Below, piece by piece: positions 1-64,000 of a stretch of DNA of 64,000 nucleotides. Under the pieces are notes generated by a model. That model ran no database searches. It was not told where the DNA came from and worked only from the letters and a program-made list of their open reading frames with translations. The DNA lies in NCBI RefSeq assembly GCF_030169785.1, contig NZ_CP125854.1, positions 372,001 to 436,000 of the forward strand. Direction: 5' to 3'. Position 1 is the first letter of the stretch. Every line of letters starts with the position of its first letter. The DNA comes from Bdellovibrio sp. 22V. Lineage in GTDB: Bacteria > Bdellovibrionota > Bdellovibrionia > Bdellovibrionales > Bdellovibrionaceae. The position numbers were made by a program, and so were the translations under genes.

Positions 1-7
1 AGGCACC

Positions 8-865
8 TTATGTCGTCGCTACCAAAAATTCCTCTCCCGTTGATGGTCTCAGGCCATCAGCTCTTCCGGCAAAGTATTTGGGAACCAAGTCCGTCGTTGA
101 GAAATGCTCAACCTTTTTGAAGCCCGCTTCCTTTGCAAGAAACAACATTTCTTGAGGAGAGAAAAAACTAATGAATGGCGTTCCTGAGCGTTGCGCCCCT
201 TTTAAAGACATTTCATAACCGGGTTTCTCTTGAGCGTCGACCAGATCCAGCGGCAGCATAAATGTCATAATAAATTTCGATCCAGGAGCCAGACTCATCA
301 TTTGTTTCAAAGTTTCTTTAATCGCATCCAAGGTGAGATACATACTTACGCCCATCGAAGTTACAATCGCTGGTTTCTTGGGATCAAATCCGGAAGCGGC
401 AAGTTTTGTCCACCATGACTCTCCCGATTCAAAATCGACAGGAACAAAGTGCAGCCATGACGGAGTTGAAAATCCGATCTCTTGCAGACGCTGCTGTTTC
501 CACGCTTGGGTGCTTGGTTTTTCCACTTCAAAAACTTGCAACTTCGATGCTATGTCAGGACGTCGTTGGGCAAAGGTGTCTAAGCCAGCACCCAACATCA
601 CGTACTGACTGATTCCTTGGTGAGCTTGCTCTGTCACAAAATCTTCGACGAATCTGGCGCGACCTACAATGGACGCGCGAAAAGGTGCTGTGCCTTGCGG
701 GTGCATATCACCTCGCTGACGCCAACCCTCTTCAGGCGCTACAAGCTTTACACCGATATCATCTTCTAAAATATGCGGAGGAGCATCCACTTCCACGTGC
801 AATGCTCTCCATAGGGCTACGCGTACGGCCGTGCTATCAGGAACGTTGTTGTGCTTATCTTGCAT
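8..865 (-). CDS. Class I SAM-dependent methyltransferase, LCM/PPM family
   Basis: The protein resembles the leucine carboxyl methyltransferase (PPM1/TIGR00027) family, which uses S-adenosylmethionine to methylate carboxyl groups of small molecules or proteins; the substrate cannot be told from sequence. Seen: the SAM-binding glycine motif YVMLGAGLDTFAQR in the first half, the conserved acidic segment FEVEKPSTQAWK after it, and about 285 residues, normal for the family. I chose the ATG at 865 (MQDKHNN) because GAGGTGG lies six bases upstream; an in-frame ATG at 898 has no such site. It is the last gene of a minus-strand run that starts with katG. Confidence 0.8.
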   Translation of the reverse strand: MQDKHNNVPDSTAVRVALWRALHVEVDAPPHILEDDIGVKLVAPEEGWRQRGDMHPQGTAPFRASIVGRARFVEDFVTEQAHQGISQYVMLGAGLDTFAQRRPDIASKLQVFEVEKPSTQAWKQQRLQEIGFSTPSWLHFVPVDFESGESWWTKLAASGFDPKKPAIVTSMGVSMYLTLDAIKETLKQMMSLAPGSKFIMTFMLPLDLVDAQEKPGYEMSLKGAQRSGTPFISFFSPQEMLFLAKEAGFKKVEHFSTTDLVPKYFAGRADGLRPSTGEEFLVATT

Positions 866-925
866 AAACCACCTCACATGGTGAAATGACCAATGCAAAG
901 ATTCTAAGAAATCGAGCGCGTTGGT

Positions 926-3157
<2,232 letters not shown>

Positions 3158-3207
3158 TCAGTCTGAACTCACAAACTTTCCAATTACGATTTTAGAAACA
3201 TGTCAGA

Positions 3208-3654
3208 TCACATTTCATTGATCTCGGGTTCTACAAGCTGAGTAAGCAATTGAAGAGACTGCTGCCAGCCGAGATAACACATCTCTACCGGAATCGCGTC
3301 AGGAATACCGTCTTGAGTAATTTTTAGTTCGGTGCCGCCCATGACTTTGCGAAGAGAAACCACCACGTGCATTTCGCCAGGCAGATTCGGATCATCAAAC
3401 TTATCTGTATACTTGAGCAGCTCATTCGGTTTGATCTCCGTGTACTTGCCACCGAAGGACTGACTTTGATTCGTCGTCAGATTCGTGAAAGACATTCTAT
3501 AGCCACCACCAACGCGAAAGTCGATCTCATGCATTTTTGCGATAAAACCATGAGGAGGAAGCCACTTCACCATCGCATCGGGATTCGTCAAAGCTCTAAA
3601 AACTCTTTCCGGCGGAGCCGCCAAAACTCTGTGTAATTGAACTGTGCCTGCCAT
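3208..3654 (-). CDS. AHSA1/SRPBCC-family protein
   Basis: A 148-residue START-like (SRPBCC) protein of the Aha1/AHSA1 type. The hallmark opening of these small hydrophobic-pocket proteins is visible: a beta strand, then APPERVFRALTNPDAMVKWLPP, followed by FRVGGGYRMSF. Members bind lipids or other hydrophobic ligands or act in stress responses, and the ligand here is unknown. AGGAGG lies just upstream of the ATG. It follows a basic protein gene and precedes katG on the same strand, so a loose stress-related transcription unit is possible. A second paralogue lies at 7934-8419. Confidence 0.85.
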   Translation of the reverse strand: MAGTVQLHRVLAAPPERVFRALTNPDAMVKWLPPHGFIAKMHEIDFRVGGGYRMSFTNLTTNQSQSFGGKYTEIKPNELLKYTDKFDDPNLPGEMHVVVSLRKVMGGTELKITQDGIPDAIPVEMCYLGWQQSLQLLTQLVEPEINEM

Positions 3655-3707
3655 TACGTCCTCCTATGTTTTTAATGTCCCATCTTTCCACATGTGAATG
3701 AGGACGT

Positions 3708-4187
3708 CTAGTGTGCGTGAGAATGTCTTGTGTGTGCGGCCTTTTGCGCAGCTCGTTTCAGTCCCGCAGCTCCCTTTGTTCGCACCGCTTTCGCTGCGGC
3801 CGCCTGACGTGCAGCCGGTCCCCGTTTTTTCGCCGTTTGCTTCGCGAACTTGGAAACTTCTTTTGGTGACACTGTGGAAGTCGGTTCTTTTTTCAGAGCC
3901 TTTAAAGTCGCTCGGCTTCTTTTCGCCGAAGTTTCCGAAGAGGGTTTGCGAGAAGCTTTCTTACGAGTTGTCTTAGGTTTCACATTAGGATTCTCTGGAA
4001 TATCAACGCCGGCTTTTCGCGCTTCCGACAAACCTATGGCCACGGCTTGTTTCATAGAACGAACTCCATGCTCGCCTCGACGAACTTTATCAATCTCTTC
4101 TTTCACAAACTCCCCGGCTTGTGTTGACGGAGCTTGTCCTTTTCTTGCTTTTTTCTTCGCTCTCTCGATGGTTGCTTTTTCAGGCAT
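3708..4187 (-). CDS. DUF6496-like protein with lysine/alanine-rich histone-like tail
   Basis: A 159-residue very basic protein. Residues 1-70 form a compact conserved module (RGEHGVRSMKQAVAIGLSEAR) that I recognise from the DUF6496 family of small proteins. Residues 70-159 are low-complexity, rich in Lys, Ala and Arg with runs such as KKASRKPSSETSAKRSR and a short His-containing end (TRHSHAH). The tail resembles histone H1-like DNA-binding tails, so a nucleoid-binding role is an inference. The start has AAGGAG seven bases upstream. It sits between the RibD-like reductase and the AHSA1 gene. Confidence 0.7.
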   Translation of the reverse strand: MPEKATIERAKKKARKGQAPSTQAGEFVKEEIDKVRRGEHGVRSMKQAVAIGLSEARKAGVDIPENPNVKPKTTRKKASRKPSSETSAKRSRATLKALKKEPTSTVSPKEVSKFAKQTAKKRGPAARQAAAAKAVRTKGAAGLKRAAQKAAHTRHSHAH

Positions 4188-4209
4188 ACGTCACTCCTTG
4201 ATTCGTATT

Positions 4210-4896
4210 CTATTTGAGATTCCTTCGTCGCTCTAATTCAGCCGCACTCGGTTCTTCCGTTGCGAAAGATCCCGTCTTGACTTCGCCTGCGCGGCGGTAA
4301 TTTGCAATCAACACTCCCGTAGGGGAAACAGAGGAGTTTGTAAGCTCGAACTCCCCTGGCTGAGTCCCGTCAGCGAAAAGGCGCTTCCCTTTGCCGAGCG
4401 TGATCGGAAAAATATAAAGGCGAATTTGGTCAACAAGATCGTTTCGAAGCAATGTTTGAATAAAGTCGCCGGACCCTTGAGTGAGCAGTATCGGGCCGTT
4501 TCCCTTCTTGAGTTCTTGCAAGGTTGCAACTGTATCTTTCCCGAGCCAATGGCTGTTTTGCCACGTCAAAGACTCAGGTCGATGTGTCGCCACAAATTTA
4601 TTGCACGCATTGAAACGCTTGGCGATTTCCGAATTCATGTCTTCGACCTTGCTTTCGCTGGGGCTTTTTCCAATATAAGGCCAGTAAGCCGCAAAGATGT
4701 CGTAGGTTTTGCGCCCAAGTAGAAGATCGAAAGGTGAAGAGAAGATTTCGTCCAGAGAAGCGCCGAGCGTATCATCCCAATGAGGCGCCACCCATCCACC
4801 GAACTTGAAACCACCTGATGGGTCTTCATCGGGACCGCCGGGCGCTTGAATAACACCGTCAATACTCATGAATGCCGAAGTTACGATTTCTCTCAC
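4210..4896 (-). CDS. Dihydrofolate reductase-family protein (RibD C-terminal domain)
   Basis: A 228-residue stand-alone RibD-C/DHFR-fold protein, predicted NADPH-dependent reductase of unknown substrate. Seen: the N-terminal strand VTSAFMSIDGVIQ with the acidic residue typical of these proteins, the FDLLLGRKTYDIF motif, and the C-terminal GKGKRLF segment. I place the start at the GTG at 4896 because GGGAG lies about seven bases upstream and the family homology begins there; the open frame extends to 5016 but the extra 40 residues look non-conserved. Related stand-alone enzymes often travel with GNAT and AHSA1 genes, as here. Confidence 0.8.
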   Translation of the reverse strand: MREIVTSAFMSIDGVIQAPGGPDEDPSGGFKFGGWVAPHWDDTLGASLDEIFSSPFDLLLGRKTYDIFAAYWPYIGKSPSESKVEDMNSEIAKRFNACNKFVATHRPESLTWQNSHWLGKDTVATLQELKKGNGPILLTQGSGDFIQTLLRNDLVDQIRLYIFPITLGKGKRLFADGTQPGEFELTNSSVSPTGVLIANYRRAGEVKTGSFATEEPSAAELERRRNLK

Positions 4897-5065
4897 CGTA
4901 CGCTCCCATTTTTTGGAATGATTTTGCGGATGAGAAAAATTGTAAGCGCCGTTTTTCGCCGGGGTCACTGAGATCTTTATTACAATGATGTTGGCTTGCT
5001 GCCATCTCGGAAACAAAGGCAGCGGATTTGTTTTTACACAAACTTTTTACCGCAAGAAAGTACAA

Positions 5066-5620
5066 CTACTTACTTTGTCGAGCCAGCCATTCTGATTTCG
5101 TTAATTCCCATACTTCGCTCTCGGTGTATTCAGGACTTACAAACTTCGTGGGTTTAACGCCGATAAGTCGTGCGCCGGTTTTTTCTTTCACTCGACGCGA
5201 CTTCTGATTGCCGCGTGCATTTGCGAAGACAAGCTTTTCGAAACCCAATTCATTAAAAGCATAGTCCATCACAGGCCCAACCGCTTCTGTCATGTAGCCT
5301 TTTCCCCAAAACGGTTTTCCCAGCCAGAAGCCGCGATGTTCAGGTCGACCTTGACGCCAAAGATGAACGGTCCCGATAAGCTCCTGGGGGTTCTTCTTTT
5401 CGAAAATCCCCCAGAGCCATTGATCTATACCTAGATGCGGAAAAATCATTTCTTCTAAAAACTGGCGCACGCCATTCTGTGGATAAGGCCACGGCACCGC
5501 CGCAGAAAGATGACTGATGACTTCGTAGTCTATGAAATACTTTTCGTAGGAAGGAATGTCTTCATATCGAACTTCACGAAGGATCAGTCTTTCTGTTTCG
5601 AAGGTGGGGATTTTTTCCAT
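5066..5620 (-). CDS. GNAT N-acetyltransferase, RimJ/RimL type
   Basis: A 184-residue acetyl-CoA-dependent N-acetyltransferase. The family pattern is clear: TFETERLILREVRYED near the start, the long mid segment with FWLGKPFWGKGYMTEAV (acetyl-CoA pyrophosphate-binding loop), then FANARGNQKSRRVKEKTGARLIG, the usual end of the Acetyltransf_3 domain. The substrate may be a protein N-terminus or a small amine; it cannot be decided here. It lies 26 bases downstream of the MerR-type regulator gene on the same strand and may be co-transcribed with it. Confidence 0.88.
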   Translation of the reverse strand: MEKIPTFETERLILREVRYEDIPSYEKYFIDYEVISHLSAAVPWPYPQNGVRQFLEEMIFPHLGIDQWLWGIFEKKNPQELIGTVHLWRQGRPEHRGFWLGKPFWGKGYMTEAVGPVMDYAFNELGFEKLVFANARGNQKSRRVKEKTGARLIGVKPTKFVSPEYTESEVWELTKSEWLARQSK

Positions 5621-5646
5621 ATCAAACCTAACTGTATTTTAATTTC

Positions 5647-6081
5647 TTAGACTTTCTTGCCAGTAGGAACTTTTCTTTTCCCGGCAACTCGGAGTAAGCG
5701 CTGAAACTGAGGACACTCCATATGATTCTGTGCCGAGCACTTTGCCACATGGAGTAGAGTATTACGAACTGCCGTGAGTTTGCGAATGCTTTTTTCCATC
5801 TCATCGGCTTTCTCAAATAAAAACCCTCTATTCACTTGAAGTTTGCCTTCGGGAGTAAACATCGAGGCAATATCTTCTAGACTCAGTCCCGCATGTCTTC
5901 CCAATGCGATGAACTCCAGTTGTTGTAAGACATGAGAGTTGAATAACCTTCTAAGACCATGACGCCCTGTTGATCGGATCAAACCCTTCTCTTCATAATA
6001 GCGAAGCGTCGATGGAGGCACACCTGTCAGGCGAACAACCTCTCCGATGTCGAGCGTTTTATTTATAGAATTCGCTTTCAT
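5647..6081 (-). CDS. MerR-family transcriptional regulator
   Basis: A MerR regulator of about 144 residues. The N-terminal winged helix-turn-helix is plain: LDIGEVVRLTGVPPSTLRYYEEKGLI followed by the second wing (RRLFNSHVLQQLEFIALGR) and a dimerisation helix. The C-terminal tail has only two cysteines (KCSAQNHMEC), so it lacks the four-Cys iron-sulfur cluster of SoxR although its presumed operator resembles a SoxR box. I use the ATG at 6081 because GAGGT precedes it; an ATG 12 bases upstream falls inside the operator. It is divergent from an MFS exporter, its likely target. Confidence 0.9.
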   Translation of the reverse strand: MKANSINKTLDIGEVVRLTGVPPSTLRYYEEKGLIRSTGRHGLRRLFNSHVLQQLEFIALGRHAGLSLEDIASMFTPEGKLQVNRGFLFEKADEMEKSIRKLTAVRNTLLHVAKCSAQNHMECPQFQRLLRVAGKRKVPTGKKV

Positions 6082-6091
6082 ATTTAACCTC

Positions 6092-6111
6092 ACCTCAACC
6101 TAGCTTGAGGT
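6092..6111. promoter_or_regulatory. MerR-type operator dyad
   Basis: A 20-bp dyad with perfect 7-bp arms, ACCTCAA and TTGAGGT, around CCTAGC; 18 of 20 positions are symmetric. It lies 10 bp upstream of the MerR start and about 100 bp upstream of the MFS start. MerR proteins bind such dyads between the -35 and -10 elements. The core resembles the SoxR-box consensus CCTCAAGTTAACTTGAGG. Confidence 0.75.
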
Positions 6112-6209
6112 CTCAGGCTAAGCCAAACATCCTTAAAAACCAATAAATAATTCATTCTTTGGCAAACTCCCCTTGAATTAAAGTCGACTTGAAGTTGCAC
6201 ACTGATTTC

Positions 6210-7433
6210 ATGGAATCACGTTTCAAACTCAACATGTTAATAGGAACTCTGGCATTATCAGCTCTTCTGGTCTCGTCCGGTACGAGCATGGCCAATCTTG
6301 CTTTGCCAGCTATCTCTGCTGAATTCTCGCTTTCGTTTTCGGCAGCACGATGGATTGTTCTTTCTTACTTGCTAGCCATCACATTATTGAGTCTTGTTGT
6401 CGGCAGAGTCGGAGACATCAATGGACGACGAAACATTCTTCTTTGGGGTCTCGCCCTGTTTAACTTGGGAACGATTGCTTCTTCTTTTTCGTTTTCGCTC
6501 CCTGTTTTGCTTATCAGTCGAGTTCTACAAGGAGTTGGCGCCGCCGCTCTTGCAGTCCTTCCGATCGCTATCGTGACAGATGTCTTATCCAAGCAGAAAA
6601 TGGGTCGAGCTCTGGGGTTTCTTGCCACCATGTCAGCCATAGGAACCGCAACAGGCCCGTCGATCGGAGGCATTTTAATAGCGGAGTTTGGTTGGCGTTC
6701 CGTTTTCTCTGCACTGACTGCACTTGGAGTCTTCACTCTTTTATTGGCTCTCAAATTCGTTCGGTTGAATGAACACTCAAGTCATCTCGATCAGCACGGT
6801 CATTTTATCGACTCGATTAGGGCGTTCTACTCGGACTCTTCTGTAAGAGTGCATCTTTTTTCAAACCTCGCCATTTCCGCCGTCATGGTTTCAACTTTGA
6901 TCGTCGGGCCCTTTTATTTAACCCATGTTCTTCATCTTGATCCCCGCCATATGGGACTTGTGATGTCGGCAGGTCCCATAACTTCGATTCTTTCTGGAAC
7001 CGTTGCTGGTTATGCAGTGGATCGCTTTGGCTGTCGCCTCGTTATTAAAATCGGATTTGTGCAGGCGTTAGTTGGAACTATCTCATTTATATTCTTGCCC
7101 AAATATTTTGGCTCTTTGGGGTTTGTGCTTTCGGCAATTCTGCTAAGTTCTGGCTATCAGCTTTTTCTATCCGCGAATTCAAACAGCTTCATGAAAAACT
7201 CTCGCGCTGAACATCGCGGAGTCGCAGCCGGAGCTTTAAATCTCTCACGCAACCTGGGACTTATCAGCGGAACCTATTTGATAGGTGGCATTTTTTCGCA
7301 CCCGACTGAAAAAACTATTTCAGACGGGTTCCAAGTAACGTTTTCAGTCGCGGCATTCTTGATCGCATTTATGTTAATCAGCCAACTCAAACATCAAAAA
7401 AGGAGAACTTATGGAAAAAGATTCGTTAACTAA
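6210..7433 (+). CDS. MFS transporter, drug/H+ antiporter type
   Basis: An inner-membrane major facilitator of about 407 residues with roughly 12 hydrophobic helices, probably a proton-driven exporter. Seen: the loop 2-3 motif GRVGDINGRRNILLWG (motif A), the helix 4 motif RVLQGVGAAALAVLPIAIV and the antiporter motif C-like GTATGPSIGGILIAEFGWR in helix 5, the last being characteristic of drug/H+ antiporters. I use the ATG at 6210; a TTG at 6189 is possible and neither has a strong ribosome site. It is divergent from MerR and overlaps the cupin gene by 23 bases, so the pair is probably one operon. Confidence 0.88.
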   Translation: MESRFKLNMLIGTLALSALLVSSGTSMANLALPAISAEFSLSFSAARWIVLSYLLAITLLSLVVGRVGDINGRRNILLWGLALFNLGTIASSFSFSLPVLLISRVLQGVGAAALAVLPIAIVTDVLSKQKMGRALGFLATMSAIGTATGPSIGGILIAEFGWRSVFSALTALGVFTLLLALKFVRLNEHSSHLDQHGHFIDSIRAFYSDSSVRVHLFSNLAISAVMVSTLIVGPFYLTHVLHLDPRHMGLVMSAGPITSILSGTVAGYAVDRFGCRLVIKIGFVQALVGTISFIFLPKYFGSLGFVLSAILLSSGYQLFLSANSNSFMKNSRAEHRGVAAGALNLSRNLGLISGTYLIGGIFSHPTEKTISDGFQVTFSVAAFLIAFMLISQLKHQKRRTYGKRFVN

Positions 7434-7926
7434 ATTTATCGAAGAACTTCGTCAGGTCTGGGGGCCATTGGATTCGAAACTTGCAGCGAAAGCACAAGCT
7501 CTGATGAATGAGCTTGTACGAGCACCAGTCACTGAACCCTGGCTTGCCGATCTTCAGGAAGACTTTGCTGAAAGTCGCGAGCTGTATCATGACCCCGAGC
7601 ATGGATTCATTCTCATAGCGCACACAGAACATGAAGGGTTGTATAGACATCCGCACAATCATGGAGACGGATGGGTTATCTATGCCGTCCAACGAGGCGA
7701 AATGGAGATGGGAACTTACGCACACATCAAGCGACAAGACGGCGCCGCTGTAGTTCAACGCGAGAAGTACCGCATGAAAGCTGGCGAGAGTCGAGTTTAC
7801 TTACCCGGCGACATCCACGACACAAAGTGCATTTCGGATTCGGTCTTAATGTTTCGTCTGACAAGCTGTGATCTTAAGACGGAACTGCAAGCGAAGAGGA
7901 TGCGCCGGTATACTGAAGGTTCATGA
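7411..7926 (+). CDS. Cupin-fold protein, possible thiol dioxygenase-like
   Basis: A 171-residue cupin. The metal site is visible as H80, H82 and H84 (RHPHNHGDGW) with E97 (RGEMEMGTY) in motif 1, and H136 (YLPGDIHDT) in motif 2. The layout, with an N-terminal helical part and these histidines, recalls cysteine-dioxygenase-like and related cupins, but I cannot assign a substrate. The start has AAGGAG six bases upstream and lies within the end of the MFS gene, which implies translational coupling. It may modify or detoxify the compound exported by the transporter (inference). Confidence 0.75.
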   Translation: MEKDSLTKFIEELRQVWGPLDSKLAAKAQALMNELVRAPVTEPWLADLQEDFAESRELYHDPEHGFILIAHTEHEGLYRHPHNHGDGWVIYAVQRGEMEMGTYAHIKRQDGAAVVQREKYRMKAGESRVYLPGDIHDTKCISDSVLMFRLTSCDLKTELQAKRMRRYTEGS

Positions 7927-7933
7927 AGAGATT

Positions 7934-8419
7934 TTATTTCTTCAAATACTCCGTCAACTGCTGAACCACGATGCCCCAGCCTTCATGAAAGCCCATTTGC
8001 TCATGGACCTTACGGCCTTCTTCGTCTTGGTGTATCGCGATGGCAGTGTACTTGGTACCTTCTGGATGCTTTTCCAGAAGCAGAACGGCTGTGAACATTA
8101 AATCGTGCGGACTCTGCGGCTTTGGTGAAGGTCTAAAGCCTGGCTGCAGAGCCGTCGTCCAAACAAGTTTTTCATAAGGGACGAGTTCTAAAAAACATCC
8201 TGTACTTGGGAACTTTTGTCCTTCAGGGCTTTGCATGACGGAAAAGAATTTTCCACCAGGGCGCAAATCCATTTCGCACTCAACAGTTTGCCAAGGCTTC
8301 GGACAAAACCATTCTTTAATTCCAACTGGGTCCGTCCACGCTTTGTAGATTTGCTCGGGAGTTGCGGGAACGATTTTTTCTAGCACAAGATCAAGTTTTG
8401 GATCGACTTTGATATTCAT
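7934..8419 (-). CDS. AHSA1/SRPBCC-family protein
   Basis: A 161-residue START-like protein of the AHSA1 type: [27 protein letters not shown], then [12 protein letters not shown], and a C-terminal amphipathic helix ([17 protein letters not shown]). The fold holds a hydrophobic ligand cavity; ligand unknown. It has a good AAGGAG site, lies 16 bases after the doxX-like gene on the same strand and so is probably its operon partner, under control of the divergent TetR gene at 8955. It ends head to head with the cupin gene, with only 7 bases between stop codons. Confidence 0.87.
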
Positions 8420-8435
8420 AGTTACTCCTTATTAG

Positions 8436-8816
8436 TTAGGGAAAGACTTGTCTAAGGCGGGAGTCACGCAAATAAAGACCCAGCCAGATAAAAGCAGCAA
8501 TATACAGAGGAAAAAGCGTGTGCGAGAAAAGTGGATTGCTGACACGCACGTGGCTTGCGATAGCTCCACCTAAATATCCTGTAAGAAGAACCGCACCAAG
8601 AAGCGACGTCTTTGGAATGGCGTAAAGAAGAGTGCAAATCAAAAGAATGGTTCCTACCGTCGGCATAAGCTCCATCGGCCACTGCAATGCAGCCCCGGCT
8701 TCTAGAGCTTCCGGTGGAAGCTTATCCATAAAAAATTTAATGGTGCCATCGAACAATAAAAAGGCGATCGCCAAACCGCTTAAGATTCTACCCATCCATA
8801 TTGCTTTTGAGGTCAT
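8436..8816 (-). CDS. DoxX-like membrane protein
   Basis: A 126-residue integral membrane protein with four hydrophobic segments and the DoxX/DoxD-like pattern (GRILSGLAIAFLLFDGTIKF ... AIPKTSLLGAVLLTGYLGGA). DoxX proteins are quinone-linked or thiol-linked membrane proteins of mostly unknown role. I use the ATG at 8816 because AAGGAG lies six bases upstream. Its promoter region carries an 18-bp dyad that matches one next to the divergent TetR gene, so regulation by that TetR protein is very likely. Confidence 0.85.
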   Translation of the reverse strand: MTSKAIWMGRILSGLAIAFLLFDGTIKFFMDKLPPEALEAGAALQWPMELMPTVGTILLICTLLYAIPKTSLLGAVLLTGYLGGAIASHVRVSNPLFSHTLFPLYIAAFIWLGLYLRDSRLRQVFP

Positions 8817-8852
8817 GTAAGCTCCTTTTTGTGTGTCTTTATCGGTATTATT

Positions 8853-8870
8853 ACATATCACTTGATATGT
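8853..8870. promoter_or_regulatory. TetR operator, copy 1
   Basis: A perfect inverted repeat, ACATATCA - CT - TGATATGT (8-bp arms, 2-bp spacer), in front of the doxX-like gene. The same motif recurs at 8929-8946 before the tetR gene, which supports a shared operator. Confidence 0.8.
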
Positions 8871-8928
8871 TTAGAAGTAAATTTTAAGTGTGTTTCAGCT
8901 TTAATAAAGTAATATCCATGGACAATTT

Positions 8929-8946
8929 ACATATCAGTTGATATAT
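8929..8946. promoter_or_regulatory. TetR operator, copy 2
   Basis: ACATATCA - GT - TGATATAT, one mismatch from perfect symmetry and nearly identical to 8853-8870. It ends 8 bases before the tetR start codon, which suggests autorepression at or just after transcription start. Confidence 0.78.
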
Positions 8947-8954
8947 TTGATTTG

Positions 8955-9563
8955 ATGGCTAAACGTATTGCAAGAGATCCAGAAAAAACACGTGCCCAGA
9001 TATTGAATGCCTCATTTATGGAAATCTATAGCCGGGGCTTTAATGGTGTTGGCGTGCGCGAACTGGCTGCCAAGGCCGATGTCACAATCGGGGCCTTCTT
9101 CCACTACTTCCCCACAAAAAACCACGTCGGCTATGCCATTGTCGATGAAATCATCCACACGGGAATTCTGGACCGTTGGATTAAGCCGCTGAACGCTTAC
9201 AAGAATCCGATTCAAGGCATCTTGAAATGTTTTAAGAACACTTTTGATAACTGGCCGGATGAATACGTAGCCCTTGGATGTCCGTTGAATAATCTCACTC
9301 AAGAAATGGCGGGCTCGGATGAACTCTTCAAACAAAAGACTCGCGCCGTTTTAGAAGATTGGATCGCCAAAACCCGCGAGCACCTGAAGCGCGCCCAGCA
9401 AACCGGCTACTTGCGTAAGAACGTGAACACCCAGGAACTCGCGGAATATATAGTGACGTTTCAAGAGGGCACGTTCGCGATGGGTAAGGCGTTGAACGAT
9501 CGTCGTATCTTTGATTCGATGTACAACTCGCTGAAGCAGCATCTTGAGGCCTTGATTTCTTGA
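8955..9563 (+). CDS. TetR/AcrR-family transcriptional regulator
   Basis: A 202-residue TetR-type repressor. The N-terminal helix-turn-helix is clear: DPEKTRAQILNASFMEIYSRGF, then VGVRELAAKADVTIGAFFHYFPTKNHVGYAIVDEII; residues 70-202 are the helical ligand-binding and dimer domain. I use the ATG at 8955; a TTG just before it is also in frame. No strong ribosome site is seen because the operator occupies that position. It is divergent from the doxX-AHSA1 pair and shares two operator copies with it, so it probably controls both directions. Confidence 0.92.
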   Translation: MAKRIARDPEKTRAQILNASFMEIYSRGFNGVGVRELAAKADVTIGAFFHYFPTKNHVGYAIVDEIIHTGILDRWIKPLNAYKNPIQGILKCFKNTFDNWPDEYVALGCPLNNLTQEMAGSDELFKQKTRAVLEDWIAKTREHLKRAQQTGYLRKNVNTQELAEYIVTFQEGTFAMGKALNDRRIFDSMYNSLKQHLEALIS

Positions 9564-9745
9564 GAAGTTCTTTAAAGTAATATTTTTTGGAGCCTCAGCT
9601 ACTATTACTTAAATAATCGGAAGGAATGGGGCTCGGGCCGTCCTGCCCCTCGGCGCTTCGCGCTGCCTTCGGCACCCCAAAAATGCCGTCATGGCATTTT
9701 TGTGAATCCCCTGAACACTTTGAGTTCAATCACTCCACATCGAGC

Positions 9746-9795
9746 AAATTAGAAAATAAAAAACCACCTTGCGGTGGTTCTTTATTTTCTAATTT
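9746..9795 (-). terminator. Strong rho-independent terminator, probably the original ssrA terminator
   Basis: Inverted repeat with 23-base arms (9746-9768 and 9773-9795, one mismatch) and a 4-base loop. Read on the minus strand it is ACCACC-GCAA-GGTGGT followed by TTTTTTATTTT. It begins exactly where a copy of the tmRNA 3' end (9794-9805) stops, as expected of an ssrA terminator separated from its gene by an insertion. Confidence 0.75.
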
Positions 9796-9805
9796 GGTGG
9801 AGGCG
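9794..9805. repeat. Direct repeat of the tmRNA 3' end (putative attachment-site copy)
   Basis: TTGGTGGAGGCG occurs here and at 14509-14520 in the same orientation. On the minus strand it is CGCCTCCACCAA, the 3' acceptor strand of tmRNA plus CCA. No tRNA can be folded here. I read it as the distal attachment-site copy of an ssrA-integrated island. Confidence 0.6.
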
Positions 9806-9926
9806 CCGGTGGCTCAGCTAACCCTAAATAAACACATCGGTTTTTTATCTTTGCCCAGAGAAGTGTCCAGAATTATGCACCCACTAGGGAGTAGGTTTGA
9901 TTAGGACGCGATAAATCAATGTTATA

Positions 9927-12900
9927 CTAGAACCGAATTCTTGTTCTGGACCCTTTGCCTTCCGGTACAAAACCATTTTGTCTCATCCAAAGAAGAGCCT
10001 TCCTTAGTCTTTCCGGCGGGAATAGCTTTTTTCGTTCACTCCATTTGTCCCTAAACTCTGCCACGATCTGATCATCGGTCGGATTTTGCTTTTGCAGAAG
10101 CAGATCATTCCAACAAGCAAAGAGTGTCGCTACTATTTCCGTCTGAATCGAATTTAAGTTTGTGAGAATTTCAAGTTTGGAATGTACCTCGTCCCAAGAC
10201 TTTCCTAGTCTTTGCCTAATATAGTTTGAACCTAAAGAGATTTTGTCTGCCTTACTGTAGGTGATTAGTTTTTTATTTTTTCGAAGTTTTGTTTCAGAAG
10301 TTTTAAATAAGCCTTCTTTGACACCCAATGCTTCTATTCCAAAAGATTTGCCGTAAATCGCCTGCAAGGCAACAGGACCCGCTGCCTCTCTGTAGTATTC
10401 TGTCTTCAAGTCCAATGGTGATGATTGATCCAGTAGATAAAATACTTTTGCGAGCTTTACCCGGCCTAGCCTTTGTTTCTCATGCGCATCAACAATTAGA
10501 CAACCGAGCCCCAGACGGTCTCTAATGTGAGTCTGAATAGAAGTGTCATTAAAGATTTGAGGCGGCTCATTGGCTTCCATATAACCAGCGAAGCTAATCG
10601 ATTGCCACCCTCCAAGCTCACTGAGCATCGAATCTAAGGCGCTGACTTTCTCTACAACAAGATTTATATGAGTTAGCACTTTTTGAAAGTCCCTAATGGA
10701 GTCGCTGGTCAGGGCCAAAGACTTTCTTTCCTTGAGCCATTTTTCGCAAACTTGATATCCCCCGACTGAATACTGCCAGACACTTGCTGGGACCCCTTCA
10801 AAGTACTGCTTTTTGTTGATGTAGATTCTGTTTTCCTCATATGACACTTTTTGAATTTTCCCGCTGCCCTCAATCGGAAATTTTCCAATGTATTGTGCAC
10901 GTCCGACGACGTCTCGAAGACTTACCAAATCAGTTAACGCTCGACCAAACTCAACTATCTTCCAGAATGTTTCCCTGTCTTTAGGGAGAGGAATTCTAGG
11001 AAACTCAATTTTCAACCAATCCCAGTAGAGGGAGCGGTACTCGCTAGAATTTAGAACAGCGAATACATAATTCATTACATCAGCGACCCCGCAGGTTGTA
11101 TCAGCGCCGGTCGTATCATTTACAAGCTCAACACCTATCGCGGTTCTTAAGACCTTCGCGAATTTTGCACTTATGTTCGGTACTCGCTCGGCATGCCCAT
11201 TTTCATTGAATTTCGGATCTAACAATTGAGCTTCGTCCTCGGAAAGATCCCAATACTCATAAAGAAATCCCGGATAAATTCTGTCTGACACGTGATGATT
11301 GGTTACCAAGTTGATGTCTGCCAAGCCGTTGACAAACGAAACGTGGCGAAATCCGTCGTCTACTGTTTGTCTATAAGTTACTACCCCAAGATTTTCATTT
11401 AGGAAGTGCCTCATGACTTTGTCCCGAGCCCTTCCAAGCGCTTGCGGGTCGTAATAAATATACCTTCTGTCAAACGGCCGAAACCAATACGGACGGATAT
11501 TCTCTCTGGAGTATTCGAGGTCCTCCAGTTTTTTAACCGACCAACCTGGTGACTCATAGAGCGGAAAACGATCATGCAATGAAGCGTCAGTGGGATCTTC
11601 TAAAATCTCTTCCCACCGTTCCGCAAGTGCTTCCGCTGAGTCATCTACAAAGAGCGGATCTCGCTTAGTTTGAATACCAGAACTACCCACCACGAATATT
11701 TCATCTACAGAAGGAAATTTAGTGTAGTCGCTTTCGCTATCATGCGTGGTTGGTACAAAAAAGAAATACTTTTCGTCCAGCTCAATCGGTGTCCACTCAA
11801 TAGACTTCCAGCTATTTGCATCCAAATAATCGTATTTCTCTTGTTTACTACCCCAGGCTTCGTGATGAAAGACTCGACCGTACTTTCCTGTTTTAGTACC
11901 GTTTCTGACCAACAAATTTATTGAAACACCTTGCTTAATCTCGAATACGTTTTCGTCTTTTCTACCGTCAGGAGTTTCGGTGGCTTTAACTGAATTCCCA
12001 TGTAGGTCAAAGACGTAGATCTCATCGAATGACTCTAGCAAGCTCTCTCTCATTCTCCGATGCGTGATTCCCTCAATAAAACTGTGGTTTGTGATCATTG
12101 CGATTGCGCCTTGGCCCGTCTGTTCAATTCGCCATTGCGCAAACTTAATGAATTTGATGTAGTCGTCGTCCAAATTCAATTTTTTTTCGTTTAAGCCGGT
12201 TTTATAGTCCTTAATGAGCTCGTTAATCCAATCGCTTCTGTTTTGAGAGCTTACTGCGTAGGGAGGGTTACCCATTACGACCATAACAGGAGCACTCTTC
12301 TTCACTGCGTTTGCGGCGGTAGCCTCTTCGGACAACCATCTTGCAAAAGGGAACAACTGACCCGTGGCTTTGGGCTCATCAAGAGTATTAGTCAGATAGA
12401 TATTTAATCGCTCTTCTTCTGAAGCTTCTTGTGAGAACACCTCTGTTTCGATTCCCAGCTTCATATGTGCCAGAATATACGGTGTCATTAAGAACTCAAA
12501 TCCGAAGAACCTAGGTATCACGTTCTTCTTCAGATAGTCTGGCCAGAGGCCCTCGTTACCTTCAAATTGCTTTTTTAAAAATTTGAACGACTCATTCAAA
12601 AATGTTCCAGTCCCGGTCGCAGGATCGAGAATTGTAACGCGATGATACTCTTTCGGCGTTTCGTTCTGAACAAGTGTCAGCTTTGTGTCGTCAGCAAGGC
12701 CATCAATTATTTCGAATTTTTCCTTTAGTAGCTGGTCGACACTTCTCACGATGAAGTTAACGATAGGAACGGGAGTGTAGTAAACACCACGGCTCTTTCG
12801 TGAGTCAGAGTCGTAAGCATTTAGGAAGGTTTCGTAGAAGTGAATGATTGGATCAGCAGTATTTTGCCCCTGGCGAAAATCTTCAGCCAGTGCATTGAAG

Positions 12901-13736
12901 TCTACTCGGTTCATTAGGTTGACAAGGTCTTCGACAACCCAGACTACGCGGTCCTCAAGATCGGGTCCCGCAAGGTTTAAGAAAATTCGCCTCAAAAATG
13001 GATTACTTCTCGGTATTGCGTAGGAAGCGGTTTCTCTCTGCAAAATACTGTTCGTCATGTTTAGGCGAGCAGTAAAAAGTCCGTATGGAAGCGTTTGTGC
13101 ATAGAGATCAGAAAACTCATCTTCATCCAAAGTAGGTAACAAGATTGTTCTGAAGCTTGAAAGCTGATGGAATAAGTTTCCTCCTTTATCTGCGTCTTTA
13201 AGAGCCTTTTTAATGCCATACCGAATTAGCTGAGCCAGACCTGCCATCCGCGTTGCAAGTGCCGACGAGGATGTGATGATGGGCAATCGAACTCTTAGAA
13301 AGGCATCGAGGACGGACTTTGAGTCCTCAATCATTTCTTTGCTTTGCATCAACTTTTTGTTTTTGAGTTCTGCGATACTAAATCTGTCTCTAAGAGAGCC
13401 CTCTACATACCATCGGAACTCTAAGTAGTTAGTGACGATGAGATTTGGCAGCGCCTTTTTGTATCGAACAATCTGTTCTGATTCTTCTAGATCGTCTAAA
13501 TCCGCGCCCAAGTCTTTGGTTTCAATGTGCCCGAGCGGCAAACCACTTTCTGACAAGAGAATGTCCGGCGCCCCACAGTTAACTCGTCGAGGCTCATTTG
13601 TAATTTCAAATTCCTCGCTTGAGATCTCTTTAAGGAACTGAATTAGTGCTGGTCTGTATGTGTGTTCAGTTGCAACACCAGACTTAAAGTGTTTCTGAAC
13701 CTCTGAAATGTAGGTGCGAAATGCTGCATCTTCCAT
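9927..13736 (-). CDS. Single-chain restriction-modification enzyme (type IIG/ISP-like N6-adenine methylase-nuclease)
   Basis: A 1269-residue protein that appears to combine nuclease, methyltransferase and target recognition. Residues 24-74 carry a PD-(D/E)xK-like nuclease signature: E24, then GAPDILL with D58 and HIETK with E72 and K74. Around residue 370 is the SAM motif DPATGTGTF, and around 487 the amino-methyltransferase motif NPPY, as in gamma-class N6-adenine methylases. Residues 650-1050 match the type ISP C-terminal region. I see no DEAD-box helicase motifs, so it is closer to type IIG than classical type ISP. Residues about 1090-1269 (GRVKLAKVFYLLDQ ... YREAAGP) look like a Panacea-type tail. 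It lies alone in the island. Confidence 0.88.
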   Translation of the reverse strand: MEDAAFRTYISEVQKHFKSGVATEHTYRPALIQFLKEISSEEFEITNEPRRVNCGAPDILLSESGLPLGHIETKDLGADLDDLEESEQIVRYKKALPNLIVTNYLEFRWYVEGSLRDRFSIAELKNKKLMQSKEMIEDSKSVLDAFLRVRLPIITSSSALATRMAGLAQLIRYGIKKALKDADKGGNLFHQLSSFRTILLPTLDEDEFSDLYAQTLPYGLFTARLNMTNSILQRETASYAIPRSNPFLRRIFLNLAGPDLEDRVVWVVEDLVNLMNRVDFNALAEDFRQGQNTADPIIHFYETFLNAYDSDSRKSRGVYYTPVPIVNFIVRSVDQLLKEKFEIIDGLADDTKLTLVQNETPKEYHRVTILDPATGTGTFLNESFKFLKKQFEGNEGLWPDYLKKNVIPRFFGFEFLMTPYILAHMKLGIETEVFSQEASEEERLNIYLTNTLDEPKATGQLFPFARWLSEEATAANAVKKSAPVMVVMGNPPYAVSSQNRSDWINELIKDYKTGLNEKKLNLDDDYIKFIKFAQWRIEQTGQGAIAMITNHSFIEGITHRRMRESLLESFDEIYVFDLHGNSVKATETPDGRKDENVFEIKQGVSINLLVRNGTKTGKYGRVFHHEAWGSKQEKYDYLDANSWKSIEWTPIELDEKYFFFVPTTHDSESDYTKFPSVDEIFVVGSSGIQTKRDPLFVDDSAEALAERWEEILEDPTDASLHDRFPLYESPGWSVKKLEDLEYSRENIRPYWFRPFDRRYIYYDPQALGRARDKVMRHFLNENLGVVTYRQTVDDGFRHVSFVNGLADINLVTNHHVSDRIYPGFLYEYWDLSEDEAQLLDPKFNENGHAERVPNISAKFAKVLRTAIGVELVNDTTGADTTCGVADVMNYVFAVLNSSEYRSLYWDWLKIEFPRIPLPKDRETFWKIVEFGRALTDLVSLRDVVGRAQYIGKFPIEGSGKIQKVSYEENRIYINKKQYFEGVPASVWQYSVGGYQVCEKWLKERKSLALTSDSIRDFQKVLTHINLVVEKVSALDSMLSELGGWQSISFAGYMEANEPPQIFNDTSIQTHIRDRLGLGCLIVDAHEKQRLGRVKLAKVFYLLDQSSPLDLKTEYYREAAGPVALQAIYGKSFGIEALGVKEGLFKTSETKLRKNKKLITYSKADKISLGSNYIRQRLGKSWDEVHSKLEILTNLNSIQTEIVATLFACWNDLLLQKQNPTDDQIVAEFRDKWSERKKLFPPERLRKALLWMRQNGFVPEGKGSRTRIRF

Positions 13737-14253
13737 GATGTTGTTGTCGAATCATCCTGACTCGAACGTCCCTCATAAACTAGAATATACAAAGGAGCTT
13801 TATGTTGGCAGACCTATCCGAAAAGCTGGTCGTTACTACGTCGACGAAAGTTCTGAAACTAGGATTCTCTACCGACAACTTTTAGGCTGAACATCCAGCT
13901 CAATAATACATCCAGCACTTAGGTCCGTTTTTGGAGTATATTAACTTGTTAGCCTTTAGAAAGTTGAGACATCAATTTTCGCTACGAATACCACGTTAAT
14001 ATATGGATTGAAAATGTCATGTCTATCCCATGCGCCCGAAATTATTGCCGAAGGATCTTTTCCGAATTTTTATTACACGCAAAAGCGCATGCAGTTGGCT
14101 GCGGTATATTCAATTCGGATTAGAGTGTAATAAGTTGTATTACCTCGATGTACTACCGCGATCCTTCAATGGCAAATCGGCGGATCAAAGGTTGTGCCCC
14201 CTCCCATGTCCCCGTTGAGCTGCCTATCTAGTTCGTTTTAGATAGCTATCTTT

Positions 14254-14412
14254 ATGAAATGGCGAAATGAGATCTTGAACTATTTTAAAACCGGTATTAC
14301 TAACGCAAGAACAGAAGGTTTTAACAATGTAGCAAAGCTAGTACAGAAGCGAGCTTACGGCGTTAAGAGCTTTGAAATGTATAGACTCAGATACCTAAAT
14401 GCTTGTGCTTAA
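14254..14412 (+). pseudogene. C-terminal remnant of an ISL3-family transposase
   Basis: A 52-codon frame ending in TAA at 14410 encodes the typical end of ISL3 (DDE_Tnp_ISL3) transposases: TGITNARTEGFNNVAKLVQK followed by RAYGVKSFEMYRLRYLNACA. The conserved N-x3-EG-N-x4-K and RAYG motifs are intact, but the zinc-finger and the first catalytic parts (several hundred residues) are absent upstream. It marks past IS activity in the island. No terminal inverted repeats were recognised. Confidence 0.8.
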
Positions 14413-14508
14413 ATGACTTTTTGAAATTGCCCACCATGGAGCGAGTAGAACCGTAGAACCTGAGTCTTTATTAAAACTCACCCAGTTCGATTTTACGGTA
14501 ACCGGAAA

Positions 14509-14520
14509 TTGGTGGAGGCG
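14509..14520. repeat. Direct repeat at the tmRNA 3' end (proximal copy)
   Basis: TTGGTGGAGGCG, identical to 9794-9805. It covers the encoded CCA end and 3' acceptor strand of ssrA and forms the right boundary of the putative island. Confidence 0.6.
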
Positions 14521-14855
14521 GGGGGAATTGAACCCCCGTCCGCAAGTGATCCGCGATAAGGCGCTACATACTTAGTCAGTGTTTTAGTTTGTTCAGCCAG
14601 CTTCCACTAACAAAATCAGACTGAACACTCCCCCAGTAAATTTAAGCGAGTCTGCTGGAGAAAACCCAACTCACCGAGGTCCCTAAATGACGATCAATCC
14701 AAGCGCGGAACCACCGCAAGGTTGATCGTGCGAGCTAATTAAGCTGCAAGTGCGTAATCGTTGCCAATTACAAAATGCACGTTTTTATCGAGGTCCTCAT
14801 GCGCCCCGGTATGCTCCTTATGTTTCAGCACCCACGTCGAAGCCAGTACGCCCCC
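14510..14855 (-). ncRNA. ssrA: tmRNA (transfer-messenger RNA)
   Basis: Rescues stalled ribosomes and tags the unfinished proteins for proteolysis, with SmpB. Read on the minus strand it starts GGGGGCGTACTGGCTTCGAC and ends GGGTTCAATTCCCCCCGCC plus TCCACCA, so the acceptor stem GGGGGCG/CGCCTCC, the T arm and an encoded CCA are all visible. The tag frame lies at 14739-14765: GNDYALAA then TAA, preceded by TAATT. Length is about 346 nt, normal. No convincing terminator follows directly at 14510; the expected one seems displaced to 9746-9795. ClpXP and Lon, which degrade tagged proteins, are encoded at 41.8-48.6 kb. Confidence 0.96.
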
Positions 14856-15194
14856 ATATGTGTGATTAACAATTGGATTTTTCATTCTCTCACAAGAAGC
14901 GAGAAATTGAAAATCGATTATCCTTTCCGATTTCACCCCTCACATTCAATGATTAAATTTTTAATGACGCAGAAGTTTCCACTTGCTGAGGTTACACGAT
15001 CTTAACGAGTTCCTGACTTAAGCACGGGTCAAAACGCACCAAAAGGTCGAGATATCCACCATTTATAGGCCTATTCCACAGAGTTATCCACAGTGCTGCC
15101 TAAAAAATGGGGCTGAAATGACACTAAAATTTAAGATTCTTAAATTTTCACGAGGGGCTATCACGTTTAATGATAGCCCCATTATTAAGCAGAA
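14856..15194. other. Non-coding stretch with two strong palindromes
   Basis: No gene is visible. It holds the ssrA upstream region and two hairpins: AAAATTTAAG-ATT-CTTAAATTTT at 15127-15149, and GGGGCTATCA-CGTTTAA-TGATAGCCCC at 15154-15180. The second lies just after the TIGR02147 stop at 15195 and is probably its transcript end, although no clear T-run follows. A DnaA-box-like TTATCCACA occurs near 15083 as a single copy. Confidence 0.5.
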
Positions 15195-16328
15195 TTAACG
15201 GAAAAGGTCCGCTGCGGAGGCCGCAGTGGCCGCGAGTGAGCTCACATTTGAGCGGGGATCTTTAGCATTAGGATCTTGCGGTTTCGCGTTCATCGCAGGA
15301 GTTTCTGCAACGACAGTCGCTGGTGCAGCAGGAGCTGCTTCGACCGGTGTTTCAACGATCGCTGTCTCGGGAGCCACATCCAAAGACGGTTTGATCACAG
15401 TTTCTTTCGCAAGATTTTCAACCGCGTTTGTGACAGGGAAAAGTTGGATGTTGAGTTGGTAGACTCTCTCCCCTTTTCCTTTCATGCGCGCGATAGAGTT
15501 GTCTTTGTGAAGACCTTTTCTCATCTGACGAAGTTTGAATTTGATTTCTTCGAACTCCGCTTTCGTCAATGACATCGTCAACGTTCCAAATTCACGGTCT
15601 GTCGGTTGATCTTGATACAAAGACTCAAGACCCAAGTACATCAATTGCGATTGTAACTTACGAACAAGAGCAACGGGGATATCTTCCGGAGACTCAATCA
15701 AGCTGCGGTTCTTTTTAAGCTCGCCCGTCACTTCGTCACGACGAAGTTCGCCAGAGTTGATCAATGTCGTTAAGGCAGTATCGATCTCGTCTTCAGAAGC
15801 TTTTCCACGCAAAAGATTTTTCAAGGAAGCTGTGTCGAAGCTCACACCCTCTTGATCGATCATAGCGTAGATAATCCACGCCACCCAGTTTGGAACTTTC
15901 TCCCAAGTCTTGCGATCGATCTCGCCAGATTTCAATTTGCCAGCGACACGATGCTCGCTCAATTTCTTGAGGTACATATTGCGTTCAGCTGGATCTGTTG
16001 CTTGCGTGAAGTTCACGAGCAAACGGAATTCCTCCGTTTGTTCTTTCATGAAGCCCAAAGCTTTACCGAATTTGCCGATCATATCATCAGAAAGATTTCT
16101 TTTTCCTTCGATGATCATTTTCAAATAGTTCGGAGATTTGATATTCGCCGCTGCAGAGAAAACCGCATAGTTATAAGCTCTTAAAGAGCCTTTCGAAGCT
16201 TTGCGTTTGTATTGATAGAAATCCGCCAAAAACTGGCGATAGTTCATATAATCAGAAAGTACGGGCGGAACGAGCGAACCCATTGAAATTTCTTTGCCTT
16301 TGCTAAACTCAGGATGATTGTTTTGCAT
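15195..16328 (-). CDS. TIGR02147-family putative regulator
   Basis: A 377-residue member of the TIGR02147 family, known mainly from Bdellovibrio and Fibrobacter and thought to be DNA-binding regulators; the molecular role is not established. Seen: SDYMNYRQFLADFYQYKRK near the N-terminus, IKSPNYLKMIIEGKRNLSDD (helix-turn-helix-like), a central ALTTLINSGELRRDE wing-like segment, and the closing YQLNIQLFPVT motif found in this family. The last 60 residues are a low-complexity Ala/Pro/Val/Glu tail, unusual for the family. The ATG at 16328 is preceded by AAAGGAG. The next upstream gene encodes a secreted protein, a common pairing. Confidence 0.85.
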   Translation of the reverse strand: MQNNHPEFSKGKEISMGSLVPPVLSDYMNYRQFLADFYQYKRKASKGSLRAYNYAVFSAAANIKSPNYLKMIIEGKRNLSDDMIGKFGKALGFMKEQTEEFRLLVNFTQATDPAERNMYLKKLSEHRVAGKLKSGEIDRKTWEKVPNWVAWIIYAMIDQEGVSFDTASLKNLLRGKASEDEIDTALTTLINSGELRRDEVTGELKKNRSLIESPEDIPVALVRKLQSQLMYLGLESLYQDQPTDREFGTLTMSLTKAEFEEIKFKLRQMRKGLHKDNSIARMKGKGERVYQLNIQLFPVTNAVENLAKETVIKPSLDVAPETAIVETPVEAAPAAPATVVAETPAMNAKPQDPNAKDPRSNVSSLAATAASAADLFR

Positions 16329-16428
16329 AGAAATCAGTTCTCCTTTGCACCCAAATAGTTCACCTGATTTAAATCGGCAAAACAAGCGTAATTGGTGCAA
16401 AGACCCTTAACTTATTGCAAGGCATAAA

Positions 16429-16457
16429 AAAAGAGGCTCCATCAAGGAGCCTCTTTT
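16429..16457. terminator. Bidirectional rho-independent terminator
   Basis: AAAAGAGGCTCC - ATCAA - GGAGCCTCTTTT, 12-bp perfect stem with A and T runs on both flanks. It lies after the stop of the 16483 gene and separates that gene from the TIGR02147 gene. Confidence 0.85.
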
Positions 16458-16482
16458 GCAGTCGTCGAGTTTGTTTTTACTA

Positions 16483-17352
16483 TTAGTAGCGAGACAAGCG
16501 CAGAGTCACCCCGCGAATGTCGAGATCTCCGCGAGAAATCAACACGATGCTATCAGCACCCTGACCGAGCACGTTATTTTGTGGGCGCACAGTGTATCGC
16601 TGACCGTACGGGCTCACTTGAATTGTCGGAGTTTGATTGAAACCGTTAATCAAAACATCCAGCAAAGCGACGTTGTAAACAGCGCTCGCATCGATTTCGA
16701 TCGCTTGGATTTTATAACCACGGTAGCGATACATATCGATGTATTGAGTTAGATCAAGACGATCGTTTCCATACAAACGAGTGGAAACATAAAGAGGCAC
16801 TTCTTCTCCACGATCCGGTCTGCCAGGACGGCCGGGACGATCAGGGCGACCTGGGCGGCCTCCACCATCATCACGAAGATTGATTGTCACAGATTGAATA
16901 TCTACAACACCACGAACATCCAATTGCAATGAGCGGAAGTCTTCACCGATCACAGCACGATATTGCGGGCGCAGAAGAACTGTTCTTTGCGGAGAGTAAA
17001 CGCTTTCTTCAACTCGGCCATCTGTAAGAAGAGCCAGTTCTGCACGAGGACCTGCGCCGCGAATTTCAATAATCACAGATTCAACTGTATAGCCACGATA
17101 GTTTTCGCCGATGCCTGCCAATTGGCGAAGGGCCAATGTTTCGTTTGAAACGCGACGGCTTAAATAAATAACTTTTTGCTCTTGGCGGCCACTGCCATTT
17201 CCAAAGTCGTCTCCAGGATATGGAGGCAACGGTTCTTGTGGTCTTGGAATTGGCGCTGGGCCTCGATCGCCCGGAATAATATAAGCTTCAGCGGCTAAAG
17301 AAGTCAGAGTGATGACAGCAAAAGCGGCTAAGATACTATTTTTTAGAGTCAT
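16483..17352 (-). CDS. Secreted protein with two tandem homologous domains
   Basis: A 289-residue protein with an N-terminal signal peptide (hydrophobic core AAFAVITLTSLAAEA). After a Pro-rich spacer come two copies of a domain of about 100 residues: copy 1 runs VIYLSRRVSNETLALRQLAG to VVDIQSVTINLR, and copy 2 runs PLYVSTRLYGNDRLDLTQYI to DLDIRGVTLRLSRY. Between them lies a Gly-Arg-Pro-rich linker (GRPGRPDRPGRPGRPDRG). I do not recognise the domain; predicted to be beta-rich and exported to the periplasm or surface. The start at 17352 has GGGGGA just upstream. It precedes the TIGR02147 gene on the same strand but a terminator lies between. Confidence 0.7.
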   Translation of the reverse strand: MTLKNSILAAFAVITLTSLAAEAYIIPGDRGPAPIPRPQEPLPPYPGDDFGNGSGRQEQKVIYLSRRVSNETLALRQLAGIGENYRGYTVESVIIEIRGAGPRAELALLTDGRVEESVYSPQRTVLLRPQYRAVIGEDFRSLQLDVRGVVDIQSVTINLRDDGGGRPGRPDRPGRPGRPDRGEEVPLYVSTRLYGNDRLDLTQYIDMYRYRGYKIQAIEIDASAVYNVALLDVLINGFNQTPTIQVSPYGQRYTVRPQNNVLGQGADSIVLISRGDLDIRGVTLRLSRY

Positions 17353-17462
17353 TATGTCCCCCAAGGTTCTTTGGTGATTCCCCATCCTCCCCTAAAGCAA
17401 CTCGCATACCAAAGCATTTTGGGCCATTTCGACACCGAACTGGTATTAGCACAAATAAAAAA

Positions 17463-17492
17463 GGGACCGCGGCTTGGAGGTTCCGCGATCCC
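17463..17492 (-). terminator. Rho-independent terminator
   Basis: Read on the minus strand: GGGATCGCGG - 10-base loop - CCGCGGTCCC, one mismatch, then TTTTTTATTT. It ends the lipoprotein gene that stops at 17529. Confidence 0.85.
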
Positions 17493-17528
17493 TAAGAAAG
17501 GAACAGTACAACTATGATGTCTTAAATA

Positions 17529-18971
17529 TTACTTCAAATTATCGTCAGTGAGATCAACGATTGGTTTGATCTTTCTCATAAACGTGATAGCGAACTGATC
17601 TTGCGCATAAGCACCACGTTTCCTCATTTTCAATGCGATACGAACTTGTCCTAAACCGTTGTTAGCGATCAAACGAGCTTCGCCAATGTAGTTTGCATAG
17701 TTCAATCTTGTGTTATCCAAAGAGATCAAATCCAAAGTGTCTTCTTGATCTTTAGCAATACGAGAAAGGTTGATATTCACGCCTGTTCCCGCTTCCGGAG
17801 CCAAAAGAGGTCCCGCAAAAGCAAGAAGCTCACGATTCACACCTTTCATCGCCACGTTAAATCCAGAGCGACCGTTAACAACTTCCCATGAAGAGATTTT
17901 TGAAGTCTTCACTTTGTTATCAACATCCAATCTTTGGATCGTGCTCAACATGAATTCTTGCAACAACAAGAACTCTGGGTTGTCTGTGTGTTTGCCTGCT
18001 GCCGGTAAGTGGAAGTACAGGTCTGCCGCAGAATTTCTGAAAACCAAGTTAATGATTGCGCTTGCAGGAGAAGAACCGATTTTGACTCTTACGAAAGTCG
18101 TTTCACAACCGCCGTCAAGATCCAAACATTTCAAAGTACCTTCGATAGCGCGAGTGCCTGTTGATCTTTCGCCGTTACCTGCGCGAACAGATCTCAACGG
18201 AGAAGCATAACCCTCAGAGCCATTTGCGCCCGCAAGATTATAAACCTTCTGAGAACCACCCTCTTGAACTTTCAAAGTCACAACAGCGTCACCAGACAAA
18301 CCGTCAACGCTCAACTTTGCGGAAACAACAGAAGCTGCTGCATCCAAATTCAAACGACGAGTTTCATAACTGACTTTTTCGTTACGAGCTCTCAAATAGT
18401 TCAAAAGATTGTCTGTGGAAGAAGATGTATAAACCAAACCGTCTTCAGTCACAGCACCCGTCATACGCTTCGTCAAATTATCACGCGTTACGTTCGCTGC
18501 ATCGTTCGTACGATAATCAGGAGGCAATTGTGTCAAACCGCCTGGAGCGGGACGAGTATCCACAACCGGTGGAGTCGTTGGTCGTGCCGGTTCAGAAACA
18601 ACAGGACCTGGAGCTGGAGGAGCTGGTGGAACTTGCGTACCAGGTTTTGGTTGCTGCGTTTTCGGAGCATCCGGTTTTTTACCAGGAGTCGGAGCTGGTT
18701 TCGTTGGCTTACTAGGCTCAGGAATTGGCTCTGGAAGAGGTGGATTGTAGTCAGAATCTCCTTGAGCATTAGGATCAGGAAGACCTCCGCCGATAGATCC
18801 GCTTGTATCATCTGTTTTTTGTGTTGGATTCGGTTGAGTGACTGTTTGGTCAGAAGTTTGACCAGGAGCCGGTTGTTCAATTAAATCTTTTTTCTTTCCA
18901 CACGCTGAAAGACCGAGAGTCGCGACAAGCGCAGCCGTGATCATCGTGTGCTTATGAAGCATAGGTAGCAT
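17529..18971 (-). CDS. Proline-rich lipoprotein of unknown function
   Basis: A 480-residue predicted lipoprotein: the signal sequence ends in the lipobox LSAC followed by GKKKD. Residues 35-155 are a Pro/Thr/Lys-rich low-complexity spacer (PEPIPEPSKPTKPAPTPGKK), likely to span the periplasm or peptidoglycan. Residues about 160-480 are a folded region with no family I recognise; one Cys pair is visible (KCLDLDGGCETTF). The start has GGAGG six bases upstream. It is a single-gene transcript with its own terminator at 17463-17492. The architecture, lipid anchor plus proline spacer plus globular domain, is repeated in the unrelated lipoprotein at 39713. Confidence 0.75.
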   Translation of the reverse strand: MLPMLHKHTMITAALVATLGLSACGKKKDLIEQPAPGQTSDQTVTQPNPTQKTDDTSGSIGGGLPDPNAQGDSDYNPPLPEPIPEPSKPTKPAPTPGKKPDAPKTQQPKPGTQVPPAPPAPGPVVSEPARPTTPPVVDTRPAPGGLTQLPPDYRTNDAANVTRDNLTKRMTGAVTEDGLVYTSSSTDNLLNYLRARNEKVSYETRRLNLDAAASVVSAKLSVDGLSGDAVVTLKVQEGGSQKVYNLAGANGSEGYASPLRSVRAGNGERSTGTRAIEGTLKCLDLDGGCETTFVRVKIGSSPASAIINLVFRNSAADLYFHLPAAGKHTDNPEFLLLQEFMLSTIQRLDVDNKVKTSKISSWEVVNGRSGFNVAMKGVNRELLAFAGPLLAPEAGTGVNINLSRIAKDQEDTLDLISLDNTRLNYANYIGEARLIANNGLGQVRIALKMRKRGAYAQDQFAITFMRKIKPIVDLTDDNLK

Positions 18972-19095
18972 TAGAAACCTCCAAGTATTCTATCGCTGGA
19001 CCATTAAGCAAGCCTTGGGCCAGAATTCGTCACCCCTCATCAGGGCTTGTATTGCAATACAGTTACGATTTAGACTCTGTTCTGGAAGGAATTAC

Positions 19096-19791
19096 ATGCC
19101 TGTACAACAATTCGGCGAGCTCTTGAGCAACCCCAAAAAACTGACTCAACATATTCTTAAAGTGTTCTTTTGCGCACTTGTCTTGGCTATTTTGGCGATG
19201 CTCTTTATTGATCAGCCGCTCTCTGCTTATTTTGCAGAGAAAGAAGTGAAAGATCTTTACTGGGCCTGGGCGCGCATTCTGACCGACATTGGTTTGTCAG
19301 AGTATTATTTCATTCTCGCTTTGGGCACGTGGGCTTTTACGAAGTGGATTGCTCCTTTAATCACGGCTTTTAAAAAACATCCCAACAAGGTCGACTACTA
19401 TCGCCGCTGGGGACTTAATTTCTTTGTCGCTCTTCTTGTCTGTGGAGCGATGACTCACATTATTAAATTCCTCGCAGGCCGCCAAAGACCTCACAAGTCG
19501 CCTGACTTTGATCCTTACGTTTTCAATCCATTCACAACGCATTGGCACTGGCATTCATTCTCTTCTGGCCACTCGCAGGTGATCTTCACCGCAGCAACGA
19601 TGATGAGTGTGGCTTTCCCGCGCTTTCGCTGGTTCTGGATTCCTTTCGCAATGTTGATTTGTGCCACTCGCGTTGTGGTTCATGACCACTTCCTCAGCGA
19701 CATTATTATGGGCGCGGCCGTTGGTTATATCGGAACATTGCTCGCACTGCAGCTCATGCGCAAAAAGACCAAGAACGGACTTTATCCTTAA
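19096..19791 (+). CDS. PAP2-family phosphatase, membrane-bound
   Basis: A 231-residue PAP2 (phosphatidic acid phosphatase type 2) membrane enzyme, which removes phosphate from lipid phosphates such as undecaprenyl pyrophosphate or phosphatidylglycerol phosphate. All three catalytic motifs are present: C1 at K124-P132 (KFLAGRQRP), C2 at 156-159 (SSGH) and C3 with R192, H198 and D202 (TRVVVHDHFLSD). About five to six hydrophobic helices. The ATG at 19096 follows GGAAGGAATTAC; longer in-frame sequence upstream is not conserved-looking. It overlaps the convergent YgjP-like gene by four bases. Confidence 0.9.
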   Translation: MPVQQFGELLSNPKKLTQHILKVFFCALVLAILAMLFIDQPLSAYFAEKEVKDLYWAWARILTDIGLSEYYFILALGTWAFTKWIAPLITAFKKHPNKVDYYRRWGLNFFVALLVCGAMTHIIKFLAGRQRPHKSPDFDPYVFNPFTTHWHWHSFSSGHSQVIFTAATMMSVAFPRFRWFWIPFAMLICATRVVVHDHFLSDIIMGAAVGYIGTLLALQLMRKKTKNGLYP

Positions 19792-20543
19792 TTTTGCTCT
19801 GACAAAAATTCGACGAGGTATTGGGATTCTTTTAAAGACTTCATGATCTCTTTATAATTCCCAATATGCGTTTCGACGAGCGACCAGAATTTGTTGGAGT
19901 GATCCATATGCTGCAAATGCGCTAGCTCATGGACGATGACGTAGTCAATGATCTCTTGAGCAAACACAATCAGACGCCAGTTCAAGTTGATACTCTTTTT
20001 AGAAGAGCAACTTCCCCATCGTGTGCGCTGTTCACGGAATTTCACCTGCGACGGGCGCAGGCCCATCTGTGCTGACCAGTATTCCAGGCGTTCGCTTAAA
20101 AAAGTTACGGCTTCGCGTTTGTAAAAGTGACGTATTTCTTTCAGCGCTGTGGGATGTTCTTCGAGCAGAGAATTCGCACTCCACTGGTTGCGTGGAATGT
20201 GTAAAAGAAGATTTTCCTCTGTCACCGAAACAAATGGTTTTTTATTAAGTGTGATAACGACCTTGAGTTTTCTTTCTTTACCTAGAAACGGAAAATTCTC
20301 GTAAGCCTTGATCTTTTTATCCGGAAACCTCTCTGCGATTTCAGAGAACTTGAGGAAGTTCTTTTCGATCCAGTCTTTTTTCGCCATCAGGAAGTCGACG
20401 ATGACTTTTTGCGAAGTGCTTTTCGCAGCGACGACTTTGATCGGTTTATTGGGATAAAGATAAATAGATACCGAGCGGCGAAAATTTCGTCGGTGTACTT
20501 CCACAGGCCATTTTGCGAAGAGAAAGGTTTCTTTGCCGCTCAT
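19788..20543 (-). CDS. YgjP-type M48-like metallopeptidase (DUF45)
   Basis: A 251-residue protein of the YgjP/WLM-like family, putative zinc-dependent peptidase of the cytoplasm. Seen: the family motif FREQRTRWGSCSSKKSINLNWRLI and then the zinc motif HELAHLQHMDHSNKFW with the HExxH core. Substrate unknown; the fold also occurs in SprT-like proteins. Its coding region overlaps the stop of the convergent PAP2 gene by four bases. Its 5' end lies close to the divergent srkA gene at 20591, so the two share about 47 bases of intergenic space. Confidence 0.88.
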   Translation of the reverse strand: MSGKETFLFAKWPVEVHRRNFRRSVSIYLYPNKPIKVVAAKSTSQKVIVDFLMAKKDWIEKNFLKFSEIAERFPDKKIKAYENFPFLGKERKLKVVITLNKKPFVSVTEENLLLHIPRNQWSANSLLEEHPTALKEIRHFYKREAVTFLSERLEYWSAQMGLRPSQVKFREQRTRWGSCSSKKSINLNWRLIVFAQEIIDYVIVHELAHLQHMDHSNKFWSLVETHIGNYKEIMKSLKESQYLVEFLSEQN

Positions 20544-20590
20544 TGCAGTCAGAGAATGACTTAACCGGAAAAAACTGGCAAGTTGGAAGA

Positions 20591-21565
20591 ATGGATAAAA
20601 CCTCTTCTTTCTATAACCTCGATCCGGAAAAAGTTCTGCAAGCCGCAGAAAATGCCGGGTTTTATCCTACGGGCGAATTCACGCAGCTCAATTCCTATGA
20701 AAATCGTGTTTTTGATATTCGCTTGGAACAACCTCTTGATCCGAGCAGTTACACTAAAAACGTGATTGCCAAGTTTTACCGCCCGCAAAGATGGAGCAAA
20801 GAAGCTATTCTGGAAGAACATGAGTTTCTTCTTTCTTTGAAGGCGGAGGGCATTCCCGCGGTGGCTCCTCTTTTTCAAGGCCACGACACGACGGTGTTTG
20901 AAGCCGACGGAATGTATGTCGCTTTCTTTCCCAAAGTCTTAGGACGCATGCCACAAGAGTTTTTAGAAGGTGAACTTAAAAAGGTCGGCCGCTTAATGGC
21001 GCAAGTTCACAACGTCGGCGCAAAAAAACGCGCGCCTCACCGTCCGGTTTTAGATACGACCTATTATGGCGGCTGGAACACTTTGGACAATCTACAAGAT
21101 TGGATTACGCCTGAATTGCGTGAACGCTACACGATCGCAGCGGAAGATATCTTGTTTGCGATCGACGATCTTTTCGATCCTTCCGAATTCATTCGTATTC
21201 ACGGCGACTGTCACAAAGGAAATTTACTCAATAATGGCAAAGAATTTTTCCTCGTGGATTTCGACGATTTCGTCAATGGTCCCGTGATTCAGGATTTCTG
21301 GATGCTCCTTTCAGGGGACGCCGATCGTCTTGACGAAGAAAAATTCCAAATCATCGAAGGCTATGAAGAACTGCGCGAGTTTCCTGATCATCAGTGGTCT
21401 TGGATTCCTCTTTTAAGAGGTTTGCGTATTATTTCCTATGCAGGGTGGATTGCGAAACGCTGGGACGACCCAAGCTTCCCGCGCCTTTTCCCAGAGTTCA
21501 ACACGTTCCGATATTGGGCTGAAGAAGTCGAAGCTCTTGAAAAAATCGCGTGGCAAATCCGGTAG
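20591..21565 (+). CDS. srkA: Stress response kinase A (SrkA/YihE-like)
   Basis: A 324-residue serine/threonine kinase of the SrkA (YihE, RdoA) group within the aminoglycoside phosphotransferase-like superfamily, linked to envelope stress survival. Seen: QLNSYENRVFDIRLE and NVIAKFYRPQRWSKEAILEEH (nucleotide-binding Lys and Glu), catalytic loop IRIHGDCHKGNLL, metal site LVDFDDFVNGPVIQDFWML. Length matches E. coli SrkA. The ATG at 20591 is preceded by GGAAGA. A perfect GGTACC palindrome follows four bases after the stop. Confidence 0.93.
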   Translation: MDKTSSFYNLDPEKVLQAAENAGFYPTGEFTQLNSYENRVFDIRLEQPLDPSSYTKNVIAKFYRPQRWSKEAILEEHEFLLSLKAEGIPAVAPLFQGHDTTVFEADGMYVAFFPKVLGRMPQEFLEGELKKVGRLMAQVHNVGAKKRAPHRPVLDTTYYGGWNTLDNLQDWITPELRERYTIAAEDILFAIDDLFDPSEFIRIHGDCHKGNLLNNGKEFFLVDFDDFVNGPVIQDFWMLLSGDADRLDEEKFQIIEGYEELREFPDHQWSWIPLLRGLRIISYAGWIAKRWDDPSFPRLFPEFNTFRYWAEEVEALEKIAWQIR

Positions 21566-21568
21566 TGG

Positions 21569-21586
21569 GAAAAAGGTACCTTTTTC
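21569..21586. repeat. GGTACC palindromic element
   Basis: GAAAAAGGTACCTTTTTC, a perfect 18-bp palindrome, four bases after the srkA stop and just before the convergent esterase gene end. A longer relative is at 50244-50268. It may serve as a bidirectional transcription end. Confidence 0.6.
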
Positions 21587-22390
21587 TTAAGGATGTCTTA
21601 AGAACCACTCTGTGATGAGTTCCGGGGAATCATCGAGCCATTGATGGCCTGCTGTGGGATCAACAAAGTATTCCGCCTCGACGCCACGGCGTTTTAACTT
21701 TTCGTAATATGAAAGCATTGTTTCAACAGGAACGACTCTGTCATCTTCGCCGTGCAAGAAAAGAGTCGGTGGATGATTCTGTGGAATAACGTCAGGCACG
21801 AAACACAAAGGTCCTTTGCAATCTGCAAAAGAAGCCGATTCGATGGCCAATGCTTTGAACACGCCTGGGAAACTCACCGCCATACGACTGGAGTGGTAGC
21901 CTCCGCTAGAGATGCCCGTCGCATAAAGGCGTTGCATGTTTAATTTTCCGAAGCGCTTTGCTTTCATGTCTTTCAAGAGCTGCTGGATAAAATCAAAATC
22001 CTGGGATTTTTCGTAGTCGACACCGATGATGTTTGTCATCCACGCAACTCCGGCAATCGCGCGCGGGGCCACCACCGCAAAGCCACTGTCTAACAAAGAT
22101 TGAATCAAACGAATTTCATTGTAACCGCCGAAAGGCAAAACTTTTTGGCGCGAGAATTCGACATCAAAGAAACTGCCTTGATAGATAATAACCGCGGGCC
22201 ACCCCTCTTTGGGAGCTTTTCCCGCGGGAGTGGCATATCTAACAGCTCTTTTAAAATCAGAACCGGAAATTTCCAATTCACGAGAAGGACATGTGATGCG
22301 ATCCAGAGGACCGGAAACTTCACACAGAGATTTCGCCTGAGCTGAAATACTCAAAGCCACCATAGATACCAGTAAAACAAATCTTTGCAT
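21587..22390 (-). CDS. Secreted alpha/beta hydrolase, PHB depolymerase/esterase-like
   Basis: A 267-residue exported alpha/beta hydrolase. The signal peptide (FVLLVSMVALSISAQA) precedes the mature domain. The catalytic triad is visible: nucleophile Ser in GISSGGYHSS, Asp in LHGEDDRVVP, and His in DPTAGHQW near the C-terminus; WPAVIIYQGSFF is the oxyanion-strand region. This layout fits the poly(3-hydroxybutyrate) depolymerase/feruloyl esterase group (LpqC-like). In a predator it could act on prey polymers in the periplasm (inference). AGGAGG precedes the start. Confidence 0.85.
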   Translation of the reverse strand: MQRFVLLVSMVALSISAQAKSLCEVSGPLDRITCPSRELEISGSDFKRAVRYATPAGKAPKEGWPAVIIYQGSFFDVEFSRQKVLPFGGYNEIRLIQSLLDSGFAVVAPRAIAGVAWMTNIIGVDYEKSQDFDFIQQLLKDMKAKRFGKLNMQRLYATGISSGGYHSSRMAVSFPGVFKALAIESASFADCKGPLCFVPDVIPQNHPPTLFLHGEDDRVVPVETMLSYYEKLKRRGVEAEYFVDPTAGHQWLDDSPELITEWFLRHP

Positions 22391-22576
22391 TGATTCCTCC
22401 TCGGGAATTCTGCGCCACTATAGTGGTGACTTCCCGAGCTGTCCTTACAAAGAGTTGACGGGTTCTGCGTCCTTTTGTCAAAAGAGGTCCCGAATTTCAA
22501 GGCCTCGTACGCAACATTACCATCTTTTCATGAGAATTCGTGGCTCTTAAATTCCCGTTGATGATTAAAATCTTCT

Positions 22577-23023
22577 TCATAGAATGCCTCCCACGTAAAG
22601 AGCGACAATAAAAAGAACTTGTACAAAGCCCCGCTGAAAGGCGGAAAGAGGTTCCGCGCCTCTAAAACGGATCTTGTATTTAGCTGCATAGAAATTCGCT
22701 GGAAATACGCAGACAAGAAAAGCAATGAGAACCCAAGCCGCATAGGGACGAGTCACCGGATTGATAAGATCAATCGCCCCGACAATTTCAATAACGCCTG
22801 TTAAATAAACCAGGAACATTTTCGCGGGAATCGCCGGTGGAATCATTTTAACGAATTCGTGTCTTAGCTTTGTGAAGTGACTAATGCCCGCAAAGAAAAA
22901 GACCATGATCATGATCCACAGGGGGACTTCTTTCCATTCTGCCAGAAGCCCGAAGGCTTTTGCGACTAGGGCCAAGGCGGAAAACACAATCAACATTCGA
23001 TAAAAGGCATTTAAGCGTTTCAT
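22577..23023 (-). CDS. DoxX-family membrane protein
   Basis: A 148-residue membrane protein with four hydrophobic helices in the DoxX arrangement (MIMVFFFAGISHFTKLRHEF, then VYLTGVIEIVGAIDLINP, then FLVCVFPANFYAAKYK). I use the ATG at 23023; an upstream ATG at 23083 would read through the operator region and the divergent gene. The 5' leader carries two operator-like dyads at 23023-23060, beside a gene that keeps only the C-terminal part of a TetR regulator. Confidence 0.85.
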   Translation of the reverse strand: MKRLNAFYRMLIVFSALALVAKAFGLLAEWKEVPLWIMIMVFFFAGISHFTKLRHEFVKMIPPAIPAKMFLVYLTGVIEIVGAIDLINPVTRPYAAWVLIAFLVCVFPANFYAAKYKIRFRGAEPLSAFQRGFVQVLFIVALYVGGIL

Positions 23024-23060
23024 GTAACCAATGGTAACATTGATGTGACCATTGTAAACA
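23023..23060. promoter_or_regulatory. Two operator-like dyads in front of doxX
   Basis: TGTAACCAATGGTAACA (23023-23039) is symmetric at 14 of 17 positions. TGTGACCATTGTAAACA (23044-23060) is an inverted variant of it, sharing TGT, CAATGGT and ACA. They are probably TetR binding sites, now orphaned if the neighbouring regulator is truncated. Confidence 0.65.
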
Positions 23061-23359
23061 TAGACTACCGCAGCATGTTTCATTCAGAACTGCGCCGTGC
23101 TGACGAGCAAAGACAAGAACTGCACGACGCCGGAGAAAAAGCGTTTCTTCCGCTGGTTGAAATTTTAGGGGAAGGAATTAAAAACGGAACCTTCAAAAAA
23201 GAAGATCCCGTCATGGTAGCTCGCTCGGTTTGGTCCAGCGTGCATGGCTTTTCGATTCTGCTGCTCGATGGACAATTTCAAAGTCTTACTTCGAAAAACG
23301 CAGTTTCTGAGGCCGTTGACCTGCATCTCGCATTTATAGAACGGGCAGTTCTTAAATAG
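23045..23359 (+). pseudogene. TetR-type regulator lacking its DNA-binding domain
   Basis: The frame from GTG 23045 (or ATG 23075) encodes about 100 residues that look like the C-terminal ligand and dimer domain of TetR proteins of the WHG type: FLPLVEILGEGIKNGTFKKED, then ARSVWSSVHGFSILLLDGQF, then DLHLAFIERAVL. The usual N-terminal helix-turn-helix of about 60-90 residues is missing; upstream in this frame there is a stop at 23012. No ribosome site is seen. Probably a deletion remnant, although a small dimerisation modulator cannot be excluded. Confidence 0.7.
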
Positions 23360-23370
23360 TTTGATCTTGT

Positions 23371-23790
23371 CTATTTGCTTTCAAGCTCGACGTAGTGCCA
23401 AACTCCACCGATGCCGTCACCCAGGTCATCACCTTTCACGCGGTCAAAGGCGTATGTGTATACAGGACGTCCATTGTAAGTCAGCTGCATTTGATTGTTA
23501 TGGCGTCGAACCATGCCTAAAGGAGCAGTCAAAGTCGCCACTTCTTCCGCTGTCAAAAGATAGGGCGGCCAAATCTCGGCGCACGTTTCTTTACACGTCG
23601 GCATCGGTTGATTCAAATCCGGATCAAAAACATACAGCGTTTTACCGATACTGTCGGCAAGAAGCATTTCTCCTTCCGCATTAGTGACTGCAGTTGTCAG
23701 CGGAACTCGCGGCGTTGTTCCGTTGGCGAAAACACCCAAGGCGAAAAGTGAAAGTGTGAGTTGAATAACAATAAGTTTAAGAATTTTCAT
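23371..23790 (-). CDS. Secreted COG4315-type repeat protein
   Basis: A 139-residue exported protein of the COG4315 family ('secreted repeat of unknown function', Yx(F/W)xxD motif). Seen: signal peptide ending FALGVFANG, first repeat LLADSIGKTLYVFDPDLNQP followed by CKETCAEIWPP (the conserved C-x3-C-x3-WPP), and a second repeat LTYNGRPVYTYAFDRVKGD. The function of the family is unknown; it is found in periplasmic and lipoprotein contexts with redox genes. ATG 23790 is preceded by AAAGGAG. It converges with the truncated TetR frame. Confidence 0.85.
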   Translation of the reverse strand: MKILKLIVIQLTLSLFALGVFANGTTPRVPLTTAVTNAEGEMLLADSIGKTLYVFDPDLNQPMPTCKETCAEIWPPYLLTAEEVATLTAPLGMVRRHNNQMQLTYNGRPVYTYAFDRVKGDDLGDGIGGVWHYVELESK

Positions 23791-23903
23791 AGGGATCTCC
23801 TTTTTTTGTTCAGACATCCTGAGGAGCGAACTCCCTGGCGTCTAAGAAAATCCCTTTGAGATGTGACGAATCAGTTTCCCAAGAGTCGTTTCACAAAACG
23901 TCC

Positions 23904-24695
23904 CTAGTTTTTTTGTGCTTTCTGATAAAGCGGCATCACTTTAGGAATCAAAGCCGCAATGTTTTTAAGACGAGTCTCATCCGCGGGATGCGTGCTTAGG
24001 ATTTCCGGCGGCTTGCCACCTTGCGAACCCATCTTCTTCCACAAACTTAAAGCTTCGTTCGGATCATAACCCGCGCGCGCCATCAGCTCGACACCGATAT
24101 CATCGGCTTCGGATTCTTGCCCACGGCTGTGCGGAAGAGTGACCGCCAAAGTCGTTAATTGTTCGGCGTAACCAACGTAAGAAGCATCGACTTTACCGCT
24201 TAAGAGAATCGCCTGAAGGCCGACGTTTTTCACGAGCTCCTCTGACATTCTTTCACGGCCGTGCTCACGAAGAGCATGGGCAATCTCGTGACCCATGATC
24301 GCGGCGATCTCTCCGTCCGTGAGTTTTAATTTTTCGATGATGCCTGTGTAAAACATGATCTTTCCACCCGGCATACAGAAGGCGTTAAGCTCGGGGGAAG
24401 AGACAACGTGGACTTCCCACGCCCACTTTGGCGCTTCCTCACGGAAAATCGCCGTCTGCGGAATGAGGCGCTTGGCGATAACGTTGAGGCGGCGAACCTG
24501 ATCTGGATTCTTATCCAAGGCACCTTTCTTTTGCGCTTCGGACTTTGTCGCCGTGTAAGCTTGGGCCGACATGGAAATCACTTCTTCGTTCGGAATCAGA
24601 AGAAGTTGTCGCCGTTTGACCCCAATCTCCCCTTCTTTGGTAGATGTGGCACAGGACGTAATGATGAGTGTAAGTAAGACTAGCAGAATTCTCAT
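23904..24695 (-). CDS. M48-family metallopeptidase lipoprotein (LoiP-like)
   Basis: A 263-residue predicted lipoprotein (lipobox ITSC) with an M48/Oma1-type peptidase domain. Zinc motif HEIAHALREHGRERMSE with HExxH, and the downstream Glu in ESEADDIGVELMARAGYDPNEA, are both present, as is the conserved CMPGGKIMFYTGI before the active site. Relatives such as LoiP and BepA degrade or fold outer-membrane proteins in the periplasm. No strong ribosome site at the ATG. It stands alone, with the divergent icd gene upstream. Confidence 0.9.
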   Translation of the reverse strand: MRILLVLLTLIITSCATSTKEGEIGVKRRQLLLIPNEEVISMSAQAYTATKSEAQKKGALDKNPDQVRRLNVIAKRLIPQTAIFREEAPKWAWEVHVVSSPELNAFCMPGGKIMFYTGIIEKLKLTDGEIAAIMGHEIAHALREHGRERMSEELVKNVGLQAILLSGKVDASYVGYAEQLTTLAVTLPHSRGQESEADDIGVELMARAGYDPNEALSLWKKMGSQGGKPPEILSTHPADETRLKNIAALIPKVMPLYQKAQKN

Positions 24696-24907
24696 AATGT
24701 AAACCTATCAGCACCTTTCCTTAGTAACTACTCTAACGAGCCTCAGTTGGGTTTCAACATCTATAAAGCTTCGGGACTTTGTGACAGCGCTTGTCATTGC
24801 CTGCGGCTGAAATAATGTCCACGACTCGGCCTCTTTTCCTTTGAAACAGCGGCTTCTTCATTCTATATTTTCAGGGCTTTTAGCAATCAAAAGACAAAGG
24901 ACCGACT

Positions 24908-26134
24908 ATGAAGAAAATCAAAGTTGCAAATCCCGTCGTTGAGCTCGACGGCGACGAAATGACAAGAATCATCTGGAAATTCATTAAAGAGAAATTGATT
25001 CTTCCTTACCTCGAAATTGATATTAAGTACTTCGACTTGGGCATGGAACATCGTGATGCTACCAACGACCAAGTGACTGTTGACGCTGCAGAAGCGATCA
25101 AAAAATACAACGTCGGTATCAAGTGCGCGACCATCACTCCTGACGAAGCTCGCGTTAAAGAATTCAACCTGAAGCAAATGTGGAAATCACCAAACGGCAC
25201 TATTCGTAACATCTTGGATGGTACTGTTTTCCGTGAACCTATCATCTGCAAAAACGTGCCTCGCTTGGTTCCTAACTGGACAGCGCCAATCTGTATCGGT
25301 CGTCACGCTTTCGGTGACCAATACCGCGCGACAGATTTCGTGACTAAAGGCAAAGGCAAGTTGACGATCACTTTCGAAGGTGAAAACGGAGAGAAGATTC
25401 AACACGAAGTTTACAACTTCAAAGGTGATGGCGTTGCTCTTGCGATGTACAACACAGACGAATCTATCGCTGGTTTCGCTCGTTCTTGCTTCAACCAAGC
25501 TCTTTCTAAGAAATGGCCTTTGTACCTTTCTACTAAGAACACAATCTTGAAAAAGTACGATGGTCGCTTCAAAGACATCTTCGAAGAGATCTATCAAAAA
25601 GAATTCAAAGCGAAATTCGACGCTGCCGGCATCACATACGAACACCGTTTGATCGATGACATGGTTGCCTCTGCTTTGAAATGGAATGGTAACTTCGTAT
25701 GGGCTTGTAAGAACTATGACGGTGACGTTCAGTCTGATACTGTCGCTCAAGGTTTCGGCTCTTTGGGTCTTATGACTTCAGTTCTTGTGACTCCAGACGG
25801 AAAAACAATGGAATCTGAAGCTGCTCACGGAACTGTGACTCGTCACTACCGTCAGCACCAACAAGGCAAACCGACTTCTACAAATCCAATCGCTTCTATC
25901 TTTGCGTGGACTCGTGGTCTTGAGCACCGTGGAAACTTGGATGGCAACACAGATCTTGTGAAGTTCGCGCAAACTTTGGAAAAAGTTTGTATCGAAACAG
26001 TTGAAGCTGGCTTCATGACAAAAGACCTTGCGGTTTGCATCTACGGCGACAAAGTTCCTGCCGATAAATACATGAACACAGAGCCGTTCTTGGCGAAACT
26101 CGACGAGAACTTGAAAAAAGCTCTTGCGATGTAA
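24908..26134 (+). CDS. icd: NADP-dependent isocitrate dehydrogenase
   Basis: Converts isocitrate to 2-oxoglutarate and CO2 with NADP+ in the TCA cycle. At 408 residues it is the eukaryote-like homodimeric type (as in mammalian IDH1/IDH2), not the E. coli Icd type. Seen: [21 protein letters not shown] at the start, the substrate loop [34 protein letters not shown], the metal-binding [12 protein letters not shown], and [14 protein letters not shown] near the cofactor site. The start has AAAGGA upstream. A hairpin terminator follows at 26162. Codons look highly optimised, as for an abundant enzyme. Confidence 0.97.
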
Positions 26135-26161
26135 TTTGGAATTTTAAATTCTGATTCTCGA

Positions 26162-26194
26162 AAAGCCTCGGTGAAAACCGGGGCTTTTTTTATT
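26162..26194 (+). terminator. icd terminator
   Basis: AAAGCCTCGGT - GAAA - ACCGGGGCTTT followed by TTTTTAT. One G-U pair; GNRA loop. It also overlaps the end of the convergent ankyrin gene at 26190. Confidence 0.9.
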
Positions 26195-26870
26195 TGGCTC
26201 CTGCCTTCTGCAGAATTTGTACGATCTCGTTAAAGTGTTTGCGTTTGGCATGAGCGAGCGCTGTCACGCCATCACCGTCCGGAATATTAGGATCCGCCCC
26301 ATTCTCAAGAAGGATTTGAATGATCTCTTGATGTTTGGGACCGCCGTTACTAAGAACGACAGCCTCCATCAGAGCTGTCCATCCCAGATTGTTCACGTGA
26401 TTCACGTCAATCTTTGTTTTTACGAGTTCGCGGACGACGTCAACATGGCCCTTTTCCGCCGCAGGAATAAGAGCTGTTCCTCCGAAGCGGTTGTAGATTT
26501 TAAAATTAGGATTCGCTTTTAAAATCATTCGCAGAATAAGAAGACGTCCTTCCGCGCCCGCATACAGCAACGGCGTGTCCTGCTTCTGATCTTGCGCATT
26601 CACATCGGCCCCCGCCTCAATCAACAAGCGCGCGATTTCCGCGTCGTTATTTTCAGTCGCAATCATCAAAGGAGTTCGTTTGCGGCTGTCTCTGATCTCG
26701 AGCTGAGCTTTATTTTTGATCAATGTCTGAACCAGCTCTTTATTGTGGCTGTTCACGGCATCAATCAATGTTCTCTCTTCAGGTTTTGCCAGCATACTTT
26801 TCTCCTTCGATACACCTTGCAATGAGGTGAAGACCATCACTGCTAAAATTAGGAAATTTCGAATTTTCAA
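26190..26870 (-). CDS. Exported ankyrin-repeat protein
   Basis: A 226-residue protein with an N-terminal signal peptide (NFLILAVMVFTSLQGVS) and about five ankyrin repeats covering residues 35-226, for example KRTPLMIATENNDAEIARLL followed by IEAGADVNAQDQ, and LGWTALMEAVVLSNGG. Ankyrin repeats bind other proteins; bacterial periplasmic ones often protect against or partner with catalases and toxins. The partner here is unknown. It is a single gene, convergent with icd. Confidence 0.9.
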   Translation of the reverse strand: MKIRNFLILAVMVFTSLQGVSKEKSMLAKPEERTLIDAVNSHNKELVQTLIKNKAQLEIRDSRKRTPLMIATENNDAEIARLLIEAGADVNAQDQKQDTPLLYAGAEGRLLILRMILKANPNFKIYNRFGGTALIPAAEKGHVDVVRELVKTKIDVNHVNNLGWTALMEAVVLSNGGPKHQEIIQILLENGADPNIPDGDGVTALAHAKRKHFNEIVQILQKAGAK

Positions 26871-26986
26871 AGTCGCCTCTATTGTTTCTTGAATGTTAAG
26901 CGAAAGAGCAGCGGTTTTTGAATTGATTATTTACAGATGTGATTTAACAGATTTCAGAGACTGAAAAAAAGCGTTTTCAGTCTCAA

Positions 26987-27880
26987 TTAGAGATGCTTCT
27001 GAATTTCTTCATTGAGGCGCTGACTGTCCTCTACAGGCGAACCACGCTCTTCGCGATCAAATGTCGACAGAGCCATGTTCAAGATCGCCTTCATGATTTT
27101 GTGCGCATATTCCGATGCCTGCGCGTCATCCTGCGGCCACAGTTTTTCCCCCACAAAGGCGCGAGTGATCGCGAACCACGAATGTTCTTCGTGCATGAGG
27201 TTTTCCCAGCGCAGATCGGGCTGCCCTTCGAAGTCGCGCATGCGGGTGAAGTTGTATTGAAAGATCGACATCTCGTGATAGTAAAGAGCAGAAAACATCG
27301 CGGACTTGTCTTTTTTTAAGTAAACCGCGAGGACATCAGCGTAAAACTCGGAATAAGAAATGAGAGAGTGAAATCTTTGATAATCACGTGTTTCCGCCAA
27401 AGCTCTCAAGTCTGAATGGTAAGCTTCATCTTTTTCTCCCTGAAGCATTTTTAAAGAACGAGCCGAAAGGGAGTCGAACTTCTCCAGCAAAGATGAAAAC
27501 TCATTCTTGAAGGTACTTCGGATGTACTCGTGAAAAATCGCATGACCGTATTCGTGAGCGGCACACGTTACAAGATTCACGATCGGCATAGGATGTTCAG
27601 TCCCGTATTGGCCATAGAAAACCATTCTGTAAGGCAAACGAATCACGTAGCCGTTGTCGAAACTCGCATTGTCCATTGGACCACCGATGACGAGTGTCAC
27701 TTTCGGAGCGACTCCAAAAATTTTCGCCATGTCATTGAAAGCTTCAGAGACATCACCTGCAAGTTCGCAGTCTGTTTCTTTAAGGAAGTGGACGGCTTGA
27801 ACGACTCCGCCAACGTTGGGACAAGCCTCTGCGGCATGGGAAGATGGGCTTAATAAAAGGACAAATAAAAAGCTCAACAT
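26987..27880 (-). CDS. Secreted putative zinc metallopeptidase, unrecognised family
   Basis: A 297-residue exported protein (signal peptide LFVLLLSPSSHAAEA). It contains a gluzincin-like zinc site: H109-E110-x2-H113 in AAHEYGHAIFHEY, and a downstream E178 in YSEFYADVLAVYL, spaced as in M48/M13-like enzymes. A second HE pair follows at 117-118. I do not recognise the family. In a predator an exported protease may act on prey proteins or on its own envelope; this is inference. No ribosome site is evident at 27880, so the start is uncertain by a few codons. Confidence 0.65.
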   Translation of the reverse strand: MLSFLFVLLLSPSSHAAEACPNVGGVVQAVHFLKETDCELAGDVSEAFNDMAKIFGVAPKVTLVIGGPMDNASFDNGYVIRLPYRMVFYGQYGTEHPMPIVNLVTCAAHEYGHAIFHEYIRSTFKNEFSSLLEKFDSLSARSLKMLQGEKDEAYHSDLRALAETRDYQRFHSLISYSEFYADVLAVYLKKDKSAMFSALYYHEMSIFQYNFTRMRDFEGQPDLRWENLMHEEHSWFAITRAFVGEKLWPQDDAQASEYAHKIMKAILNMALSTFDREERGSPVEDSQRLNEEIQKHL

Positions 27881-27935
27881 GTCGCGAATCTTAGACGAGT
27901 TGAGCTTTTTCCGAAATAGGTGCGAAAAAATTTCC

Positions 27936-28301
27936 CTATTTAACTTGTACTCTCAATTTAAACTTACCCACAGAGCGACATGTCGACTCCATAGACACTG
28001 TCGAGCATGTCATCTTGCCGCAGCTTAATGAAAGAACCTGGTTGTCTTTGTTAAGTTCTTTGATCTCTTTCTTCCAATCGGCACAAGCCGTTTTCCAGTT
28101 CGTACGAGCTTCTTTCAAAAGCGGAGCGGCCTCCCCTTCGATTTCATCCTCATCCGTCACCACTTCGTAAGTGCGGTCGGCGTTTTTGCCTTTTTTAATT
28201 TCGATCGTTGTATCGCCCTCCGCCGGGATGTCTTTCACGCCCACAGACTGTGCCTGAGCAAAGAACGGAAGGACCAAAAGCAGAATCAAAATCTTTTTCA
28301 T
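27936..28301 (-). CDS. Small exported protein of unknown function
   Basis: A 121-residue protein with a short signal peptide (KKILILLLVLPFFAQAQS). The mature part is charged (EIKKGKNADRTYEVVTDEDE), then helical (LLKEARTNWKTACADWKKEI), and ends with CGKMTCSTVSMESTCRSVGK, so four Cys including the helical one could form disulfides in the periplasm. I recognise no family. ATG 28301 is preceded by AAGGAG, which decides the start. It lies just upstream of the metallopeptidase gene on the same strand, 56 bases apart. Confidence 0.65.
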   Translation of the reverse strand: MKKILILLLVLPFFAQAQSVGVKDIPAEGDTTIEIKKGKNADRTYEVVTDEDEIEGEAAPLLKEARTNWKTACADWKKEIKELNKDNQVLSLSCGKMTCSTVSMESTCRSVGKFKLRVQVK

Positions 28302-28434
28302 AACAAACTCCTTAAGCCCTTTTATCGTAGCACCTTCCCCTGCCATGAAAAGCCCTTCCCTTAACGCGATATAGACGTAAAAAATCACCGGGCACCTTCT
28401 TTGGTCCGAATTCTAGCTATGGGACGGTGAGTTA

Positions 28435-28463
28435 TTGCATGTAATGAACCGCGCTGTGATATA
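28435..28463 (+). promoter_or_regulatory. Probable promoter of the SRP RNA gene
   Basis: TTGCAT (28435-28440) and GATATA (28458-28463) are 17 bases apart and end about 9 bases before the SRP RNA start at 28473, a sigma-70-like layout. Confidence 0.5.
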
Positions 28464-28472
28464 CACCAACCC

Positions 28473-28572
28473 GTGGCCGGGTCCCATACAATAGCTCCCT
28501 TGACGAATCCCGCTAGGTCCGGAAGGAAGCAACGGTACTCGAGGGACTATGTGATATGGGGTGCTCGGCCAC
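28473..28572 (+). ncRNA. ffs: Signal recognition particle RNA (4.5S type)
   Basis: A small SRP RNA of about 100 nt that pairs with Ffh to target membrane proteins. The conserved apical domain is visible: CTAGGTCCGGAAGGAAGCA (GGAA loop and the asymmetric AGCA bulge). The ends pair as GTGGCCGGG with CTCGGCCAC, which with the following TTTTTT also serves as the terminator. It directly precedes dnaX, a gene order common in proteobacteria. Confidence 0.93.
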
Positions 28573-28594
28573 TTTTTTGCGAGGGGTATGCACT

Positions 28595-30373
28595 TTGTCT
28601 TATCAGGTGATTGCACGCAAATGGCGTCCACAATCTTTCACTGACGTTGTCGGGCAAAATCATATTACCCAAACTCTTTCCAATGCCTTGGCGAACGGCC
28701 GGCTTCCTCACGCTCTTCTTTTTACGGGTCCTCGTGGTACTGGAAAAACTTCTTCTGCACGTATTCTGGCGAAAGCTCTGCGTTGTCCTAATGCTGTGAA
28801 CTTTGTTCCTTGTAACGAGTGTGATTCCTGCAAAGAAATCGCTTCTGGTTCCAGCGTTGACGTAATCGAAATCGACGGAGCTTCCAACAACGGTGTTGAT
28901 GCTATTCGTGAACTTCGCGACACCGTGGCTTTCATGCCTTCCAGCGGGAAATACAAAATCTACATCATCGACGAAGTTCACATGCTTTCAACAAGTGCCT
29001 TCAATGCCTTGCTGAAAACTTTGGAAGAGCCGCCTTCTCATGTGATCTTCATCATGGCGACGACCGAAGTTCACAAGATCCCGCAAACGATCTTGTCGCG
29101 CTGTCAGCGCTTTGATTTTAGAAGAATTTCTACCCGTCAAATCACGGAAAGACTGAAACTCATCTGCGAGCGCGAAGGCGTACAAGCGGAAGAGGAAGCT
29201 CTGTGGGTTGTGGCTCGTCAGGGTGACGGTTCTATGCGCGACTCGCAAAGCTTGCTGGATCAAGTTATTACATTTGCGAATGGCCCGCTAACTCGCGCCA
29301 GCGTTGTGGAAATTCTGGGTCTTACAGACCGCGCTCTTCTTTTGGAAACTTTGAACGCATTGATCGAGCGCAACTCGCAAAGTATCATGCAGGTCATCGA
29401 AAAAATCGCAGCGGCCGGTTTTGAGCCGCATTTGTTCTCGCAAGATTTGCTTGAGATGATCCGCAATCTTCTTCTTGTGAAAGTTTCTGAGGCGCAGGCA
29501 ACTCAAATTCTGGAAATGCCAGACTCCGAGATGCAGGCTCTCAGTGAAATGTCGCAACGTCTTTCTGAAGAAGACATTCACATGTTGTTCGACATGGCTC
29601 TGAAAGGCGGAAATGATATTCCGCGCGCGCAAGATCCGCGTATTGTTCTTGAGGTCACTCTGCTTCGTATGGCTTCTGCGCCGAAATTGGTGGACTTAAA
29701 AACTTTGCTTCAAGGCGGCGTTTCCACCTCTCAAAGCGCAGGTGGGGCCAGGCCCTACACGCCTCCGGTCGCTCCCCCGGTAAAGGGACACAATCGCCTT
29801 AAAGAATCGCAAAAAGTGAGTGAAGTCCCAACGGGGCTTGAGAAAATGAAGTCTGCTTTGGAAAACAAACCGAAAGCGACTCCTGTTCAAAATCAAGCTC
29901 CGCAAGCTTCTGAGACTGTTGCGAGTGCACCTGCCGCTCCGAAAGTGGCTACAGGCGCAACTCCCGCGGAAAAATGGGTGCATTTTGTAGAGCTTCTTCG
30001 TCAAGATGACGCTCTTTTCGCGGCGAAGGTCGAAAATTTACTTTTCGTAAAGGAAGAAGGAAAGCTCCTCAGCCTTGGCGTCCCTCCGAAATTGGCCTTT
30101 TTGAAAGAGCAAATGGCCGACACTCAGGTTCGCAAAAAACTGCAAGGATTTATTGATTCATACTGGGGTGCTGGGTATTCTTTTGAGGTATTAATGAGTC
30201 GCGATCAGGTCGGAGAATCCGCGCAGGCTTTGCAGCAAAAAAAGCAGCAAGCGGCTGAGGATGACCTTCGCAATAAGATCGCAGAAAACCCTATGGTGAA
30301 AGCGGCCCAAGATGTTTTCAAAGGGCAGATTAAATCCATAGTGGAAATTAAGCGCGACGGCGCAGGGAGATAA
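28595..30373 (+). CDS. dnaX: DNA polymerase III subunits gamma/tau
   Basis: Clamp-loader ATPase of the replisome, 592 residues. Seen: YQVIARKWRPQSFTDVVGQ at the start, Walker A FTGPRGTGKTSSAR, a zinc site with CNECDSC, Walker B YIIDEVHMLS, the sensor region and LSRCQRFDFRR. After residue 370 comes an Ala/Pro/Lys-rich hinge, then the tau C-terminal domain. I choose the TTG at 28595 because GAGGGG lies upstream and homology starts there; the ATG at 28556 would lie inside the SRP RNA. An A-AAA-AAG slippery heptamer at 30238-30244 could give a slightly shorter frameshift product. Confidence 0.95.
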   Translation: MSYQVIARKWRPQSFTDVVGQNHITQTLSNALANGRLPHALLFTGPRGTGKTSSARILAKALRCPNAVNFVPCNECDSCKEIASGSSVDVIEIDGASNNGVDAIRELRDTVAFMPSSGKYKIYIIDEVHMLSTSAFNALLKTLEEPPSHVIFIMATTEVHKIPQTILSRCQRFDFRRISTRQITERLKLICEREGVQAEEEALWVVARQGDGSMRDSQSLLDQVITFANGPLTRASVVEILGLTDRALLLETLNALIERNSQSIMQVIEKIAAAGFEPHLFSQDLLEMIRNLLLVKVSEAQATQILEMPDSEMQALSEMSQRLSEEDIHMLFDMALKGGNDIPRAQDPRIVLEVTLLRMASAPKLVDLKTLLQGGVSTSQSAGGARPYTPPVAPPVKGHNRLKESQKVSEVPTGLEKMKSALENKPKATPVQNQAPQASETVASAPAAPKVATGATPAEKWVHFVELLRQDDALFAAKVENLLFVKEEGKLLSLGVPPKLAFLKEQMADTQVRKKLQGFIDSYWGAGYSFEVLMSRDQVGESAQALQQKKQQAAEDDLRNKIAENPMVKAAQDVFKGQIKSIVEIKRDGAGR

Positions 30374-30374
30374 C

Positions 30375-30698
30375 ATGAAAGGCATGCCTGGCGGAATGGC
30401 TCAGCTCATGAAGCAAGCCAACCAAATGCAAATGAAGATGAAAAAAGCCCAAGAAGATCTTGCTAAGAAAGAATACGAAGCAACTTCTGGCGGCGGCGCT
30501 GTAAAAGTAAAAGTGAACGGCGATCATGCTATCGTTTCTTTGACTATCGATCCTGAAGTTTTGAAAGCTGGCGACGTTGAAATGCTTCAAGACATGGTTA
30601 TGTCTGCAACTAATGAAGCTATCAAAACAGCTCGCGACACGTCTGCAAAAGAAATGGAAAAAATCACTGGCGGATTGAATATCCCTGGAATGTTCTAG
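30375..30698 (+). CDS. ybaB: YbaB/EbfC nucleoid-associated protein
   Basis: A 107-residue dimeric DNA-binding protein. The pattern is typical: a Met/Gln-rich N-terminal helix (GGMAQLMKQANQMQMKMKKA), the sheet AVKVKVNGDHAIVSLTIDPE, then the second helix with MLQDMVMSATNEAIK. The gene lies 1 base after dnaX and before recR, the conserved dnaX-ybaB-recR order linked to replication and repair. GGGAG lies upstream of the ATG. Confidence 0.96.
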   Translation: MKGMPGGMAQLMKQANQMQMKMKKAQEDLAKKEYEATSGGGAVKVKVNGDHAIVSLTIDPEVLKAGDVEMLQDMVMSATNEAIKTARDTSAKEMEKITGGLNIPGMF

Positions 30699-30709
30699 GC
30701 GGCCGCGAG

Positions 30710-31324
30710 GTGTTACATATTTCTGCTTTGGAAAAACTAACCCACGAATTGAGCCGTCTTCCCGGTATCGGGCCGAAGACTGCTCAACGCTTGGCTTATT
30801 TTATTCTTAAGACGAACAATGATTTTCCAGAGCGCCTCAGTGAAGCTCTTTTGCGTGTAAAGGCCGAGGTGCACGATTGCCCTCAATGCTTTAACTACAC
30901 CGACACCGATCTTTGCCGTTATTGCGAAGACCCTCACCGTTCGGATGAGGTTCTTTGTGTGGTGGAAGAACCTGCGGATATCATGAGAATTGAGTCTTCA
31001 GGAGCTTTCCGCGGTCGTTACCATGTTTTGCATGGCGCGATTTCTCCTCTAGAAGGCATCGGTCCTCAAGATCTTAAAATCAAAGAACTGATCGACCGTG
31101 TTGATGCCGGCTTGAACGGCGATGGTCCCGTGATCAAGGAAATCATCCTGGCTTTGGATGCCGACCTTGAGGGTGACACGACGATTTTGTACCTAGCGAA
31201 GCAACTTCAAGGCAAAGGTTTGAAACTTTCTCGCATTGCCCATGGAGTTCCTATTGGCAGCGACATCGATTTCATAGATGATAGAACTATGGGTCGTGCC
31301 CTGCAAAATAGAGTGGAGCTGTAA
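30710..31324 (+). CDS. recR: Recombination mediator RecR
   Basis: RecF-pathway recombination mediator, 204 residues, acting with RecO to load RecA. Seen: the helix-hairpin-helix LSRLPGIGPKTAQRLAYFIL, the C4 zinc finger CPQCFNYTDTDLCRYC, the Toprim domain starting VLCVVEEPADIMRIE, and the Walker B-like C-terminal part. The start appears to be the GTG at 30710, which aligns with the usual N-terminus. Its stop overlaps the mglA start by one base (TAATG), so the two are translationally coupled. Confidence 0.96.
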   Translation: MLHISALEKLTHELSRLPGIGPKTAQRLAYFILKTNNDFPERLSEALLRVKAEVHDCPQCFNYTDTDLCRYCEDPHRSDEVLCVVEEPADIMRIESSGAFRGRYHVLHGAISPLEGIGPQDLKIKELIDRVDAGLNGDGPVIKEIILALDADLEGDTTILYLAKQLQGKGLKLSRIAHGVPIGSDIDFIDDRTMGRALQNRVEL

Positions 31325-31917
31325 TGTCCTTTATTAACTACAATGCTAAAGAGATTCACTGCAAAGTCGTGTATTACGGTCCTTCCTTGGGCGGTAAAAC
31401 TACGAACATTCAGTGGGTTTATCAAAAAACGGCGGAGGATCAAAAGTCCAAGCTCGTGGCATTGAATACGGATATTGAGCGTACTCTGTTTTTTGACTTC
31501 CTGCCTTTGAATGTCGGCGACATTCGTGGCTTTAAAACACGCTTTCACCTTTACACAGTTCCGGGTCAGGTCGTTTACGATGCTTCCCGTAAGCTGATTT
31601 TAAAAGGTTTGGATGGCGTTATTTTCGTGGCGGACTCACAAATCGAGCGTATGGATGAAAACCTCGAGTCTCTTCGTAATCTGGAGAGAAACTTGGAACA
31701 ACAGGGCTATGACATTCGTGAGATTCCTTTGATCATGCAATACAACAAGCGTGATCTTCCTAACGTGGCTTCTTTGGCAGAGCTTAGAAGCGCTTTAAAT
31801 CCTTACAACGCTCCTGAAATCGAAGGTTGCGCTTCAGAAGGCAAAGGCGTTTTCGAGTCCTTGAAGACCGTTTCCAAGTCGATTATCAACGTCCTTAAGG
31901 GCGGAACGACTCTTTAA
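31324..31917 (+). CDS. mglA: MglA-type polarity GTPase
   Basis: Small Ras-like GTPase, 197 residues, that sets cell polarity and motility in Myxococcus and controls pili and prey entry in Bdellovibrio. Seen: P-loop GPSLGGKT at residues 19-26, the switch region IERTLFFDFLPL, the MglA-specific PGQVVYDASRKLILKG, and the base-specificity motif YNKRDLP. No MglB gene is adjacent. It overlaps recR by one base, which ties its expression to the replication and repair operon. Confidence 0.95.
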   Translation: MSFINYNAKEIHCKVVYYGPSLGGKTTNIQWVYQKTAEDQKSKLVALNTDIERTLFFDFLPLNVGDIRGFKTRFHLYTVPGQVVYDASRKLILKGLDGVIFVADSQIERMDENLESLRNLERNLEQQGYDIREIPLIMQYNKRDLPNVASLAELRSALNPYNAPEIEGCASEGKGVFESLKTVSKSIINVLKGGTTL

Positions 31918-32002
31918 ACTTTCCTCGGATATCTAGGCACTTTATGGCTAGTCAAAAGGACTAGTACGAGTTATATGAGCCCCGAGAGCTTATCTTTCCG
32001 CG

Positions 32003-32008
32003 TATAAT
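32003..32008 (+). promoter_or_regulatory. Perfect -10 box upstream of nadA
   Basis: TATAAT lies 26 bases before the nadA start codon. No good -35 hexamer at the right spacing was found, so the call is tentative. Confidence 0.35.
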
Positions 32009-32034
32009 GGACGATGGTTCTGCATGAGGTGATT

Positions 32035-33000
32035 ATGTCTTACGATATTGCTGCTGATATTCAGCGTCTGAAAAAAGAAAAAAATGCGGTGATCCTCGCG
32101 CACTATTACGAGGATGGCGACATTCAAGACGTTGCAGATTATGTCGGTGATAGTTTCTATCTGGCAAAGATGGGTCAACAAGTTCAGCAAGATGTGATCT
32201 TGCTTGCCGGTGTTGTCTTCATGGCGGAAAGCGTGAAGATTCTAAATCCTTCTAAAAAAGTTCTGGTGCCTGAATTGGAAGCGAGCTGCTCTCTTGTGAA
32301 GGGTGCTCCTTATGACAAGTACCTGGCTTGGCGTCGTCAACATCCAGATGCCGTCGCGGTGACTTACATTAACTCTTCTGCGGAAGTGAAATCCATCTCT
32401 GACGTGATTATTACTTCTTCCAATGCTCAGCAAATCGTCGAGTCTATCCCGAAAGATCGTAAAATTTTGTTCGGTCCCGATCAACACTTGGGTCGCTGGT
32501 TGTCTAAGAAACTCAATCGTGAATTCGTTTTGTGGCCTGGGGCTTGTGAGGTTCACGTTTTGTTCAACGCCAAGAAATTGTACGAGTTGATTGCGCAACA
32601 TCCTGACGCTGTCGTGATCGCACATCCTGAGTGTGACGAATCCGTTTTGCAACATGCTTCCGTGATTGGTTCGACATCCCGCTTGCTTGAAGAAGTTGAA
32701 AAAAATCCCGCGAAGAAATTTATCGTCGCGACAGAAACCGGCATCTTCCATCAAATGCAAAAGAAGCGTCCTGATGTCGAGTTGATTCAAGCTCCTGTTT
32801 TGGATGCGGGTTGCTCTTGCAACAACTGTCCTTACATGAAGATGAACTCCATGGAAAAAATCAAACGTGCTCTTGAAAGCTTCAATCCTGAAGTGAGCTT
32901 GCAAGAAGATCTGCGTTTGAAGGCCAAAGTCTCTTTAGATCGTATGATGGATATCACAAGCGGCAAGCCTGTTTCTTGGCCTGCGGAATTCACCGTTTAA
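32035..33000 (+). CDS. nadA: Quinolinate synthase A
   Basis: Makes quinolinate from iminoaspartate and dihydroxyacetone phosphate in NAD synthesis; a 4Fe-4S enzyme of 321 residues. Seen: AVILAHYYEDGDIQDVADYVGDS at the start, the first cluster ligand in LEASCSLVKGAP, GPDQHLGRWL, the second in WPGACEVH, and GCSCNNCPYMKMNSMEKI with the last. The start at 32035 is set by GAGGTGATT just before it. No nadB or nadC is seen in the window. Confidence 0.96.
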   Translation: MSYDIAADIQRLKKEKNAVILAHYYEDGDIQDVADYVGDSFYLAKMGQQVQQDVILLAGVVFMAESVKILNPSKKVLVPELEASCSLVKGAPYDKYLAWRRQHPDAVAVTYINSSAEVKSISDVIITSSNAQQIVESIPKDRKILFGPDQHLGRWLSKKLNREFVLWPGACEVHVLFNAKKLYELIAQHPDAVVIAHPECDESVLQHASVIGSTSRLLEEVEKNPAKKFIVATETGIFHQMQKKRPDVELIQAPVLDAGCSCNNCPYMKMNSMEKIKRALESFNPEVSLQEDLRLKAKVSLDRMMDITSGKPVSWPAEFTV

Positions 33001-33020
33001 TTTTCGAGAGGACTCGAGCT

Positions 33021-33551
33021 ATGACACTTTCCCAAAGCGTTATCGAGTCCTTGCAAAAAAGTCTGCGCTGTCCTGATCTGCAAGTTTTTATGAAACCGGA
33101 ATGGGGCAGCCATAATCCACAACATCGCACATTGATCCGTGAAGAGATCAAATTCCTGCTGCAAGGGCGTTGTCTTTATTCTTCGATTTCTCACTGTCAC
33201 GGAATGGGTTTGGTGGCGATTTCTTCTTTTCCTGTAGGCGTTGATATCGAAATTACGGACCGCGTTCAGGATCGCGTAATGGCGCGAGTTTCTTCACAGG
33301 AAGAGTTTCAGGCGGCCCCCTCATCAGCGTCTTTATGGTGCGCCAAAGAAGCGTGTTTTAAAGCGCTTCGTCCCTTCCAACAGCCCTCGGTGATTTCGCA
33401 AATTACTGTAGGGGCTTGGGAAAAAATTGATTCTCAGACTGAGACATATCGTCTTTCAAACTCTTCAGACTTCGCTGCTCCCTCTGAAAATAGAGGTGTT
33501 GTGCTGCGAGTTCCAGAGCACACTATCAGCTTTTTTGTTTTTCCCTCTTAA
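33021..33551 (+). CDS. 4'-phosphopantetheinyl transferase-like protein
   Basis: A 176-residue protein with the signature of the phosphopantetheinyl transferase superfamily: SISHCHGMGLVAIS, then VGVDIE (magnesium-binding Asp and Glu), then LWCAKEACFKALRPF (the WxxKEAxxKA motif). Such enzymes put the 4'-phosphopantetheine arm on carrier proteins. It is shorter and more divergent than Sfp or AcpS, so the carrier is not clear; it could be the fatty-acid ACP. It follows nadA by 20 bases on the same strand. Confidence 0.8.
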   Translation: MTLSQSVIESLQKSLRCPDLQVFMKPEWGSHNPQHRTLIREEIKFLLQGRCLYSSISHCHGMGLVAISSFPVGVDIEITDRVQDRVMARVSSQEEFQAAPSSASLWCAKEACFKALRPFQQPSVISQITVGAWEKIDSQTETYRLSNSSDFAAPSENRGVVLRVPEHTISFFVFPS

Positions 33552-33621
33552 CTTTGGTCTGGTCCTGCCGAAGAGTTTATTAACTGATGTTAATGTACTT
33601 GTTCTAGAAGGTAGGTGACCA

Positions 33622-34014
33622 ATGGGAAGTGCAAAATACAACCGCAGAGTGGCTCCACGGAAAGAAGTCTCTCCCATTCATATTTCTTATCTCACGTCTT
33701 TGGATGACTTCGCAAAAATCGCGAAGAACTGTGAGATTGTCGAAGCCTCTTCGACGGGTCTTTTGTTGCTGATTAAACGCGACGACTTGATCCCGACGGC
33801 TCTTCGTAAAAATCTGACCTTAGATGTTTTGATTGGCGACCGCGTCTTCATGCATCTTGAAGAAATGAATATCGAAATCTCCGGTGTGATTACACGCACG
33901 CAGCTGCTTGGTAAGAAAGGTTTCTACGTGGCGGTGGACTACTCGGATGAAGCTCCTGAGTATTGGAGAGAATGTCTGATGGATCTTCTCCCTAAGCCAG
34001 GTGAGTTGGACTAA
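33622..34014 (+). CDS. PilZ-domain-like protein
   Basis: A 130-residue protein whose pattern fits a divergent PilZ (cyclic di-GMP-binding) domain: an R-x3-R type motif RRVAPRKE at residues 8-15, followed after about 30 residues by EASSTGLLLLIK in place of the usual (D/N)xSxxG, then a beta-rich end (ISGVITRTQLLGKKGFYVAVDY). The changed Asp means c-di-GMP binding is uncertain. AGGTAGGTGACC precedes the ATG. It may report on surface or motility state together with nearby mglA (inference). Confidence 0.65.
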   Translation: MGSAKYNRRVAPRKEVSPIHISYLTSLDDFAKIAKNCEIVEASSTGLLLLIKRDDLIPTALRKNLTLDVLIGDRVFMHLEEMNIEISGVITRTQLLGKKGFYVAVDYSDEAPEYWRECLMDLLPKPGELD

Positions 34015-34037
34015 TACTTAATGGCAGTTTAAAAAGA

Positions 34038-34070
34038 AAAAGCTCGGGTCATTCCGGGCTTTTTTATTTT
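34038..34070. terminator. Terminator after the PilZ-like gene
   Basis: AAAAGCTCGG - GTCATT - CCGGGCTTTT followed by TTTATTTT, with an A-run on the other side. It sits between two convergent genes and can serve both. Confidence 0.85.
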
Positions 34071-34839
34071 AGTTACAACGGCAAGTGTAATAGAGCCTGT
34101 TGTCGGTATCACAGTCATAAGAAATCAATGTCGCTGAATCCGAAGAACAGTAAGCAACCTGATTGTTTGCGCATTGCTGATTCGCCAAAGCCAGACACTG
34201 CGGATCTGACGTATCTGTCGGCGAACCATACACGATGCCGTCAAAAGTATTTCCCGCACAAGAGTTGAGCGTATTGTTTGCATTCGTACAGCAAGCCTGG
34301 GTGTTACAAGCTTGCGACGTCTGAGCGACTCCGCACACCGCTGGGTTTGAAGGAGTGCACACTTGCGACAATGTCGAAGATCCACACACGGCATCCGAAC
34401 TCGGAGTGCATGATTGAGATTGCGAAGGTTTTCCTCCGCCACAGTAGAAATCCGTCACGACTTGATTTTTATCGTTTTCGCAGCTCACGGTTCTATTCTG
34501 CGAGCCGCTGTTGGCGGTCTTATCACAAGTTGCTGTTCGGGTTTGTGAACCGCTGTTCGCCGTAAAGTTGCAAGTGGCACTGCGAGTTTGCGTTCCGCCT
34601 CCACAAGAGACTGAACAGGCTCCCCATGCGCCATAGCTCCATGAACCGGATCCTCCGGCGCAAGAGCTCCAGGCTGAGTAGTTCCACGTTCCTGTGCCAC
34701 CGCTGCACGAACCCCATGCTCCGGAATCCCATGAATAGCGAATAAGGTGATGAAAATACGGCGTGAATCCCTGGGCGTAGGCATTCACTTCGCAAAAAAG
34801 GGTCACACTAAGGAGCAAAGCCTGTAGTCCACGAAACAT
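34069..34839 (-). CDS. Secreted Cys-rich protein with thrombospondin type-1-like repeats
   Basis: A 256-residue exported protein: signal peptide LQALLLSVTLFCEVNAYAQ, then about 12 Cys-bearing short repeats. Three repeats of the form WxxxAWxxC occur at residues 36-75 (WDSGAWGSC, WNYSAWSSC, WSYGAWGAC), the last continuing CSVSCGGGTQTRSATC, a classical TSP1 signature. Two repeats TANSGSQ(T/N)RT follow, then CTPS-x-AVCG repeats and a Cys-rich end. TSP1 repeats mediate adhesion in eukaryotes; here a role in surface binding is inferred. Its start overlaps the end of the fibre gene by 32 bases, which implies co-expression. Confidence 0.75.
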   Translation of the reverse strand: MFRGLQALLLSVTLFCEVNAYAQGFTPYFHHLIRYSWDSGAWGSCSGGTGTWNYSAWSSCAGGSGSWSYGAWGACSVSCGGGTQTRSATCNFTANSGSQTRTATCDKTANSGSQNRTVSCENDKNQVVTDFYCGGGKPSQSQSCTPSSDAVCGSSTLSQVCTPSNPAVCGVAQTSQACNTQACCTNANNTLNSCAGNTFDGIVYGSPTDTSDPQCLALANQQCANNQVAYCSSDSATLISYDCDTDNRLYYTCRCN

Positions 34840-36226
34840 AGACTATGCCTCCGTGCCGCACGAACGAATACAACGAGTGAGTTCCCGCCGTTGTCGGACC
34901 ATTGGGTGGATAGAAATAAAAACTCAAGCCCGCATGAGCGAAAGTGCAAGTTCCTGAGGTGCCTCCCCGCACGCTGATCTGATAAGAAGCTCCATCGAGC
35001 ATGTTTGAGAGTGCGAAAGCTCCGCAGCTGGCTGTTGTGTATTGAACGTTTCCATTGTTGAAATCAAAACTCGTTGCCGCATTGTTGTTGAAAATGCCTG
35101 CTGCCGCTTGTTTGGTCAGAACTAAATTACCGCTGCCATCGAGTTTTGGAATTTTGTTAGCCGTCGTGCCGGTATCGACCGCGACAACTCCCGAAGACAC
35201 AGTCAACCCCGAACCGACCTGCATAATACCTTTTTCGGAAGTCGTGGCTTCCGGAAGCTGAGATGCCGGGAAGCTTCCCGAAATTTTTGATGCCGAAATG
35301 GAGCCTGAGATTTGCGTCTCTGTAACCGAGATGTTCGTGCAGCTAAAGCCACCGACAGGAGAAATAAAAATCAATGTTTGTGAAGCCGAACAGACTGGAA
35401 TTTGTGAATAAGGAACTTTTGCATCTACAGACGTTTGCAATCCACTTAGCGTTGACGAAAGATTTGTGACATCCGCGATGGCGAGCTGCGCGCTTAACCA
35501 GTTCGAGCCATTGTACTTCATAAAGTGTCCCGATGTCGGGGTTGTTGCAGACACGCTCACTCCCTGAATTCTGGTCACCGTCGGATTGGGATAGTTTCCG
35601 CTTAAGTCTCCACTGGCTGTTCCCGTCGGTGGACGAGCATCGCTGAAACGCGAATCCTCTTCGCAGGCAAAGTTTGCGCCGTCGAATGTGAGATACTGGC
35701 CCGGCGTACATGAAGTGACGGAACTTTTTTGCACGAAATCTCCCGGAAGTTTGTCACCCAGTTTTTCGGCGGAAAGAGAGTATGCAGAAAATGGAACCGA
35801 GCGTATTTCATTCGCAGGAGAAATCACCTTCCATCCCGAGCCGTCATGAAACTGCACTTTCAGCAAACGCGTGTCGCCGGAAGCTGCGTTGTATGTCGAG
35901 CCGCCATAACAATCATGCGTGAAGGAATTCTTAAAAGCATCGAGAAGTGAAAATGTCGGCGACAACGGATACAGCTTAGTTCCCGTTCCAATCGGTACGT
36001 CAAAAACCCCATGGGAGTTAATCATATTCACGCCGTCTTTTTGCTCGCGATAAATCACACAAGTGCCCAGAGGATTTGTGATCTCAAAAAGGAAGCTGAC
36101 GTTTCCGTGTTCTAACGGAGCGCCCGTTTCTTTTACGATGCGACCTTGATACGTCAGAGTGCCCGGCGAGGCTTGCGCTGAAAGAAAACCAAACACAAAG
36201 ACAAAGACGAACGAAATATGTGTCAT
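34808..36226 (-). CDS. Fibre-like exported surface protein (MAT/tail-fibre type)
   Basis: A 472-residue exported protein. After the signal peptide (FVFVFVFGFLSAQA) comes a module, GTLTYQGRIVKETGAPLEHG to EIRSVPFSAYSLSAEKLG, shared with the larger protein at 60428. Then come tail-fibre-like spacer repeats such as ASGDLSGNYPNPTVTRIQG and a C-terminal beta-rich head (SFDFNNGNVQYTTASCGAFA onward). Such proteins resemble phage tail fibres and the mosaic adhesive trimer proteins of Bdellovibrio thought to contact prey; assignment is by layout only. It is translationally overlapped by the TSP1-like gene. Confidence 0.75.
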   Translation of the reverse strand: MTHISFVFVFVFGFLSAQASPGTLTYQGRIVKETGAPLEHGNVSFLFEITNPLGTCVIYREQKDGVNMINSHGVFDVPIGTGTKLYPLSPTFSLLDAFKNSFTHDCYGGSTYNAASGDTRLLKVQFHDGSGWKVISPANEIRSVPFSAYSLSAEKLGDKLPGDFVQKSSVTSCTPGQYLTFDGANFACEEDSRFSDARPPTGTASGDLSGNYPNPTVTRIQGVSVSATTPTSGHFMKYNGSNWLSAQLAIADVTNLSSTLSGLQTSVDAKVPYSQIPVCSASQTLIFISPVGGFSCTNISVTETQISGSISASKISGSFPASQLPEATTSEKGIMQVGSGLTVSSGVVAVDTGTTANKIPKLDGSGNLVLTKQAAAGIFNNNAATSFDFNNGNVQYTTASCGAFALSNMLDGASYQISVRGGTSGTCTFAHAGLSFYFYPPNGPTTAGTHSLYSFVRHGGIVYVSWTTGFAP

Positions 36227-36369
36227 ATCCGTTCTTGTCGGTTCGAGGATTATTCAATTAAGGGTGAAAACAATATTCTCTTTAAAAAAACGAGCGCACT
36301 CTTTGCGTGATTCAAGCTTCTGTTAGGATTTCGTTAGACCCCTCAAGTTCCAGAGAACTCTGCCGGGAC

Positions 36370-37008
36370 CTACGCAAGCTCCACAAATTGAGGCAGACCT
36401 TTTTCAGAAACAAGAACCACTGAATAATGTGGAGGCAGGAACCAACTGATCGCCTCTGCAATTCCCTGGTGTTCTTTCTGTGGCGGATTGCCGAGTGATT
36501 CAAGAGAGAATGCAAGATCGTAGTGTTTGCGATCCATGCTCATCACAAGAATGCGCGGGCGCAAAACTCCTTGATCGCGGAAAAACTCTTTCAAGATATT
36601 GCGCACATACTGCGGAAGATAGTGAGGTGCCGGAGGACCCGCATGCAGCTTTTGTCCTTCAGAAATTTCCACAGTACCCACGGGAGCTTCGTCGGCCGTT
36701 TTGTAAAACAAGCCTGTCTCTTTGAAGTGCCAAAGCATTCCGTAAGTAAAAACGAAATCAGGGTAGGACTTGCGAGGATTGATCACAAGACCAATGCCCT
36801 TCATCGCCAACCATTGCATAATTTTGTTCGCAGGCTCTGTCGCATCTTCGGAAGTTTCCGCCAACAGATAAGGCCATCCGTCAGGCCCTTTTTGCGGAGC
36901 TTCCGCGAGGAGTTTCAGATTGCTTTGCGTGATGGACATAAAGAAGTCCGTTTCCCATTGATGATCACGTTTTTCATCGGGAACATTTACTAATTCGAGA
37001 AGATTCAT
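36370..37008 (-). CDS. Conserved hypothetical protein, cytoplasmic
   Basis: A 212-residue protein without a signal peptide or membrane segment. Visible features: DHQWETDFFMSITQSNLKLL, a mid segment PDFVFTYGMLWHFKETGLFY, PPAPHYLPQYVRNILKEFFR (helical), and PRILVMSMDRKHYDLAFSLE before a C-terminal AISWFLPPHYSVVLVSE. I do not recognise the family. AGGAG lies upstream of the ATG. It is a separate unit between the fibre locus and the tRNA-Val hairpin region. Confidence 0.6.
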   Translation of the reverse strand: MNLLELVNVPDEKRDHQWETDFFMSITQSNLKLLAEAPQKGPDGWPYLLAETSEDATEPANKIMQWLAMKGIGLVINPRKSYPDFVFTYGMLWHFKETGLFYKTADEAPVGTVEISEGQKLHAGPPAPHYLPQYVRNILKEFFRDQGVLRPRILVMSMDRKHYDLAFSLESLGNPPQKEHQGIAEAISWFLPPHYSVVLVSEKGLPQFVELA

Positions 37009-37027
37009 AGCGGACTCCTAAAAACAA

Positions 37028-37054
37028 AAAGGCCGGGAATAATACCCAGCCTTT
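37028..37054 (-). terminator. Minus-strand terminator before tRNA-Val region
   Basis: On the minus strand: AAAGGCTGGG - TATTATT - CCCGGCCTTT followed by TTGTTTTT (one internal mismatch). It lies upstream of the 37008 gene, so it must end a transcript that comes from 37.1-37.5 kb. Confidence 0.7.
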
Positions 37055-37094
37055 GTATGGTCCTTTAACATCGAGGTCAAGACGAAGCCCGTCG

Positions 37095-37169
37095 CTAAAA
37101 CCCCATCGTCTGAAGAGAATAAATAGTCGCAATCAGCAAAATCGAAAAGACAGCCAATAACCTGCCCAT
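37095..37169 (-). CDS. Possible small membrane protein (24 residues)
   Basis: A short frame starting ATG at 37169 encodes MGRLLAVFSILLIATIYSLQ plus TMGF, almost a pure transmembrane helix. GGGG lies about 8-11 bases upstream and a minus-strand terminator follows at 37028-37054, so a transcript ends just after it. The frame stays open about 35 codons further upstream without an ATG, so a longer protein with a rare start or a decayed gene is possible. Low confidence. Confidence 0.3.
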   Translation of the reverse strand: MGRLLAVFSILLIATIYSLQTMGF

Positions 37170-37507
37170 AAAGCCCGCCCCAAAATTTGTAAGTGAGAGA
37201 GCTTGTAACAGAAACCTCTGAAACTCAAAAGAGATTCTGCGCCACCTGTAACTATTATTGCCTTAATACACGAAAATTCTTAAGCAACCAAACACACCAC
37301 AAAATAGACGGGACTTTTCTGCCGGCGGCAGAAAAGAACAAACCCAAAACATCAATCAAGGCGGGAAACTTCAGAAACTACTCCGACAAAGTCGGAGTAC
37401 AACAGGCACAAAAAAATCCCAGGAGGGGATTTTTTCGCGCAGCCCGAAGGGTATCGGACAGGAGTCCGATACAAATAAAAAAACCGCCAGCAGGCGGTTG
37501 TTTTATT
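37170..37507. other. Non-coding region with five consecutive perfect hairpins
   Basis: No convincing gene. Perfect hairpins lie at 37315-37335 (9-bp arms), 37379-37399 (9-bp), 37411-37435 (AAAAAATCCC arms, A- and T-flanked), 37451-37472 (9-bp) and 37482-37499 (7-bp). Loops are GGC, AAA, AGGAG, AGGA and AGCA. The last is the tRNA-Val terminator on the minus strand. Confidence 0.7.
37482..37499 (-). terminator. Terminator of tRNA-Val
   Basis: On the minus strand AACCGCC - TGCT - GGCGGTT followed by TTTTTATTT, 9 bases after the tRNA 3' end. Confidence 0.85.
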
Positions 37508-37583
37508 TGGTAGGGAATGCCGGATTCGAACCGACGACATCCACCTTGTAAGGGTGGCGCTCTACCAACTGAGCTAATTCCCT
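37508..37583 (-). tRNA. tRNA-Val (UAC)
   Basis: A 76-nt tRNA with encoded CCA. The acceptor stem is AGGGAAT/ATTCCCT, the D arm GCTCAGTTGGTAGAGC, the anticodon arm CCACC-CTTACAA-GGTGG with anticodon TAC (valine, codon GTA), and the T arm CGGTTCGAATCCG. All stems pair. Confidence 0.95.
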
Positions 37584-37650
37584 ATTCGTTCGGAAGGACC
37601 AATTATTAACAGTGGTCCGACCTCATTTGCAATCACTTTTTTTAAAATAC

Positions 37651-38214
37651 TTACTTTTTTATATCTTCAATGCAGACTCTTTGGGTCAGATGCGCTGAGA
37701 TCTTCATAATTTGCATATGAACCATATCATCGATCTTATGGTTGTCCAAAGCACCCATTGAAAGAACCATCACTGCATGAACTGGCACATTGGATTTAAG
37801 TGGAGGAATTGGTGAATCCTTCTCACTAAATGCAGTCAATTCCACACGGTAAGTCGTACCGCCCTTGCTGGTCATTTGCGCCAAGACTTTTTGGTTGCGC
37901 TCGATGCCCACGCCCGTTGCAAGAACTCTACAAGTATCGCCATCAAACTGCTTCACTTGAAGCTGGCGAATGCCAGTGGATTTCTGACGTACTACTTTCA
38001 ATGCGAAGTAAGAAACGAAATCGCCCTGCTCTACTTTCCACAAACCTTGGATATCTCCCCAAGGGAATGGCTGAGCTAAAGTCCACGGCCATGGCACCCA
38101 GCGATCATCACTGGCTGGCATAACATGCTCCTCGTCAGGCTGAGCATAAGCGCTCGTCGGAAGAGTTAGGCTCGATAGAATCATCAAAGTTGCTAACAAG
38201 ATGCTGCGTAACAT
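37651..38214 (-). CDS. Exported protein of unknown function
   Basis: A 187-residue protein with a clear signal peptide (ILLATLMILSSLTLPTSAYA). The mature part has a Trp/Pro-rich opening (DDRWVPWPWTLAQPFPWGDI) and then beta-strand patterns (GLWKVEQGDFVSYFALKVV, TYRVELTAFSEKDSP). Two Cys (DTCRVLA and RVCIED) could form a disulfide. No family recognised. AGGGGGG precedes the start. It is 11 bases downstream of the TPR/winged-helix regulator gene and probably co-transcribed with it. Confidence 0.65.
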   Translation of the reverse strand: MLRSILLATLMILSSLTLPTSAYAQPDEEHVMPASDDRWVPWPWTLAQPFPWGDIQGLWKVEQGDFVSYFALKVVRQKSTGIRQLQVKQFDGDTCRVLATGVGIERNQKVLAQMTSKGGTTYRVELTAFSEKDSPIPPLKSNVPVHAVMVLSMGALDNHKIDDMVHMQIMKISAHLTQRVCIEDIKK

Positions 38215-38224
38215 GAATTCCCCC

Positions 38225-39328
38225 CTAGTGCTCGAAATGAACTCGAGCCGCTTTATTCATGTAATAACCGTTTTTGGCTCTGAAAATATATTTAGGTTTC
38301 TCATAATCCGGCTCAATCAACTTACGAAGACGTTTGATCGTCACGTAAATTTTATTGTCGTGAATAGCTGGATCATAAGGCTGCTTCCAAACGTTCTCAA
38401 CCAAGAATTCTTTTGAATAAATCTGTCCTTGGTTTTGAACAAACAATCGCAAGAGGTCGAGAAGAATGAATTGATTTTTAAAGTCGATACGACCCAACTT
38501 CTTCTCAATCACAGAGTGATTTGCTTCGTCGAAGATAAGGTCGAAGTTTGTTTGGGTCTCTCCGCCGATTTTCTCTGCGAGAGCTTTCACCATGCGGCCC
38601 AAGCGACGGTGATTTTCACTGTCGACGGATTTCTGCGCAAGAGTGATATAAGTGCGAGCCATGTCTTTATCGCCGATTTCGAAATACGCATCAGCAAGAC
38701 CACCCATAAGGTAGTTTGACATCACAACGTTGCGAGTTTCTCTGACGATATCGTAAGCCTTCCAAAGAACTTCGATGGCCTCGTCGTACTTTTTCATTTG
38801 CTTTAAGATGTCCGCATTTAAGAACAAAGAAGCCGCTTGCAGATCAGGCATTTGGTACACTTGGAAGAAGACCTGAAGATTGTAGATCTCTTTTAATGCA
38901 TCTGAATGACGAGCAACAGACGGATGAGAGTAAACCATCGCAAGGCCGAAGATCGCGTGACAAATATCTTCCTTATTGTCGGAAGCAAGTCCGATCGCCA
39001 ATGCCTTTTGCAAATAGTCTGTCGCCGTTTCCAATTGTCCTTTGTAAGAAGCGCACACCGCGAGTGTGTAGTAAGTTTTGGAGTTAAGCTCAAAGCCTTC
39101 TTTAAGAACTAGATCTTGGAGTTTTTCTTTAGCCTGATTGATTTCCTCAAATTGCTCGCGCTCAGCGTAGATACGCAAAAGCAGGTTTAAGCACTTTAAG
39201 TACTGAGAGAAATTTTTCTCGGCGAAGTATCCCTTCGATGCATCGAGAAGATGATCAACGGCAGGATCAAATTCTCCACGATCGCAGTATAACTTACCGA
39301 GCTCAAAGGCACGATCTAGTTGGTTCAT
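38225..39328 (-). CDS. TPR protein with C-terminal OmpR-type winged helix
   Basis: A protein of about 367 residues with tetratricopeptide-like helical repeats over residues 1-260 (for example AVDHLLDASKGYFAEKNFSQ and TATDYLQKALAIGLASDNKE), followed by a C-terminal DNA-binding domain: FLVENVWKQPYDPAIHDNKI and TIKRLRKLIEPDYEKPKYIF, then RAKNGYYMN, the usual Trans_reg_C pattern. There is no receiver domain or phospho-acceptor Asp, so it is a one-component regulator that senses through protein contacts. ATG 39328 is preferred over a TTG 18 bases upstream. It likely controls the downstream secreted-protein gene. Confidence 0.85.
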   Translation of the reverse strand: MNQLDRAFELGKLYCDRGEFDPAVDHLLDASKGYFAEKNFSQYLKCLNLLLRIYAEREQFEEINQAKEKLQDLVLKEGFELNSKTYYTLAVCASYKGQLETATDYLQKALAIGLASDNKEDICHAIFGLAMVYSHPSVARHSDALKEIYNLQVFFQVYQMPDLQAASLFLNADILKQMKKYDEAIEVLWKAYDIVRETRNVVMSNYLMGGLADAYFEIGDKDMARTYITLAQKSVDSENHRRLGRMVKALAEKIGGETQTNFDLIFDEANHSVIEKKLGRIDFKNQFILLDLLRLFVQNQGQIYSKEFLVENVWKQPYDPAIHDNKIYVTIKRLRKLIEPDYEKPKYIFRAKNGYYMNKAARVHFEH

Positions 39329-39346
39329 AAAATCTTGAAACTCCAA

Positions 39347-39712
39347 AACAAAATCTGAATTACTCGCGGGCTACAGGTTTTTACAGATTGTCAGGATTTC
39401 GTCAATGTAAGACGCAGACAGTTGCTCATTAAATAAGCATCTTGAGAATTGATTTCAGTAATGTAATGGAAAACGCCTCCTAGAGGACCAAACAGCCCCG
39501 AAAATAACGCGATGAGCGGCCAAAAAAACTCTTGGAGTGGGTTGTTGCGAATTCTTGTTCACGTCCTGGAAGTAAGTCTGGGCGCGGAGTTCATCGTCCG
39601 TTCGTCGTTGTAACTAAAGTCCGAATTCTCGCTCTCAATAAAAGGTTTCTTCGAAAGCACGTCAAAAATCAGTGAAGATACTGAGAGAACACAAATAATT
39701 TTCGGAGAGTTC
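39347..39712. other. Non-coding region
   Basis: Divergent space between the TPR/winged-helix gene and the lipoprotein gene. I see no RNA gene, clear dyad or strong promoter; the short frames here look like chance. Confidence 0.4.
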
Positions 39713-40972
39713 ATGAGAAGTTTTCGTCTCATAGTTATGTGCTTATCGCTCGTCATAGGGCTCGCTGCGTGCTCTCCCGCAGATGACGAAAACGCGAAGG
39801 GCTCTGACAGTCAATCGTCAGAAAATCCTCCTCCGCCTGCGCAAACACCGTCGGAGCCTCCTCCAACACCAACACCGACACCTTCGCCCGCTCCAGCTCC
39901 TGTTCCGGAACCTGCGCCAGAACCGATTCCAGCGCCTGAGCCTGCGCCATCGCCGGAGCCATCTCCGACTCCGGCTCCAACTCCACAACCGGCTCCGCAG
40001 CCAGCACCTTCTCCTGTGCCAACACCAAGCCCACAGCCAGAGCCCGCACCAGAGCCGGTTCCAACGCCCTCACCGGTGCCATCACCAGCACCGACTCCTG
40101 CGCCAAGCCCAGAGCCCGCGCCAACGCCCGCTCCTTCTCCAGAGCCAGCTCCCTCGCCGTCTCCAGAGCCTGCTCCTCCGACGCCAGTGGCGTGTCCTGC
40201 AAATTATGAGATGGTGGCGGCGAATGCAGCGCTGAAGACGTCTGCGTTCTGTATTGCCAAGTACGAAATGAAAAAGGTGAATAACGTTGCTGTGACGATG
40301 CCGGCGAATAAACCGTGGCTTGCGAATAGAGCAACGGCGACTCAAGCTTGTGCATCACTTGGCGCCGACTATCGCTTGCCGACAAACGCGGAATGGACGG
40401 CTGTCGCTCTCGAGATCTACAGGCGCGCTGAAAATTGGACGAACAAAAAAGTGGAGGATGGAACTCTTCACACTGGCTACTATTCCGGATGGAGTGAGCC
40501 CGTCGAGATTTCTGACGTCAGCAATCCTTATTCAAACACCGGAAAGAAAAACGGTATTGAAAGACGAACATTCACTCTTGCAAGCGGCAAAGTGATCTGG
40601 GATTTCGGTGGTAATGCGTGGGAATGGGTTAGCGACACTATTTACGGAAACGCATACACGCCGGATCTCTCGAGTCCTTACGCGCGAAACTATCACAACA
40701 ACAACTGGGACGTAAAACCCGGTTCCAAACAATTGTTCGACTTCACGGGAATGACGAGTGTGCCGAAGAAAGATGTTTATCTCGGCAGTCTTTTCGGCGG
40801 AAGCTCGGGCAAAGTCATCCGGGGTGGCGCTCTCTGCATTCACTCAAAAGGTACGACAGGAGTTTTCACTGCGAATATCGGCGACATCACTGTCGACGAC
40901 ATGCAAGCTCCCGCCTCATGGAATCTTAAGATGAACAACGTCGGCTTCCGCTGCGTAACCTCACCAAAATAA
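39713..40972 (+). CDS. Lipoprotein with proline-rich stalk and formylglycine-generating-enzyme-like domain
   Basis: A 419-residue predicted lipoprotein (lipobox LAAC). Residues 35-162 are a Pro-Ala-Pro-rich stalk made of imperfect PxP repeats ([20 protein letters not shown]). Residues 163-419 match the FGE/SUMF1 (formylglycine-generating enzyme, C-type lectin-like) fold: [51 protein letters not shown] and NVGFRC at the end. In bacteria many such domains are binding rather than catalytic modules. The active-site Cys pair of true FGE is not evident, so a binding role is more likely. GGAGAG precedes the ATG. Confidence 0.82.
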
Positions 40973-41155
40973 GGAACAGATTTTGACGTCTGTCTCCTTT
41001 AGAGACCCTCTTTTTCTTCACACAAAATTGACCGCTCACAAACACGCGTTTCCTCTGTTGAATTCTTCTGCGGCAAAGAATTTGAAATAAATTGTATAAA
41101 GTTTATATGACCCTCCACCGACCTTAAATGTAGGTCGAACAAAAGAGGAGGGCCT

Positions 41156-41629
41156 GTGCGTTTTATGATGAAACTAATGCTGTTAGTATCTGCGTTTTAT
41201 CTAAGTGCCTGCGCAACTATCGTAAAGTCAGAAAAAATTCCGGTGAAGTTTGTCGGAGGACTCATGCATGGAGAAACTCAACTGAGTCTCCCCGATGGTC
41301 AGTACAATCTTCGTAACGGGCAAACGACAATTCTTGTAACACGTTCTAAAGAAGACATTCCTATCTCGGTGACTTGCAACGCTGAAACACGCGATGGCGT
41401 GATTCAAACAAAGTACGATGCGACGGCTGGTATCCTCGGCAATATTGTATTCGGTGGTCTGATCGGAATGGGCATCGATGCCTACAATGACAAAACTTAC
41501 GATCCACCAGAGGTGTACAATATCTCCCCGTTATGCATGAAAAAATCTGTCGAGGATAAAGAGCAAATAGCTGATCAAAAATCGGACGCTCCTCGGCAAC
41601 CAAGTTCCTACGTAAAGTCGAAGTATTAA
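41156..41629 (+). CDS. Small lipoprotein of unknown function
   Basis: A 157-residue predicted lipoprotein with lipobox LSAC (signal LMLLVSAFYLSAC). The mature part has FVGGLMHGETQLSLPDGQYN, ISVTCNAETRDGV and then a Gly-rich hydrophobic segment ILGNIVFGGLIGMGIDAYND that could insert in a membrane, followed by a charged tail. The pattern YDATAGILGNIVFGGLIG is seen in other short Gram-negative lipoproteins, but I cannot name a family. AGGAGG lies 4 bases before the GTG start, and two ATGs follow at codons 4 and 5, so the start is uncertain. Confidence 0.65.
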   Translation: MRFMMKLMLLVSAFYLSACATIVKSEKIPVKFVGGLMHGETQLSLPDGQYNLRNGQTTILVTRSKEDIPISVTCNAETRDGVIQTKYDATAGILGNIVFGGLIGMGIDAYNDKTYDPPEVYNISPLCMKKSVEDKEQIADQKSDAPRQPSSYVKSKY

Positions 41630-41716
41630 AGGGCGGCTCGCGGATTCAGGCGTCGGTGGGCGGACTTTTGATGCGGCTTTGCCAGAGAAAAGAAGCAGGC
41701 ACCTTTTTAAAAAAGG

Positions 41717-41745
41717 AAAGGCCCTCTTGGTTAAAGAGGGCCTTT
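41717..41745. terminator. Bidirectional terminator
   Basis: AAAGGCCCTCTT - GGTTA - AAGAGGGCCTTT, a 12-bp perfect stem followed by TTGTTTTTT and preceded by an A-run. It separates the convergent small lipoprotein gene and lon. Confidence 0.9.
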
Positions 41746-41789
41746 TTGTTTTTTATGTGCTGTACACAGCAATGGGGGCTGGCACCTGT

Positions 41790-44294
41790 TTAGTGGTGGT
41801 GGATGGCTTGGCCTGTGTATTGGGCTTTGATACCGAATTCGCGTTCTTTTTGAACTTTGAAAAGTTCTTTTGGCGATTTGATATCCAAAGCGTTGATCAA
41901 TACCTGGTCCACATGGTCCACCAAGATCACCTTAAGATCTTTCATCACTTCCTTAGGGATGTCCTTAAGATCTTTTTCATTCTCTTTAGGACAGATGATG
42001 ATCTTAATGCCACCGCGGTGAGCGGCAAGGATCTTCTCTTTCAAACCACCGATCGCCATCACACGACCGCGAAGTGAAATCTCACCCGTCATTGCCACAG
42101 TTCTCTTCACTGCCACCTTCATGATTGCCGAAACAATCGAAGTCGTCAGAGCGATACCTGCTGAAGGACCGTCTTTAGGGACAGCACCCTCTGGCAAATG
42201 GATGTGCACGTCGATGTTAGAGAAGTACTCTTTATCCAGACCGAACAAAGGACCTCTTGAACGTACGTAGCTCATCGCTGCGGAACAAGACTCTTTCATC
42301 ACGTCGCCAAGTTGACCAGTGACTGTGAACTTACCTTTACCTGGCACCACACTCACTTCGACAGCAAGGAGATCTCCTCCCACTTCTGTCCAAGCCATAC
42401 CGTTCGTCAAACCGATTTCGTTTTCCGTCTCGATCACGCCGAACTTGTACTTGTGCGGACCCAACAACTCGACAAGTTTCTGAGGAGTCACAATGTAACC
42501 CTGAGTCTTGTTGTTTGTTGTTGTCGTAGCCTTCGCTGTCTTAGAACCTTTTTTCGCTGCCGCAGACTTCTTCTCCGTCTTGCCTTCAGCTTTGAAGTTC
42601 TCAACAGTTTCACCCATGACGATCTCTTTAGCGACCTTACGGCACACATTGGCCATTTGTCTTTCCAAGTTACGAACGCCGGCTTCTTTCGTGTAGTAAC
42701 GAATGATGTCGCGGATCGTTTCGTCTTTGATCGTCACTTTATAATCTTTCAATCCATGGTTTTCCAATTGCTTCGGAACCAAGTAGTTCTTCGCAATGTG
42801 GAATTTCTCCTGTTCAATGTAACCTTCAAGATTGATGATCTCCATACGATCCAACAATGGACGTGGAATCGTATGCAATGAGTTCGCTGTCGCGATAAAC
42901 ATCACTTTTGAAAGGTCATACTCAAGCTCCAAGTAGTGATCTTGGAAGTTGTTGTTTTGTTCAGGATCCAACACCTCAAGCATCGCTGCTGCTGGGTCAC
43001 CACGGAAATCGTTGGCCATCTTGTCGATCTCATCGAGAAGAACAAGCGGATTTCCTTTGTCGACTTTACGAAGCGCTTGCAAGATTTTACCCGGCATCGC
43101 ACCTACGTAAGTTTTTCTGTGACCGCGGATCTCTGCTTCGTCACGCACGCCACCCAAAGAGATACGCGCAAACGGACGGTTCAAAGATTCAGCGATAGAT
43201 CTTGCAAGAGATGTCTTACCGACCCCTGGAGGACCCGCCAAGCAAAGGATAGGACCCTTCATGTCTTTCGAAATCGAAAGAACGGCAAGGTATTCAAGGA
43301 TACGGTCTTTAACTTTCTCAAGACCCCAGTGATCGTCATCGAGGATGCGCTGAGCGTTCTTAAGATCGTGCTTCTCTTCATTGTAATCGTACCAAGGAAG
43401 TGAAAGAACCCAGTCGATGTAGTTACGAACGACTGTTGCTTCCGCAGACATTGGTGACATCATTTTGAGCTTTTTAATCTCTTTCATCACCTTGTCTTTA
43501 GCTTCTTGGGACATTTTCTTAGCTTTAGTTTTTGCTTCTAGATCCTGAAGCTCTGCTTGGTAATCATCTTTTTCACCAAGTTCCTTCTGGATCGCCTGCA
43601 TTTGCTCATTGAGGTAGTACTCTTTTTGCGAGCGCTCCATCTGTTTCTTCACGCGCGTGCGGATCTTCTTCTCGACCTCGAGAATTTCGATTTCACCCGT
43701 CATCAAGTTAAGCAAGTGCTCCAAACGTTTGGAAGCATCAATGATTTCCAAAACAGTTTGCTTGTCTTCAAGTTTCAAATTGAGTTGTGCAACAATAATA
43801 TCCGCAAGTTCCCCCGGAGCCTCGATCGTAGAAACACGCATCAAGATCTCTGGCGGGATACGTTTATTAAGTTTCACGTAAGTTTCGAACGTCGATTTCA
43901 CCGAGCGGACCAAAGCTTGCGCTTCAACCACGTTTGTTCCTTCTTCATCCAGCGCCTCACACGCGACCATGAAGAAGTTCTCGTTGTTTACGAAATTCTT
44001 AATCTTTACACGACGTTTACCTTCAACCAGAACTTTCACAGTTCCGTCTGGCAAACGAAGAAGTTGGATGATTGTTCCGACCGTACCGATGGAGAAGATA
44101 TCCTTAGGTTCGGGATTGTTCGTCTTAGCGTCTTTTTGTGCCGCCAACACGATATCTGTTTGTTTGCTCATCGCTTCTTCAAGAGCATTGATACTCTTTT
44201 CACGACCTACAAACAAAGGCATCATCATATGTGGAAAAATGATGAGGTCTCTTAGGGGCAAAAGTGGTAGTTGTTGTACTTTTCCCTCGCTCAT
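41790..44294 (-). CDS. lon: ATP-dependent protease Lon
   Basis: An 834-residue AAA+ serine protease. Seen: the LON substrate-binding domain opening [20 protein letters not shown], Walker [14 protein letters not shown] at about residue 351, Walker B region [12 protein letters not shown], and the protease domain with catalytic Ser near 711 ([13 protein letters not shown]) and Lys near 752 ([12 protein letters not shown]). A Lys/Ala/Thr-rich low-complexity insert ([20 protein letters not shown]) lies just before the protease domain, at about residues 575-595. GGAGAGG precedes the ATG. Lon also degrades tmRNA-tagged proteins. Confidence 0.97.
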
Positions 44295-44615
44295 ATCCTC
44301 TCCCTCCCTGTGGGTTGCTGAGCCAATCAGCGTCGTACTAGCTCAGACTTGCTCTTAGCTCTGACTACTGAAGGTATTCGCGGGGTTAATAATCCTTTAC
44401 TAACGAATGCAAATACCTACTTTCAGTCTAACTATGTGAACGATTACTGGGAAGTAAATATATTCGGAAAAAAAAGAGTTCTGGCCCTTCACATTTTCGA
44501 GGAGTGCTGCAAAATCGGGCAATATAAATGGACCTAATGTTAACCGAAAAGTATTCTTATTTGTGTCGAGTTTTGAGAATCTTTCCTAATTGTAATCAGG
44601 GCACGGTAGATTTTC
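44295..44615. other. Non-coding region between lon and the kinase gene
   Basis: Divergent intergenic space that must hold both promoters. I found no clear heat-shock or sigma-70 motif and no RNA gene. Confidence 0.4.
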
Positions 44616-46178
44616 ATGCCATTTTTGTCCAATTTGTTCGATAAGTGCATGGTGACACCTAGAGATTCCAGACGCTGGTTCCGCAGAAATTCTCTTTCCC
44701 TGAAGCTCCTTATTGCGACTTGGGCCGTGAGTTCTTTTGCGACGCTCATTTTAACGGCCTTTCAGCTCCTGATGGACTATCAGCGAGATTTCGATAAGTT
44801 ACAGAATAACTTCGTCATCATTAAGAATTCTTACCTGGATTCCATGGCCGAGCATCTTTGGTCCTATGACACCCGTCTTTTGGAAATTCAACTCGATGGC
44901 TTAAGCCGTTTGCAGGGTGTAAGCTACCTACGTCTAGTGGCAGATAACAAAGCTATTTACGAATCGGGAAAATCGGACCCTTCCGAAGAAAGCCACAAAC
45001 GATTTGATATTTATCACAAGAACACGAACGAAATTCTTGGAACTTTGGATGTCGAGCTTGACGTTAAAAGCCTGCGCACCAAGTACGTCCAAGAAGCCGT
45101 GTGGATTTTCATTCGCCAGGGTGCCAAAACTCTGGTGGTGGTGTTCTGTTTGTATTTTATCTTCAATCAAATTCTTGTTGTGCACATACAAGATATCGCC
45201 GGCTATTTGAAAACGGTGGGCGTGCGTGACAATACGAATTTAAAATTGCGTCGCAAGGTTCATAAAGGCGAAGACGAACTGGATGTCCTGGTCGATTCCA
45301 TCAATCTTTTCCGCAGCGAGCTTCTCGAAGCCAATAAAAAACTGGAAAGTCTTAACCAGGCTCTCGAAGAGAAAGTCGCAGACCGCACTCGCCAGCTCAC
45401 GACGAAAAACGAAAGTCTGGAAAAAGCCATGCTGCAGATCAAACGCATGCAGGCTACTCTGGTGGCGCAAGAACGCCTGGCCTCCCTGGGAAGTTTGACC
45501 GCTTCTGTTGCGCACGAGATTCGCAATCCGCTGAACTTCGTCCTCAACTTCAGTGAGCTTCTGACGGATTCCGAAAACCTGGACGAGGTTAAAGAGATCA
45601 GCCGCGTGATCTTGAAGCACAGTCAGCGCATTGATCAGATCGTGCGTTCAATGCAGATCCTGTCAGGATACGATAACGACATTCTTGAAGCTGCGGACAT
45701 CAATGAAATCGTCAAGCGCGCTTATCAAGAGACTATTTCGACCCGGGCCTTGGGTTCAAGCTATGTGCCTCCTAAAGTCACGTATCGTCTGAGTGACTCG
45801 GTCAAAGCTCCGATTTACGCGACCTCACTTTTGCGGGCCTTGTCCAACATCATAGACAACGCCATCCACGCGCTGGAAAAGAAAGTGGTCACTAACAAAA
45901 ATTTCGAACCAGAGCTTATTATTTCCACGGCCGTTCGTGGTGATACCGTGGAAATTTCTATTCGTGATAATGGCGTCGGAATTCCTGCAATTCTTGGGGA
46001 AAAAATATTTGATCCATTTTTAACAACAAAAGCCGCTGGAGAAGGGGCTGGTTTGGGTCTCACTGTTGCTTTTAATATTGCTCAGAAACACGGGGGCACA
46101 TTAAAGTATACCAGTGAATTTGGCCAATGGACGGAGTTCGTCATGGCTCTTCCACTTGTACACGAGAGACCGACATAG
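44616..46178 (+). CDS. Membrane sensor histidine kinase
   Basis: A 520-residue sensor kinase. TM1 lies near residues 27-50 (LIATWAVSSFATLILTAFQL), a periplasmic sensor of about 110 residues follows (YLDSMAEHLWSYDTRLLEIQ), then TM2 near 165-185, a HAMP-like linker and a coiled coil (LESLNQALEEKVADRTRQLT). The HisKA phospho-acceptor is His300 in SVAHEIRNPLNFVLNF. The ATP domain has the N box NIIDNAIHALEKK, G1 IRDNGVGIP, F box and G2 GAGLGLTVAFNIA. It ends directly against the response-regulator gene, forming a two-component pair. The signal is unknown. Confidence 0.94.
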   Translation: MPFLSNLFDKCMVTPRDSRRWFRRNSLSLKLLIATWAVSSFATLILTAFQLLMDYQRDFDKLQNNFVIIKNSYLDSMAEHLWSYDTRLLEIQLDGLSRLQGVSYLRLVADNKAIYESGKSDPSEESHKRFDIYHKNTNEILGTLDVELDVKSLRTKYVQEAVWIFIRQGAKTLVVVFCLYFIFNQILVVHIQDIAGYLKTVGVRDNTNLKLRRKVHKGEDELDVLVDSINLFRSELLEANKKLESLNQALEEKVADRTRQLTTKNESLEKAMLQIKRMQATLVAQERLASLGSLTASVAHEIRNPLNFVLNFSELLTDSENLDEVKEISRVILKHSQRIDQIVRSMQILSGYDNDILEAADINEIVKRAYQETISTRALGSSYVPPKVTYRLSDSVKAPIYATSLLRALSNIIDNAIHALEKKVVTNKNFEPELIISTAVRGDTVEISIRDNGVGIPAILGEKIFDPFLTTKAAGEGAGLGLTVAFNIAQKHGGTLKYTSEFGQWTEFVMALPLVHERPT

Positions 46179-46568
46179 ATGATTCATATAGTGATCGTAG
46201 ATGATGAAGCCGACACGCATCTTCTCTACAAACTGAAATTCAAAAAACTTTTCGCCAATCTTGGTGATCTCAATCTCGTGTCTTTCCTGAACGCGCCGGA
46301 TTGCCTGCAGTATTTGAATCGCGCCGACATTCCAAAAGTAGACTTGATTCTTTCCGACATCAACATGCCGGAAATGGATGGCTTTGAGCTTTTACAAAAG
46401 GTGCACGAAAAAAATTCGCAGATTCCATTCTATATGGTCAGCGCTTACGAATCGCCAGAGTTCCGTCTTAAAGCGGAAAACTTAGGCGCCACTCGCTTTC
46501 TCAGCAAACCTGTCGATTTCCATCTTCTGGGTGATATGCTGAGAACAGATCTTTCCCTTCAGACGTAG
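46179..46568 (+). CDS. Single-domain response regulator
   Basis: A 129-residue receiver domain without an output domain. Acidic pocket D8/D9, phospho-acceptor D60 (ILSDINMPEMDG), S88 and K110 (SKPVD) are all in place. It begins immediately after the kinase stop (TAGATG), so it is co-translated with the kinase. CheY-like stand-alone receivers act by protein contact, for example in motility or in a phosphorelay. A terminator follows. Confidence 0.95.
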   Translation: MIHIVIVDDEADTHLLYKLKFKKLFANLGDLNLVSFLNAPDCLQYLNRADIPKVDLILSDINMPEMDGFELLQKVHEKNSQIPFYMVSAYESPEFRLKAENLGATRFLSKPVDFHLLGDMLRTDLSLQT

Positions 46569-46614
46569 ACAAAAGCGACTCGAAATTTCTTTCAAAATCA
46601 TTCGCAGAAATAAA

Positions 46615-46640
46615 AAAACCCAAGATGGCTCTTGGGTTTT
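46615..46640. terminator. Bidirectional terminator
   Basis: AAAACCCAAGA - TGGC - TCTTGGGTTTT, 11-bp perfect stem with A and T runs. It separates the two-component pair from the convergent clpX gene. Confidence 0.9.
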
Positions 46641-46665
46641 TCTATTTTCAATTGTTTGGTTTTTA

Positions 46666-47958
46666 CTAAGCGGAAGATTTCTTTTTTGCTTCTTCTTCAG
46701 CTTGGATTTCCTCTTCCGTCTTGTAGACAAGCATCGGCTGAGTTCCCTCGTTGATCACGTTTTCGTCGATCACAACTTCCTTCACATTTGTTTTGGAAGG
46801 AATATCGTACATCACGTCCAACATCGCTGTTTCAAGAACACCGCGCAGACCGCGGGCGCCTGTTTTACGTTTCAAAGCCATTTGCGCGACCGCACGAAGA
46901 GCTTTGTCCGTGAACTTCAACTCAACACCTTCATAGCTGAATAGCTTTTGGTATTGCTTTACGATCGCATTCTTCGGACGAACCAGGATATCCAGCAAAG
47001 CCTCCTCATCAAGAGGAGCCAACACTGCAATCGCCGGCAAACGACCGATGAACTCTGGGATCAAACCGAACTTAGACAAGTCATCAGGCTCTACCTTCGC
47101 AAGAAGATTCGATGCCTTTTCCACTTCCTCAGAAGTGCGGATGTCGGCAGCGATACCCATTGTCTTGTTTGAAGTTCTGTTATCGATGATCTTATCAAGA
47201 CCTACGAAAGCACCACCCACGATGAACAAAATATTTGTCGTGTCCACTTGGATGAACTCTTGTTGAGGATGTTTACGACCGCCCTTAGGAGGCAAGTTCG
47301 CCACAGTTCCCTCGAGGATTTTCAAAAGCGCTTGCTGAACACCCTCACCGCTCACGTCACGCGTGATGGATGGGTTTTCAGATTTACGGGAAATCTTATC
47401 GATCTCGTCCACGTAGATAACGCCACGTTGAGCTTTTTCGACGTCGTAGTCCGCAGCTTGAAGAAGATTCAAAACTACGTTTTCAACGTCTTCGCCCACG
47501 TAACCGGCTTCTGTCAATGTCGTTGCATCCGCCATCGCGAATGGAACGTTCAGTACTTTAGCGATTGTTTGCGCAAGAAGAGTTTTACCGGAACCTGTTG
47601 GACCGATAAGCAAGATGTTGGATTTTTGCATCTCAACGTCTGCCGTCTTCTTACCGTTGGAAAGAGCATTCACACGCTTGTAGTGATTGTGAACCGCAAC
47701 TGCCAACGTTTTCTTCGCTTGCAACTGCCCGATCACATAATCATCAAGATAAGTTTTAATGTCGGAAGGTTTTGGAACTTTGAACGTTCCCTTCACCGCC
47801 GTCTCGCGCTCTTTTTCCTCGTCGATGATATCGTTACAAAGATCGATACACTCATCACAAATATAAACGCCAGGTCCCGCAATCAGCTTTTTAACTTCTT
47901 TTTGGCCTTTACCGCAGAAGCTGCATCTCAATGCGCCATTAGTATCTTTCGTGGTCAT
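46666..47958 (-). CDS. clpX: ClpX, ATPase of the ClpXP protease
   Basis: A 430-residue AAA+ unfoldase that feeds substrates, including tmRNA-tagged proteins, to ClpP. Seen: the N-terminal zinc finger C12-x2-C15 and C34-x2-C37 (CSFCGKGQ and ICDECIDLC), Walker [14 protein letters not shown], the pore region GYVGEDVE, Walker [21 protein letters not shown], and the IGF-like loop region. It lies 8 bases after clpP on the same strand, the usual clpP-clpX operon. Confidence 0.98.
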
Positions 47959-47965
47959 CTGAATC

Positions 47966-48571
47966 TTATCCTTTTTTAGCTTTACGAGATTCTACAACGT
48001 GGTCAATCAAGCCAAACTCTTTTGCTTGGTAAGGGTCCATAAAATAATCCCTTTCCATATGCTCTCTCAAGATATCATAGCTTTTGCCCGTGTGCGTTTC
48101 ATAAATGCGAGTGAGCTTCTCTTTAGTCTTGATCAACTCTTTCGCATGAATTTCGATATCAGTGACTTGACCCGACAATCCGCCTCCAGACAGAAGAGGC
48201 TGGTGGATCATGATACGTGTGTTCGGAAGGCTGTAACGCATTCCTTTTGTTCCAGCAGTCAACAGGAGCGAACCCATACTAGCCGCCATACCCATACAGT
48301 ATGTCGCCACATCGCATTTTACGAATTGCATAATATCGTAGATAGCTAGACCCGCAGAAACACTTCCACCAGGAGAGTTGATGTACAAGTGGATCGGCTT
48401 CTCTGGATTATCCACTTCGAGGAAAAGGAATTGGGCAATAATTGCATTGGCAATTTCGTCCGTCACTTGGGTCCCGAGGATCACGATACGGTCTTTTAAT
48501 AAGCGGGAGTAAATATCGTAAGATCTTTCGCCCTTGGATGTCTGCTCTATGACGTATGGAATGAGTGCCAC
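47966..48571 (-). CDS. clpP: ClpP protease subunit
   Basis: A 201-residue serine peptidase that forms the ClpXP barrel. Catalytic Ser98 ([11 protein letters not shown]) and His123 ([12 protein letters not shown]) are present, with the third residue (Asp) near 172 ([18 protein letters not shown]). The start is a GTG with AGGAGA nine bases upstream. The trigger factor gene, which often precedes clpP in other bacteria, is here 10 kb away at 58007. Confidence 0.98.
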
Positions 48572-48723
48572 TCTGCTGTCTCCTGTGGTTGTGATTGAGG
48601 TGTCATACTGTGCTACCTATCGGAATACTTACGCAGGACTTTATCAAAAAGCCTTTGACCCCTAAATCTGCTGTGCTACATCTAGTAACGCTGAAGAAAA
48701 CCAAATCATTTTAAGGGGTTCAT

Positions 48724-50223
48724 ATGGCTTTCAACTTGTTAAATAAAGACATCGACACATTGACCAGCCCGGCTTTGGTCGTGTTTTCTAAATCCTCCGC
48801 ACAGAAAGATAAGCTCGCAAAAGTGACTCATTCTGAGCTCAACAAAAGACTTGCAGAGTCTCTGGAAGAAAAATCAATCACAGGTAAGCACCAAGAGGCT
48901 GTGACTTTCCGTGAATTGAACCACAAAGGTTTCCGCCATGTGATCGTGGTTGGTCTTGGCAAAGAAAACGACATCACTCATGAATCTGTTCGCCAATCTG
49001 TGGCTGCGGCTTTCGAAGCGATTAAAGCTTTGGGCGTTAAAGAAGCTGCTTTGCACTTCGACGGCATCGTGACTGGCAAGAAAGACGCTGCTGATTTCGC
49101 AAAAGCAACGGCAGAAGGCTTGATCCTGACTTCATACGTTTTCAACGAATTGATGTCTGCGAAAAAAGAAGAAAAAGAAATCGACGTTCACGTAGTGACG
49201 AAGCTTGCAGCTGATAAAGGCGTGAAAGCCGCTTTCGCTGAAGGCGTGATCCTGGGTTCTTGTGTAAACTTCTCTCGTCGTTTGGGTGATATGCCTGGCA
49301 ACTTGATGACTCCTGCGATTCTTGCAGACCACGCTGTGGATGCTGCAAAAGGCACAGGTCTTAAAGTCACTGTTTGGGACAAAGCTCGTATTAAAAAAGA
49401 AAAAATGGGCGGCCTTCTTGGCGTGTCTAACGGCTCTGCACAAGAGCCGCGCTTCATCATCATGGAATACAAAGGCGCTGCGGCTTCGAAAAAGCCGGTC
49501 TGCTTTGTAGGTAAAGGTCTTACTTTCGACTGCGGTGGTATCTCTATTAAGCCATCTGCTGGTATGGAAGAAATGAAATTCGACATGTGCGGTGGCGCGA
49601 ACGTTATCGGAACTCTTCTTGCGATCGCAAAATTGAAGCTTAAAATCAACGCTGTTGGCCTTGTTGCTTCCACAGAAAACCTTGTAGGTCCTGCGGCGAC
49701 AAAACCAGGCGACGTTCACACAGCTCGCAACGGTAAAACATTCGAAGTGAACAACACAGATGCTGAAGGTCGCTTGATCTTGGCGGACGCTCTTTCTTAC
49801 GCGACGGAACTTGAGCCACAAGTGATCATCGACGCTGCGACTTTGACGGGCGCGATGGTTGTTGCTCTTGGCAACACGCACACAGGTTACTTCACTCGTA
49901 ACAACACTTTGAAAAACAAGGTGGAAAAAGCGGCTGTTGAATCTGGTGAGTGGGTATGGAACATGCCACTTGTTGATTTCCACGTAAAAGACATGAAAGG
50001 CACGTTCGCGGATCTTTCTAACATCTCTTCTGGTAAAGGTGCTGGCTCTGCAACAGCAGCGGCATTCCTTGAGCAGTTCGTGGGTGAAGGCATCCCTTGG
50101 GCGCACTTCGATATTGCGGGCACTGGCTGGGCTGTAGGCAACCGTTTGCCTTACTGCACGAAGAAAGGTGCTTCAGGCGTTATGATCCGCACTTTCGTTG
50201 AAATTGCGAAACTTCACGCTTAA
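48724..50223 (+). CDS. pepA: Leucyl aminopeptidase (M17)
   Basis: A 499-residue M17 aminopeptidase that releases N-terminal amino acids using two metal ions; cytoplasmic hexamer. Seen: the catalytic and metal-binding blocks FVGKGLTFDCGGISIKPSAG, EEMKFDMCGGANVIG and the family signature NTDAEGRLILADAL, plus IDAATLTGAMVVALG. The N-terminal 170 residues are the variable domain. AAGGGG precedes the ATG. In a predator it would help recycle prey peptides (inference). A GGTACC palindrome and a terminator follow. Confidence 0.97.
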   Translation: MAFNLLNKDIDTLTSPALVVFSKSSAQKDKLAKVTHSELNKRLAESLEEKSITGKHQEAVTFRELNHKGFRHVIVVGLGKENDITHESVRQSVAAAFEAIKALGVKEAALHFDGIVTGKKDAADFAKATAEGLILTSYVFNELMSAKKEEKEIDVHVVTKLAADKGVKAAFAEGVILGSCVNFSRRLGDMPGNLMTPAILADHAVDAAKGTGLKVTVWDKARIKKEKMGGLLGVSNGSAQEPRFIIMEYKGAAASKKPVCFVGKGLTFDCGGISIKPSAGMEEMKFDMCGGANVIGTLLAIAKLKLKINAVGLVASTENLVGPAATKPGDVHTARNGKTFEVNNTDAEGRLILADALSYATELEPQVIIDAATLTGAMVVALGNTHTGYFTRNNTLKNKVEKAAVESGEWVWNMPLVDFHVKDMKGTFADLSNISSGKGAGSATAAAFLEQFVGEGIPWAHFDIAGTGWAVGNRLPYCTKKGASGVMIRTFVEIAKLHA

Positions 50224-50243
50224 TAAAAAAGGAAGAGCTTTAG

Positions 50244-50268
50244 GAAAAAGGTACCTGGTACCTTTTTC
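50244..50268. repeat. GGTACC palindromic element, long form
   Basis: GAAAAAGGTACC - T - GGTACCTTTTTC, a perfect 25-bp inverted repeat just after pepA; related to 21569-21586. Confidence 0.65.
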
Positions 50269-50274
50269 AACAAA

Positions 50275-50300
50275 AAAACCCCTCTGCTCGGAGGGGTTTT
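50275..50300. terminator. pepA terminator
   Basis: AAAACCCCTC - TGCTCG - GAGGGGTTTT followed by CTCTTTT; 10-bp perfect stem. Confidence 0.88.
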
Positions 50301-50329
50301 CTCTTTTAAGAATCACGGCTTTGCTTAAA

Positions 50330-50962
50330 CTACCAGGTGAAGACCATCGGGTGACCGAGGATTTGGGCGACTTCGTCGCTTTCAACAACGAGTGCTTCTG
50401 ATTCTTTTTCATTCATTAGTTTCACGGATTTCAGCAACCACGTTTTTGGCCACTCTTCAGGAAGATTTGCGAAACGGATTGTGATTGCTGAGCCTTCGTT
50501 AAACTGAAACTCGCCATCGCCAGGGCGCTCGCCCATGATTTTTGCTACCGGAATAAAAAGCGGATTGATCTTTGCCATGTCATTCGAGAATTCACAGCGT
50601 CCTTCCACTTCCATCAAAGGTTTTTCACCCGCAACGGAAACGCCTTCTGCTTCGAAGCTAAAGAAAACTTTTCCGAACTCCTGGCATGCAAGCTTCTTTT
50701 CTCCGCGAGGATCAACGAAAACAAAGTGACCCAAGCTGAAAGCCGCGCCCTTCGCGTTCTTTTTCATTTCCAAACCACCAAGCAGTCTTTGTTTCACAGC
50801 TTCGTGAAGTTTATCCCCTGTAAGGTGAGAGAAATCGAAACTGTTTTTGATAGCTGCAGGATCGCGCGCGATTTGCGAAAAATCTGTTGTAAAATAGATC
50901 GCGGTATAACCAGATACAAAGCCCAGTGTGAACAAGGCGAAAACGCCAAAGAATTTTCTCAT
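50330..50962 (-). CDS. Exported or membrane-anchored protein of unknown function
   Basis: A 210-residue protein with one N-terminal hydrophobic segment (KFFGVFALFTLGFVSGYTAI), either a signal anchor or an uncleaved signal. The rest is soluble: DKLHEAVKQRLLGGLEMKKN, a beta-rich mid part (KVFFSFEAEGVSVAGEKPLM), and the end LKSVKLMNEKESEALVVESD. No family recognised. The ATG at 50962 is preceded by GAGGGA. It stands alone, convergent with pepA. Confidence 0.6.
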   Translation of the reverse strand: MRKFFGVFALFTLGFVSGYTAIYFTTDFSQIARDPAAIKNSFDFSHLTGDKLHEAVKQRLLGGLEMKKNAKGAAFSLGHFVFVDPRGEKKLACQEFGKVFFSFEAEGVSVAGEKPLMEVEGRCEFSNDMAKINPLFIPVAKIMGERPGDGEFQFNEGSAITIRFANLPEEWPKTWLLKSVKLMNEKESEALVVESDEVAQILGHPMVFTW

Positions 50963-51113
50963 GAGTGTTGATCCCTCTTTCATGCAGGATAACATGCGCG
51001 CAGAAGAGGTCCTCATTTTTTGTTTGGCACTGGCCATTCGTCCACTTTTTGTGAACGAATTTAGGTGCCTTAGCGAGGTGTATTTTTTTCTTTTTTCCTT
51101 AAAGTCCCCACAT

Positions 51114-51127
51114 AATTACCGGTAATT
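51114..51127. promoter_or_regulatory. Palindrome upstream of the TIGR02147 gene
   Basis: AATTACCGGTAATT, a perfect 14-bp palindrome about 80 bases before the start at 51209. A half-site GGAATTACCG follows at about 51144. Possibly an operator for the adjacent regulator. Confidence 0.45.
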
Positions 51128-51208
51128 TCCAATATAACCGACCTGGAATTACCGAGGAAAACTAAGCCTTTGACACATTTCCCAGGTTCGCAATAAAACG
51201 CGAGCCCT

Positions 51209-51958
51209 ATGAACAAGACATCAGAATTCCTACTCAATGAGTTTCAAAGACGTCGCTCTCAGAACCCGACTCTTACGAACGCACAGTTCGCCAAGATTCT
51301 GGGCATTCCTTCTAGTCGTCTCAGCGACTACATCAATGGTCGCCGAATCATGACAACGACGATCGGTCGTCAGATCGTAAAAGGGTTAGGCATGACCGAG
51401 AACGATTTTGATCATCTTAAGAATCTGATCGAGTTTGATCGCAAGAAAATCAAAACTCTTATGCCGGAAAGCCAGCTGAAAGAAGACGAGTTCGCAATCA
51501 TCTGCGACTGGTATCACTTCGCGATCTTGGCTTTGGTGCCGATTAAAACTTTCCAGCCAAATCCGCAGTGGATTGCGGAACGCCTCAATATTCCTCTTGA
51601 GGTGGCACATGCCGCGATCGACAGATTGGTGCGTCTGGGACTTTTGGTTTTGGAAGACGGCAAGTTCATCGTCACTCAAAAGCAACTTGAAACGACACAC
51701 AATATTCCTTCTGAATCTTTGCGCCGCTCACACAAACAATCTTTAGTACAAGTTCTAGACAATATGGACCGCGTGCCTTTGGATTTGCGTGATGTGACTT
51801 CCATCACATTCCCCATGAACCGCAAAAAAATTCCTGAAGCAAAACGTCTTATCCGAAACTTCCGCAGAAAAATGGCAACCCTGATGACTCAGGGACCAAA
51901 GACAGACGTTTATAATCTTAACGTTCAACTTTTCCCTGTGACGAAGGTTTCAAAATGA
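51209..51958 (+). CDS. TIGR02147-family putative regulator, short form
   Basis: A 249-residue member of the TIGR02147 family. The N-terminal helix-turn-helix is clearer than in the other copy: TLTNAQFAKILGIPSSRLSD followed by YINGRRIMTTTIGRQIVKGL. Then comes the family core with DEFAIICDWYHFAILALVPI, LNIPLEVAHAAIDRLVRLGL (winged-helix-like) and the end VYNLNVQLFPVTKVSK. Its stop overlaps the start of the next gene by four bases (ATGA), so it is translationally coupled to a secreted protein. Confidence 0.88.
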   Translation: MNKTSEFLLNEFQRRRSQNPTLTNAQFAKILGIPSSRLSDYINGRRIMTTTIGRQIVKGLGMTENDFDHLKNLIEFDRKKIKTLMPESQLKEDEFAIICDWYHFAILALVPIKTFQPNPQWIAERLNIPLEVAHAAIDRLVRLGLLVLEDGKFIVTQKQLETTHNIPSESLRRSHKQSLVQVLDNMDRVPLDLRDVTSITFPMNRKKIPEAKRLIRNFRRKMATLMTQGPKTDVYNLNVQLFPVTKVSK

Positions 51959-53208
51959 AAACTTTAAAAGGCAGTCTCTTTCTTTTCATCGCGATCTTCA
52001 CGTCATCTAGTTTTGCCAACAACTGGTATGACCGCGGCAATGCCGGCTTCGCCCTTTTCTGCGACAGCAAGGCGCCGGAGCTTCTAGATGTTCACGAAAT
52101 TTCGGCTCGTCATTTCCGTACGGCTGATTTCCCGAAAGTGCACGGCACCCTGGAAAAAGTGATCGAATTGATCTCGCGTCTTGATGAGATTGATCCCGCT
52201 CGTTCCGCCTTATACAAGGAGTGGGCTCGTGAATTCTTCTTCTCCGTTCAGTTTGCATCTTCAATGGAGTTCGCGCCGACCCCTGACTTGGGACTTGTGA
52301 AAGTTCCATTTGGTTGCTCCTTGCAACAGGTGGCTTTCCAAAGAACTCCCTCCATTTTGAACAGCGTTCGCTACATCATCAACTTGAATCACTGGACACA
52401 GCTCGATGAAAACAATCAAGCAGCGCTTGTGCTTCATGAAATCATTTATCGCGAGTTCGTAACGACGAACACGGCAGAGACCAGCTCCGAGCGTATTCGT
52501 TATTTCAACTCCATGCTGATTGCTAATGCCTTCAAGGGCATGACTCTGCCCCAGTACCTTGAGATCTTGCGCGAACTGCATTTCTCGCACTATCGTTACG
52601 CAAGCTTGGAACTTTTGATTGGATATATCGACGATCGAGGCGAATGGAATTCCACATATATGAACTTCGCTGACGACGGATCTATTGAGACAGCGACTCT
52701 GTCACGTTTGCAGAAAATTGACAGACACTATTTACAATATTCTTGTGGAGTAAAAAAAGATGGCGAGTTGGCGATCGTTAAACTTTCTCCAAATGGCTTA
52801 CTCAGATCTTTGCAAGTCGTACCGTCTTTCAACTCAAATGATGGCTGCCCCCTGCCACACGCCGAATACATTCAAGGGGATGATAGTTTTAAAATTTACG
52901 GCGACACGATGATTTTCAACGAAGAAGGTGTACCGACAGAGATTTCTTCGTCACGCAAACTCGGATATTTCGAATCCTTCTCTTACAAAGGAAACGTATT
53001 TAATTTCCGTATGTCGCAAGGACCGGCGACAAGCTATTATCGTTTTGATGATGGATTTAATTTGGTTGAGCTTGGTCTGGGCGGAGCTCCCTGCCTGAAT
53101 CCAAGAACACACCACGTAGATTTCCTGCCTGCGAATTCCTATAACGAAGCTAACGTCTATTTGAAAGCGGACGGCAGCTTTGAAACGCAGCCGCCACTCT
53201 GTTACTAA
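51955..53208 (+). CDS. Exported protein coupled to a TIGR02147 regulator
   Basis: A 417-residue exported protein (signal peptide LFLFIAIFTSSSFANN). The middle has a zinc-peptidase-like helix at 161-167, LVLHEIIYREF, of the form HE-x4-E; the second His of HExxH is absent, so catalysis is doubtful. The C-terminal half is beta-rich with repeats of FxxDG type (FADDGSIET, YRFDDGFNL). No family recognised. The coupling to the regulator, by a 4-base overlap, suggests that the regulator controls production of this protein. Confidence 0.65.
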   Translation: MKTLKGSLFLFIAIFTSSSFANNWYDRGNAGFALFCDSKAPELLDVHEISARHFRTADFPKVHGTLEKVIELISRLDEIDPARSALYKEWAREFFFSVQFASSMEFAPTPDLGLVKVPFGCSLQQVAFQRTPSILNSVRYIINLNHWTQLDENNQAALVLHEIIYREFVTTNTAETSSERIRYFNSMLIANAFKGMTLPQYLEILRELHFSHYRYASLELLIGYIDDRGEWNSTYMNFADDGSIETATLSRLQKIDRHYLQYSCGVKKDGELAIVKLSPNGLLRSLQVVPSFNSNDGCPLPHAEYIQGDDSFKIYGDTMIFNEEGVPTEISSSRKLGYFESFSYKGNVFNFRMSQGPATSYYRFDDGFNLVELGLGGAPCLNPRTHHVDFLPANSYNEANVYLKADGSFETQPPLCY

Positions 53209-53211
53209 AAC

Positions 53212-53469
53212 CTAGGCGACGACGTCAATAATGGCTCTGAAGCCGTTATTGGCGCACATGGCTCCGAGAATTTGTCTTAACGAAACAATGTTTCTGCCTC
53301 CGGAGCCAATCAATTTTCCCCGAAATGATTCTTCTTCCAATGTGATTTTATAAATGGTCGTTTTTTCGCCTTGTACGAAAGAGACGCGAACGATATCGGG
53401 ACCACCCGTCATTTCGCCGACGACAATTCTTAAAGTATTCGCGATACGAAGTCTTGGATCTTGCTCCAT
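53212..53469 (-). CDS. khpA: KH-domain RNA-binding protein (KhpA-like)
   Basis: An 85-residue single KH domain. The GxxG loop is visible in RGKLIGSGGRNIVSLRQIL, with the N-terminal helix and strand before it and a C-terminal strand RAIIDVV. Size and motif match KhpA (YlqC), a small RNA-binding protein. The N-terminal half is less typical, so the symbol is provisional. AGGGGA lies upstream of the ATG. It ends two bases from the convergent exported-protein gene. Confidence 0.72.
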   Translation of the reverse strand: MEQDPRLRIANTLRIVVGEMTGGPDIVRVSFVQGEKTTIYKITLEEESFRGKLIGSGGRNIVSLRQILGAMCANNGFRAIIDVVA

Positions 53470-53555
53470 CTTTTACATTCCCCTGTAAAAGTATGAAGCC
53501 ATCCACGAGTCCACTCGCTCAACAGAATTTATTTTATTACCGACCGCACTCGGTC

Positions 53556-54815
53556 TTAGCTAGACTTGCCACATCCCACAGGTTGGTAGTCTTTAAAACT
53601 CGCACCTAATTCCTTAGCCTCATGAGCAATGGCAAGAAGACCTAGTTTCGCCGTCCAACCGTAAACGTTTTCCTGCGGGCAGCCTGGTGTATTGATCGCT
53701 AGGTCGGAAACGCAAAGACGTTTGTAAACGGCGCCGGGACTGTTAAGACTGTCTGTAGAACTTTTTTCTGCATGCGTTCTTAAGAATCCGCCCGCCAATT
53801 CACAACCGATCATATAGATAACAGGTTCAGCGCTCGCTCCGTCCGCTTGCACGATCGAAGGAATGCCTTCTTGAATGATCACTTCTTCCACGTCGCGTCC
53901 GCCTTTGGCTGCTTTCATTTTCTTACGTGATTTATAAGACCACTCTTTAACTTCAGCTCCGGAACCGACACGAATCACCGCCAGGCCGTAAGTGCCCGCA
54001 TTGTTTTTTACGAAAACAAAAGGTTCTTGGTTGATGCCGCGTTTTTTATATTCTTCGCGAAGTCGGTTGAGCATCGCATCCACTTTTTCGGCCAGAGCAT
54101 TGCGACTGTTTTCATCACCAATATCGAAGTGCTCGAACAGTTCTGTTTCAACACGCAACAAGAAAGGATCGATTTTTGTGATCTCTGCGAACTCATTCAC
54201 AAGTTCGTTGTAGTATTTAAAGTAAGTGCTTTTCTTTCTTTGATACCAGCCAAGTTCACGCGGAGGATTCATCGGAAACTCCGTCATCGTTCCCGCCCAC
54301 TCTTCGTACGCTTCAGAGAAATCGTTGTTGCTGATAATCAGATCTGGCTTAAAAGTTTTCAGAAGCTCTCCGCTTTTAAGCGCAGAATGCACGACAACTT
54401 CATTCCCCGCGGAGCTTGTTAATTTGAGCGGCTCGGGAAGATCGCGTGGAATTGCAACACGGACAACACGATTAGAAGCTTCAATCAAACTGCGGATGGT
54501 ATGAACGTTTTCCCAATAGTACGCATTGTTCGTATGTTCTTCCGTAACAAGAAGAATGTTTTTAACGTCAGGACCATAGTGCTTAAGAATGTATTTATCC
54601 ATCAAGCCAATGGACGTCTCTTTATCTGTCGGGCAGATATTGTTGAATCCTGCCGGGAATATATTCGCATCGACGTTAGAGATCTTATAACCCGAATCAC
54701 GAATGTCATAACTGGAGTAAATAGGATACGAAAGATTTGCCGTCTTTGATGCAAACCATGCGCAAATCTCGTTCATATTGGCGAGTGTTTGTTTGTGAAG
54801 TGTCAGTTTCGCCAT
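53556..54815 (-). CDS. gshA: Glutamate-cysteine ligase, TIGR02049 (Acidithiobacillus) type
   Basis: A 419-residue enzyme that joins glutamate and cysteine, the first step of glutathione synthesis. It belongs to the non-orthologous ATP-grasp-like group of TIGR02049. Seen: YSSYDIRDSGYKISNVDANI, the motif FPAGFNNIC, RELGWYQRKKSTYFKYYNEL, FVFVKNNAGTYGLAVIRVGS (ATP-binding), and the end ELGASFKDYQPVGC. AAGGAG precedes the ATG. It is the last gene of an operon with two ArsA-like ATPases and a TPR lipoprotein. No gshB is seen in the window. Confidence 0.9.
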   Translation of the reverse strand: MAKLTLHKQTLANMNEICAWFASKTANLSYPIYSSYDIRDSGYKISNVDANIFPAGFNNICPTDKETSIGLMDKYILKHYGPDVKNILLVTEEHTNNAYYWENVHTIRSLIEASNRVVRVAIPRDLPEPLKLTSSAGNEVVVHSALKSGELLKTFKPDLIISNNDFSEAYEEWAGTMTEFPMNPPRELGWYQRKKSTYFKYYNELVNEFAEITKIDPFLLRVETELFEHFDIGDENSRNALAEKVDAMLNRLREEYKKRGINQEPFVFVKNNAGTYGLAVIRVGSGAEVKEWSYKSRKKMKAAKGGRDVEEVIIQEGIPSIVQADGASAEPVIYMIGCELAGGFLRTHAEKSSTDSLNSPGAVYKRLCVSDLAINTPGCPQENVYGWTAKLGLLAIAHEAKELGASFKDYQPVGCGKSS

Positions 54816-54833
54816 AAATTCTCCTTAAGGCTC

Positions 54834-55937
54834 TTACAAATTTGGATCTTCCGAGGGAACTATTTTCGGAGGAAGTGGAAGCGGTTTTGCCGACTCTTTA
54901 GCTCGTGGCAAACGTTTTAGACTATTGAGCTGTTGAGACTCCTCCGTCAACCCCATTGTTTCGCCTGATTGATACAAAAGCGTTTCTGTTTTCTTTTTTA
55001 CTTCGGCGAGGAAACTAAAAAATCCTTGCTCATAAGTATTCATTTTTTGTCCAAGGATCGGTTTATATAATTCCGCTTGATCCACTAACTCAACCAAAGT
55101 GGCGCCCAATTGTGACTGTTGCTCTCTTCCGGAAGCGGATTCCACTTGCGTATAAAGATCACGATAAGTTTCTTGCAGTTTCGCCAAAGCACGAGGCGAC
55201 CATACGGCATCGTTGAGTTTCAGCGCTTTGATCAAATAAATCTGAACCCAGCGTTGGCTTCGCGCGTATTCCTCAAAGTTTTCCACAGACAATTGATTCG
55301 TGGAAACACTGCCCATTTGTACGTAAGTTTTAGCCAGCCAGTCTTTTTTCAACTGAGGACCCAGCTCTTCACGCAGTCTCGCGATTCCTTTTTCCGCTTG
55401 GTTAAGATAGGCTTCGACCTCTTTTTCACGATTCTGTCTGGCATAGACGACAGCAAGACGTGCGGGAATTTCAGCCTCACGCACCTCGGGTGATAAGTGT
55501 TCGCCCAATCTTTTTGCGTCTAAGAGCGAGGCAATAGTTTTTTCGTCGTCGCCTAACGCTTCATAGGCAAAAGACATTCTGTACAAAGCTAATGCCGCGA
55601 TCGCCGGCTGATACTTAAGACTTTTAAGATAGACTTCACGGTTGAGCTCAACGGATTCTTGATATCGTCCTAAACCTTCAAGAGCTTCTGCTTCTCCCAA
55701 ACGTGCGGAATGCAAAAAGGTGCTTTGCGCATGACGGGTTTGGAAATCACGAAACAAAATGCGAGCTTCTTCGAAACGGCCTGCCGCGAGAACTTTTTCG
55801 GCATTACCGATTTCCGCTTCTTCGGACGCTCTTTGCGCCGCTTGCATTTCCGCGTCTTGCGGAGTTTCCCGGGAGATAAAATGAAAGCTTGAGCAGCCAG
55901 AAAGAAAAATCAACGAAGCCGTCACTAAGATTCTCAT
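54834..55937 (-). CDS. TPR lipoprotein
   Basis: A 367-residue predicted lipoprotein (lipobox LSGC) with helical tetratricopeptide-like repeats from residue 45 to about 250 (AEKVLAAGRFEEARILFRDF and ARLGEAEALEGLGRYQESVE). The C-terminal 100 residues are helical and polar and end in a Pro-rich tail. TPR lipoproteins scaffold envelope complexes. Its start overlaps the second ATPase by four bases, so it is co-translated with it. It lies between the ATPase pair and gshA. Confidence 0.82.
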   Translation of the reverse strand: MRILVTASLIFLSGCSSFHFISRETPQDAEMQAAQRASEEAEIGNAEKVLAAGRFEEARILFRDFQTRHAQSTFLHSARLGEAEALEGLGRYQESVELNREVYLKSLKYQPAIAALALYRMSFAYEALGDDEKTIASLLDAKRLGEHLSPEVREAEIPARLAVVYARQNREKEVEAYLNQAEKGIARLREELGPQLKKDWLAKTYVQMGSVSTNQLSVENFEEYARSQRWVQIYLIKALKLNDAVWSPRALAKLQETYRDLYTQVESASGREQQSQLGATLVELVDQAELYKPILGQKMNTYEQGFFSFLAEVKKKTETLLYQSGETMGLTEESQQLNSLKRLPRAKESAKPLPLPPKIVPSEDPNL

Positions 55938-57013
55938 GCTTTTTTCTCCCCTTCCACAATCAATGCGCCTAACTCTTCCAATCCCGACAAATCAGAGATG
56001 TCTTTTACCAAGTCAGGGATGCGAAAGACACGCGCTTCTTTGCGCATCGTTGTTTCGAATCCTTGGTAAAGGCGATCCCTCTGAGTGTAATAGGCCTTCA
56101 TCTGCGAGTACATTTTTACAAGGTCCTGGTGCGCCTTTTTAGGTTTACTCTCGGATTGGAGGTCCAGCCAATAGGGGAAAACTCGGTTCAAAACGACCGT
56201 TGTCAAGTGATAGCCCCCTTTTTTTATTTCTCGAGAGAAGAATTCGGCTTCTTTGAGTTTTGCCTGATCAAAGGAGGTCACCATGCAAAAGTGTGTCGTC
56301 GGCGCAACAAGCATGCGATGAACATCCACTGTTCTTTTAAAAAGCTGCTCTTGCCACTGCTCGATATTGAGGAAAAAGTCCGCCAATTCGTGAATAAAAT
56401 TGGAGCCCGTCAAAGTCTCAAGAATTTTTAAAACTTGGCGTGTTCCCGTCTGAATAATTTGACCGAAGAATCCAGATTTTTTCGAAGCAGGATCGCGGAA
56501 CCACTTTGCAACACCTTCGTTAAAAAGGGCCGAAAGTTTTTGTGGCGCGTGCAGGAAATCAATCGCGTGTTTTGTCGGCGGAGTATCCAAAATGATCAAA
56601 TCAAACTCTTTAGACTCATACACCGAATAAAGTTTCTCCAGGGCCGTGAACTCCTGCGAGCCGCTGAGATTCGTTGAAAGCTGTTGATAAAGTCGGTTCT
56701 TATAGATCTTTTGCGCGGCTTCACTTTTCTTCGCGGCCCGAGCGACAAAATCATCGAAAGTTTTTTTGTGATCGATGACAGAAGCGTAAAGCTCCCCTTT
56801 AAAGTCTTGTCCCGGAACTTTTGTGACATCCTTTGTTCCTTCAATCCCCAGGGTCTGCGCCAAGCGTTTGGCCGGATCAATTGTAAGAACAAGAACTTTC
56901 TTTCCCTCTTTAGCCGCAAGAACACCTAATGAAGCCGCTACTGTCGTTTTACCGACTCCACCGCTTCCGACGCAGACTAAGATTTGTGTGTTTTTAAAAA
57001 TGTTCACACTCAT
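55934..57013 (-). CDS. ArsA-family ATPase (second copy)
   Basis: A 359-residue P-loop ATPase of the ArsA/GET3 group. Seen: deviant Walker A CVGSGGVGKTTVAASLGVLA, switch I VLTIDPAKRLAQTLG, switch II LDTPPTKHAIDFLHAP, and a C-terminal helical domain. No arsenite-binding Cys triad is apparent and no arsB or arsR is nearby, so an arsenic pump role is unlikely; protein targeting or complex assembly is more plausible. It overlaps both neighbours by four bases. Confidence 0.88.
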   Translation of the reverse strand: MSVNIFKNTQILVCVGSGGVGKTTVAASLGVLAAKEGKKVLVLTIDPAKRLAQTLGIEGTKDVTKVPGQDFKGELYASVIDHKKTFDDFVARAAKKSEAAQKIYKNRLYQQLSTNLSGSQEFTALEKLYSVYESKEFDLIILDTPPTKHAIDFLHAPQKLSALFNEGVAKWFRDPASKKSGFFGQIIQTGTRQVLKILETLTGSNFIHELADFFLNIEQWQEQLFKRTVDVHRMLVAPTTHFCMVTSFDQAKLKEAEFFSREIKKGGYHLTTVVLNRVFPYWLDLQSESKPKKAHQDLVKMYSQMKAYYTQRDRLYQGFETTMRKEARVFRIPDLVKDISDLSGLEELGALIVEGEKKA

Positions 57014-57879
57014 TTAAGAGTCTCCGCAATGTGCTCAACCAAAGGCCACGGCTTCGTTTCGAAGATAAGCGGCACCGCTTGGATATGCGCCGCTTTTTCT
57101 TTAGCCACGGTCCACATATGAGTTTGGCGATCCAACTGATGCTCAAGATAATTTGCGAACTTTCCAAGATCACCCTCTTCACTTTGCGCTTCTTGCATCT
57201 CTTTTTTTGAAAGAGGCGTTTGCAGCATTTTGTTCACAAGAAGTTTTCCTTGAATGGAAAACTCCGCCTGCAAACGCGCAAGAAGTTCGGAAGCTTCTTT
57301 CACCGGAAGTTCTTCCGGCAATGTGACGATGTGATAGTGGCATAAATCGGTATTGCGAATGCACGCGTCGATACTGCGGCTTTGCTCTCCCATGGGGCCG
57401 AATTGCACGGCTTGCGCCATCCCTTTGGGGGCTTCAAGCAACGCCATAAAATGGCCGGTCGCAAAGGCATCAATCACAAGACAATCAAATGGCAACGGAG
57501 GTCCGTGTTTGCGCGGGCCACTGGTGATTTTTCCCATAATCGCCAACTCAGGAAGCGCCGGCGCCACGTTAACGAACGCCTTCATGACGGCATTTTCGAA
57601 AAAGAGTTTCGCTAGGCTTTCGACCTTGATCAGATGACGAGCATATTCCTGAAGACAGGCTTCCCCAGTCCACAGGGCGACAAAAATATTATCGCGAAGT
57701 TGGGTCGGTTGAAACCCGACGGCGGGAAGTTCAAAGAAATCCTTGAAAAAGCTTTGATCACCGAGTTCGACAAGGAGGACTTTTTTGCCTTCACGGCTCT
57801 TCTTTAAGGCCAGGGACGCGGCGATGACCGACTTTCCCACGCCTCCTTTTCCAGTCACAAAGTGAATCTCTTGCTCCAT
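57010..57879 (-). CDS. ArsA-family ATPase (first copy)
   Basis: A 289-residue P-loop ATPase paired with the next gene. Seen: Walker A FVTGKGGVGKSVIAASLALK, VLLVELGDQSFFKDF, and a switch II region in which LVIDAFATGHFMALLEAP replaces the usual DTAPTGH. The pair therefore consists of two different ArsA-type subunits and probably forms a heterodimer, as with split ArsA1/ArsA2 halves (inference). It is the first gene of the four-gene operon that ends in gshA. No strong ribosome site is seen. Confidence 0.87.
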   Translation of the reverse strand: MEQEIHFVTGKGGVGKSVIAASLALKKSREGKKVLLVELGDQSFFKDFFELPAVGFQPTQLRDNIFVALWTGEACLQEYARHLIKVESLAKLFFENAVMKAFVNVAPALPELAIMGKITSGPRKHGPPLPFDCLVIDAFATGHFMALLEAPKGMAQAVQFGPMGEQSRSIDACIRNTDLCHYHIVTLPEELPVKEASELLARLQAEFSIQGKLLVNKMLQTPLSKKEMQEAQSEEGDLGKFANYLEHQLDRQTHMWTVAKEKAAHIQAVPLIFETKPWPLVEHIAETLK

Positions 57880-58006
57880 AGGTCTTTAGAGTGTCGCTGA
57901 CCTCGGAAATATAGGCATTACGCATAGCATTAGCATTGCCTTAAAGCAGCACCTCTTCTACTATCCACAAGTTTTAACGCGTGCGCGTATCTTAGGAGAA
58001 ATAGAC

Positions 58007-59320
58007 ATGAAATCGAATGTAGAAAAAGTCTCTAATCTGTCCAGAAAACTGAATATTGAAGTTCCTGCGGCAGCTGTTCAAAGTGCTTTCCAAAAAATCT
58101 TCAACGGCATCCAAAAAGATGTAACGATCAAAGGGTTCCGTAAAGGTAAAGCTCCTTTGGCAACAATCAAAAGTCTTTACGGTGACCGCGTAAAGCAAGA
58201 CGTTGTTCAAGATCTTATTCAAAAACACTATGCTTTGGCATTGGACGAACACAAGCTTGAACCTATCAGCTATCCAGAGTTTGAATTTGCTGACCCGTCT
58301 GAAAACAAAGACTTCTCTTTCTCTGCAGCTTTTGACGTACGTCCTGAGATCGCATTGAAAAAATACGAAGGCTTGGAAGTAGAAAAAGAAAAGTTTGAAT
58401 TCGATCCAAAGAAAGTCGACCAAGTTCTTGAAAACATCAGAGCTTCTCGCGCGACTTTCGAAACTGTGACTGACGATCGCGCTGCTAAAATGGGCGACAT
58501 CGCTGTTATCGACTTCCAAGGTTTCATGGGCGGAGCGCCTCTTGAAAACGGTTCTGGCACGAATCACCACCTTGAGTTGGGCGCAAAACAATTCATCGAC
58601 GGTTTCGAAGACGGCATCGTGGGCATGAAAAAAGGCGAATCAAAGACAATCTCTTTGAAATTCCCGGATCCATACCACTCTGCAGAGCTTGCGGGTAAAC
58701 CTGTTGAGTTCAAAGTGACTTTAAACGAAATCAAATCAAAAGTTTTGCCTGAGTTGACTGAAGAGTTCTTGGCGACTTTGGGTGGACCCAAAGATCTTGA
58801 ATCTTTGAAAAAATCTATCCAAGAAGATCTTGAACAGGGCGACAAGAAACGTATCGAAGACGCTTTCAAAAACCGTCTCTTGAAAGTTCTTGTTAAAGAA
58901 AATCCAGTTGAAGTTCCTCCTTCTTTGTTGAAAGAGCAAAAAGCTTCTTTGGTTGAAGACTTCAAAAAACGCATGACTGAACAAGGTATGGGCCCAGAGG
59001 ATTTCGCTTCTTACGTTGAAAAATGGGATGGCGATTTTGAAAAGACAGCGGCTGAAATGATTCAGTCTTCTTTCTTGGTTGATGCTATCGCGAAGAAACA
59101 CGATTTGTTCTGCAAAAAAGAAGATCTAGATGCGAAGTTTGCTGAGTACGCTCAACAAACTGGTATCGAAGAACAACGTATTCGTGAGTTCTACGGCCGT
59201 CCTGAACAAGCAAGCCGTTTGACTTACATGATCACTGAAGAAAAGGTGATCGCTTTCTTGAACAAGTCTGTGAAAGTTAAAGAAGTTCCAGCTGGTTCTT
59301 TGAAAGAAGAAGGCAACTAA
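58007..59320 (+). CDS. tig: Trigger factor
   Basis: A 437-residue ribosome-bound chaperone and prolyl isomerase. Seen: N-terminal ribosome-binding domain with KGFRKGKAPLATIKSLYG, the FKBP-type domain from about residue 150 (MGDIAVIDFQGFMGGAPLEN, then FIDGFEDGIVGMKKGESKTI), and the C-terminal helical arm domain. TAGGAGA precedes the ATG. It is not adjacent to clpP-clpX as in many bacteria. A terminator follows. Confidence 0.97.
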   Translation: MKSNVEKVSNLSRKLNIEVPAAAVQSAFQKIFNGIQKDVTIKGFRKGKAPLATIKSLYGDRVKQDVVQDLIQKHYALALDEHKLEPISYPEFEFADPSENKDFSFSAAFDVRPEIALKKYEGLEVEKEKFEFDPKKVDQVLENIRASRATFETVTDDRAAKMGDIAVIDFQGFMGGAPLENGSGTNHHLELGAKQFIDGFEDGIVGMKKGESKTISLKFPDPYHSAELAGKPVEFKVTLNEIKSKVLPELTEEFLATLGGPKDLESLKKSIQEDLEQGDKKRIEDAFKNRLLKVLVKENPVEVPPSLLKEQKASLVEDFKKRMTEQGMGPEDFASYVEKWDGDFEKTAAEMIQSSFLVDAIAKKHDLFCKKEDLDAKFAEYAQQTGIEEQRIREFYGRPEQASRLTYMITEEKVIAFLNKSVKVKEVPAGSLKEEGN

Positions 59321-59341
59321 GAATTTTTTCTAAGAAATTGA

Positions 59342-59374
59342 AGCCCGTCCGGCGAAAGTCTGACGGGTTTTTTT
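59342..59374 (+). terminator. tig terminator
   Basis: CCCGTCCGGC - GAAA - GTCTGACGGG with a GNRA tetraloop, then seven T. The T-run ends exactly at the ATG of the next gene. Confidence 0.9.
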
Positions 59375-60274
59375 ATGGAATTTGGAAAGCTTGCCTCTGT
59401 CGATAGCGTAGATTGGACTTTACCGCCGGATGATCCCGCGTCAGCGGAGTATTTGCAAAAACTCTCAGGAACGGCTCTTCCATCCACGCGATATCTTCTG
59501 GGAACTCCTGCGTGGGGACACAAAGAGTGGATTGGGAAGATCTATCCCGCAAAAACAAAACCTGCAGATTTTTTATTCCACTACTCCCGCAATTACGACA
59601 CGATCGAACTCAATACCACCCACTATCGCATTCCTTCATCCGAACAAGTGAAAAAGTGGCAAGAGCAAGTCACTCCACACTTTCAATTTTGTCCGAAGGT
59701 GTTTCAAGGAATTACGCATTCCGCGCAGGGGCTTTCAGATAAAAAACTTTATCAAGAATGGTTTCAGTTTTTAGCAAATATCCGTGCGAACTTGGGACCT
59801 TGTTTTGCGCAATTTCCTCCACATTTTGATTATTCCAAAAAAGCACAGCTCTTTTATTTTCTGCAACAGTGGCCGCAAGAGTTTGAACTTGCTTTGGAGT
59901 TTCGTCATCCCTCTTGGTTTGAAGAAGGTCGCATACTTTCAGCGCTTACAAAGTATCTGCAAACACGCAACGTTGGTCTTGTAATCACAGACGTCGCTGG
60001 TCGGCGCGATGTCTTACATACTTCCATTAGCGCCCCTTTCACCATGTTGCGAATTATCGGCAATGATTTGCATGCTAGCGATTACACGCGCAGCCGTGAG
60101 TGGGCTCAACGTCTTTCGCAATGGAGTCAGCAAGGCTTGCAACGAGTTTACTATTTCGTGCACGAACCTGACGATTTGAAAAGCCCCGAAATGACCCAAG
60201 CATTGATTCAATACCTCAATGAAGAGTGTGATGCGCAACTCAATCCCCTTACCTGGTGTGCCGTTTCGGAGTAG
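59375..60274 (+). CDS. DUF72-family protein
   Basis: A 299-residue protein of the DUF72 TIM-barrel-like family (YecE-like); function not established. Seen: LLGTPAWGHKEWIGKIYPAK, HYSRNYDTIELNTTHYRIPS, QFCPKVFQGITHSAQ, GPCFAQFPPHFDY, ALEFRHPSWFEE and VYYFVHEPDD, a typical series. The start at 59375 lies directly behind the T-run of the tig terminator with no room for a ribosome site, so translation may begin further in or the transcript may start at the ATG itself. The first 40 residues are not obviously conserved. Confidence 0.85.
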   Translation: MEFGKLASVDSVDWTLPPDDPASAEYLQKLSGTALPSTRYLLGTPAWGHKEWIGKIYPAKTKPADFLFHYSRNYDTIELNTTHYRIPSSEQVKKWQEQVTPHFQFCPKVFQGITHSAQGLSDKKLYQEWFQFLANIRANLGPCFAQFPPHFDYSKKAQLFYFLQQWPQEFELALEFRHPSWFEEGRILSALTKYLQTRNVGLVITDVAGRRDVLHTSISAPFTMLRIIGNDLHASDYTRSREWAQRLSQWSQQGLQRVYYFVHEPDDLKSPEMTQALIQYLNEECDAQLNPLTWCAVSE

Positions 60275-60427
60275 AATTGGAACAAAATAAATGCTCTCTA
60301 AGTGACCGAAATAACTTGGATTGATTTTAATTTGGAGACCTAAATCCTCAACTACCCTCACGATTATTCCGAATTATTCTACGACTCGAAAATGTCGAGT
60401 TTGATTGGCACGTTGGGGGATGACAGT

Positions 60428-62584
60428 ATGAAGGCTCTAAAAATTAGTTCTTTCATTATTTTTTTGCTGTCATCTTTTGCTGAGGCGACTCCGAATTCTC
60501 TAACATATCAGGGCCGTATCGTTCGCAGCGACGGAATTCCTCTTGAAAGCTCCGGTGTAAAATTTCTTTTCGATATCACCAGTGATAATGGTGCTTGTGT
60601 TATCTATCGTGAAGAATCACAAGCAATCGACATGACCAATTCCAACGGGGTCTTTGATGTTCCTCTTGGTGCCGGAAGTTTTTCCGTACAATTTCCGCTC
60701 ACAGGCACGTTCACTTTGAAAGATGCCTTCAATAATAAAACTTCGTCTTTTGCCTGTGAGGCGGGAGGCACTTGGACTCCGAATGTGGATTCCATGCGCA
60801 AATTGCGTGTACGGTTTTGGGATGGCAGCGGTTGGAGATTAGTTTCCGAAGACATGCAAATTCGCTCTGTGCCGTTTGCACACTATGCGGAAAGCGCCGC
60901 CAAAGCGGATGCCATTGGCGCATTGACGGCCGCGGATCTTTTACAGAAGTCTCAGCTCCCGAATTCTTCTGGCACTCCTGTGGCATGCACAGTAGGACAG
61001 GTTCTTTCGTTTAACGGAGCGCAATTCGTGTGTGTGACCGATCAAGTAGGAACTTCGGGAGGAGGAATTACTTCTCTCGCGGGAGATACGACTTCAGCAC
61101 ACGTTTTTGCAACCGGTTCCGCAGGCAACAGTCCTGCCTGGAATCACAATGGAACGGGAACTCATACTTTGAATATTCCACTGGCAAGCACGAGTTCTGT
61201 GACTGCAGGTTTGATTTCTAATACGGACTATGCGGCTTTTTCGGCAAAACAAAATGCTCTTCCTTCGGGAAATGCAAATCAAGTTTTGCGTTGGGATGGT
61301 TCCACGTGGACGGGTGGATCAGTGAGTGCATTTGAATTAAAAAATTCCTTGGGTAATACGCAATTTCCGACAAGTTGTCCCGTGAATACAACCCTCAATT
61401 GGAGTGCGATCACCGATGCATTTACCTGCAATACGATTTCGTTGAATGCCAATCAAATTACGGCAGGCACAATTGATTCTGCACGTCTCCCTGCTTCGAG
61501 TACCGCATGGCAAATAAACGGCAACGACATCTCTTATAGTGGAGGAAAAGTGGGAATTAACACTCTCACTCCGACGTCGATGTTTGAAGTAAATGGCATC
61601 GCTAGGGCTATCCAGTTTGAAGCACACTTCACCTCACCAGGTTTTATTTTAAAAGACACCGACAGCGTCGGAAACGCTGCGAGTGGCGATATTCGCGGTA
61701 TCAGCTCTGACAACACAATTCGTTGGTCCGTGGGTGACTACTCCGGTGATCTTAGAGTAACAAATAGAAACTTAGGCGGAAGCCTTATTTTAAAAACCGA
61801 AAACAAAGACCGCGTGACCGTTCTCGCGAACGGAAGTGTTGGGGTTGGAACTAGCACCCCTGGTTCGCCCTTAGAGGTGCACTCGAGTACAGACGGTGGT
61901 GGCCTTTTCTATTTACAAGCTAACGGCGTGACGACACCCACGAATAAAGCGGCCCTCGGTTTCTATGCTTACACTTCAGATTATTCCAACGTCTATTTAC
62001 AAAATACAGCGATGTTATATCTTGGCAACACGACTCAAAACCTACAAATCGCCTCACCTCACGCCAGCGGAGTGATTCGTTTTAATATCGGTGGATTTTC
62101 TTCTGCAACCTCGGAACGGATGCGCATCGACTCGACAGGAAAAGTCGGTATCGGTACGGCTTCTCCAACGGCGACTCTAGATGTGAACGGAAAAATTCGC
62201 GGTGTTGCGAGCATTGGTTACGGGAGAATAGATGCGCCCGGCATTTCGACAACTTCCACGACGAGCACATTTATCTCCACACTCAGCGCCTCCGTCGACG
62301 TGCAAGATGGTGACGTCGTCAAAGCGGAATTGTCTTGCAGTATGAATAACAGCGGTGGTGTGACGTACATTCGCCCCGAGGTTTTTGCAACTCCAGGAGG
62401 AACTTGGCTACTTCCCTCTAATTGGGCTTCTGCGAGTATGACGACATGGACTTCGGGTTCGAGCTTTGGTCTTTATAAAGCCTCTGCCAACGGAACACTG
62501 ACATTCCGAGGTTACTGGCATGTGGGCTCTGGCACGGGCGGCATTGTCTACTGCAATATTCTCGCACAAGTGATCGGAAAATAA
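60428..62584 (+). CDS. Long fibre-like exported surface protein (MAT/tail-fibre type)
   Basis: A 718-residue exported protein. After the signal peptide (SSFIIFLLSSFAEA) comes a module, NSLTYQGRIVRSDGIPLESS to DMQIRSVPFAHYAESAAKAD, shared with the protein at 34808. Then follow fibre-like parts and three tail-fibre signatures of the form VG(I/V)(N/G)T-x3-P ... (V/D)N(G): VGINTLTPTSMFEVNG, VGVGTSTPGSPLEVH and VGIGTASPTATLDVNG. The C-terminal region (SIGYGRIDAPGISTTSTTST to AQVIGK) is a separate beta-rich head. Such proteins may bind prey surfaces. ATG 60428 is preceded by GGGGG. Confidence 0.82.
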   Translation: MKALKISSFIIFLLSSFAEATPNSLTYQGRIVRSDGIPLESSGVKFLFDITSDNGACVIYREESQAIDMTNSNGVFDVPLGAGSFSVQFPLTGTFTLKDAFNNKTSSFACEAGGTWTPNVDSMRKLRVRFWDGSGWRLVSEDMQIRSVPFAHYAESAAKADAIGALTAADLLQKSQLPNSSGTPVACTVGQVLSFNGAQFVCVTDQVGTSGGGITSLAGDTTSAHVFATGSAGNSPAWNHNGTGTHTLNIPLASTSSVTAGLISNTDYAAFSAKQNALPSGNANQVLRWDGSTWTGGSVSAFELKNSLGNTQFPTSCPVNTTLNWSAITDAFTCNTISLNANQITAGTIDSARLPASSTAWQINGNDISYSGGKVGINTLTPTSMFEVNGIARAIQFEAHFTSPGFILKDTDSVGNAASGDIRGISSDNTIRWSVGDYSGDLRVTNRNLGGSLILKTENKDRVTVLANGSVGVGTSTPGSPLEVHSSTDGGGLFYLQANGVTTPTNKAALGFYAYTSDYSNVYLQNTAMLYLGNTTQNLQIASPHASGVIRFNIGGFSSATSERMRIDSTGKVGIGTASPTATLDVNGKIRGVASIGYGRIDAPGISTTSTTSTFISTLSASVDVQDGDVVKAELSCSMNNSGGVTYIRPEVFATPGGTWLLPSNWASASMTTWTSGSSFGLYKASANGTLTFRGYWHVGSGTGGIVYCNILAQVIGK

Positions 62585-62586
62585 TT

Positions 62587-63153
62587 TTAGAGGCAGTTAT
62601 GGAATTCTTCGAAGTAGCGTTGGCAGATGGAGTACTGCGAATTGCAATCGCTCACGTCTGAAGATGTATAACGAGCATTGGGGCACGTACGTGCGGGGCC
62701 GCGCTTTACAAGGACTCGGAAAGTTCCTTCAGCAAGAGGCTCTGCATAATGGCCACCGTTAATCGTGTAACGAATCGACGTCACACCGTTTTCAAGCAAA
62801 GGTTTTTGGAACAAAGTTGAAATCCACAAATTGAACGCTTCACCGCTGCGACCACGTGTACCTTCGTAGTCCGCCGATTTCGTGCGTGATGAACCGTCTT
62901 CATGAGACGCCACCAAAGTCACACGATCCGCTCTTGCATCACGCGGGCCCAAAAAAACATCATAAGCTTGAGGATCTAAAACAAGATCACGGCAAGTGTA
63001 AACAGCGGAACCACTCCCGTTGAAACCGCTGCACGTAACTTGGACTTGTCCTTGAATGGGAGTGGCTGTGAATTGATCGCCGCGAGAAAAGCCGACGTAG
63101 TCCGCTTTCGCAAATGAACAGAATGTCAGTAAAAGAACTGCGATCTTCAACAT
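62587..63153 (-). CDS. Exported Cys-containing protein of unknown function
   Basis: A 188-residue exported protein (signal peptide IAVLLLTFCSFAKA). The mature part opens with DYVGFSRGDQFTATPIQGQV and CSGFNGSGSAVYTCRDL, then beta-rich segments, and ends with a Cys-rich tail (ARTCPNARYTSSDVSDCNSQ and SICQRYFEEFHNCL), giving six Cys that can pair in the periplasm. No family recognised. GAGGGGG precedes the ATG. It sits convergent to the fibre gene, two bases apart, and upstream of it on the same strand is the S41 protease. Confidence 0.65.
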   Translation of the reverse strand: MLKIAVLLLTFCSFAKADYVGFSRGDQFTATPIQGQVQVTCSGFNGSGSAVYTCRDLVLDPQAYDVFLGPRDARADRVTLVASHEDGSSRTKSADYEGTRGRSGEAFNLWISTLFQKPLLENGVTSIRYTINGGHYAEPLAEGTFRVLVKRGPARTCPNARYTSSDVSDCNSQYSICQRYFEEFHNCL

Positions 63154-63225
63154 CAGTAAGGCCCCCTCTGCCTCGCCTTGTCTATGTGGCGCTAGAGTAG
63201 GGCCTCTAAATATCAGAATCAATAA

Positions 63226-64000
63226 CTAGCGCGTCAAAGTCTTTAGCGTACCCCACGCTTTAAGGTAGCTAAACGCCTGATATGCTTGATAATCGGCTTT
63301 CAACAATTTTTCGCGCGGCGAAAGCTTTTCGTCTTTTTTCGAACCCACGTCTTTCCACCAAGCCAAAGCACCTTCTTCGACGCCTTGTTTAGTATCAAGT
63401 TTTTCAGCGGCTTTTTCGCGATCTCCTTTTAAGTGGCCTGCAATATCGCCCTCGCGAGTCGTTTGATTTTTCACAACCGCTTTTGCAAATGCATCTGGAT
63501 CGACATCATCAATTTCGATATCAGGATGAATCCCTTCCGCCTGAATTGAGACACCACTTGGCGTGTAATAGCGGGCCACCGTAAGTTTCAAGCCGCTTCC
63601 GTCACCCAATTTAATAACTGATTGAACAGACCCTTTACCGAAAGTACGTTGCCCCACAATCAATGCACGTTTGTTATCTTGGAGAGCACCCGAAACGATC
63701 TCACTCGCACTTGCTGTGTATTCATTGACAAGAATCACAACAGGGAAATTTGTGTATTGACCTTTTTTCGTGGCTACAGCGACTTCTTTGTCGTTTTTGT
63801 TGCGACCAATGGTGCTTACGATAGTTCCGTCTTTAAGAAACATGTCGCTGACTTTCACGGCTTGATCCAAAAGACCACCTGGATTTCTGCGCAAGTCGAT
63901 TAAAAGACCCGCCATTTTTCCATCATGTTCTTTCATGTGTTTTTCAATCGCCTTTTGCAGATCTTTCGCTGTGTTCTCGATGAAGCTTGTGATTTTGATG
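63226..64000 (-). CDS. S41 carboxy-terminal processing peptidase, partial (5' end outside window)
   Basis: The C-terminal 258 codons of a Tsp/Ctp-type protease; the frame continues open to the window edge. Seen: the family segment GLLIDLRRNPGGLLDQAVKV, the catalytic Ser in YTASASEIVSGAL, and the catalytic Lys in GQRTFGKGSVQSV, followed by LTVARYYTPSGVSIQ and GIHPDIEIDD. It is therefore an active-site-complete enzyme. Such proteases trim periplasmic proteins. The PDZ domain and signal peptide are expected beyond 64000. Confidence 0.92.
   Translation of the reverse strand, partial: IKITSFIENTAKDLQKAIEKHMKEHDGKMAGLLIDLRRNPGGLLDQAVKVSDMFLKDGTIVSTIGRNKNDKEVAVATKKGQYTNFPVVILVNEYTASASEIVSGALQDNKRALIVGQRTFGKGSVQSVIKLGDGSGLKLTVARYYTPSGVSIQAEGIHPDIEIDDVDPDAFAKAVVKNQTTREGDIAGHLKGDREKAAEKLDTKQGVEEGALAWWKDVGSKKDEKLSPREKLLKADYQAYQAFSYLKAWGTLKTLTR

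Follow-up and report, generated by a model that had tools for sequence, protein, structure and literature searches.

The sequence behind the tmRNA gene of Bdellovibrio sp. 22V is, with high probability, best explained by a mobile island that would have integrated site-specifically at the 3' end of ssrA, followed by the later insertion of an ISL3-family insertion sequence (IS) from a clade whose copies lie in the flanks of tRNA and tmRNA genes. The window, the whole stretch of DNA that was analysed, comprises 64,000 nucleotides (G000:C1:372001-436000) within one 3.6-Mb contig; comparison genomes were species representatives, and the genus set consists of the host and 23 other genomes. ARAGORN and Rfam RF00023 (183.9 bits) place ssrA on the minus strand at 14510-14855, with its 3' end at 14510 and a tag peptide of GNDYALAA. 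The initial annotation had pointed to a 12-base repeat of the tmRNA 3' end, and this repeat is exact: CGCCTCCACCAA is present at 14509-14520 and again at 9794-9805, with 14 of 15 nucleotide positions matching between the slightly longer stretches 14506-14520 and 9791-9805. The extended pattern CGCCTCCACCAAWTT, equivalent to CGCCTCCACCAA(A/T)TT, occurs at exactly two places in the 3.6-Mb genome, the two junctions, on the same strand, and the reversed control gave none. Both att copies can be observed directly as a direct repeat on the minus strand, the restored ssrA 3' end CGCCTCCACCAATTT at 14506-14520 and the displaced copy CGCCTCCACCAAATT at 9791-9805, which forms the far end of the island and is continuous with a hairpin as in the congener G017. 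The locus has the feature by which such islands are recognised, an intact tmRNA gene with a displaced 3' fragment downstream in the same orientation. In genome G010 (L056), a second partial tmRNA-like stretch lies ~1.7 kb downstream of ssrA (~31 nt at 1734, with a weak 385-nt model match) and may be a longer displaced ssrA fragment.

The hairpin beyond position 9794, annotated as a strong minus-strand terminator, has 21 pairs, a folding energy of -26.9 kcal/mol and z = -8.5. Aligning seven hairpins, both adjacent to ssrA and displaced from it, recovers the 21 pairs, seven of which have changed on both sides with pairing kept, and the pairing is conserved in six relatives. The tmRNA was also said to have no clear terminator at its present end, in line with the absence of any detected terminator-like site on the minus strand directly after ssrA and with the weak folding of the flank just behind the gene (z = -1.9). 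An empty site is seen directly in G017, where the tmRNA has the 3' end CGCCTCCACCA and the hairpin (ATTTAGAAAATAAAGAACCACC...GGTGGTTTTTTATTTTCTAAATT) adjoins it without a gap, just as had been predicted. Next in G017 come the same repeat as at 9623-9740 of the host and then the neighbour of the TetR gene (8473-8802 in the host). The TetR-type regulator (8952-9563, plus strand; Pfam TetR_N and TetR_C_13) is the first gene past the island and had been expected to adjoin the empty site; it is absent from the G017 junction, where its next neighbour is found instead. Uninterrupted order, with hairpin and repeat directly behind ssrA, is found in four congeners (G005, G011, G017 and G021), and the hairpin is displaced from ssrA in G000, G019 and G022. 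Given the G017 empty site, the adjacent orthologous hairpins of the congeners and the compensatory changes in the seven-hairpin alignment, the hairpin at 9746-9793 (minus strand) is the predicted terminator of ssrA itself, now past the stop codon of a restriction-modification (R-M) gene, and the 4.7 kb are, on this comparison, an insertion between the two. The intergenic repeat at 9623-9740, for which no strand was assigned, follows the ssrA terminator in the uninterrupted congeners and is dispersed, with further copies near G000:C1:101051, 2651688 and 3406685 (ending ...CGAGCCCCATTCC). In G016 (L051 6725-8345), the TetR block (7932-9547 in the host) has the opposite orientation with respect to ssrA.

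A chance coincidence of repeat and hairpin within an ancestral gene order is scarcely credible. It could draw on the small number of exact bases and on a composition that is not foreign, and the shortness of the repeat (12 exact bases) and the lack of contrast in base composition also weigh against the island; the GC comparison of 9806-14509 with its flanks, which had been put forward as a check, gave no clear difference (40-45% in the island, 40-50% in the flanks), and foreign composition was rejected as a marker. Chance is nevertheless refuted by the G017 empty site, and it would leave unexplained a pattern unique to two junctions in 3.6 Mb. Moreover, none of the other 23 genus genomes has an orthologue of the R-M gene, so the gene order is not ancestral. 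Together with the empty site, this bears out the initial annotation of an element of ~4.7 kb that was inserted at the tmRNA 3' end and pushed the terminator away.

The host is not alone in this arrangement, as other islands split ssrA from its downstream sequence in three congeners (G006, G019 and G022). The G022 island, ~1.7 kb long and encoding a RES-domain protein, lies between ssrA and TTCAATTCCCGCCACCACACCA plus the hairpin, and ~2.8 kb separate ssrA from the hairpin in G019. The interval in G006 amounts to 9.7 kb, ending at CCGCCTCCACCATCCTTCGCC..., and the same sequence stands directly behind ssrA in G009, which represents the corresponding empty site. Despite their differing content, the islands of G006 and G022 also duplicate the ssrA end. 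Genes found behind ssrA in the genus encode a SIR2/ThsA-like protein and a type I methyltransferase in G006, HamB-like helicases in G002 and G023, a type III restriction enzyme in G014, an AAA ATPase like NsnB/AriA in G001, a Dsr1-like protein in G015 and an Mrr-type nuclease in G020. From these predicted functions, the ssrA site is a putative defence-gene landing pad in this genus. Varied anti-phage defence genes lie behind ssrA in different congeners at loci L053, L055, L057, L058, L059 and L067. The idea that cargo next to ssrA is without exception co-directional was discarded as too weak, since it holds for 19 of 22 cases in the genus and is mixed outside it, against a background of 61% same-strand neighbours; the tRNA control comprised only three tRNAs.

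The cargo of the host island is a 1269-aa type IIG R-M enzyme (9927-13736, minus strand, co-directional with ssrA), identified by Pfam (Type_ISP_C, N6_Mtase) and PADLOC (REase_MTase_IIG, 850 bits) in agreement with the single-chain enzyme annotated between the repeats. Its translation shows the motifs NPPY, DPATGTGTF and PD...ETK, and the predicted protein would be a single polypeptide with regions for nuclease, methyltransferase and specificity functions and with an extra C-terminal 200 aa that resembles the C-terminal parts of type I specificity subunits. It is like other type IIG enzymes with an ISP-type C-terminal domain, which join nuclease, N6-methyltransferase and specificity in a single chain, and no clear difference from them was seen. 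Relatives in the phylum are distant (30-44% identity), and the genome contigs gave one distant match. A promoter of the R-M gene's own was rejected as a candidate, promoter-like sites being no commoner than chance, and the stretch 9800-9935 has no match within the family.

The integrase gene is not on board, as had been annotated: the island contains no Phage_integrase (PF00589) match, the genome's three matches lying elsewhere, and no remnant of an integrase or of an XRE-type gene was found in it. The absence of an integrase or relic counts against site-specific integration, and it means that the island is decayed and does not count as active by the Islander definition. Relatives suggest what may have been lost. 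An XRE-type gene and a tyrosine integrase follow ssrA in the same direction in G007, G047, G049 and G059, across the order; the XRE gene behind ssrA is retained in G014, G057 and G058, and in G028 it is followed by an integrase on the opposite strand. By their gene content these modules are a putative lineage-wide family of ssrA-integrating elements, and the lost integrase likely belonged to it. Several genera have XRE and tyrosine integrase genes directly behind ssrA (L082:7686-9202, L122, L124, L133). It is rather unlikely that the lost enzyme was instead a serine recombinase as in the ssrA islands of Dehalococcoides (PMC3146451). In favour of this enzyme class, two congeners, G012 and G018, have relics of serine recombinases near ssrA, and a serine recombinase gene lies further along in the G007 island region; against it, what immediately follows ssrA in several relatives is the pair of XRE and tyrosine integrase genes, and the host flank resembles that of an XRE-bearing island (G014). 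The serine recombinase fragments of G018 (L054:13179-13514) and G012 (L064:13625-13960) are near-identical and lie ~4 kb behind ssrA.

The resemblance to G014 concerns the sequence immediately behind ssrA, where the flank 14461-14520 and its counterpart in the G014 island share 82% identity across 60 nt. In G014 this flank forms a strong hairpin with a U-rich tail (z -4.9), whereas the homologous host stretch, with z -1.9, keeps part of the stem and has the U-tail replaced by the ISL3 right end GTAGAACCGTAGAACC at 14445-14460. The stretch 14461-14505 (minus strand) would accordingly hold the island-borne remains of a substitute terminator. The element probably brought this replacement terminator, which is intact in G014, and the ISL3 insertion later damaged it. 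The initial account of terminator loss by a single insertion stands as regards displacement of the original terminator, but the loss was probably a two-step process. Transcription might then read through from ssrA into the co-directional R-M gene, ending at the old ssrA terminator past its stop codon, and such read-through should be measurable because tmRNA is abundant in attack-phase Bdellovibrio (PMC3627812).

The transposase debris that had been annotated between the repeats proved to be an ISL3-family right end at 14251-14460 (plus strand) with a transposase C-terminus at 14254-14412 (PF01610, E 5e-15). This remnant ends 49 nt from ssrA, matches the end of a complete IS in G003 at 97% identity across 202 nt and closes with its terminal octamer GTAGAACC twice in tandem (14445-14460, plus strand), a stacking seen in other copies as well. 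With an ISL3 end inside the segment next to ssrA, and a clade that homes to such flanks, one could propose that ISL3 activity brought the segment, as a composite transposon or by an IS-mediated rearrangement, and that no site-specific integrase was involved. We regard this as very improbable, as ISL3 elements leave 8-bp duplications and not 12-15 bp of the ssrA end, no second IS end is present near 9806, and duplication of the ssrA end recurs with the different cargo of G006 and G022. Under the preferred explanation of integration followed by ISL3 insertion, the mobile island would first have integrated site-specifically into the ssrA 3' end, its own att copy restoring the tRNA-like end and the island supplying the substitute terminator, while the original 3' fragment and terminator would have been pushed 4.7 kb downstream. 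The integrase would subsequently have been lost, leaving the type IIG R-M gene as surviving cargo with the old ssrA terminator past its stop. An ISL3 element would then have inserted ~50 nt downstream of the new ssrA end, removing the U-tail of the substitute terminator, and would finally have decayed to its right end.

The association of this IS clade with tRNA genes was observed directly in two surveys. In the first, IS ends were searched for in the family and 20 places were checked for tRNAs; at 14 of them the 3' end of a tRNA or tmRNA gene is 16-165 nt away, and the configuration is the same every time. The second survey collected transposase copies from the phylum in three groups, A being the relatives of the remnant, B ~28% identical to A, and C other ISL3 elements, and scored testable copies for the presence, no more than 600 nt from the 3' end of the transposase gene, of a tRNA or tmRNA gene encoded on the other strand. 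Such a convergent gene was found for 27 of 35 testable copies in group A and 16 of 17 in group B, so that 43 of 52 are located a short way downstream of such a gene, compared with 0 of 14 in group C. The 43 cases span 13 kinds of tRNA plus tmRNA at a median distance of 125 nt from the transposase end, and no copy in the phylum survey has the tRNA upstream or in the wrong orientation. Assuming 40 tRNA genes per 3.6 Mb and treating the copies as independent, which they are not entirely, the binomial tail is ~1e-84. A branch with an SH-aLRT of 99 sets apart a side of the tree that contains every tRNA-linked copy, and none of the 19 outgroup rows is tRNA-linked; the tree was built quickly and some of its branches are long. 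Nine testable copies of groups A and B have no detected tRNA, one of them with an N run in its flank. The loci on which this picture of the clade rests are 14251-14460 of the window, L161-L175 and L180-L249. Among the matches listed, those on plasmids are at most 30% identical to the clade, and no relative was found in viral contigs.

Two IS copies with clear boundaries measure 1355 and 1372 bp, have the ends GGTTCTTCCCCC and GGTTCTACTCAC and are flanked by 8-bp duplications; the transposase of full relatives carries the ISL3 zinc ribbon and DDE (DDE_Tnp_ISL3) domains, and the inverted repeats start with GG. In several copies (including L163, L168, L170, L182 and L195), the end that faces the tRNA carries the element's own terminal octamer in duplicate or triplicate. 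The repeats track each element's own end, because in G244, where the IS end is GGAACTAC, the repeated octamer GTAGTTCC matches this differing end. On our reading, the stacked octamers are putative traces of further copies having inserted, one after another, at the terminus of a copy already in place. The T-arm is a candidate signal, since the right end of the IS (GGTTCTACTC) is similar to the T-arm consensus of tRNAs, GGTTCRANTC; this is no more than a resemblance. We have good confidence, from position and orientation of the copies, that the clade recognises tRNA and tmRNA genes generally and would insert a little way past their 3' ends, with a uniform orientation and with copies stacking at a single gene, as a bacterial DNA-transposon counterpart of tRNA-homing retrotransposons. 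It is quite improbable that the pattern reflects survival and not targeting, with insertions elsewhere lost and those behind tRNA genes harmless. Flanks of tRNA genes are indeed often free of protein genes, but ISL3 elements outside the clade survive in this phylum at a distance from tRNA genes (the 0 of 14 in group C), harmless intergenic sites are many, and survival would not account for the fixed orientation and the lack of any upstream copy.

Islands in tRNA and tmRNA genes have long been known, as in the Islander class (PMC4383910), the ssrA islands of Dehalococcoides (PMC3146451) and CP4-57 of E. coli (PMC10107115), and the tmRNA locus is already known as a defence hotspot (PMC10121019). 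The host's ssrA island belongs to this known class of tmRNA-gene islands, with which it shares the oriented displaced 3' fragment at the far end, the intact gene at the near end and accessory cargo between. It differs in having no integrase and being very small, in a displaced fragment that includes the terminator of ssrA itself, followed here at base resolution, and in a substitute terminator that was broken by an IS. The ISL3 clade shares the zinc ribbon and DDE_Tnp_ISL3 domains, the 8-bp duplications and the GG-starting inverted repeats of its family, including CLJ-ISL3 of Pseudomonas; unlike CLJ-ISL3, which inserts into many protein-coding genes (PMC7643977), its copies stand behind tRNA and tmRNA genes in one orientation. 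In the open-access literature, to which our search was confined, no account of ISL3 elements homing to tRNA genes turned up. Homing of this kind is known from TRE3 and TRE5 of Dictyostelium and Ty1 and Ty3 of yeast (PMC5391098), whose insertions likewise lie a short way from a wide range of tRNA genes. TRE3 sits ~100 bp downstream of tRNA genes and forms tandems at one gene (PMC5391098), making it the nearest functional parallel; TRE5-A depends on the Pol III machinery (PMC5391098). These are eukaryotic retrotransposons, whereas the ISL3 clade is a bacterial DNA transposon, alike in working and not a member of their group.

In the island, the way in which integration at ssrA parts a structural RNA gene and its terminator can be followed cleanly and at base resolution, and ssrA emerges as a putative landing pad for defence genes in predatory bacteria. 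Of greater weight than the island is the IS clade: if its targeting is true, homing to tRNA genes would also have arisen in bacterial DNA transposons, and the clade would offer a small transposase for studying generic tRNA-gene recognition. It would also account for the abundance of IS ends at tRNA and tmRNA flanks in this phylum.
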